Positions 1 to 39,371 of a stretch of 39,371 nucleotides of DNA are shown here, piece after piece. Under the pieces are notes generated by a model, which saw only the letters and a list, made by a program, of their open reading frames with translations, did no database searches and was not told where the DNA came from. Source of the DNA: Candidatus Dojkabacteria bacterium (lineage in GTDB: Bacteria; Patescibacteriota; Dojkabacteria; JAHIVN01); the NCBI GenBank assembly GCA_016932045.1, contig JAFGDO010000003.1, positions 76,115 to 115,485 on the forward strand. The letters are read 5' to 3'. The position numbers and the translations under genes are program-made. Positions within the stretch are counted from its first letter, which is position 1. Every line of letters starts with the position of its first letter.

Positions 1-471
1 GATCCAGGTTCAATTGGAGATATATGTCCAATACTTGCTTATTTTAAGGGATGGGACGAATCAGAAGAAACCCCATGTGAAAAATGGAGTGAATTCCAAT
101 ATAACTCAACTGGTTACCATTACTTTGGTTGCACAAAAGGAGATATCGGTTTAGGTAGTCAAAGTTATTATTATGGTCCGACAAATCATTGTGCAGGATA
201 TAAAGGATTCCTAAGAATTGTTAAAATAAATACTCCAACTGAAGATTTTCCCGGTATTATGTTAGTTTTAGAAGTTGTGAATTCACAATCTAACGATCTT
301 GCATTAACCGGAAAAGAAACAGAAAGTATAGAAGGTGAAGATATGGCCTCATCTTATCTAGATATATGGAACAGTATAAAAGCTGACATTGAAACTACTG
401 GTGATTATCTAACAACAAAACAGTTAGAAGAATTTGATACATTCTTGAGTACAATTGAGTTTGTTGAGTAA
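1..471 (+). CDS. Cys-containing protein, 5'-truncated by the window edge, function unknown
   Basis: Frame 1 is open from base 1 (DPGSIGDICPILAYFKGWDESEETPCEKW...) through the listed 259..471 ORF to the stop; the listed ORF is only its 3' part. Confidence 0.6.
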   Translation, partial: DPGSIGDICPILAYFKGWDESEETPCEKWSEFQYNSTGYHYFGCTKGDIGLGSQSYYYGPTNHCAGYKGFLRIVKINTPTEDFPGIMLVLEVVNSQSNDLALTGKETESIEGEDMASSYLDIWNSIKADIETTGDYLTTKQLEEFDTFLSTIEFVE

Positions 472-547
472 ATACTTTGTCGGATTATTTTTCTTTTCTG
501 CTTCATTTTATAACTTTCTTTTATTTATCTTAACAATTACCGGGTAA

Positions 548-718
548 TACGAAACAAGAACACTAAATTATGGTGGTATTCATCGGTGGGATAAGTATCT
601 AGCGAAAGATGTAAAAACAAATAATTACCTGGAAATCTTCTTTGGCATTATCATTATGCACATCGCATTCGCATCGGCCTCACTAATTCTCTGCTCTTTA
701 ATATTTTCAGCTCTCTAA
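548..718 (+). other. Open stretch without an obvious start codon, membrane-segment-like (YGGIHRWDKYLAKDVKTNNYLEIFFGIIIMHIAFASASLILCSLIFSAL); possible gene remnant
   Basis: 57 open codons with a hydrophobic tail; no ATG near the 5' end. Confidence 0.25.
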
Positions 719-770
719 GTTTAAGTCTATTATTTCTTTAATTATACAACCCTGCAGTAGTATAAAAAAT

Positions 771-962
771 CTAACACCCATCATAAGAACTAAATGGCCC
801 TATGTATATACAGCCGCCACGTCCTTGAGTATCTAGGTCAAGATATCCTATTGATCCAAAACAGCATGCACAAAGACCACAGACAAGAAGGACAAAAGTG
901 ACTAGAACGATAATAATGATTTTAAGAGTTTTCTTTGAAACTCCCGATTTCTTTTCCTCCAT
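771..962 (-). CDS. Small single-TM protein (KK-rich N-terminus, Cys-rich TM)
   Basis: MEEKKSGVSKKTLKIIIIVLVTFVLLVCGLCACC; same N-terminal style as the 9002 and 10201 proteins. Confidence 0.5.
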   Translation of the reverse strand: MEEKKSGVSKKTLKIIIIVLVTFVLLVCGLCACCFGSIGYLDLDTQGRGGCIYIGPFSSYDGC

Positions 963-1013
963 AATGAGAATTTAAAATTTAAAGTTTATAAGATACACCA
1001 AATTATAAAAAAA

Positions 1014-1460
1014 TTAATATATCTCAAAAGTACAACCTCCGCTTTGATAATCCTTCCCTGCCTCCACCTCACATTCTGAAGAGTACAGCAAGTAACCTTT
1101 GCAAAAGACTTCCGCCCACTTTGTCTCGGCAGTTATCTCTGACTTGTATTTCCCGGATTCCTCAAAGCTCACAATCTGTATCTCTAGCCTATCTAAATTA
1201 TTATTGACAAAGGTCTGATCAAGCACAGTTTCACCATCCTTCTCTACTTTATATTGGACTTTATCAATCTCAGCGAAGCCCTTACGTATCTTATTGATGG
1301 AAACATAATCACCTAGCGGAGAAGTTGTGTGTGAAGCCTTCAAGCCGTTTGTAAGAAAAGTATATACCCCAGAAAAATATATGAATAAATAAAAAAGTGC
1401 AACACAAAAAAGAGGAATTAAAATTACTAAAAGCAGTTTTTTTATATTCATTTCAAACAC
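1014..1460 (-). CDS. Membrane-anchored extracytoplasmic protein, unknown
   Basis: N-terminal TM followed by a polar domain with paired Cys. Confidence 0.6.
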   Translation of the reverse strand: MFEMNIKKLLLVILIPLFCVALFYLFIYFSGVYTFLTNGLKASHTTSPLGDYVSINKIRKGFAEIDKVQYKVEKDGETVLDQTFVNNNLDRLEIQIVSFEESGKYKSEITAETKWAEVFCKGYLLYSSECEVEAGKDYQSGGCTFEIY

Positions 1461-1688
1461 GAAGTATAAAATTAAACAAAAGATATATTTACTTTACAAT
1501 TTTAAAGAAACCAAGTCTATCACATTGTACCATAAAGGAAGTTATAGGTCCGCTCTTCGCTTTGAAATGGGAAGTTAAAAAGTAAAGGGTAACAGCAATG
1601 AAACAATGAAGCAGTTTAACAAAACAACCATCTAGCCTTCTGCCTACAGCTTGTCAGTTTGTTTTTTTCCAGTATTAAGTATGCAGTC

Positions 1689-2882
1689 TCATCGGTTTGC
1701 TGCCTCCCCCATCGCCCACAAAAGAACTGCACCTCTAAAATCAGCTTCACTATCTACTTTCTCCACATTGAAAAAGGGTATTCTTTCAACCCCAAAGTAA
1801 GATTCAACTTGCACCTTGACCAAATCCAAATACCCGGGGGCATTCCAGACCCCACCCCTTCCAACTAAAATTGCCCTTCCAGGATCTAAGTTTCGATGCT
1901 TGATAACACCAATAAACTGTTGAGCTGCTCCAAGTGCTGAAACTTTAAATACTTCGTCTGCTGCCCAACTAATCCTTTCTGCTTCCCCAATAGTACATCC
2001 AAGTTGCGATGCTAATTCTATACTTGCTTTGCCAAGTATTTCTAGCGCTATTCTCTTTGATGTATAACCTTCTAATCCTGTTAGCTTTTGGAAGAGTCTT
2101 GCTATTCCGGGTCCTGCAATCAGACTCTCTAAAGCCGGCTGACCACTATTTATCATCCTACTAACTGACGTTGGAATAGCTGTTCCATACATATCAAGCC
2201 ATCCAGTTTCAGCATGCCCCCACTCAGTAGGCATAATATAGCCTTCGCCATCTCTACCCAAAACAATATAACTAAAACCATTTCCCGTTCCCACTATCTG
2301 AAGAAGCAGAGAACAATCCAATCTATCTCTCTTTAAATCGAAAGAATCGATAAGGCTTACATTTGATAAGAGATAGTACATAGCTGCAGCTTGAGCGGCA
2401 ACTGCATCGTTTACGGCTATCCTCAAATTCTCTCCAAAAAACTCACGAAGATCGACTCCGCCATTCGCGCTACCTAGTTCAGCACGCAGCTCCGGTAAAT
2501 TTGTAGGAAACCAAGTAGTTCCCTCTAGAGGCCCTGCTACAGTTATACAGACCGGACAATTCCTGCCTTGAATCAATCTTAAAGCTTCAATATAAGCCGC
2601 CTCCGTGGCACCCTTTTCAAGATTTACTGCCCAAACTCCTTCGTAACGGAGTACTTTTAGTCCAGAGGCTAAATTAAGAATTCGCCTAGCATTTAAATTT
2701 GTACCGCCTATATTTATTGCTACTCCATTTTGCCCGATAACCTTTCTCAAACCTTCCTGCATTTTATTAAATGACACCGGAAATTGAGCACCCTCAAATG
2801 TTTCTCTTTGTTCACCGTAATAAGCAGGCGGGAATTGAACCTGAGCAAGCTCAAACCATGGACAATGTTCACTTTCGCTCAT
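1689..2882 (-). CDS. ROK/hexokinase-like sugar kinase (ASKHA fold)
   Basis: INIGGTNLNARR phosphate-1-like motif, AGPLEG, VNDAVAA, QIVGTGNGFSYIVLG, EWGHAE. Confidence 0.65.
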   Translation of the reverse strand: MSESEHCPWFELAQVQFPPAYYGEQRETFEGAQFPVSFNKMQEGLRKVIGQNGVAINIGGTNLNARRILNLASGLKVLRYEGVWAVNLEKGATEAAYIEALRLIQGRNCPVCITVAGPLEGTTWFPTNLPELRAELGSANGGVDLREFFGENLRIAVNDAVAAQAAAMYYLLSNVSLIDSFDLKRDRLDCSLLLQIVGTGNGFSYIVLGRDGEGYIMPTEWGHAETGWLDMYGTAIPTSVSRMINSGQPALESLIAGPGIARLFQKLTGLEGYTSKRIALEILGKASIELASQLGCTIGEAERISWAADEVFKVSALGAAQQFIGVIKHRNLDPGRAILVGRGGVWNAPGYLDLVKVQVESYFGVERIPFFNVEKVDSEADFRGAVLLWAMGEAANR

Positions 2883-3055
2883 ATAAAGGTGAGAAAAAAT
2901 TATCGAGGCAGCAAGTAACTATATCAACAATAAGACAATGTAGCAATTATCCGATTATACAAATATCCAATTATTTAATTAAGAATGAAAAATGAATAAT
3001 TAACAACAAGATAAAACAACAATGCTGCTACCTTTTTCACTGTTTAACTGCTTTG

Positions 3056-3859
3056 CTACTTATCTGCTCCTGTTAAAAACTCCATCACATCCTCATCCTC
3101 CAGATTATTCGTAAGGAGAATTCTGTTTTTATGCATTTTCAGTATATAGCTCATCGCATCTTCCGACTCAATATCTTTCACTTCCTGTAATGTTCTCGAG
3201 GCTATCCATACTATTCTTATCTTGGCATACAAAGCCGCAAACAAATCCGCCCTTGAATCTGCAATGTAATATACATTCCTAATACTCCCATCATCGCTAT
3301 ACTCCGGCTTGAAATCTTCAATTTCTTTCTGGGTTGATGATATTGCAAGACTAATTAAATCAACTCTACTATATGCACTCTCTCCAAAATAGCCAAGTAG
3401 TTCTCCTTCTGAATCAATGAAGCTAGATCTTAGGAAATTCGCAATTCTCTGCTTGAGTACATTAGAAGGATTACCTGTAACCAAACGCAGTATATTGTCC
3501 TTTTTCTCCTTCAGTTTATCAATGAGTATCTCAGCATCTGGGTAATATAGGTCATATACAAATTCTTTATATTTCTTCATGTTCTTATACCAGGCCTCAC
3601 GAGCTAGATAAAACATTCTTTCAAACTCGGAGAATTTGTCTAAAGGAATGTGGAATAGATAAACTAAGTAATGAACAAGGTTCTTCTCTGTCGTTCCCCT
3701 TGTTTCATTAAATACTTTACTCCATTCTACCTCTATCTTCTTGATGTCTATTCCAAGATTTTTTGCAGCCTGTTCAGCAGCATACGTCATGCTGTCGTAA
3801 GCATTTAGATTGCTCTTGCAAATTGTTCCATCGTGATCAAAGAGTATTAGTTTCTTCAC
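3056..3859 (-). CDS. HAD-superfamily hydrolase
   Basis: MKKLILFDHDGTICKSN motif I; VTGNPSN motif-II-like; YIADSRADLFAA motif-IV-like. Confidence 0.75.
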   Translation of the reverse strand: MKKLILFDHDGTICKSNLNAYDSMTYAAEQAAKNLGIDIKKIEVEWSKVFNETRGTTEKNLVHYLVYLFHIPLDKFSEFERMFYLAREAWYKNMKKYKEFVYDLYYPDAEILIDKLKEKKDNILRLVTGNPSNVLKQRIANFLRSSFIDSEGELLGYFGESAYSRVDLISLAISSTQKEIEDFKPEYSDDGSIRNVYYIADSRADLFAALYAKIRIVWIASRTLQEVKDIESEDAMSYILKMHKNRILLTNNLEDEDVMEFLTGADK

Positions 3860-3998
3860 CTACATCAATATTTAAAGAATAGATATTGTGATTATACAAT
3901 ATTATGGGATCAAATTCTATAATAAAGGCTTAAAAAGATGACTAAAAAAAGCACACTCTCCACTTCGCATTCTTACTTACTAAGGACCTACTTTAGTT

Positions 3999-5915
3999 TT
4001 ATTCTTTGAGGTTTAGAATCCGCGGAGATGTAACTATAAACATAAAAACAAACATCACTGCAATGCCCAAGATTACTTCCTTAAGAACAGACTCCCCTGT
4101 TTCTGGCAATATAGGCTGTTCCGGCACCTGCTGTAAAAGCTCATAAGCTCCGGCGTCACATCTTCCACCAGGAGGACTTGGACGCTCACTTCCTCTCTGA
4201 TCCATAGGATCCTCCATGTCACCGCAATCTGCATTCGCTATACTGTCAACTGCTATACTCGATGCACCCAAGGCGTGAGTATCCGTACTGCCCCCATTCA
4301 TCTGAAGCGGTCCGAGAGCAAGCAGTGCAGCTGCTACTCCCGTCCTATCAGACGGCTGATTGAGTCCACATGTATCTCCAGTTTCAATATTATACCCGCT
4401 TGAGGTTACTGTAGCACTAATAATATTGCATGTTCCGTCAATAATTGAACGTTGGATATCAGCTGTACTCGCCCATTGTATATCCAGGCCCATACCACTA
4501 TGATTTGTAAGAGTTACATAATCCATAGTAAGCTCAGAAGCATCTGTTGCATATATGCCATCATCCACATTGCTGCTTACAGTAGAATTTAGTAAGTGCA
4601 AACCACCAGTATTTAAATAAGCCCCCGCACCACTCCCTTGGCCCCACAGAAAATTCCCCGCTATTGTAGTTCTTTCTGCATAGGTAACTCCCCCTGATAC
4701 ATACAATCCTCCGCCATTAGTTGATACATTTTCAAGCACCTCAGAATTATAGAGTATAACAGTTGTCCACGAAGTATCATATATGCCACCACCCATGGAA
4801 CCCGATGTATTGTCATAAATCCGCACCCTATTAAGAACAGATGTCCCTGCATTGTAGATTCCTCCGCCAGATGTAGTTGCATCATTGCTTGCAATAACCG
4901 TAAAGCCGTCACCGACAAGGGGATTCGGAGCAGTGAATAAGCTCCCTGTACCAGCTATATAGATACCTCCGCCATCCATAGTTGCATTATTCATAAGAAA
5001 TGACATCCCCCAGTCTGATTCTCCATCATACGATACATTCCCCTCATTATACATACCTCCACCCATCGCTGCTTCATTCATAAAAAATGTCGTCATTGAC
5101 CCAATCAAGGCACTTGCGTCTGAATCTATGAAAATCCCACCTCCTAATGTGGTTGCTGTATTTAGGTCTATATAATCAAAAGCAAGACGTGCAGTGCCAT
5201 TTTCAAGATAAATACCAGCTCCTTCAACGGCATTATTGAGAGTGATTGTTGTATTCAAGATATCTAAATATGAACCATCTGCATAAATTCCCCCGCCTAA
5301 GGCTGCAGCCGGCATAGTACTTGAATTAATATAACAATATGTTATCTCAGAATATGTTGCCCCGATATAGATATTTCCTGCTCCATTTTGTACTCTGATA
5401 TTATTAAAACGAGTAAATTCTACAGAATTATCGACATCAAAGACGCGTTCATTAGTACCTCCAATGGTTACTCCATCAATGATAGTTGTAGAACTACTTG
5501 CTCCTTCAATCCAGATATTTGAAAGTATATCTAAATCTCCTGCTGCATTGGTTTCGTCACTTCCAATGAGTGTTAAAACGTATGATCCTGCCGGGACATT
5601 TATACGGTCAACAGAAAACGTACCCCATCTAGTATCTACTGATGTAGCATCATCTCCAGCTGAACATCCGTCTACAACAGCATTCGTGTTTGCCGCTGTG
5701 ATAGCTTCTCTAAGCGAGCATAGTCCATCAATAGCCGACTCAACTGTAGTATTTACGGTAATTTCTGCAGCATAAACAGGGTTATGTTTTGAGGACAGAA
5801 TCGTAAAAAAAGAGATTGAAATAAGTAGAATAAAATATCTGTAGTAATTTCTCACGAAGCGGGTAGTAATTAACTTATAATTATAAAAGTATAATACATT
5901 TTGAGAATATTTCAA
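3999..5915 (-). CDS. Secreted parallel beta-helix (CSLREAITAAN) surface protein with C-terminal LPETG + TM
   Basis: Signal/TM N-terminus, CSLREAITAAN, repeated GGGIY turns, and LPETG (4095..4109) followed by a hydrophobic segment. Confidence 0.8.
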   Translation of the reverse strand: MKYSQNVLYFYNYKLITTRFVRNYYRYFILLISISFFTILSSKHNPVYAAEITVNTTVESAIDGLCSLREAITAANTNAVVDGCSAGDDATSVDTRWGTFSVDRINVPAGSYVLTLIGSDETNAAGDLDILSNIWIEGASSSTTIIDGVTIGGTNERVFDVDNSVEFTRFNNIRVQNGAGNIYIGATYSEITYCYINSSTMPAAALGGGIYADGSYLDILNTTITLNNAVEGAGIYLENGTARLAFDYIDLNTATTLGGGIFIDSDASALIGSMTTFFMNEAAMGGGMYNEGNVSYDGESDWGMSFLMNNATMDGGGIYIAGTGSLFTAPNPLVGDGFTVIASNDATTSGGGIYNAGTSVLNRVRIYDNTSGSMGGGIYDTSWTTVILYNSEVLENVSTNGGGLYVSGGVTYAERTTIAGNFLWGQGSGAGAYLNTGGLHLLNSTVSSNVDDGIYATDASELTMDYVTLTNHSGMGLDIQWASTADIQRSIIDGTCNIISATVTSSGYNIETGDTCGLNQPSDRTGVAAALLALGPLQMNGGSTDTHALGASSIAVDSIANADCGDMEDPMDQRGSERPSPPGGRCDAGAYELLQQVPEQPILPETGESVLKEVILGIAVMFVFMFIVTSPRILNLKE

Positions 5916-6012
5916 GCGGAATTGTAGAGGAAATATTTTACTTTTTGGTAGTTCTACATCGACACCATTGATTTTACAAAATATCTCTTATTTATAGTAT
6001 AATCTACCCGCA

Positions 6013-6354
6013 ATGGACGAAATTCCCAGTTTCATACCAGGTGATACTGAACAGCCCCCAGATCCTGGACGCCGTTTTGCTACCGTTGGACTTATTCTTT
6101 TCCCTTTTGGAGTATCTGCACTTCTTACAGGTTGTGAATCTTCTGATGGAACTAACTCTTATCACTATGCTGTTATTTACCGAGATAAAAATGGTAATGC
6201 TTATGTGAGTTCCGGAACAGCAAGCCTTTCTAATCACGACTGTCCAGATCCTCCAGAAGGACATACATGGGTCTCTGGAACATGCACTGTAAGTTCAGGA
6301 CCAATTGATATGGATCACTATCGGGAAAAACATAAGGGCATATTAAATCCTTAA
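6013..6354 (+). CDS. Small lipoprotein-like or membrane protein, unknown
   Basis: FATVGLILFPFGVSALLTGCESSDG; TATAAT at ~5997 only ~10 nt before the ATG. Confidence 0.55.
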   Translation: MDEIPSFIPGDTEQPPDPGRRFATVGLILFPFGVSALLTGCESSDGTNSYHYAVIYRDKNGNAYVSSGTASLSNHDCPDPPEGHTWVSGTCTVSSGPIDMDHYREKHKGILNP

Positions 6355-6393
6355 AACCCTCCCCCGGCATTTATCTGTATACTCAAAACTGAT

Positions 6394-7215
6394 ATGCTAT
6401 TGCATAAATTACTTTATAAAATCTTACCAGTCATGGATGAAGTTTATAAATATAATCTCAAAAGATGGGAATCTCTTGCTGCTGCAAATGCTTTATTCAC
6501 AAAACCTGTTAAAGATTTAACAAAGAAACAATCAAGGGAATATATTGATCCAGAAAATATATTAGGAAAAATAGAGGGGAAGCAAGTGTTGTGTCTTGCA
6601 GGTGGTGGAGGTCAACAATCGATAGCTTTCGCACTACTTGGTGCAGACGTTACTGTTTTTGATATCTCCCCTGCTCAACTAGATAAGGATCTTAATACAA
6701 GTAGAAAATATAATGTAGAGTTATCCATTCAGCAGGGTGATATGAGAGATTTATCATGTTTCGGAAAGAAAAAATTCGACATCATTTATCAACCTTTTTC
6801 ATTAAACTTTGTTCCTGATTGCTCTCTTGTATTCAGGGAAGTTTCAAGAATAACAAAAAGTCGAGGTATTTATACATTCATGTGCTCGAATCCATTCTTC
6901 ACAGGAATTACTGAGAAGAACTGGAATGGTAAGGGTATTGTATTAAACTCCGAGTATAAGGAAGGAGAGAAAGTTAGTTATAGTGACCAAGATTGGGTTT
7001 TTACCAAAAGTACAAAAAGCAAAGATAAGATAAACCCTCCAGTTGAATACCGTCAAACTCTTTCAAAATTGATAAATAGTCTATATGAAAACGCGTTCAC
7101 TCTATTTCATCTCACAGAATACATCTCTGAAACCAAGAATCCAAAAAAGGGAAGCTGGGAGTATCTTACAAAAATTGCTCCACCTTGGCTCACTTTTTGG
7201 ACAAGAAGAAAATAA
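6394..7215 (+). CDS. Class I SAM-dependent methyltransferase
   Basis: VLCLAGGGGQQSIAFALLGADVTVFDIS motif I. Confidence 0.75.
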   Translation: MLLHKLLYKILPVMDEVYKYNLKRWESLAAANALFTKPVKDLTKKQSREYIDPENILGKIEGKQVLCLAGGGGQQSIAFALLGADVTVFDISPAQLDKDLNTSRKYNVELSIQQGDMRDLSCFGKKKFDIIYQPFSLNFVPDCSLVFREVSRITKSRGIYTFMCSNPFFTGITEKNWNGKGIVLNSEYKEGEKVSYSDQDWVFTKSTKSKDKINPPVEYRQTLSKLINSLYENAFTLFHLTEYISETKNPKKGSWEYLTKIAPPWLTFWTRRK

Positions 7216-7274
7216 AAACGGAGCATAGTGACCATCTGTCCGCTTTTGTTTGAAAGTAGGAGTATTATTCAAAT

Positions 7275-7420
7275 TCGCCTGCACTGAGCTTGCAAGATGA
7301 GTTGATCGAATCTTATTGTGGTGGCCTGCCATGAGCGAATTCCGCTATGCGGGACGAGCCGAATGGAGTATTCCCCCACTACGCCTAAACTTCCCGAGTT
7401 CTGATTCCCAATATGCATTT
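7275..7420 (+). repeat. Dispersed ~150-bp element, copy A
   Basis: Near-identical to copy C from TCGAATCTTATTGTGGTGGCCTGCCATGAGCGAATTCCGCTATGCGGGACGAGCCGAATGGAGTATTCCCC onward. Confidence 0.85.
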
Positions 7421-7518
7421 AAGCTTAAAAAGTGAAAAAGGATAACTGAACAGTTTTTACTTCACCTACAAGACCATCACGTGTATAATTTACCTTAATA
7501 AGATGACACATTTCTTTC

Positions 7519-8265
7519 ATGAACCAATGGGATATTTTAAGCGAATTCTTTGACGTTAGAGTTAAGGGCGATAAAGTGCAGGGGGGCGCTATGGACAACA
7601 TACTCATAGCCTGGCCTCCGATTATTAAATGTATAAGAGAGCATTTTCCAAAACGCAAAGGATTAGAAGCACTAGACTTTGGCTGTGGTGTCGGCGAATT
7701 CTGTTATAAATTATCTAAAATGGGATTTAAAGTTACTGGAACTGACAACTCTGCGAAGATGATAGAAAAAGCAGGTTCCTATTTACCAAAAGAAATAATG
7801 TTGATAAAAGGAGAGTCAGACGAATTATTAACAAGAAAGAAATATGATTTAATAACCTCTATTCAGACCTTACAATTTATAAGAAACATCCGAAAGACTA
7901 TTGCACATCTAGATAAAGCATTAAAACCAAACGGTTTACTCATATTTGCTGTTTTCAATCCACAGTTTGCCATAAACTGCATTAAAGAAAATGTACTGCT
8001 TGTTAATTTCGATTCTGATACACATCCAAAGGAGGGCTTTTTCTGTCTGGGAGATAAAATACGAATTCCAACATTCATACGTACAGCTAGCGAATATGAG
8101 AGGATGGTTACAGAAAGAGGCTATAAAAAGGTATTAGAAACTTATCCCCGTTTTACAAAAAAATTTCTTAAAAAGTATCCACTAAAGGTACCCCCAGACA
8201 AAATTGCCCCATCAAAAGACCCCGAATATATGATTCTGGGATTTGTAAAAAAGGTAAATAGGTAA
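7519..8265 (+). CDS. Class I SAM-dependent methyltransferase
   Basis: ALDFGCGVGEFCYKLSKMGFKVTGTDNS motif I. Confidence 0.8.
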   Translation: MNQWDILSEFFDVRVKGDKVQGGAMDNILIAWPPIIKCIREHFPKRKGLEALDFGCGVGEFCYKLSKMGFKVTGTDNSAKMIEKAGSYLPKEIMLIKGESDELLTRKKYDLITSIQTLQFIRNIRKTIAHLDKALKPNGLLIFAVFNPQFAINCIKENVLLVNFDSDTHPKEGFFCLGDKIRIPTFIRTASEYERMVTERGYKKVLETYPRFTKKFLKKYPLKVPPDKIAPSKDPEYMILGFVKKVNR

Positions 8266-8284
8266 AGAAAGCACAGTAGAAATA

Positions 8285-8313
8285 TTGAATGTCATCTATA
8301 ACCTTGATATAAT
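8285..8313 (+). promoter_or_regulatory. Putative sigma70-type promoter
   Basis: TTGAAT - 17 nt - TATAAT upstream of ORF 8342. Confidence 0.5.
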
Positions 8314-8341
8314 AAGCCTAACTACTTTTTATAGTAGATGA

Positions 8342-8629
8342 ATGACAGAGTGTCCTGAAACACAAACACATCCAGAGGGAGTGGATCTTATGCCTAACCA
8401 AATAAAAGTCACAGCTGAAAGAGCATTACCCGTTACTTTCTGCGGCGATGATAAGTGGACTGTTTCATCATTCACAGAAATACCACTAACCGACGTGCAA
8501 GCACGGTTTGTAATAAGTCCTTTTTGCCTTAACATACCATTGCATTCCCCAGGAGTAGATCCTGATATAATCGATTGGCAACCTATATGGGTAGAAGATA
8601 ATCAAACGTTCTATTTAGCAGAATTTTAA
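8342..8629 (+). CDS. Hypothetical protein, 95 aa
   Basis: ORF with an upstream promoter-like sequence. Confidence 0.45.
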   Translation: MTECPETQTHPEGVDLMPNQIKVTAERALPVTFCGDDKWTVSSFTEIPLTDVQARFVISPFCLNIPLHSPGVDPDIIDWQPIWVEDNQTFYLAEF

Positions 8630-8754
8630 ACACTAGAATTCCGTTCTACAGTAAAACAACTAGATATAAAGACTTCATCCTGCTGAATAGAAGTACGAGG
8701 ATAATGGAAACAGTTGAGAATTTTAAGACCGTTGGCCTTAATTTCTCCAAATTT

Positions 8755-8915
8755 GCTTGCATTGAGATCTTGAGATGAATTGGTAAAACCTTGTCGAAGT
8801 GACCTGCCATGAGCGAGCTTCGAGTTTACGAGAAGCGAGTCGAATGGAATATTCCCCTACTACGCCTAAACTTCTCGAGTTCTAACGTCCAATATACTCT
8901 CGAGGAGAAAAAGTG
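8755..8915 (+). repeat. Dispersed ~150-bp element, copy B (divergent internal hairpin)
   Basis: Shares CCTGCCATGAGCGA...CGAATGGA.TATTCCCCTACTACGCCTAAACTTCTCGAGTTCT with A and C. Confidence 0.85.
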
Positions 8916-9001
8916 AAGATAGAAATTGGATAGTTGGAACTTTTTTACTTTTTCAATAATTATGTTATATTTTTATAAATATTAATTATAAAAAATTAAA
9001 C

Positions 9002-9937
9002 ATGCAGGAACCCGACACATCAACTACACCCCCTCAAGGTTTACCACAGGAACAAGCTCTTACACAACAACAACCTGTTCAAGAGAAGAAATCTAACAAA
9101 GTCTTAATAATAGCTGTGCTTGTTTTTACTTCCCTTCTATCTTGTGGTATTGGAGTTGGAGTCTATTGGTTCCTTACGAAAGATAAACAGGCCGAACCTG
9201 AACAAAAGAAAACGTGTTCGTACAATGATACTACTTACAATGATGGAGATACCTTTGATGCTGATGATGGTTGTAACCAGTGTTTATGTAATGACGGAGA
9301 AGTTACATGTACTTTGATGGCTTGTGAAAAAGAAGAAGCTGTAGAAGAAACAATTGAACCTATAGAGAGTTGGGAAACTTTTAAGAGTGTATTAGGTTAT
9401 GAATTTAAGTACCCAAGTAAGTGGTCAATCGATACTTCTCAAGCATTAAAATCAACAGATGACTTTCAGACAGGAGAAAGTGAAACGATTATTGTTACCA
9501 GTCCAGAGGGATATGCATTCAAGATAATGAATACATATGAAACATACTTATATCGAACAGCTTGTTACTTTGAAGGAGTCGATGAACCAAAACTAGGTGA
9601 AGACCCGCCCGCACCATACTACAAAACAGGTAACTTCCCATATTACTATAATAATATGCTTACATTGAAGGATACAAAGACTTTTGAATATGGTGGTGAG
9701 AATGTCGTTCGAGGCTATGTGGAATCTATCGAATCAGCTTATGGTGGCTACACACTTGACCCAAATACCTTAGTTGTATGTGAAAAAGATAAAGATTATA
9801 ATTTTTATCTACACACTATCGGAGGTCTTATCGTAAACTACACATCACCAACCGACAAACCTAGTGAAGATATTCTATCTGTCTTAGATAGGATTACTCA
9901 AACTGTAAAAAAACAAGACGATTATATGGGTACTTAA
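9002..9937 (+). CDS. Membrane-anchored protein with VWC-like Cys module and PsbP-like domain
   Basis: N-terminal P/Q-rich + TM; CSYNDTTYNDGDTFDADDGCNQCLCNDGEVTCTLMACE; then GYEFKYPSKWSID. Confidence 0.6.
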   Translation: MQEPDTSTTPPQGLPQEQALTQQQPVQEKKSNKVLIIAVLVFTSLLSCGIGVGVYWFLTKDKQAEPEQKKTCSYNDTTYNDGDTFDADDGCNQCLCNDGEVTCTLMACEKEEAVEETIEPIESWETFKSVLGYEFKYPSKWSIDTSQALKSTDDFQTGESETIIVTSPEGYAFKIMNTYETYLYRTACYFEGVDEPKLGEDPPAPYYKTGNFPYYYNNMLTLKDTKTFEYGGENVVRGYVESIESAYGGYTLDPNTLVVCEKDKDYNFYLHTIGGLIVNYTSPTDKPSEDILSVLDRITQTVKKQDDYMGT

Positions 9938-9962
9938 TCAGAATGGAGAATAGTGGATAAAG

Positions 9963-10115
9963 TCGCCTGCCATGAGCTCTTGAGATGAGCTAGTCGAATC
10001 TTATTGTGGTGGCCTGCCATGAGCGAATTCCGCTATGCGGGACGAGCCGAATGGAGTATTCCCCTACTACGCCTAAACTTCTCGAGTTCTGACATCCAAT
10101 ATACTCTTGCGGCAA
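9963..10115 (+). repeat. Dispersed ~150-bp element, copy C
   Basis: See copy A. Confidence 0.85.
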
Positions 10116-10200
10116 GAAATTGAGAATTGGCAATTGGATGGTTGGAACTTTCGTCCAAACCTGTTCCATTGTTTTAAGTTTATCTATAACTCTAAAACTC

Positions 10201-10809
10201 ATGCAAGAAAAAAATCTATCCACTCCTCCATCACAGCAAGTTTCTTCTAAACTAAAAAATAGCAATATTCTATTAATTGTTGGAATTGTCATTGGGATAG
10301 TTACAATTCTCATTTGTGGATTTTGCTGTGTATACAGCTTATTTAGTACAAGTAGTAAAAATGATAAACCCTCTCCAAGTTTCGAGGAAATAATCTGCTG
10401 GGGATGTGAAGAAGAAGAAAGATATGAAAATTATATTATTGTTAAAGAAAAAATAGTAAAGGACTTATGTTCAAATAATGATAACCTATCTCAAGAAGAT
10501 TATAATAGATTTTTTACCGAAGACTATAAAAAAGAACAAGACTACGAAGATATGAAACAGTATATTGACTATATCTTTCCCTCTACATTTCGCTGTTCAG
10601 TATTTGAAGCAACAAGTTATTCAGAACTGGAGAAAAAAAGTATTACATTTGTCATGAATGTACCAAATAGAGATTACGATGCCTCATTAAATTATCCAGC
10701 CGGAATGTCAGATAGCGGAACTGGATTCAACCTTGGAGTATCAATCTACTTTGTTAAAGATTCATCAGGTAATTGGAAAATCAGTGATATCAAATCAACA
10801 GAAAATTAG
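10201..10809 (+). CDS. Single-TM extracytoplasmic protein, unknown
   Basis: Likely start MQEKNLSTPPSQQ at 10201, downstream of the listed 10120 start, which lies in the repeat. Confidence 0.6.
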   Translation: MQEKNLSTPPSQQVSSKLKNSNILLIVGIVIGIVTILICGFCCVYSLFSTSSKNDKPSPSFEEIICWGCEEEERYENYIIVKEKIVKDLCSNNDNLSQEDYNRFFTEDYKKEQDYEDMKQYIDYIFPSTFRCSVFEATSYSELEKKSITFVMNVPNRDYDASLNYPAGMSDSGTGFNLGVSIYFVKDSSGNWKISDIKSTEN

Positions 10810-10924
10810 CCATGGAATATAGTGGATCATTCAGCAAGCTCATGACGCGTAATATTGTCCTTCAACATGCTCGGTTCGATAAACTCACCGCAGGCAGGAC
10901 GAGATATCTTTATACAGCTATCTT

Positions 10925-11173
10925 CTATTTCACATCCAGATTTAGTACTCTGATTTTTTTGCTACGACTCCAACCTTTAATCTGCCCTTCTCTTTTCAAT
11001 GCTTCTGACTTTGTTTTAAATTCTTCTGAATAGATTAATTTTGCTGGCAATTTACTTCTTACATACTTTGAGCCCTTGCCTTCGTTATGGTCTTTAACAC
11101 GTTGCTTTAAATTAGTAGTGAAGCCTGTGTAGATTGAATTGTCAGAGCAAAGAAGAATGTAGATGTAGTACAT
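10925..11173 (-). CDS. GIY-YIG nuclease-fold small protein
   Basis: MYYIYILLCSDNSIYTGFTTNLKQRVKDHNEGKGSKYVRSKLPAKLIY. Confidence 0.85.
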   Translation of the reverse strand: MYYIYILLCSDNSIYTGFTTNLKQRVKDHNEGKGSKYVRSKLPAKLIYSEEFKTKSEALKREGQIKGWSRSKKIRVLNLDVK

Positions 11174-11235
11174 AGTATTTGGATTATATAGTTCAGAAAA
11201 AGTAAAAGAAAGTAGAGTTTTGTTTTTGAATCGAA

Positions 11236-11261
11236 TGGCCCTTCGACTTCGCTCAGGGCCA
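11236..11261. repeat. Palindromic hairpin of the CCCTTCGACTTCGCTCAGGG type
   Basis: TGGCCCT-TCGACTTCGCTC-AGGGCCA; related GAGCGA...GAGTCGAA.TGG hairpin at 11294..11332 abuts the tmRNA 3' end. Confidence 0.7.
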
Positions 11262-11330
11262 CTTCTCCCGCATTATCAAGTCACCGTGCTCGCACTGAGC
11301 GAGCATGAGCAAAGCGAATGCGAGTCGAAG

Positions 11331-11814
11331 TGGAGACGGTGGGAATCGAACCCACGTCCAAAAAGTGAACTCTGAAAATCTCTACAAGCTTATCCGCTTT
11401 AGCTTTTAACGATAAATAACATAAAAAACGGCAAAAACACTATTTACCGAGTTCATTTGGTATATGGCTCTAAAGGAAAGAACTATACCTTTAGAGTTGT
11501 ATCTTGACTAAGGTTCCGCCTAAGGTATCTCATCAAGAGAAAATACCATAGACCTATGCCATCCCGCTAAGCGGAATTAGGCATACGCAAAACTAAGCTT
11601 GGGAGCAAATACTTGCTCTGCAATAGCGTCAACTTTAGCCATGAGGCCGTTGAAACCATCCCTTAGCTTTGCTGAAAAGCTTTTAGCTTCGACGTTTATT
11701 CGTCATGCTGGTGTTGAATACCCAGCACTTGCAGTTTGATTAACGAATAACTGCTCGCGCAAAATTCGGCTTGCAATTTCAAAGAACTACTTCTTGTCAA
11801 AGCCGGTCGTCCCC
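11331..11814 (-). ncRNA. ssrA: tmRNA
   Basis: Minus strand begins GGGGACGACCGGCTTTGACA and ends GGACGTGGGTTCGATTCCCACCGTCTCCA; the acceptor ends pair (GGGGAC/GTCTCC) and CCA is encoded. Confidence 0.9.
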
Positions 11815-11986
11815 GTTTTTAAAGAAGCATATAATTATATCATTTCCCGATATATTTTTCACTGTTTCATAAAGTTGATTTTTCCACTTGCAGTAAACAA
11901 ATCTGCCTACTAAAATAGGTATAATAGTTGACTTATTTGACTATGGAACTACACCTGCTGCTGGCATTCGAATAGATTACGGCAAG

Positions 11987-12319
11987 TTGGAGCCAATATA
12001 CCAAAAATATTATGAAACCCTGGACCAATTTTACCTCACTTTTGTTTTATTCTACTGTGTACATCACTTCTCAAATCACCCATTATGTTTAGCCATTATG
12101 CTCTACTTCTTAAGGCTTACCGGATTTTCTCTTTTTCACTTGACTTCAAAACGAATCCTTTTACTTTTATTTCCTAATGTTTTTGAGAATTTCATCCTTT
12201 TAACACTACTATTCTTAAAATTTAAAGGGTACCCTGACAACCTAGAGGTTATTTGGATTCTTTTACCGGCAACTATTCTCAAAATTCCGCAGGAAATAGC
12301 CAATCATGTAACTCCTTAA
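11987..12319 (+). CDS. Hydrophobic multi-TM hypothetical protein
   Basis: 110-aa ORF with several hydrophobic segments; TATAAT ~60 nt upstream. Confidence 0.45.
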   Translation: MEPIYQKYYETLDQFYLTFVLFYCVHHFSNHPLCLAIMLYFLRLTGFSLFHLTSKRILLLLFPNVFENFILLTLLFLKFKGYPDNLEVIWILLPATILKIPQEIANHVTP

Positions 12320-12418
12320 ATTACTGATAGGATTACACGAAGAATCGTTTACTGGTATGCAAATTCTGTACGAAAAGTTATCGGCTTGCCTAAGATAAAC
12401 TTTGCAACTTAGCTATAT

Positions 12419-12452
12419 AAAAGGGAACTTGTATTACAACTTCCCTTTTTGT
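12419..12452 (+). terminator. Rho-independent terminator-like hairpin
   Basis: AAAAGGGAACTTGTATTACAACTTCCCTTTTT. Confidence 0.6.
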
Positions 12453-12463
12453 AAACTAAGTTT

Positions 12464-13297
12464 ATGAAGAATGTGAAAATAAAAACCAAGGTAATAATTT
12501 TTCCCACGATAATAGCAACTACTCTAACATTACTACCTATCACCGTAATTCACGCCTCATCCGGCTGTGGAAGTCATATTGATAACGGTGACGGAACATG
12601 TACAGCAGTCTTTGACAATCCTTCTGAAGATGCAACTATTGAAAACCTTGATGGTTTAACCTTTACAAAAGAAACATCTACCGAATACCTAACAACAGGG
12701 ATCATATACTTTATCGAAGGGTACCAGATAGATAGAGCCTATGCCGAGTGGGATATCTCAAGTATTCCAGATGGAGTTACAATTATCGATACGTTATTCC
12801 GTTATCATGGTCAGACCGATGGGGATGATAATTCACAGATCATCTCACTTATGAATTATCAACCTACAACACGCCCAGCCCAGGATCTCTATGATGATAT
12901 TGAAACAGAACCCGCATATCTAAGTCTTTGGAATCCAGTTGTAGCTCCGAACCAGGAGGTTGATCTGGGAACAGACGCTGATAATGATGTGCAGTCACAA
13001 CTTGCAAATGATTGGTTTGCTCTCGGATTTCTGAACGAAGAATCTACACAAGCAGAATACGATGAGATCCGATCTGAGGACAACACGGGAAACCCTACAC
13101 CACCACCAACTCTTGTTGTAACCTATGAGGGCTATACACCATCAACCACTATGATAACTCAACTTCCAGAGACTTCTGAATCTAGTCAACTTTTTGAAAA
13201 TATTTTTACTGGAATCATCCTCCTAACTATTGGTATGTATCTCCTGACTATTTTGATTGAACAATATTTCTCCTATAAAAAAAGAATTAGCAGCTAG
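12464..13297 (+). CDS. Secreted protein with C-terminal LPETS + TM
   Basis: Signal peptide, GCGSHIDNGDGTC, C-terminal LPETSESSQ...TM-KKRISS. Confidence 0.65.
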   Translation: MKNVKIKTKVIIFPTIIATTLTLLPITVIHASSGCGSHIDNGDGTCTAVFDNPSEDATIENLDGLTFTKETSTEYLTTGIIYFIEGYQIDRAYAEWDISSIPDGVTIIDTLFRYHGQTDGDDNSQIISLMNYQPTTRPAQDLYDDIETEPAYLSLWNPVVAPNQEVDLGTDADNDVQSQLANDWFALGFLNEESTQAEYDEIRSEDNTGNPTPPPTLVVTYEGYTPSTTMITQLPETSESSQLFENIFTGIILLTIGMYLLTILIEQYFSYKKRISS

Positions 13298-13357
13298 AAA
13301 TTATTTCTTTTTTCATTCTTAATTGTAAATTGATTATTGAAGATTAAAAATTATTAC

Positions 13358-14170
13358 TTATCCTCTGGCAAAAACCAACCCATATACTTTATTTACTCCA
13401 GCTTCTTTGAGGATCTTAGAACACTCCTCAAGAGTCGCTCCAGTAGTCATCACATCATCAACGATCACAACTGTCCGACCATCTAACCATTCCCAGCCAG
13501 AGGCGGGTTCGCCTTTGGTGAAAACAATATTCTCTTCTAACATGAAAGCATCCTTTAGATTCTTCAATCTTTCCCTCCTCTTTAGCCCAACCTGTTTCCT
13601 AGTATTTTTAATTCTTTTTAATAGTTCCTTACAATCTACTTTCCAATATTCAGCAAGTTTTTTCGCAATTAGCTCTGACTGATTAAAACCACGCCAGCGT
13701 TTTCGCCATGGATTCAATGGTATAAATGTAATAATACTCCTCTTTATAACCTTTCGAAAGTTAACAGCAACACTGCAACTGCATGCTCTCCCGTACGCCC
13801 TGTTTATCACCTCTACTAAATCATCAACCATCGCAAAGTAAAACTCATACTTAATGTCACCAATAAAGTCCTCGATAAATTTCGAATACTTCGCTACCAC
13901 AAAAACACCATCAAGATTTGTTTCAGACTTACACTCCTCATGCACCATACAACTCTTAATTCTTAATTTTACATTTTTAATTTTCTTCTTACACACATGA
14001 CAACTTTGAACCTTTACAAACTCTATCTTCTTTCGCATACAACTTTCACACAGATATGCTCCTATTTCCCCGCATCCTTCGCAAACTTTTGGGAATAAAA
14101 GGTCTTCAACTTTTTTAAAAAATGTCCGAATCATTTTTCTAGTATTTTTTATCTTTTGTATTTCGGACAA
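13358..14170 (-). CDS. comFC: ComF family phosphoribosyltransferase-like protein
   Basis: N-terminal Zn-finger Cys pairs (CEGCGEIGAYLCESC), FNQSELIAKKLA, VVIVDDVMTTGATLEE. Confidence 0.85.
   Translation of the reverse strand: MSEIQKIKNTRKMIRTFFKKVEDLLFPKVCEGCGEIGAYLCESCMRKKIEFVKVQSCHVCKKKIKNVKLRIKSCMVHEECKSETNLDGVFVVAKYSKFIEDFIGDIKYEFYFAMVDDLVEVINRAYGRACSCSVAVNFRKVIKRSIITFIPLNPWRKRWRGFNQSELIAKKLAEYWKVDCKELLKRIKNTRKQVGLKRRERLKNLKDAFMLEENIVFTKGEPASGWEWLDGRTVVIVDDVMTTGATLEECSKILKEAGVNKVYGLVFARG
13497..13518. repeat. Short palindromic repeat inside the comF CDS
   Basis: CCAGAGGC-GGGTTC-GCCTTTGG; related copies at 26842 and 33005. Confidence 0.6.
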
Positions 14171-14203
14171 TCTATAGTATAATTCAACGTCTTTGTCCAG
14201 AGT

Positions 14204-15148
14204 ATGCTCATAAATATGGAATTAGAAATATTTGCACACAATCGAGTAGAATTCACACAAGGGACCGAACAGCCCAACCTATCTGTTTGTGAAGGGGTCA
14301 CAACAGTTGACCAAGCGCTGGATGTGGCCCTACAACTTTCTTTACAACTAAGAGGGTGTCAAGTTCACGATTCAATATTTCCTCAACATACAGTTCAAGC
14401 AGCTGGAGCCTTGGCTTTCGGATTAAATATAACATTAGTTTATGATATCGATACCCCATTGAGTCCAAAGAAATCCCAGCAAGCAAGCTTGGAAATCGGA
14501 AAGCATGAAAGTGCCCAAGTGGGGCTTGCACTTACCCATCTACGATACGCTTCAGCCATAACTTTAACAAGCAGAAAAATAGAGTACGACTGGGATGGCG
14601 GGATCTGGAAACAAGATATTACTCAAATGCTTGCTCAGGGTACTCAACTTGAACCACAAAATATACTTTTACACTCTCTGCCAGATGACAATCCAACTGC
14701 TTTGGTTCAAGCCCTTGAATTTCAAACTTCCCGCCTCGGTATTTTCGGGGCTGCAAAGGATACAAAAACACGTGCATTTGAAGTACTACTTGGACATCAG
14801 GGAGCAAAAGAATTCTTAAAAGGAGAATCTCAAAGACGAAAAGGATTACTTGACCTAGATCAACAATGGGGAAACCTTTACCCCGCAATGTTAGCAATCG
14901 CACAGCATAAATGTTCTACAAGCAATAGTATCCTAGTAGTAATTGATGATACCGCAATGAGAGAGGCAACATTCCAAATTGCAAAAATTGCTGAAGGTCA
15001 CGTGATATATATATCAATGGAAGGAGACGGTCTTGGAAGTGTTAAACAATTTGGCAAATCACTTTTGGCAATTGGCGGTTATGCATTAAGACAAAGAGGT
15101 ATAAGACCACTACATAGAAACATTCGAAGTACTGATTCAGCGTATTAG
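14204..15148 (+). CDS. Hypothetical protein, ~310 aa
   Basis: Long ORF with TATAAT upstream (~14176); no family recognised. Confidence 0.65.
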   Translation: MLINMELEIFAHNRVEFTQGTEQPNLSVCEGVTTVDQALDVALQLSLQLRGCQVHDSIFPQHTVQAAGALAFGLNITLVYDIDTPLSPKKSQQASLEIGKHESAQVGLALTHLRYASAITLTSRKIEYDWDGGIWKQDITQMLAQGTQLEPQNILLHSLPDDNPTALVQALEFQTSRLGIFGAAKDTKTRAFEVLLGHQGAKEFLKGESQRRKGLLDLDQQWGNLYPAMLAIAQHKCSTSNSILVVIDDTAMREATFQIAKIAEGHVIYISMEGDGLGSVKQFGKSLLAIGGYALRQRGIRPLHRNIRSTDSAY

Positions 15149-15195
15149 CTATTTTTAAATACTCCTTTTTTCTGCTATAATGAGATTATCAAAAG

Positions 15196-15494
15196 AATAT
15201 TAAAGACACTTGATTCCGGCTTTCCCCACACACTGAGAGGGAGAAACGTCACCGGGAAACGTCGTAGGAAGAAATTTCCGTAGTAACAGAATTTTTAGTG
15301 TCCTCATAGAAAAAGTAGAACCTACCGTGTAAGCCCGTTAAAGCTTCATACTTCGCCAAAGATTCGCATGCCAAGGCGCAGTATATGAGAGATTAATCAT
15401 AAGATTGATCTAAATTAAGGTGGTACCGTGTTGATTTTTTTCAAACACCCTTGTTTTAATATTGATTCGGATATTAAGACAAAGGTGTTTTTTA
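15196..15494 (+). promoter_or_regulatory. T-box leader with terminator, probably tRNA-Val responsive
   Basis: AAGGTGGTACCGTG antiterminator (15417..15430); terminator AAACACC...GGTGTTTTTT (15443..15494); stem I closing GACACT/AGTGTC (15205..15210/15297..15302); promoter TATAAT at 15176. Confidence 0.88.
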
Positions 15495-15512
15495 TTTATT
15501 AATTTTAGGTCA

Positions 15513-16058
15513 ATGAGGTTGCTTATTATAAAACATGGGAAAACTGATTATAATCTTGAAGGGAAACGTCAGGGAAGAACCGATCTTCCACTATGTGATG
15601 AAGGGAAAAAGCAAGTTAAAGAATTTAAGGGAAAAATCAAGGGAAAATTTAGTCATGTTATCTCTTCTCCAATGAAACGAGCTCTTGAAACTGCTCAGTT
15701 ACTATTTCCAGACAAAACTATCCAAACTCACGAATTGCTAATCGAATACGACTTCGGAGAATTGGAGGGAGTTACATTCTCTACTCCACTCTCGCAGTTC
15801 CCAAATAATAAAGTCGAAGAATATAACGGAATAAAATTTCTGATACCAAACGAAGGTGAAACATTTAAAAGCATTGTAGGTAGATGTGAAAAATTTATTA
15901 AATATTTAAAAGAAAATTTTAAAGAAAACGATAAAATTGCAATTATTACTCACTCGACAAATCTAGAGATTCTTAAGGCACTAATGGAAGGCAAAGCTTG
16001 GTATACATATCTTGCACAAGCAAAGCAATTCCATGGCTTTGTAAAAGTAAAAATATAA
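15513..16058 (+). CDS. Histidine phosphatase superfamily protein with KHG instead of RHG
   Basis: MRLLIIKHGKTDYNLEGKRQGRTDLPLCDEGKKQ, SSPMKRALETAQLL, ITHSTNLEIL; start moved to 15513, after the terminator. Confidence 0.8.
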   Translation: MRLLIIKHGKTDYNLEGKRQGRTDLPLCDEGKKQVKEFKGKIKGKFSHVISSPMKRALETAQLLFPDKTIQTHELLIEYDFGELEGVTFSTPLSQFPNNKVEEYNGIKFLIPNEGETFKSIVGRCEKFIKYLKENFKENDKIAIITHSTNLEILKALMEGKAWYTYLAQAKQFHGFVKVKI

Positions 16059-16090
16059 TATCCTTATTTAACAATTTAACTATATACAAA

Positions 16091-18391
16091 ATGAGTTCAC
16101 CGAAAAATAAAACCTTAGATTTACCAAAGGGTCCATACAATACAATCCAAACCGAAGAAGAAATTCTGGAATTTTGGAAAAAGGGGAAATATTTTAAGCC
16201 TGAATTTCATGCCAAAAAAGGTCTTCAAACAAAAGCAGAGAACGACGGGCGACAAACATTCTGCATCATCTGCCCTCCTCCAAACGCAAATGCAAGACCT
16301 CACCTTGGTAATCTTTCCGGCTATTCTTACCAGGACCTCATGGGTAGATTCAATAGGATGCTTGGCAAAAAAACACTTTTGTTACCAGGAAAGGATCACG
16401 CCGGAATTCAGTCGGAAGTTGTATTTGAAAGAGATGTTTTAAAAAAACAGGGTAAGAACAAGCTGGATTTGGGACGTGAAGAATTTTACAAACAGTGTTA
16501 TAAGTTTTGCCTTGAATGCGCCAAGATGGCAAGATCTGATGAAGAACGTGTAGGTCTTTCGGCAGATTTTGATCGGGACATCTTCACCCTAGATCCAGAT
16601 ATTGTAAAAATCATTCTTGAAACTTTTGTAAAATTATATAAAGACAAACAGATCTATAAAGGTATACGAATCACAAACTGGTGCCCCAAATGCCAAACAG
16701 CTCTTGCAGATATAGACTGTGAGCGAAAGGGACGGAAGGCAGAATTGACATACATCAAATATCCACTACATAAATCTCGTACGGCCGGGATATATTCCGG
16801 TCCATCAATAACCATAGCGACCACCCGTCCTGAAACCATGCTTGCTGATACAGCTGTTGCAGTAAATCCAAAAGATAAACGCTACAAGGACTTAATTGGC
16901 AAGACTGTAATCCTGCCTCTAGTAGAAAGAGAGATTCCAATAATTACTGATCCGCAGGTCGATATGGAATTCGGAACCGGAGCTCTAAAGATCACGCCGG
17001 CCCATGCGCCTGAAGACTACGACATCATGCTCAGGTGGAATGAAGAAAATCCGGATAAAAAAATTGACTATATCAACGTCATCTGGAAAGACTCAAAACT
17101 TTACGGCCCGGTCGGTAAATACAAAAGTATGACCGTGGAACAGGCAAAAACGGCAGTGACTAAAGATCTCCGGTTACTAGGTCTGATCGAAAAGACCGAG
17201 GAAATTGAACAAAACGTTTCCATCTGCGAACGCTGCAAGGAAGTTATCGAACCAATTATGTCATCCCAATGGTATGTCAAAGTAGATAAAATAAAAAAGG
17301 AAGCCATAGATGTCGTAAAGACGGGAAGGATAAAAATTCATCCAAAATATATGGGGAAGAGATACTTTCAATGGATGAAAGATCTTCGAGACTGGCCAAT
17401 TTCCCGCTCGCTTTGGTGGGGCTATAGAATACCTGCGTGGTACAAAGGTAAGAGAGAAGAATATGTAAACAATGAAGGAAAAATAGAAGAGAAAATCGGC
17501 AAGAAATCATTGAATGACGAATTGATTAAAGTCCAACTCGACTCACCAGGCGATGGCTGGATCCAAGATGATGATGTTCTCGATACTTGGTTTTCATCAG
17601 GCCAATGGCCATATGCGACTTTAATGAAAGAGAATCTGATGGATATCTTCTACCCTACTGATGTAATGGAAACAATGTATGATATCCTAGAATGGTGGGT
17701 ATCCCGCATGATCATGCTTGGACTTTATAAAACCGGGAAAATTCCTTTTAAAGACGTTTATCTACACGGAATGCTCCTGGCACCGGATGGAGCTAAAATG
17801 AGCAAATCTAAGGGCAATGTTATCTCTATGGATGATATTGTTGCTGAACATGGAGCAGATACACTGAGACTCTTTTACTATATCGCAGGAAAAGCGGGAA
17901 GCTCCTATCGGTTCGACTGGGAAAGGATGAAGTTCAATAGAAACTTCCTAAACAAGATATGGAATGCCAGTAAGTTTGTACTGATGAATATCAAGAAAAA
18001 GGATAAGAATATTTTTGAAAAGAATCCAAGGGGTCTAGAATTCCAAAAGGGTGACAAGAAGATGCTTAAAGACCTGAATAAAACAATACAGGAGGTAACA
18101 AGGAATATAGAAAGGTTTAAGTTCAATTTAGCAATTGATACACTTGCTGATTCATTTTGGCACACGTATTGTGATGAGTATCTTGAGTATTCGAAAGAAT
18201 TTGTCTATGCAGAGGAAGGAGATCCATCAGGAACTATCTGGACTTTGTGGAAGTGCCTGAAAACTTATATGGAACTTATGCACCCATTTGTTCCATTTAT
18301 CACAGAAAAAATTTGGCAACAGATACCAAAGAGCGAAGACGAACCAGAGACAATAATGTATGCCAAGTGGCCGGAAGGAATTATCTCGTAG
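16091..18391 (+). CDS. valS: Valyl-tRNA synthetase
   Basis: PPPNANARPHLGN (HIGH-like), WCPKCQTALADID, DTWFSSGQWPYATL, KMSKSKGN; likely start MSSPKNKTLDL at 16091. Confidence 0.9.
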   Translation: MSSPKNKTLDLPKGPYNTIQTEEEILEFWKKGKYFKPEFHAKKGLQTKAENDGRQTFCIICPPPNANARPHLGNLSGYSYQDLMGRFNRMLGKKTLLLPGKDHAGIQSEVVFERDVLKKQGKNKLDLGREEFYKQCYKFCLECAKMARSDEERVGLSADFDRDIFTLDPDIVKIILETFVKLYKDKQIYKGIRITNWCPKCQTALADIDCERKGRKAELTYIKYPLHKSRTAGIYSGPSITIATTRPETMLADTAVAVNPKDKRYKDLIGKTVILPLVEREIPIITDPQVDMEFGTGALKITPAHAPEDYDIMLRWNEENPDKKIDYINVIWKDSKLYGPVGKYKSMTVEQAKTAVTKDLRLLGLIEKTEEIEQNVSICERCKEVIEPIMSSQWYVKVDKIKKEAIDVVKTGRIKIHPKYMGKRYFQWMKDLRDWPISRSLWWGYRIPAWYKGKREEYVNNEGKIEEKIGKKSLNDELIKVQLDSPGDGWIQDDDVLDTWFSSGQWPYATLMKENLMDIFYPTDVMETMYDILEWWVSRMIMLGLYKTGKIPFKDVYLHGMLLAPDGAKMSKSKGNVISMDDIVAEHGADTLRLFYYIAGKAGSSYRFDWERMKFNRNFLNKIWNASKFVLMNIKKKDKNIFEKNPRGLEFQKGDKKMLKDLNKTIQEVTRNIERFKFNLAIDTLADSFWHTYCDEYLEYSKEFVYAEEGDPSGTIWTLWKCLKTYMELMHPFVPFITEKIWQQIPKSEDEPETIMYAKWPEGIIS

Positions 18392-18441
18392 GGAATTGAC
18401 AGGTCAATTCTTCGTAGGTTTAAATTGCAGGTATCATTAAC

Positions 18442-19671
18442 CTACTTCATCTCACGATTACTAGGCGACAAAAACAATCCAGCTAGTACAACTATACCAG
18501 CAAGAACAAAAAGCGTCAGGTCCATATCATAATCGGCAAACCAACCAAAGAGCGGATTTAGAATGGTCAATGCTAGACGCCTCACCATAGAAATAAATGA
18601 CAAGGTTGTAGCACGCTCACCGCTTTTAATGTGAATATTCAAGAATCCAGAGAAAATCTCTCTAAACTTTAATCCTATGCCCCCCGCAAGAATTACAAAT
18701 ACGAGAACCCCAATATTTGAATTTAAAAATATTGGTGCTAAGAAGCCTAGTACGATAAAAGCTGCACTTAGCCTTACCCAGAAGGACTTGTTTTTAGCTC
18801 CACTTATGACATTCACGAGTATATATGCTAGAACTATCTCACTTACAAGCAGAGCAATTCTATAAAAGCCGAAGTACTTCTCATCTACGTTTACCTCTTG
18901 CAGTAAAGTCTGGTAGAACCAGAGCACAAAGTAAGTTGAAGCAGTAATAAAAGTTACATAAACAACCAATTTCTTTAGTACATTATTCTTCTTAATTGTC
19001 TGCACTGCTCTTTTGAAAGTCGTCTTATAATCAGGGATAAATTCTTCCTTAGGTTTTATATTTGGCTCTTTTACGAACAACAGTATAAGTATAAATACCA
19101 AAGCTGAAGTAATGGCGCCAAGTTGAAATAACTGATTGACTTTAAAATATTCTATCAGTATACCGGAAAAAGCCGATGCAACAAGCATGCCAATCATGTG
19201 CAGATTAGATCTAAAAGTTTCTACTTTTCCGAAATCCTTTTCAACACCTGCCTGCTTCATAGTATCGTAAAGCAGAGCTTCTTCAGCACCAGAATTAAAA
19301 GCCACTCCAACGGCGAAGAGAAATTCTCCAAGCAGAAATACCCGAAAGTCCGGAAAACTACCATAAATAATTGGGCCTATGGTTAAGAATAAAAAGCCTG
19401 TTAGAACAGAGAATTTTCGTCCTTTGATATCACCAATAAGCCCTGTTGGAATCTCAAGCAAGAATATAAGCAGTGTAAACCAGCTTTGAAGCAACTGTGT
19501 CTGGAATTGGCTAAGCCCTCCCCAGTCCTTAAAAAAGGGAATTAGAAAAGCTCCAATGAATTCTATACCTGTGATGAATGAGGCGAGGCATAAGATATAT
19601 ACTTCTTTTGGATATTTTTTGAACAATTTCATGAAAATAAACGGATAATTTAAAGAGTCCAATTCTAGCAA
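18442..19671 (-). CDS. MFS transporter (start may be 19632)
   Basis: Multi-TM; IPTGLIGDIKGRKFSVLTG motif-A-like. Confidence 0.8.
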   Translation of the reverse strand: MLELDSLNYPFIFMKLFKKYPKEVYILCLASFITGIEFIGAFLIPFFKDWGGLSQFQTQLLQSWFTLLIFLLEIPTGLIGDIKGRKFSVLTGFLFLTIGPIIYGSFPDFRVFLLGEFLFAVGVAFNSGAEEALLYDTMKQAGVEKDFGKVETFRSNLHMIGMLVASAFSGILIEYFKVNQLFQLGAITSALVFILILLFVKEPNIKPKEEFIPDYKTTFKRAVQTIKKNNVLKKLVVYVTFITASTYFVLWFYQTLLQEVNVDEKYFGFYRIALLVSEIVLAYILVNVISGAKNKSFWVRLSAAFIVLGFLAPIFLNSNIGVLVFVILAGGIGLKFREIFSGFLNIHIKSGERATTLSFISMVRRLALTILNPLFGWFADYDMDLTLFVLAGIVVLAGLFLSPSNREMK

Positions 19672-19731
19672 GCAGCAAAACTTACGTACTAACGAGGTAA
19701 ACTAAGCGCCATTATAGCACGGCAGGTCAAG

Positions 19732-19913
19732 GGAATTTGCCTATCAGTCCCCCTGTACCAAGAAAGGTACAGGAGGATTTGGCCCATGAAATGGGCAATT
19801 CCACTACTCTACCCATCTGCACCTGAAAATGTACGCGAGGCAAAACCTCACGAACTAAAGGGTATGCCTTGGAATTGATAAAAGGTGCCCCCCGAACTTA
19901 ACGTAGTTCGGGG
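19732..19913 (-). ncRNA. Hairpin-rich structured region at the RT 3' end (candidate 3'UTR/ncRNA)
   Basis: Stems 19890-98/19905-13 (contains stop codon), 19834-40/19846-52, 19782-87/19791-96, 19749-59/19766-76; outer stem 19732-41/19794-802. Confidence 0.5.
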
Positions 19914-22396
19914 TTCTGATAAGCAATATTATTATACATCAAACCTTTAGCCCTTGAAATCCAAGAAACACAACTAACTAATCCCATCTTCTTTATAGTC
20001 GAGTGCGGAATCTTTCTCCTATCCTTTAGTCTCATTCTTTTTGTAATGCAGAGTCGAAGCCGATCTTCTATCCACATATCAATCTCCTTCAGCTCGTCAA
20101 AATCATTAACTCTACAAAAGTACTTACTCCAGCTTGTCTTCTTTCTTGTCGAGAAAAAGTAGTTAATCTGCTTTATTAGCCTCTCAATATCCTTACTACT
20201 TTCATAATTCTTTATATTAACTTCATGGAACTTTCTTTTCATTGTTAACCGTTTGATCTTCCTTTTTAGTTTATGAATTGTAAACTCAGAAAGTCCAATT
20301 CTCAACTCTTTGCCAATACTGAATCTGTATCCCAAGAAGCTAAATGTATCTCCAAACGAAACAAATTTTGTCTTTGAAGGTTTGAGCTTCAAGTCTAACT
20401 TTGACCCCTCATTCTCTATGAAACTTCTGGCCTCACCATCTTTAAAGGTTGCTTGGGAAATAACTATAAAGTCATCTGCATACCTCAGGTAATTATCAAG
20501 GCATTGTGAAACAGCTTCGTCAAATCCTTTCAAATAAACATTCAAGAGAAAATTTGTAATAGGCATTCCTTTTGGAAGAAATTCTACACTCGATAAGGAG
20601 CAAAAGAAGGCATCAAAGATATTGATTACTTTTGGATACTTATTCATAAGTTTATGTACTTTATTTTTAAGAATTTGCAGGTTAACACTCTGATGAAAAT
20701 TCTCAAAATCCGACCTGATTATCGTTCGTCCTTTTACGCATCTTAGAGTACGGATTAGTTGAGAAACCCCTTTAAATATAGAGCTCCCCTTTCTATAAGA
20801 GAAAACATTTTCAGAGAGTTTATCATCAAAAAAAGGCTGGATAATATTTATAATAGCTCTTTGAACTACTCTATCCGGGAAATTGCTTGTATAAACAAAA
20901 CGTTTTTCCTTTGTATCAAATCTTTTTATTTCCTTCTTTTTTGGAATGCTAAACTTATATTTCCCCTCGAGAAGTTCAGTATGCATTTCTTCTAGATTTC
21001 TTCTCCTATCAGCTAAGAATTCCTGAACCTCTTCATCATTCTCTAAATTCCTTCTACTCAGATAATATTCCAAGGCTTTTTCGAGATTAGTCATTGAGGA
21101 AATTCTATTTATCAAGGGTTTTGAATATTCTTGCCACCTTTCGTGCCAACCATAATATTCCCTCACTAAACTTTTCAAACCAAGATCCTTGAAGAACTCA
21201 TTTTTGAATTTTCGGTAATTTTTCTTACTCCAGCTTCCTGTTAGCTTTTGTCTAAGTTTTTCTCTAAGCCATATATCCAATTCTCTAAACTGTTTTGAGA
21301 AAGAAACCCTTGCAAAATATCTCGTCCAACCTTTCAGCCCTGTTCCACAAATAAGCCTATTTAAGTCTTCAATCAATTGGATAAGCTTTACCCTGCTCTT
21401 CTCATCTAGTGCCGCTGTATTTCTAATTTTTACCATCTTCCTTTTTCTGATAAGAAGTTTCACCTTTGTTTGAAACTTCTTAATTGATTTCTTCCGAATG
21501 TAAATGTTCCCGTCCCTGAATTCATACCCCAGATATTCAAAACCTTCGCCCGGTTTGATTAAATGAAGTTTATCTTCATTTATCTTTAAGGAATACTTCT
21601 TCAATTCTGAACGAATGAGACTCACTATCCCCTCTGCTTTTATCCTTTCCCTAACAATTATAAAAATGTCATCGGCATACCTCGCATAAAAAATCACTTT
21701 TTTCTGAACCAAACGATCAAACGGCATTAAGTAAATATTTGATAAAAGTGCAGCCAGGTGGCTTCCTATAGGTATTCCTTTCCTAGTTTGAGTAACACGT
21801 CCCTTCGATACTCTTTTTGCATTTATATAACTTACTATTATTTTTTTAAGACTCGAGTCACTACCCAAAAGTTCATCAATTTGAGATTCTAGAATTCTTC
21901 TATTTATCTGATTAAAATAATCTTCAACATCAAGTTTCACGGCTGAGAATTTTTTATCCTTGTGAAACTTATATACTTTTCGAACCAGCTGATGTACATT
22001 GTAATGAGATCCTCTGATTCTGCCGGAATACAGCCCCTTAGGAAAAACCGACTGCATTCTTTTATTCAGAATCTGATTAATTGCTATTTGGACAATTACA
22101 TCATGCAAGCAACCCTGGCAAAGGACAAGATACTTTTTGTGGTTTTTGGGTATTCGTCGCTCAAGAAATGGGGAAAATTTATACTTACCTCCTAACAATT
22201 CTTTACGAATCTTTATTAATCTTTGATCTCTCACCTTCAATAGGTCCTCAAACCTCTCTTTATCATATCCAACAGGGAACTTATCAACAAGATCTGAGTA
22301 ATATTTCTTCTTTAGTTTATTCACCGCCCGATTTAGATTCTTTGTCGAAAAGATCTGCTCCTCTAGCTTTTGTACTTTGGATAATTTCTTCAGCAT
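19898..22396 (-). CDS. Tandem dual reverse transcriptase, two group-II-intron-like RT/maturase modules in one polypeptide
   Basis: Module 1: SAVKLDVEDYF, GIPIGSHLAALLSNIYL, FYARYADDIFIIV, FEYLGYEF, GWTRYFARVS..LDIWLREKLR. Module 2: TIIRSDFENFH, GMPITNFLLNVYL, NYLRYADDFIVIS, FSFLGYRF, SWSKYFCRVN..IDMWIEDRLR. Confidence 0.92.
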   Translation of the reverse strand: MLKKLSKVQKLEEQIFSTKNLNRAVNKLKKKYYSDLVDKFPVGYDKERFEDLLKVRDQRLIKIRKELLGGKYKFSPFLERRIPKNHKKYLVLCQGCLHDVIVQIAINQILNKRMQSVFPKGLYSGRIRGSHYNVHQLVRKVYKFHKDKKFSAVKLDVEDYFNQINRRILESQIDELLGSDSSLKKIIVSYINAKRVSKGRVTQTRKGIPIGSHLAALLSNIYLMPFDRLVQKKVIFYARYADDIFIIVRERIKAEGIVSLIRSELKKYSLKINEDKLHLIKPGEGFEYLGYEFRDGNIYIRKKSIKKFQTKVKLLIRKRKMVKIRNTAALDEKSRVKLIQLIEDLNRLICGTGLKGWTRYFARVSFSKQFRELDIWLREKLRQKLTGSWSKKNYRKFKNEFFKDLGLKSLVREYYGWHERWQEYSKPLINRISSMTNLEKALEYYLSRRNLENDEEVQEFLADRRRNLEEMHTELLEGKYKFSIPKKKEIKRFDTKEKRFVYTSNFPDRVVQRAIINIIQPFFDDKLSENVFSYRKGSSIFKGVSQLIRTLRCVKGRTIIRSDFENFHQSVNLQILKNKVHKLMNKYPKVINIFDAFFCSLSSVEFLPKGMPITNFLLNVYLKGFDEAVSQCLDNYLRYADDFIVISQATFKDGEARSFIENEGSKLDLKLKPSKTKFVSFGDTFSFLGYRFSIGKELRIGLSEFTIHKLKRKIKRLTMKRKFHEVNIKNYESSKDIERLIKQINYFFSTRKKTSWSKYFCRVNDFDELKEIDMWIEDRLRLCITKRMRLKDRRKIPHSTIKKMGLVSCVSWISRAKGLMYNNIAYQNPELR

Positions 22397-22406
22397 TTAG
22401 AATTTG

Positions 22407-22424
22407 CCTGCCTGCGCAGGCAGG
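22407..22424. repeat. Perfect 18-nt palindrome just upstream of the RT start codon
   Basis: CCTGCCTGCGCAGGCAGG. Confidence 0.85.
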
Positions 22425-22458
22425 TTTGGATTTTGAATTTAGTATTTAGAGTTTTTTA

Positions 22459-22659
22459 TGAGACTACTTCTGTGCAAGCAACAAAAAATTATACTGACAG
22501 CGTCCATGCTCAAAGACTTCCCTACGGAACAAAGCCATCAGCTGAATCCAGTAAGCATCCCCCATTTGCTCTTGGCTCCGGAAGGCAAGCCCAAATAGTA
22601 AACGTTTTTGAAAGGCCTGCCTTCCGGAGCTTTAGCGAAGGAAGGTAGAAGTAGCCTCA
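22459..22659 (-). ncRNA. Candidate structured RNA preceding the RT gene
   Basis: 13-bp terminal stem TGAGGCTACTTCT/AGAAGTAGTCTCA (one G.U) enclosing an 18-bp hairpin 22575-92/22613-30 (two G.U) with a 20-nt loop. Confidence 0.5.
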
Positions 22660-22664
22660 ATCAA

Positions 22665-22694
22665 ATTCTATCACTTTGCAACACCAAAGGTAAA
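22665..22694 (-). promoter_or_regulatory. Putative sigma70-type promoter for the candidate RNA/RT transcript
   Basis: Minus strand TTTACC - 18 nt - TAGAAT; predicted start at ~22658, the 5' edge of the terminal stem. Confidence 0.45.
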
Positions 22695-22870
22695 AGGCAC
22701 AAGGTAAAGAGTAAGAGGTATGAAGTAGTAATTTAGCTATCTAGCTATCCCCACCCAAGGTGGACTAGCAACCATCCGATAATACAACATTACAACAATG
22801 AATTAATTATCCGATTGAAAATTAAAAATGAAGAATGAAAAATGAACGATAAAACAAAATAACAATATAA

Positions 22871-23752
22871 CTATTTCCCTAAATTATAAAACTCCATCGC
22901 ATTCCTCTTCGTAACCTCAGCAACTTCACTAGTTTCAACACTTACAATCTCGGCCATTTTGTTAACAACATATCGCACATCGGCAGGTTCACATACCTGC
23001 CCTCGTATCTTTTGCGGTGCGCAATAAGGAGCATCTGTTTCGGCTAGGACCTGATCTCTATATCTGTTCCACCCGAGTTCAAATATTTCCCGAATATTTC
23101 CCGCATTTGGATATGTAAGAATTCCATTAAACGAGATATGATACCCAGCTTCAAAAACGTTTTTAGCCACTCGCTTTTCTCCTGTGAAACAATGGAACAG
23201 AGCTTTCAGCCTACAGCCTTCGGCCTTCAGCTTAGCATTTATTTCATCAAGTACTTCCCTTTCAGCCCCTCTGCTATGCACTACAAGTGGTAATCTCGAT
23301 TCATTTGCCAACTCAATCTGCTTTTCGAATAAAGTAACTTGCAACTTCTTAATCTCATTTTTTTTCTTCGAACTGAGCTGTAAGCTGTTAGCTGCTAGCT
23401 GTTCGCTTTTATCAATCCAATAATAGTCCAGCCCGCACTCCCCTATCGCACCGATACTCTCTTTATTATCAGAACATATTTGCCTTAATTCCTTTATCCA
23501 TCCATCTATATCTGCTTTTTTCTTATAAATATCTGATCCGGGAATTAAAAGTTCTGGGTGTAATCCAATTGTCGGGATAATGAACTCAGGATACCGTGAA
23601 GAAAACTTTAGAACTGCCCTTGAAGTCTCGATATCTACGGAAGCATCGACAGTTTTCACAACATTAGCTTCTATAGCTCTTTGAATTACTTCTCGAATAT
23701 CCTTGTACTTCTTTGGAGAAGAAGCAATATGTGCATGGGAATCAAAATACAT
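22871..23752 (-). CDS. tatD: TatD family metal-dependent hydrolase
   Basis: MYFDSHAHIA, GECGLDYYW, VVHSRGA, LFHCFTG, AETDAPYCAP. Confidence 0.9.
   Translation of the reverse strand: MYFDSHAHIASSPKKYKDIREVIQRAIEANVVKTVDASVDIETSRAVLKFSSRYPEFIIPTIGLHPELLIPGSDIYKKKADIDGWIKELRQICSDNKESIGAIGECGLDYYWIDKSEQLAANSLQLSSKKKNEIKKLQVTLFEKQIELANESRLPLVVHSRGAEREVLDEINAKLKAEGCRLKALFHCFTGEKRVAKNVFEAGYHISFNGILTYPNAGNIREIFELGWNRYRDQVLAETDAPYCAPQKIRGQVCEPADVRYVVNKMAEIVSVETSEVAEVTKRNAMEFYNLGK
23376..23403. repeat. Four tandem 7-mers AGCTGTA/AGCTGTT/AGCTGCT/AGCTGTT inside the tatD CDS
   Basis: Direct reading. Confidence 0.8.
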
Positions 23753-23756
23753 AAAT

Positions 23757-24950
23757 CTAAAGAGTAACTAATCTGGAGTTAAATATTCTTTTTAATTTGT
23801 CGAAGATCCTGTTAACGAGAGCTTTTTTTGCCTTATCATGAACCTCCCTGTATGTTTTGATCGTCTCTTCATATATTGCTACAGTTTTTTTGGAAGTTTC
23901 AACAACATCAAACTTCCTAGACCTTTTGATAGCTTCTTTTGACATACCTTTGTAGAGTGCCAAATTACCTGTTACTTTCTGAACCGCCTCAGAGAATAAA
24001 CGCGCATTCGCTCTTTTCATTATTAAGCCCGTTTTACCATTCTTAACTGCATGCAGACTTCCAAGATTCCTGAGGGTAATAATTGGTAAAGCAGCCGCCA
24101 TCGCTTCTACATAAACTAACGGTTGAGCCTCAATAGAAGAAGGCAACGTAAATATATCGGCGTCTCGATAATACTTGTGAATCTCTTCGTGAGGTACTCT
24201 TCCTATAAAGTCAACATTTTCAATTCCTAGTCTTTTTGCAAGTTTCTTCACATGATTGTCTTCTCCGCCTTCCCCAATAAGTAGAAGTTTATATTCGTTT
24301 TTATCTAAATACCTCATCATATCAACGAGAAGTTTCACATTCTTTCTTTTATCAGCCGAGGAAACACATAGTATCTTACAGGGTTTTGAAATTTTAGTTC
24401 TTGGCTTGTATAGGAATTGCTCCAAATCTGTCCCTGTCGGCTGGACCACCACCCTTGGCTTTATCTTTTCTCTCTTCAAATATTCTTCAATATTCTTATT
24501 CAGAGCTATCACAACATCACAAAGGTTAATGTATAGTTTAATCCACCTCATAACAATAGGTGCCATAAAATAACGAAGATACCAGGGGAAAACCGACTTC
24601 AAAAATGCCCTAAATTCATTATGAGCTGTATAAACAATCGGTATATTCTTTTCAAATGCATATTTTATTCCAGCTAGACAAACAAGATCTGCCCCATGAG
24701 AATGAACAATATCTGGCTTGAATTTATCTATCTCCTTAAAGACTGTTGGGTCAATGATATCGGGAAGTGCCCACACCCCAAGTGGACTTCTGTAAGAATA
24801 TGGCGTTTCACGTTCCTCTCCTTGCGATGAAGGACACACAAGAATAACTTTATGACCTAACTTTTCAAGTCCTCTTCTTAAGTTATCCGCAGCTATGTAA
24901 TAACCTGTTAATCTCTTCTTTGTTACACCAACAAAAAGTACTACTCGCAT
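23757..24950 (-). CDS. Glycosyltransferase family 4-like
   Basis: IVHSHGADLVCLAG, ILCVSSADKRKNVKLLVDMM, LPSSIEAQPLVYVEAMAAALPII. Confidence 0.85.
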   Translation of the reverse strand: MRVVLFVGVTKKRLTGYYIAADNLRRGLEKLGHKVILVCPSSQGEERETPYSYRSPLGVWALPDIIDPTVFKEIDKFKPDIVHSHGADLVCLAGIKYAFEKNIPIVYTAHNEFRAFLKSVFPWYLRYFMAPIVMRWIKLYINLCDVVIALNKNIEEYLKREKIKPRVVVQPTGTDLEQFLYKPRTKISKPCKILCVSSADKRKNVKLLVDMMRYLDKNEYKLLLIGEGGEDNHVKKLAKRLGIENVDFIGRVPHEEIHKYYRDADIFTLPSSIEAQPLVYVEAMAAALPIITLRNLGSLHAVKNGKTGLIMKRANARLFSEAVQKVTGNLALYKGMSKEAIKRSRKFDVVETSKKTVAIYEETIKTYREVHDKAKKALVNRIFDKLKRIFNSRLVTL

Positions 24951-24973
24951 TTTTTCCTTTATTAATTTAGACT

Positions 24974-26719
24974 CTACTTCATTTTCTCTCGTTCCCTCTC
25001 TACAAGCTCGAAATCCAGCTTTTCAAAAAGAACATCTATCTTGCCAAGAGAAGTCCCTGCTTTTACCTCTTCCATTCTCCAATTATCCTCTTCCACTTTG
25101 CAAACTACATTCGCTTGACCCAACATTGCAGATATCTTCTCAGAAGTACCTGGTAGAAAAGGTGACAAAAGAACTCTAAGTGCAGCTATAATCTGAACAC
25201 AGTTATATAAGATATTCTCCGCTTCTTTCTCGTCTTCCTTCACCACCTTCCAGACCGCCTTTTTATCAAAGTATCTATTCGCAAAAGCTACTAATCTAAA
25301 CAATCTCTCGAGTGCTTCTACAAGCTTCACCTTTTCAAATAATTCCTCACAATCACAAAACGCAGCCCTGATTTCGAATTTAACTTCATTTTCCAGTTTT
25401 CCCTCAGGAACCTTTGCATTAAAACGACTTTGTATAAAACTTAAAGATCTGTGGACAAAATTACCAAGATTAGCCACCAATTCATTATTCACTGCATCTG
25501 TAAAACCCTTCCAAGTAAAGTTTCCTTCCTTATTTTCTGGCAAATTAGCAATAATATAATACCTTACCAGATCTACACCGTATCTTTTTGCAATTCTAGC
25601 AGAATCAATCGTCCAGCCGCGGCTTTTACTAAACTTTTTGTTCTCATAATTCATAAACTTATTGACCACAACGTCAGTCGGTAAGTTATAACCTTTCCCC
25701 GTACCCATGAGTTGAACAGGCCACATCAACGTATGAAACACAAGGTTATCTTGTCCCATGAAATAATAATGCTTCGCAGTTTTATTCAGCCAGTATTCTT
25801 TCCAGCCCTTTTTTTGTCCCTTGTCAAAGTTGAAAATTATATCCTGTTCGCCCCCTGAAAGTTGACCATTTACTCGAAGACTCCATTCTATTGCTCCCGA
25901 AAGATATCCTATAACAGCCTCAAACCAAACATATATTCTTTTACCTTTAAAATTACTAAGATGCTTTTCCTTTGGAAGCTTCTCTATCTCTTCTATGGGC
26001 AACTCAATCCCCCAATCTAGATCTCGAGTAATAGCCCGCTTCTCTAGACCTTCCCGCAACCACCCCTCTGCTTCTGCCAGTACCCATTTTTTCCATATTT
26101 TCTTCCTGGACTCAAGGTATGAACTCAGCTTCTTCTCAAACTTCTTAAAGTCTAGAAAATAATGTTCGGTATCTTTTAGCTCCACCTTTGATTTTGTCAG
26201 TTTACTAATAGGATTAATGAGCTCTCCATCCGAAAGCCACCTCCCGCAAGCCTCACACTGATCACTTCGCTGTTCTTTTGCACTACAATGGGGGCATGTA
26301 CCTTCCACGTATCTATCTGGTAAGAATTTGCCATCCTCCATCGAATAGTACTGTTTCATCGTATCCTTCACGATGTAATTGTTTTTGAGCAAGTCTAAGA
26401 ATAACTCCTGGACAACCCTCCTGTGATTTTCTGTATTTGTTTTTGTATATATATTGTAACTTAAGTCATATAGTCGGAAAAGCTCTAAGTCCAATTTATG
26501 GTATTTTTCGACTACCTCCCTTGGGGATATGCCTTCTTTATCAGCCTGAACAGTTATCGGCGTTCCATGACAATCTGATCCTGATACCATCAAGACTTCA
26601 TGCCCATGAAGTCTTTTAAAGCGGGCAAATATATCTGCTGGAAGCAAATATCCCGCAAGATGCCCCACATGTATATCTCCATTTACATATGGCCAAGCAA
26701 CTGCTACAAGAACCTGCAT
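24974..26719 (-). CDS. metG: Methionyl-tRNA synthetase
   Basis: AWPYVNGDIHVGHLAGYLLPADIFARF, CPHCSAKEQRSDQCEACGRWL, FMGQDNLVFHT, KFSKSRGW. Confidence 0.92.
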   Translation of the reverse strand: MQVLVAVAWPYVNGDIHVGHLAGYLLPADIFARFKRLHGHEVLMVSGSDCHGTPITVQADKEGISPREVVEKYHKLDLELFRLYDLSYNIYTKTNTENHRRVVQELFLDLLKNNYIVKDTMKQYYSMEDGKFLPDRYVEGTCPHCSAKEQRSDQCEACGRWLSDGELINPISKLTKSKVELKDTEHYFLDFKKFEKKLSSYLESRKKIWKKWVLAEAEGWLREGLEKRAITRDLDWGIELPIEEIEKLPKEKHLSNFKGKRIYVWFEAVIGYLSGAIEWSLRVNGQLSGGEQDIIFNFDKGQKKGWKEYWLNKTAKHYYFMGQDNLVFHTLMWPVQLMGTGKGYNLPTDVVVNKFMNYENKKFSKSRGWTIDSARIAKRYGVDLVRYYIIANLPENKEGNFTWKGFTDAVNNELVANLGNFVHRSLSFIQSRFNAKVPEGKLENEVKFEIRAAFCDCEELFEKVKLVEALERLFRLVAFANRYFDKKAVWKVVKEDEKEAENILYNCVQIIAALRVLLSPFLPGTSEKISAMLGQANVVCKVEEDNWRMEEVKAGTSLGKIDVLFEKLDFELVEREREKMK

Positions 26720-26804
26720 ACGTTTATTTTCATAAGTAATGTGGCTTATTTATATACTAACACCTGCTTAAAATCAACGCCAATGCCCAATAGCTCTCAG
26801 CTTA

Positions 26805-26862
26805 TAGCTATCTGACTATCTAGCTATCTAACTATGTCCAGCCAAAGGCTGGTCCGCCTTGG
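26805..26862. repeat. Tandem octamers TAGCTATC x4 (imperfect, 26805..26836) followed by palindrome CCAAAGGC-TGGTCC-GCCTTGG (26842..26862)
   Basis: Direct reading; a shorter related mosaic is at 22734..22760. Confidence 0.7.
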
Positions 26863-26869
26863 ACGGAAA

Positions 26870-27322
26870 CTATTTTACTACTTCACCATTTGACTGTTTC
26901 TCTGCTTCCTGCTCTAGATCTTCAGTCTGCTTCCTCCCTCCTTCCATCCCACTCAAACTCATTGACAAAGCTTCTATAAGTAATGATAAAACAATAACAA
27001 GAAGCACAATATGCATCTCCCCTAAACCAAATATCTTGAGCCAAGCAATGCTCACAAAGGTAATGCTAACCAAAAAACCTCTTCTTAAAGAAAGGAAAAG
27101 TCTCGGCCTCTCGTAAAACTTTCTAAAGAAAAATTTGTCAATTGTCTGGTGAACAAAAGAGATCAGTGTAGTTACAGAGATTATGAGAGTTATCGATACA
27201 ATTACAAGATTTTTGACATCAAGAACCTTATCGCTTGTGTATGGTATAAGTGCAAAATTAATGAGGTAATAAAAAACTCCGCTAAAAAATATTGATATGA
27301 TAAGTGAGTATAGTATCTGCAT
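26870..27322 (-). CDS. Multi-TM membrane protein, unknown
   Basis: 150-aa ORF with four hydrophobic segments. Confidence 0.6.
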   Translation of the reverse strand: MQILYSLIISIFFSGVFYYLINFALIPYTSDKVLDVKNLVIVSITLIISVTTLISFVHQTIDKFFFRKFYERPRLFLSLRRGFLVSITFVSIAWLKIFGLGEMHIVLLVIVLSLLIEALSMSLSGMEGGRKQTEDLEQEAEKQSNGEVVK

Positions 27323-27546
27323 AACTACTCATGAAAAATCAATTCATTATAACAACCTAATCGAAGAAAATCACTAGAATATAATAATGAATTACCAATA
27401 ATCAATAACCAGACACTTCTTTCCTGCAATAGTCTATTTTATTCTTACAGTTTAGAATTGGGTTACTACCATATTATCCTATATTTTTTTGCAATCCTTG
27501 ACAGATTTAGTATAATTCCTCATATATAATTTTAAAATCGATAAAA

Positions 27547-28560
27547 ATGGCATCAAAAAAGGAGAAAAAACAAGAGGCCCAAACAATAAGCATAAAGGTT
27601 GAATGGATAGCTATGGCAGTACTTTTTATTATTTTAGCTCTGAGTATCTTCACGCAAGGATTTTCAAAACTCCCTTTTAATTTGAAATCACCCTTTAGTA
27701 ACTTGGGAAATGATGAAATGAGTGAAGACGAAGTAAAAGAACGCGTTACAAAATATATTAACGAAGAACTACTTCAAGGCCAAAATGCCGCATCAATTAC
27801 AGAGATTATTAAAGATGAAGATAGCGGCCTTTACAAGATCAAACTCGACATCGGCGGACAGGAATATGAATCTTTTGTGTCAATGGACGGGAAATATCTT
27901 TATACCGAACGAATTGAGATAAAGCTCTCAGATGAAGTAGCCGAAGATTATCCAAAGAAAGATTCTCCTGATGTCCTCCTATTTACGATGTCATATTGTC
28001 CTTACGGAAACCAAGCAGAGGATTTTGTGAAACCAGTAGATGATCTACTTGGAGATAACATCAGCTTTGAACCTCACTATGTTATTTATGGTTCAGCACA
28101 AGGCTACCAGGGAGAAGAATATTGTCTCGATAGTGAGAACAAATACTGCTCTATGCACGGCATTCAGGAGCTAAATCAAGACGTAAGGGAAATTTGTACA
28201 TGGAAGTACCAGCAGGATAAGTACTGGGATTTTGTACTAGCTGCAAATGAAAAATGCGATTATAAAAACGTAGATGAATGCTGGGAACAAGTTGCCGAAG
28301 ATGTTGGAGTTGATACTGATAAGATAAAGTCATGTCAATCAAATGAAGCTACAGACCTGCTTGCAGAAGAAGTTAGACTAAATGAAGAATATAGCGTAAC
28401 AGGCTCTCCTGCTCTTTTTATAAACGGCAAAAAGTATGAAGGCCAAAGAGTAGCAGAGAATTTTAAACAGGCAATTTGTGCTGCATTTAATAATCAACCA
28501 GGAAGCTGCTCAGAGACTTTAGACGAGTCAGGAAGTGCACCATCTGGAAGCTGTAACTAA
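27547..28560 (+). CDS. Membrane-anchored DsbA/thioredoxin-fold protein with CPYG motif
   Basis: N-terminal TM; FTMSYCPYGNQAEDF; GSPALFINGKKYEG; promoter TTGCAA-16-TATAAT upstream. Confidence 0.75.
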   Translation: MASKKEKKQEAQTISIKVEWIAMAVLFIILALSIFTQGFSKLPFNLKSPFSNLGNDEMSEDEVKERVTKYINEELLQGQNAASITEIIKDEDSGLYKIKLDIGGQEYESFVSMDGKYLYTERIEIKLSDEVAEDYPKKDSPDVLLFTMSYCPYGNQAEDFVKPVDDLLGDNISFEPHYVIYGSAQGYQGEEYCLDSENKYCSMHGIQELNQDVREICTWKYQQDKYWDFVLAANEKCDYKNVDECWEQVAEDVGVDTDKIKSCQSNEATDLLAEEVRLNEEYSVTGSPALFINGKKYEGQRVAENFKQAICAAFNNQPGSCSETLDESGSAPSGSCN

Positions 28561-28571
28561 GGTCGAAGAAT

Positions 28572-29162
28572 ATGGCAGAAGTTCAAGTAGAAAGAACTGA
28601 AATTTTGCGTGACAGCGACTTCGGCATAAAGGGAGTCGATCATAGATACCTTCTTTATGCCTTAGGTACTGGTAAATTTCCACTTACCCCCTGCCCTATT
28701 CAACCAACATTACTTAAGTTCTCATATTATGCCCCAACAGACATTGGACTCAACTATGCAATACTGAGTGCCAGATACTACGCAAGGCAACTTAGGATTA
28801 GAGAAGAACTTCCAGGGTTAGCAAACGATCTTGATTCTGAACATATAATCGATAATATAGTACCACCTGGATTAACGCCGGAAAGCGCAGCAACCCTACA
28901 ACGTATTTACGAAACTTCAAGCGGTATACTAGTAGTTTTAAACTCAACTCGAGTTCAAGAACTGTCTCCTAAGATAGAAGAAAACCCCGAAGTTGCAGAG
29001 TTGGACGGAAAATACTTAATACTACCTGGAGAAAGCACAATTACTACAACAATTATTGACAGACTGATTTGTATAGGAACTGATGATTATGAAAGAGTTA
29101 GACATATTGAAGAATTCCCGGTTACTCTGCATGATATTTCTAGGATGGTTCTAAAACACTGA
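28572..29162 (+). CDS. Hypothetical protein
   Basis: 196-aa ORF, 11 nt after the DsbA-like gene. Confidence 0.55.
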   Translation: MAEVQVERTEILRDSDFGIKGVDHRYLLYALGTGKFPLTPCPIQPTLLKFSYYAPTDIGLNYAILSARYYARQLRIREELPGLANDLDSEHIIDNIVPPGLTPESAATLQRIYETSSGILVVLNSTRVQELSPKIEENPEVAELDGKYLILPGESTITTTIIDRLICIGTDDYERVRHIEEFPVTLHDISRMVLKH

Positions 29163-29207
29163 AAAAATAATACATTCATATTTTTTGACGTTGTTTTATT
29201 TCTTGCT

Positions 29208-29504
29208 CTACCAAAGGCCCAATTCCTCTTTAAGCACCCTCAGTTGCTCAGCTTCACGCCAACGTATTCCAGCCTCTCCTTCTGCAGACTCACAAGATAG
29301 CATTGCTTCTGATACTCGCCTAAGTAAATCCGCTCTTACAGCAACATCTCTTGGGTTTTCTGATAATCCTGGCGTTTGAAGTAAAGCATTTAAACCTCTT
29401 AACTGCTCATAACCCATTCGACCAATCTCTGCACCCATTGCTTCCCAGTTAGGTTCGCTACTGGGAATATCAGGTGTTTTATCTTGTGGTACTTCATTCA
29501 TCAT
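29208..29504 (-). CDS. Hypothetical protein, 98 aa
   Basis: ORF in a gap, acidic and helix-rich. Confidence 0.45.
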   Translation of the reverse strand: MMNEVPQDKTPDIPSSEPNWEAMGAEIGRMGYEQLRGLNALLQTPGLSENPRDVAVRADLLRRVSEAMLSCESAEGEAGIRWREAEQLRVLKEELGLW

Positions 29505-29690
29505 AAATAATGAAAACGATCTTAGTTAAGACAAGTCTATATTACAACTATATACTTCGTTTCGAGCCGTACTTTTATCTCTTAATATATTAAACGCAGT
29601 TTGGAAAAAATTGATTACACAGAAGGCAATCTGCAATTCCCAGTCTGCTTTCTGTTTAAACTTAAGAGAATGTTTATAACAGGCAGTAAT

Positions 29691-30662
29691 TTACTTCCTC
29701 CTTAAATAAAACTCCTTAGGAATATCTTCAGTCCCCTTCACATCAGTCTCCCCGAAATTGCTGGCATACTTTTCGTTTAACTCAATCATTGCACCTTTAA
29801 ATTCTCCACGCATAAGTTCAGATCCTACCCTATCTACTTCTAAAGCATTTTTCCCACCGATTATGACACCCCAGTTCCGATATGGTACAGTAGTATTGGT
29901 ATCAAAGTCCATTTCACATGCAGTAAAAACACCATCCACTACAAAGTTCATGTTAAAAAGAGACCCATAAATCTTATGCATATCAATGATAGCGTCCGCT
30001 AAATATTTATCCTCGTCTTTGTGATATTTGGGAGCTCTTGTAGGATCCGGAATCATCCCAAACATATTCTTAATTGATAAAGATAGGCCATATCCCGTAT
30101 CAAGCTTTGCTTTAGCAAAGCTAATGAAATCTGCACCTTTAAGATCGGATATCTCCTTAGGAACGTAAGAATAAAATTCTTCATGTACCACGGGTGTAAG
30201 ATCTCGCTCGACTATTTTTTTAACATCTTCTTTCGGAGCTGTATCCTTCTGCCATACAGCATTTGTAACGTTTATATACCTTGCATTGTGCTTCTCCATT
30301 AAACTGTCAAAACCTTCTTTTTTCAAGAACCATTTATCCTGTTTTTTAAAAAAATTCCAATGTTTTCTCCCATTTTCTAAAGTTGCCTCCTCAGAAGAGA
30401 AATAGTCTTCTTTTACCCCCTGCTTACACATCTTATCAGTCCTCCAAAAAGTATAGCTCTCAACAAAATACACATTCTTACCTAATGATGACAAGAACAT
30501 ATCAAGTACCTTCATATCAGTATGACTGCAATCTAAGCCGTCAACCCAGTTAGGTTTTATAATAACTGAATCACTTTTGATATGGAGTGATTCAATGAAT
30601 TCGTCCATATCATGGCTGTCATTAACCTTTGCTAAGATTGTTGTTCCAGATTTATGAATCAT
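29691..30662 (-). CDS. DUF362-like protein
   Basis: SDSVIIKPNWVDGLDCSHTD, FISFAKAKLDTGYGLSLSIKNMFGMIP. Confidence 0.7.
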   Translation of the reverse strand: MIHKSGTTILAKVNDSHDMDEFIESLHIKSDSVIIKPNWVDGLDCSHTDMKVLDMFLSSLGKNVYFVESYTFWRTDKMCKQGVKEDYFSSEEATLENGRKHWNFFKKQDKWFLKKEGFDSLMEKHNARYINVTNAVWQKDTAPKEDVKKIVERDLTPVVHEEFYSYVPKEISDLKGADFISFAKAKLDTGYGLSLSIKNMFGMIPDPTRAPKYHKDEDKYLADAIIDMHKIYGSLFNMNFVVDGVFTACEMDFDTNTTVPYRNWGVIIGGKNALEVDRVGSELMRGEFKGAMIELNEKYASNFGETDVKGTEDIPKEFYLRRK

Positions 30663-30692
30663 GTTGCCTAAAGCTTGGATGCGACTAAAGTT

Positions 30693-30980
30693 CTATTTCG
30701 CAGCCCCGACCTTCTTATAAACCATAATATAATATATTAGAGCTCCAATCCAGCTTGTTAGAAGGACAATTAGAAGCCATAGTACTTTCTGATCTTTGCT
30801 ACCTTCGGGGAACTTTTCTTCATCGCGTCGTATGACATCAACAAGCATAAAAACCCAGAAAACAAGACCAACCATACTGAGCATCATTATCACAACCCAC
30901 ATTAAACCAAAGCCACAATAAAAACTGCTGAAAAGACACGAAAAAGGAGCCATTACAAGTGAGCCTAAGGAATCTTCCAT
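30693..30980 (-). CDS. PLDc_N-like two-TM protein
   Basis: VDVIRR...KVLWLLIVLLTSWIGALIYYIMVYKK. Confidence 0.6.
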   Translation of the reverse strand: MEDSLGSLVMAPFSCLFSSFYCGFGLMWVVIMMLSMVGLVFWVFMLVDVIRRDEEKFPEGSKDQKVLWLLIVLLTSWIGALIYYIMVYKKVGAAK

Positions 30981-31108
30981 GACATAAGAATAATATTTAA
31001 ACTGTGCAATTCTATCATCTTTAGAGATTTTTTACATTATCTCTACAAAAGTATATATAAAATTCTCTTACTTACTGTGATTAAAGCCTTGTATTAAAAT
31101 TTCTACAC

Positions 31109-31124
31109 TGACAATACATTGTCA
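31109..31124. promoter_or_regulatory. Operator-like perfect inverted repeat
   Basis: TGACAAT-AC-ATTGTCA. Confidence 0.35.
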
Positions 31125-31421
31125 TCTACTATAGATATATATAGAACTTGTCAATCATGTATCGTATTAATCGCCACCCATTACTGCTCAAGCAAGAGAC
31201 GCAATTCAAAAAAATACAAATAGTAACCGGTACGCCAAGTAAAATTTAAAATACGAAGTTAATAGGTAGTTGCCTATCCTACCCTTATGTATAACTATAT
31301 GCTACTCAAAGTAGACTTATATAGAGAGAAGTATTACTTAAACCGACTGAATTTCGACACGTTTGATAAGAGAAACCTAAGAAGCTACTACCCTAATCAG
31401 CTGCTTTACTACTCGTATCCT

Positions 31422-31961
31422 CTACTCATCCTCTTTGCACTGGATAAGGCTAAATACGGAGTAATCCCTGAGTTTCTTTCGTCCTGCTAGTTCAATAAGC
31501 TCTACAATAAAGGCACAGCCAACAATTTCACCCCCAAGTCTCTCAACTAATCTGCATGCTGCACTTGCAGTATCCCCGGTAGCTAGCAAATCGTCTATTA
31601 TCAGAACTTTATCGCCTTTTTCTATGCCATCCTTGTGCATTTCTATTGTATCAGCACCATATTCCTTCACATAACTCTCCTCTATCGTATCATATGGTAA
31701 CTTCCCCTTTTTCCGAATCAAGATAAATCCTTTCCCTAAAAGATAGGCAAGAACACTACCAATAATGAACCCTCTACTCTCAATACTAGCTATACAGTCG
31801 ATATTCTTATCCTTATAATATTCGACAAATGCATCAACTGTGTTTTTTAAGCCCTGTGAATCCTTAAATAATGTTGTCATATCCCAAAAAATGATGCCCT
31901 TTTTAGGGAAATCCGGTACTCGACGGATTTTTTTACTTAGCCCTGAAACTACTTCTTTCAT
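31422..31961 (-). CDS. apt: Adenine phosphoribosyltransferase
   Basis: FPKKGIIFWDMTTLF, IESRGFIIG, VLIIDDLLATGDTASA. Confidence 0.9.
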   Translation of the reverse strand: MKEVVSGLSKKIRRVPDFPKKGIIFWDMTTLFKDSQGLKNTVDAFVEYYKDKNIDCIASIESRGFIIGSVLAYLLGKGFILIRKKGKLPYDTIEESYVKEYGADTIEMHKDGIEKGDKVLIIDDLLATGDTASAACRLVERLGGEIVGCAFIVELIELAGRKKLRDYSVFSLIQCKEDE

Positions 31962-32019
31962 AATACTTTACAATAATATATATAATAATTACCCTTTACT
32001 ATCTATCATCTTTATTCTT

Positions 32020-32784
32020 TCATTCAACATTACATATACAATGACCATTTCTCACCTTTGGAATCACATTAAGGAGCAAATTCTTCACTTTATCTGCATT
32101 TTCCCTCATCCTCTTTGCAACGATATCCCAGGTCACAGGCTCCTCATCATCTTTCCAACAGTCGTAATCTGTACTCATAGCAATTGAAACGTAGCAAATT
32201 CGAGCTTCACGAGCAAGGATAACCTCTGGAACCGTTGACATATTTACAACATCGGCTCCCAGAAGCCTAAACATCTCAGACTCAGCTCTTGTAGAAAACC
32301 TCGGACCTTCAATTGTAACGACAGTGCCACCATTATGACATGATAATTTCAAGTCTCTTGCCGTTTTATCAACTAATTCCCTCAGGCATGGGCAGAATGG
32401 ATCCGACATCGGTGTATGCACCACATCTTCCTCATGAAACGTCAACGTCCGGTGTTTTGTAAAATCAATGAATTGATCGGGGAAAACTAAGTCTCCAGGA
32501 CGAATTCTTGCTCTCAATGAACCAACGGCTGTTGTCGCCAAGATATGAGTACACCTTTGTTGTTTAAAAGCACTGATATTTGCTCTAAAATTTACGCCCG
32601 TAGGCCATATAGAATGCTTTTTACCATGCCGAGCGAGGATACACACCTCTACTCCTTGAATTTTGCCAACTGTCAATCTTGAGGAAGGTTTTCCATACTT
32701 TGTTTTTACAGCGACTTCTTTAGAATTCTTCAATAATTTAGGGTCATCTAAACCTGACCCGCCAATGATACCTATTTTTACCAT
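32020..32784 (-). CDS. mtnP: MTA phosphorylase/purine nucleoside phosphorylase
   Basis: MVKIGIIGGSGLDD, LARHGKKHSIWPTGVNFRANI, TIEGPRFSTRAESEMFRLLGADVVNMSTVPE. Confidence 0.88.
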   Translation of the reverse strand: MVKIGIIGGSGLDDPKLLKNSKEVAVKTKYGKPSSRLTVGKIQGVEVCILARHGKKHSIWPTGVNFRANISAFKQQRCTHILATTAVGSLRARIRPGDLVFPDQFIDFTKHRTLTFHEEDVVHTPMSDPFCPCLRELVDKTARDLKLSCHNGGTVVTIEGPRFSTRAESEMFRLLGADVVNMSTVPEVILAREARICYVSIAMSTDYDCWKDDEEPVTWDIVAKRMRENADKVKNLLLNVIPKVRNGHCICNVE

Positions 32785-32877
32785 ATTGGAACGTAGATAA
32801 AATGTAATCTATATACTGTAAAAATTGATTAACTTGTCTGCCGTAACTTTAGTCTAGCAGATCAAATTCCTACCGTA

Positions 32878-33564
32878 TTATTTGCTCACAAACTTATTAT
32901 CCTTAACATAAAACCTCCATTTCCTTTCTCTAGACGATTTGTCTGCATAATCAATCCCTTTACGAGGACTTCTCAGTACCTTATAACCGTTCGACCATCC
33001 CCCTCTAAAGGCAGGTCCGCCTAGGGCAGAAGCTATCCGACTATTAGTATCTTCAATCCATACTTCACCACCCGACGTAAGATCAATTCCATTTAATTCT
33101 CTGTCTATCATTAACGCTTTTGTAACCCTCCCCGGACCACTAGTTAAATCCCTGACACTCTTCACTTTTCGTACTTTTGCCATCATCTTTATCCCTTCGA
33201 CAGGTTCGATCGCTCTTATTAATACAGCAGAAGGAAACCATGTCTTTTCGGTTACTACATTCAGCATATTATGCAAACCATATGTAATGTAGATGTAAGC
33301 AAATCCAGCTTCTCCAAACATTACTTTACATCTCTCAGTCGGTCCTTTATGAGCATGTGAGGCTGTATCATCAAAGCCTCGATACGCCTCGGTTTCAACA
33401 ATCATACCTGATAAACGCTCACCATCTATACTTCTTACTAGAAGTTTTCCCAGTAACTCTTCCGCTACTTTACGGGTATCTTGCCTGTAAAACTCACGTG
33501 GTAATATCTTGCCCATCACTTGCTTGGAAGTTATCCTGGTGCCCGCGTGGAACCCCATCGTCAA
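32878..33564 (-). CDS. mpg: 3-methyladenine DNA glycosylase (start probably 33516)
   Basis: REFYRQDTRKVAEELLGKLLVR, IVETEAYRGFDDTASHAHKGPTERCKVMFGEAGFAYIYITYGLHNMLNVVTE. Confidence 0.92.
   Translation of the reverse strand: MTMGFHAGTRITSKQVMGKILPREFYRQDTRKVAEELLGKLLVRSIDGERLSGMIVETEAYRGFDDTASHAHKGPTERCKVMFGEAGFAYIYITYGLHNMLNVVTEKTWFPSAVLIRAIEPVEGIKMMAKVRKVKSVRDLTSGPGRVTKALMIDRELNGIDLTSGGEVWIEDTNSRIASALGGPAFRGGWSNGYKVLRSPRKGIDYADKSSRERKWRFYVKDNKFVSK
33005..33025. repeat. Short palindromic repeat inside the mpg CDS
   Basis: CTAAAGGC-AGGTCC-GCCTAGG. Confidence 0.6.
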
Positions 33565-35041
33565 AAGATGTCAATTCTTCGAAGTTGACATCTTTCTTTC
33601 TGCCAATAAGTCCTTTTTTATTTGCAATGAATAACAATACTCCTGTCGCAAATAAAGCACCAAAAATTAACCCTCCGCTTACAAATAAAATACCGCTTGA
33701 GACCCCATCTCCCGTTCTGGGCAAGAGAGAAAATACACCTTCCTTTCCTACAGTAAATGTATATAACTCTGAGTATTCCGAACTATTTCCCTCAAGCACA
33801 GTCATTCCCCGAATAGCATAATCTCCGGGCTCAATTCCTCCCTCATATACGTATTCCCAAAGACCAGCTTCATCAGCATAAACTTCCTCGGAAACAAAAA
33901 TATCCGATATCTGTACAATAATCTTGGCATTAGCTGGAGCAGTTCCCCTCACAATAATTCTTTCACTAACTGGACCAAGAAATAATTGTTCCACGAGGAG
34001 TTCAGTTACAAAGGGAGGTAATAATTTACCGACAGATATACTTAACGTCTTTTGTACAACATTACCAGCAAGATCATAAGCCCTAATAATGATTTCATGT
34101 TCACCTTCAGGTAGCACTTTAGTTTTATAGGGAGATACTCCATCACCAAGAAATTCACTGTCTACTTCAATTTCATAATAATCCATCCCACTAAGGCTGT
34201 CATCTCCAGCAAAAAATATAACCGGCTGAAGATCTCCTTTATCCTCATATGCAGGCTCTGAAGCAAAAAAAGGAGCTGTACTGTCAACTTGAACTTTATA
34301 ATGCGCTGTATCGCCCCATCCGCCAGCACTTCTTGCTTTTATATGAAAAAACCATACTCCATCGCTTGATGCTTCAAGATTTGCTCCTGTACCATCAGAT
34401 TCCTGCATATCATCCGGTACTGTAGATTCACTTTGATCTAGAATGTAACTAAAACCTATTACCCCAGAGTCTTTACCCCAGCTTAGTTCAATCATCTTTT
34501 CTTTATACCATGCATTACCGTCAGGATGCGAAGCACTCATCACCGAGGGTGCAGATGGTATCGGGTTATATTGTGCAATTGAGAATGTTCTCGATATACC
34601 AGATGTTGATACTTCACCGCCATTCATTGCAGTCCGGCCGGTCACTGATACAGAAGCACTACCAAGTCCATTTGCTCTAAAAGTAGCATATGCAACCTGC
34701 GCACCACTTCCGCTCCAACTACCAGTAGTCCCAACTGTTATGCTTGGACAAGAACCATCGGCAACCATGCCGAAAGTCGTTGTAACAGCACCACAGGACG
34801 CTATTGAAAGCTTTGAACTGTCATAAGATATATTTACCTCGACCGCATTAATTGCTTCGTTTGCACTTACATAGACCCCTACTGTAAAAGTATTCCCCTG
34901 GTAATATGTCCCTCCAGAGGGAGAAACGTATAAATTCGCTGAGGCCGAAACAGGTTCTTTTGCAATACCCAAGAATGAAAACAAAGAAAAGAGTACTATT
35001 AAAGCTTTAATTATAATTCTCTTTTTATTAACCATAACCAA
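33494..35041 (-). CDS. Secreted cohesin-like-domain protein with Ig/FN3-like region, LPRTG and TM
   Basis: Signal peptide; cohesin-like region ~34577..34936 (LYVSPSGGTYYQGNTFTVGVYVSANEAINAVEVNISYDSSKL...VAYATFRANGLGSASVSV); LPRTG at 33710..33724. Confidence 0.75.
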   Translation of the reverse strand: MVMVNKKRIIIKALIVLFSLFSFLGIAKEPVSASANLYVSPSGGTYYQGNTFTVGVYVSANEAINAVEVNISYDSSKLSIASCGAVTTTFGMVADGSCPSITVGTTGSWSGSGAQVAYATFRANGLGSASVSVTGRTAMNGGEVSTSGISRTFSIAQYNPIPSAPSVMSASHPDGNAWYKEKMIELSWGKDSGVIGFSYILDQSESTVPDDMQESDGTGANLEASSDGVWFFHIKARSAGGWGDTAHYKVQVDSTAPFFASEPAYEDKGDLQPVIFFAGDDSLSGMDYYEIEVDSEFLGDGVSPYKTKVLPEGEHEIIIRAYDLAGNVVQKTLSISVGKLLPPFVTELLVEQLFLGPVSERIIVRGTAPANAKIIVQISDIFVSEEVYADEAGLWEYVYEGGIEPGDYAIRGMTVLEGNSSEYSELYTFTVGKEGVFSLLPRTGDGVSSGILFVSGGLIFGALFATGVLLFIANKKGLIGRKKDVNFEELTSFDDGVPRGHQDNFQASDGQDITT

Positions 35042-35050
35042 TAATTATGT

Positions 35051-35974
35051 TTAATTGAGTTTCTCTTGTAATCTAGGGATAATTTCCTTTCTTAAAAACA
35101 AAGATTCGGTAATTAAATAGCCATCCTTATCCTCAGCTTCCAGAATATCTTTAAATACAAGGCTCTTTTGCTTATCTCCTAGAATCAAATAGTTTTTACC
35201 CTCTTTCACATCAGCAATAGTACAAAAAGCCCAGTCAATATCTTTTGACTTCTTCATAACTTTAATAATCTCCCCTACCTTACCTTTGATAATTCTTTCC
35301 GCATCAAAAACTTCCAGCTGATAAATGCCAATATTCTCACCCCCAATCTCTAACTGTTTTGCATCTGATTCTAAGGCGAATTCTAAATCTCCAATAATCT
35401 TATTTGTCTTATGCTCAAACATCTCCTCAACTACTGTCTCATTGCACTCTTTCGACCTTTTTTCTAACCATCTTACAGCCCTTTTATCCCTAAAAGTCGT
35501 CACCTGAGCCTTTAAATATAAAGAATTTGAAAATATTGCAAGATATAAAAGTAATGCGCTGCTATCAGAGACATCTATATTTTCAAAAAAGAATTTCTCA
35601 GCTATTAATGTAGCCGCCGCTCCAACAAGCTCTACCTGTGGTTTTGCATTTATAAATGCCTCGTATTCAACATAACCTGATCTATGATCTATAAATTCAT
35701 CTACTCTTTCAGGATCAACCGCAGTAGGTAGCCCTTTTAAAGCAGAAAAGTCAACAAGAATATAGCTATCATATTTTTTACCTATCAATGGAAACTCTAT
35801 CCCTGTCTTGCTTAAGGCGAATTCTACCTCAATCTGTTTATCTCCTTCAAAGCCTGCCTCACATACTTTGTCCTTCCTTGTTTTGTTTAAGAATTCTGCA
35901 TACCCGATTCCAGATGCAACCCCATCAAGATCAGGATTTATCTTTGCTGTTATAAGAACCTTATTTTCTTTCAT
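35051..35974 (-). CDS. DHH-family phosphoesterase-like protein
   Basis: ITAKINPDLDGVASGIGYAEFL, ILVDFSALKGLP, FIDHRSG. Confidence 0.7.
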   Translation of the reverse strand: MKENKVLITAKINPDLDGVASGIGYAEFLNKTRKDKVCEAGFEGDKQIEVEFALSKTGIEFPLIGKKYDSYILVDFSALKGLPTAVDPERVDEFIDHRSGYVEYEAFINAKPQVELVGAAATLIAEKFFFENIDVSDSSALLLYLAIFSNSLYLKAQVTTFRDKRAVRWLEKRSKECNETVVEEMFEHKTNKIIGDLEFALESDAKQLEIGGENIGIYQLEVFDAERIIKGKVGEIIKVMKKSKDIDWAFCTIADVKEGKNYLILGDKQKSLVFKDILEAEDKDGYLITESLFLRKEIIPRLQEKLN

Positions 35975-35996
35975 CTAAATCACAACTCATAAATTA

Positions 35997-38519
35997 CTAA
36001 TATCCAAGTGACCACTCTCCCAGCATCTGAGAAAAATCAAGCAGATCAACCCAATTATCTCCATTAATATCAGAAATCCAGTCGCCACTGTGGTTCCATT
36101 CCCCAAGCAGTTGTGAAAAATCAAAAATATCAACAGACCAGTCTCTATTTAAGTCAGACCTACGAAATATATAAAAGTAGTTATATCGTATATCTGAAGT
36201 AGTATTTATGCCATAATTCTTCCCATAAACATTCCAATATTTTTCTATCTTTCCAAGAGTATTTAGGTCACATGTCAGCTGGGTCGTACTACTTACATTT
36301 ACATTACTACAGTTGATGTCTCCTTGTCCACTTCTCATTAATTTAACCTCCATGCCACTCCGAAAATTCAAACCTGAAACAGTAAGAGTTTTACTATATC
36401 TCGAACCGCTGTTGTGGCTATAATTAGGCGAAACAGTAGAGACTTTCGCATTCAGGTGTGTTACATGAAAGTTATTACTCTGGCCGCTATATCCACTTCC
36501 TGTAGCCGTAATCCTATTATCCAGTTGATATGAATCTATCTGCATACTGCCAGTCCACTCGCCATCTATAAAATTCCCACTTTGAGAAATAGATAAACTC
36601 CCCGAGATGTCGCTTAAATCTACTGTGTCCGAAAAACTAGTAACTGTGTTTCCATACTGGTCTTGCGCATAGACGGTTACTGAAAACAGTGTTTGAGTTT
36701 TTTTCTCATCTATAGTATCAAATCCGAATTGATCCATAGGGCCGACCTGATATGTTACACTTGGCATGTATATCAGAATTAAGTCGTCAGAAGTATCAAG
36801 TGGAGTCCCGTTGTCTTCAAATACCTCTAGATATAATTCTCCAGAGGTTAGTGAATCAAGAGTGAAATTTGCAACTCCTACGGCATCTGTAGTATCGGAC
36901 GAAGGTGCAATCGTATCAGTTGCACCCCTTGAAGACTCTACATAAACTATCCGTCCGCTAATTGGATTCCCATTCCCATCATTAACAGTCACGGTAATAT
37001 TTACCGTATCACCAGCATTTGGTGTACTTTGATCTACGGAAACAGTCGAGACAACCTCAGAAACCACACCGGCTGTTATAGAAGCATTGTCAACTGCACT
37101 ATCAGCATTTAGCCTCCCCCTCCCCGAATACTGGTCGGGGCTAAATGAATCAACGTTTTTAAGTAAAACCTGCATCACCTGAGCATTTGTCAAAGCGCCA
37201 TTCTGATCCCAAACCAGTGCAGCAACCCCAGCAACAAAAGGCGTTGACATACTTGTTCCTCCGCAGTACTTATAGTTTGTATCAGAGTATGCCGTACATG
37301 AGCCAACAGGAGTTCCAGAGGCTCTCAAGGAGAGGATATCCACTCCAGGAGCTGATATTTCCACCTTGTATCCATAATTTGAGAATGAAGCTCTTGCATC
37401 AAAAGAGTCAGTTGCTCCAACTGTAAGTAAGTCATTCATCGAAGCAGGATACCAATTATCAGTATTATTATAATCATTACCCGAAGCAGCGACTGCAATA
37501 AGATTACCGCTGTAAAGTTCTGTGATCTTATCCTGGAGTGACTGAGAATAAGTCCCGCCACGCCAGCTCATATTTACAATATCTGCGCCATTCTGAAGAG
37601 CATAGTCAAGTGCATCAATAGCATCATCAGTATTCCCATTTCCATAGTTATCTAGAGTCTTTAATGGCATAATTTTTACGTTCCAAATAGTTCCGGCAAC
37701 ACCTGTTGAGTTATCTGTAACAGATCCAATTATTCCCGAAACATGACTGCCATGTCCGTGATCATCTGTCGGATCATTGTCGTTATTTACAAAATCCCAA
37801 CCCTCGAAGTCGTCTGCATATCCGTTCTCATCGTCGTCATCATCGAGATCATCAGTATAGGTACAAGGAAAACCATCCCTGTCAATGCCATTCGATCCGC
37901 ATTCATTTGAATCTTCATCAATAAGTGTATCTCCATCGTCATCAACAGCACAAACCCCAGGACAATTATCTCCATTTCCGTCTCCAACACTTTCTTGAGA
38001 ATTGCTCCATACATTTCCAACTATGTCTGCATGACTTAAGTCAAGCCCAGTATCCAAGACTGCAATAACTATGCTTCCACTTCCCTGCTGGCTATCCCAA
38101 GCATCCTCCAAATGAATCTGTGAAACACCCCACTGGCCCCCACTTATATAATATGGATCATTTGGAGTAGCAGTAATCTCATATTGTGCATTCTCTTCGA
38201 CATACTCAACACCTTCTAGTGAATCTAAACTCTCTAAAAAATCCTTTGTATCAACACCACTTTCCAGATCAATTCTTACTAAATCACCTCTTTTTTCTAC
38301 CTTGTCTACCCCATTAATTCCTTTAAACAGCCCAATAGGAACATCGTCAACTTTAACCAACACATCTATATCATTAGATTCTTCTATCTCACCTATTTCC
38401 TCTTTTGAAGAATTCAATTCTTCAGATACTGCATTGAACCTCAGTAGTGTGGCAGCAACAAGAAACACAAAAAAGAGGATTAGTAGTTTTGTCTTGAATT
38501 TTAAACCTCTAATTGACAT
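35997..38519 (-). CDS. Subtilisin-like (S8) serine protease with C-terminal dockerin
   Basis: IAVLDTGLDLSHADI, DDHGHGSHVSGIIGS, GGTSMSTPFVAGVAAL; dockerin ~35997..36158: DLNRDWSVDIFDFSQLLGEW and DINGDNWVDLLDFSQMLGEW. Confidence 0.9.
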   Translation of the reverse strand: MSIRGLKFKTKLLILFFVFLVAATLLRFNAVSEELNSSKEEIGEIEESNDIDVLVKVDDVPIGLFKGINGVDKVEKRGDLVRIDLESGVDTKDFLESLDSLEGVEYVEENAQYEITATPNDPYYISGGQWGVSQIHLEDAWDSQQGSGSIVIAVLDTGLDLSHADIVGNVWSNSQESVGDGNGDNCPGVCAVDDDGDTLIDEDSNECGSNGIDRDGFPCTYTDDLDDDDDENGYADDFEGWDFVNNDNDPTDDHGHGSHVSGIIGSVTDNSTGVAGTIWNVKIMPLKTLDNYGNGNTDDAIDALDYALQNGADIVNMSWRGGTYSQSLQDKITELYSGNLIAVAASGNDYNNTDNWYPASMNDLLTVGATDSFDARASFSNYGYKVEISAPGVDILSLRASGTPVGSCTAYSDTNYKYCGGTSMSTPFVAGVAALVWDQNGALTNAQVMQVLLKNVDSFSPDQYSGRGRLNADSAVDNASITAGVVSEVVSTVSVDQSTPNAGDTVNITVTVNDGNGNPISGRIVYVESSRGATDTIAPSSDTTDAVGVANFTLDSLTSGELYLEVFEDNGTPLDTSDDLILIYMPSVTYQVGPMDQFGFDTIDEKKTQTLFSVTVYAQDQYGNTVTSFSDTVDLSDISGSLSISQSGNFIDGEWTGSMQIDSYQLDNRITATGSGYSGQSNNFHVTHLNAKVSTVSPNYSHNSGSRYSKTLTVSGLNFRSGMEVKLMRSGQGDINCSNVNVSSTTQLTCDLNTLGKIEKYWNVYGKNYGINTTSDIRYNYFYIFRRSDLNRDWSVDIFDFSQLLGEWNHSGDWISDINGDNWVDLLDFSQMLGEWSLGY

Positions 38520-38617
38520 TGCACTATCATTGTAGCAATTTGACTGTCACTCGACAATCATGATAAACTCAAAAGCGATAGAATTAATCATCTTAATCAT
38601 TTTGAAGCGTTTTTAAA

Positions 38618-38803
38618 ATGCCAAAAAGAACATACCAACCCAAAAAATTGAGAAGACTAAAAAGACTTGGATTTAGGGCTAGACAAAGCTCTCCAAGTGG
38701 AAAAAGAGTATTGAAAAGAAGACTAAGAAAAGGGCGAAGAGACTTAACAGTATCAGATAGCTTCCGTAGACTAAAGAAAAAGCCAAAGAATAGAAACCGC
38801 TAA
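38618..38803 (+). CDS. rpmH: 50S ribosomal protein L34
   Basis: MPKRTYQPKKLRRLKRLGFRARQSSPSGKRVLKRRLRKGRRDLTV. Confidence 0.92.
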   Translation: MPKRTYQPKKLRRLKRLGFRARQSSPSGKRVLKRRLRKGRRDLTVSDSFRRLKKKPKNRNR

Positions 38804-38918
38804 CTCCTTATATATTTATACAATCCTCTACCGCCAGTATCCATGTGTTTATCAATGTTCGGAAATGTTATAGAATGTTATAAATATTACTAATTTACCG
38901 AAACATTCTATTTATATT

Positions 38919-39278
38919 ATGCTTCCCAGAAAAAATAGAATTTCAAAAGCTGATTTCAAAAGAATTTTTAAGAAGGGCAAGGCTTGCCATACTGATTTTT
39001 TTGTCTTGTTATACCTTTTAAACCCTGAAATCGACGAGCCACAAATGGCTACAGTTGCTGGCTTAAAAGTCGGTAGAGCTGTAAAACGTAATAGAGCAAA
39101 AAGGAAAGTACGAGCAATATTACACAATTACTTGCCGCAAATTCTACCTAAATACCAAATAGTTGTCATATGTAAACCTCGAATTCATAATATGGATGCA
39201 AAAAGCCTACAGAAAAATATATTTAAAATACTCCAAAGGGAAAAATTATTAAAACCTGATAAAACGAAGAATATTTAA
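38919..39278 (+). CDS. rnpA: Ribonuclease P protein component
   Basis: LPRKNRISKADFKRIFKKGK, VGRAVKRNRAKRKVRAIL; position after rpmH. Confidence 0.9.
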   Translation: MLPRKNRISKADFKRIFKKGKACHTDFFVLLYLLNPEIDEPQMATVAGLKVGRAVKRNRAKRKVRAILHNYLPQILPKYQIVVICKPRIHNMDAKSLQKNIFKILQREKLLKPDKTKNI

Positions 39279-39371
39279 ACAGCGCCCCCGCCGAAAGGAG
39301 AACCGAATCTCTCTTCTCCTGCTATCGCTTCTCCCTTTAGTCTCCTCTCATCCGCCTCCTTCTTGCTCATC

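What the first reader, a model, noticed from the sequence alone, without database searches (positions are those of the whole stretch)
19898..22396. Tandem dual reverse transcriptase: two complete group-II-intron-like RT modules in one 832-aa protein
Seen directly: residues ~1-420 and ~430-832 each carry an RT palm with a motif-A Asp (D156; D563) and YADD (21668..21679; 20471..20482), then a FEYLGYEF/FSFLGYRF segment and a maturase-like WxxYF...LDxWxxxxLR region. Both catalytic centres look intact. The motif-4 positions differ from the usual PQG: GIPIG in module 1 and GMPIT in module 2. No HNH endonuclease Cys motif is visible. Known group II intron proteins have one RT. DRT3-type defence systems use two separate RT proteins plus an ncRNA, so a fused pair with GIIM-like regions in a CPR-like genome could be a new architecture with divided labour between two polymerases.
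Basis: partly seen in the sequence, partly recalled or inferred. Interest (0 to 1): 0.92.

Follow-up and report, generated by a model that had tools for sequence, protein, structure and literature searches.

The report
Tandem two-headed bacterial reverse transcriptase
A small bacterium, probably of the CPR/Patescibacteria type, carries one gene for a protein made of two complete, divergent copies of a group-II-intron-type reverse transcriptase joined end to end, without the intron such enzymes usually come with; I found no second example, and its job is still unknown.

Summary
Window 19898-22396 (-) is one uninterrupted 832-aa ORF with two complete RT modules, M1 (aa 1-422) and M2 (aa 423-832). 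Both match RVT_1 and GIIM-type thumbs, have both catalytic Asp sites, and fold like group II intron RTs (predicted models; M2 Z 32.5 to GsI-IIC RT).

One detail is corrected. The motif-4 triplets are PIG in M1 and PKG in M2. 'GMPIT' is not a replacement of PQG, and PKG also occurs in an ordinary group II RT.

M1 and M2 are 28% identical. M2's best match is M1, which fits an old internal duplication, but the trees are weak. No intron RNA (Rfam), DGR repeats, cas genes or effector were found. The nearest named profile is UG26, but true UG26 RTs are single, score three times higher and carry MAG/YSDD. No fused homologue appeared in about 480 related genomes, nor in viral, phage or plasmid searches.

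Upstream lies a 474-nt gap with a 199-nt hairpin-rich element, a candidate template RNA supported by weak evidence only.

I read it as a domesticated, free-standing RT working as a covalent dimer, perhaps RNA-templated and antiviral. The architecture is well supported; divided labour and defence are inference. Interest 0.6.

The parts
19898..22396 (-). 832-aa tandem reverse transcriptase ORF, ATG start, stop codon included
21131..22396 (-). Module 1 (aa 1-422): RT fingers/palm, D156, Y160 (steric-gate position), PIG motif 4 (aa 209-211), YADD 240-243, GIIM-like thumb, C-terminal K-LG-SLV stretch
19901..21130 (-). Module 2 (aa 423-832): RT fingers/palm, D563, F567 (steric-gate position), PKG motif 4 (aa 608-610), YADD 639-642, thumb and D-like C-terminus
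21668..21679 (-). YADD of module 1
20471..20482 (-). YADD of module 2
22397..22870 (-). 474-nt upstream gap; one of three intergenic regions of the window (with the other flank of this gene and the tmRNA region) that fold clearly better than shuffles
22460..22658 (-). Candidate structured RNA (199 nt) bounded by 12-13 bp arms (GAGGCTACTTCT / AGAAGTAGTCTC). z -5.7; only -1.9 without its GC hairpin, so weak evidence
22574..22630 (-). 18-bp GC-rich hairpin inside the candidate RNA
22665..22694 (-). Promoter-like site (TTTACC-18-TAGAAT, extended -10) placed so that transcription would start at the first base of the element; the scan finds no more sites than chance
19672..19897 (-). Downstream gap, also well folded (several hairpins); terminator or leader of the next gene, or part of the system

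Best explanation
A free-standing (domesticated) reverse transcriptase that arose by tandem duplication of a group-II-intron-like RT gene after, or together with, loss of the intron. The two modules stay joined and probably act as a built-in dimer. Both are predicted to make DNA: both have the catalytic Asp residues and an aromatic residue at the steric-gate position. The protein most likely copies an RNA encoded just upstream (22460-22658), and the cDNA or the polymerase complex serves a cellular purpose, with antiviral defence the first guess. Shown by computation: one ORF, two complete predicted RT folds, no recognisable intron RNA, no fused relative found. Inferred: duplication, dimer-like action, RNA template, defence.
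For: Two full RVT_1/GIIM modules. M2 fold model pLDDT 87.5, Z 32.5 over 378 residues to GsI-IIC RT; M1 Z 27.9. M2's best match is M1 (108 bits; next 77), while M1 scores M2 about equal to a group II RT (108 vs 111). No Rfam intron match up to E 5 in 19600-22950. Single copy in its genome. Nearest named profile for both halves is UG26, filed as DRT in PADLOC (176 and 153 bits). The upstream gap folds better than shuffles while most other gaps of the window do not. A well-studied domesticated group-II-like RT, G2L4, works as a dimer (PMC12337344). DRT2, DRT9 and DRT10 pair an RT with a non-coding RNA (PMC12596737; PMC12632851).
Against: Neighbours are housekeeping genes (MetRS, glycosyltransferase, TatD, MFS), not defence genes. 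The RNA signal rests mostly on one hairpin and no relative exists to test covariation. The M1-M2 sister relation has weak support (59/29) and depends on rows and alignment. No experiment and no second genome.
Confidence: 0.4

Rival explanations
1. A domesticated group-II-like RT for DNA repair, as reported for G2L4: a covalent dimer in which one module extends a DNA end while the other stabilises, with no dedicated RNA.
For: Full group-II-type fold with thumb, chromosomal single copy among housekeeping genes, no convincing RNA partner. G2L4 RT is dimeric and repairs double-strand breaks (PMC12337344).
Against: Neither half has the YIDD that marks G2L4 (PMC4244168). Sequence match to G2L4 is weak (E 1e-4 for M1, 4.7e-5 for M2).
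Confidence: 0.25
2. A fused two-polymerase antiviral system of DRT3 type: one module RNA-templated, the other using another mode, together making double-stranded DNA.
For: DRT3 uses two RTs, one RNA-templated and one protein-templated (PMC13174585). M1 and M2 differ at motif 4 (PIG vs PKG).
Against: Drt3a model scores 150.5 bits over both halves, cut-off 200. PKG occurs in an ordinary group II RT (L188), so it does not mark a special mode. No defence context.
Confidence: 0.15
3. A dying retroelement: a duplicated group II intron protein whose RNA has decayed.
For: Closest solved relatives by sequence are group II RTs; no intron RNA left.
Against: Both modules keep intact motifs after divergence to 28% identity, which needs long selection; only one copy in the genome.
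Confidence: 0.1
4. An assembly artefact joining two neighbouring RT genes.
For: Only one genome holds it; draft genome of 32 contigs, 3% contamination.
Against: In-frame join at a domain border, one continuous ORF. No single-gene relative close to either half was found in the sampled relatives.
Confidence: 0.07

Closest known systems
Group II intron-encoded RT/maturase (e.g. GsI-IIC RT, PDB 6AR1; E. rectale, 7UIM)
   Same: RT core, thumb and overall fold over the whole of each module; no endonuclease domain found
   Different: Two modules in one chain, no intron RNA found, M1 has PIG instead of PQG, best identity about 30%
UG26 RT (PADLOC PDLC03764; members L156 Lachnospiraceae, L159)
   Same: Best PADLOC profile for both halves; shared C-terminal K-LG-S-V stretch
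   Different: The UG26 members seen are single 421-425 aa proteins scoring 549 and 463 bits with MAG and YSDD; M1/M2 score 176/153 with PIG/PKG and YADD
DRT3 (Drt3a + Drt3b + ncRNA)
   Same: Two RT activities in one locus
   Different: Two separate proteins there, one chain here; Drt3a model below cut-off
G2L4 RT
   Same: Domesticated group-II-like RT, similar fold (Z 22-30)
   Different: G2L4 has YIDD and is a homodimer of single RTs; here YADD twice in one chain
DGR RT (Bordetella BPP-1 and examples from the window's phylum)
   Same: PIG at motif 4 of M1
   Different: No template/variable repeat found near the gene; DGR RTs compared are single and shorter

Membership tests
Group II intron protein | RT plus maturase (thumb) domain | tested here: met
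   RVT_1 and GIIM in M1, GIIM marginal in M2; full-length fold matches
Group II intron protein | Encoded inside a group II intron RNA | tested here: not met
   No Rfam match at gathering level or up to E 5; a highly degenerate intron could be missed
Group II intron protein | NCBIfam TIGR04416 cut-off of 300 bits | tested here: not met
   280.1 bits summed over two halves
UG26 | Profile score like known members | tested here: not met
   176 and 153 bits against 549 and 463 for members
UG26 | MAG motif 4 and YSDD, as in the two members seen | tested here: not met
   PIG/PKG and YADD; only two members compared
DRT3 | Separate Drt3a and Drt3b with ncRNA | tested here: not met
   One chain; Drt3a 150.5 bits, cut-off 200
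DRT (any) | RT-dependent phage defence | not testable with these tools
   Needs plaque assays
DGR | Template and variable repeats near the RT | tested here: not met
   No such repeat near the gene in the window; repeats elsewhere in the genome not searched
G2L4 | YIDD | tested here: not met
   YADD twice
CRISPR-associated RT | cas1/cas2 nearby | tested here: not met
   No Cas family among the window proteins scanned, which are not all of them; no array found
Retron | msr-msd RNA | not testable with these tools
   Upstream element is bounded by inverted repeats, as msr-msd is, but no sequence family matches

The most novel reading that the evidence does not exclude
The first single-chain system with two working reverse transcriptase centres that share one upstream template RNA, for example one module making the first strand and the other the second, in a CPR-type bacterium.
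Probability: 0.2. Interest if true: 0.9.

Novelty: new variant of a known kind. Interest (0 to 1): 0.6.

Why it matters
As far as I know, described bacterial RTs have one RT core per chain; a term search of held open papers found no bacterial RT protein with two. Two-RT immunity is so far known from separate proteins (DRT3). A fused pair with both active sites intact gives a simple, testable way to ask whether two RT centres share work, and it suggests that CPR-type genomes hold RT designs outside the present classes.

Tried and rejected
Fused homologues: viral-contig scans with P0001, each half, M1+M2, motif-focused and UG26-including alignments, the one genome-contig scan (its exact 8-residue patterns are insensitive), phages and plasmids by tblastn: none. 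The alignment used synthetic rows of mine only to steer pattern choice. A 2.3-kb phage-record match (L199) proved to be two separate neighbouring ORFs. I first took M2's motif 4 for a 4-residue deletion because MAFFT misaligned it; HMMER and L-INS-i alignments show normal spacing. The 13-bp arm of the RNA candidate alone is not significant (31 of 100 shuffles have one as long). Full-length fold: M2 part unreliable there for lack of aligned rows, so M2 was folded alone. The 2022 UG/Abi survey was not held, so UG26's published context could not be read. Telomerase and DRT10 do not appear in the structure lists shown, which excludes nothing.

Full report
What is there. Window 19898-22396 on the minus strand is one ATG-to-stop ORF of 832 aa. 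Pfam finds the reverse transcriptase domain twice, and the group II maturase (thumb) domain in both halves, marginal in the second. The two modules align over 374 aa at 28% identity, E 6e-34. Both modules keep the motif-A Asp, YADD, and an aromatic residue at the steric-gate position (Y160, F567); the meaning of the gate position is from general RT knowledge.

Fold. With viral relatives as alignment, module 1 is predicted well inside the full-length model and matches GsI-IIC group II RT (Z 27.9) and the DGR RT (Z 27.8); module 2 in that model is poor because no rows covered it. Folded alone, module 2 reaches pLDDT 87.5 and matches GsI-IIC RT over 378 residues, rmsd 2.9, Z 32.5, thumb and C-terminal part included. 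So both halves are complete RTs of the group II type by prediction. Nothing reliable can be said about how they pack against each other.

Correction to the finding. In standard register the triplet equivalent to PQG is PIG (209-211) in module 1 and PKG (608-610) in module 2. PKG also occurs in an annotated group II RT (L188), and PIG occurs in DGR RTs. Module 2 therefore has an ordinary motif 4.

Which family. The best PADLOC profile for both halves is RT_UG26 (176 and 153 bits). A genuine UG26 RT from a Lachnospiraceae MAG (L156) scores 549 and another (L159) 463; they are single proteins of 421-425 aa with MAG and YSDD. Two group II-type RTs score 113 and 131 on the same profile. The modules thus lie near UG26 and group II RTs but belong to neither by the tests made. 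Module 2's best match is module 1; module 1 scores module 2 and a group II RT about equally. A better-aligned tree pairs M1 with M2 (59/29); an earlier one did not, but did not reject it either (p-AU 0.44). Tandem duplication is the simplest reading and is not proven.

How rare. P0001 was searched in the window's genome and relatives (overlapping sets, about 480 different genomes by handle count). Other matching RTs there are single proteins, most of those inspected being DGR RTs. No fused protein appeared in viral contigs, phages or plasmids either. The sets are a sample and the pattern-based scans are insensitive, so the absence speaks only for what was searched.

Surroundings. Downstream on the same strand is an MFS transporter, upstream a TatD DNase, a glycosyltransferase and MetRS. 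In two relatives of the same family MetRS and TatD are adjacent and in the same order, without the glycosyltransferase, and the MFS homologue lies on another contig. The contigs end at or soon after TatD, so an empty RT site could not be seen. The locus looks chromosomal and not like a defence island.

RNA. No Rfam family other than tmRNA reaches its threshold in the window, and no intron family matches up to E 5 around the gene. The 474-nt gap before the gene folds better than shuffles (z -4.45); of the 16 gaps tested, only the two flanking this gene and the tmRNA region stand out. The signal sits in a 199-nt element with pairing arms (z -5.7), but falls to -1.9 without its 18-bp GC hairpin, and to -0.96 for the whole gap without it. 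A promoter-like site would start transcription at the element's first base, but such sites are no more frequent than chance. This is a candidate only.

Function. I think it most likely that a group-II-type RT was domesticated, duplicated and kept as a covalent dimer that copies a dedicated RNA, perhaps for antiviral defence (0.4). DNA repair like G2L4 is the main rival (0.25), then a fused DRT3-like division of labour (0.15), a decaying retroelement (0.1) and an assembly artefact (0.07). None of these functions was tested.

Noticed in passing
L195 4675-572 (-) and L196 9837-13360 (+): Divergent single RT-like proteins with VGDD in place of YxDD, each followed by a multi-helix/ABC-type membrane protein (578 / 477 aa) and a protein that looks like phospholipase D (388 / 371 aa): the same three-gene order in two families of the phylum. 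RVT_1 was confirmed for the L195 RT; the other two names are from reading the sequence.
   Followed up: partly
window 7265-7462, 8743-8916, 9953-10150: Three copies of a roughly 190-nt intergenic repeat (73-88% alike) between a methyltransferase gene and two genes of unknown or weakly matched family.
   Followed up: no
L200 4158-5831 (+): 558-aa RT in a 199-kb viral contig with a UG26-like C-terminal motif (TMGYKSL) and motif 4 RQGNALG.
   Followed up: no
L199 742-2238 and 2392-3738 (+): A group II RT ORF (449 aa) directly preceded by a second ORF (499 aa) with weak RT similarity, in an unverified phage record.
   Followed up: partly
window 11330-11814: tmRNA gene with tag APKLSFAYA.
   Followed up: no
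window 23757-24950: Glycosyltransferase gene between MetRS and TatD, which are adjacent in two family relatives.
   Followed up: partly
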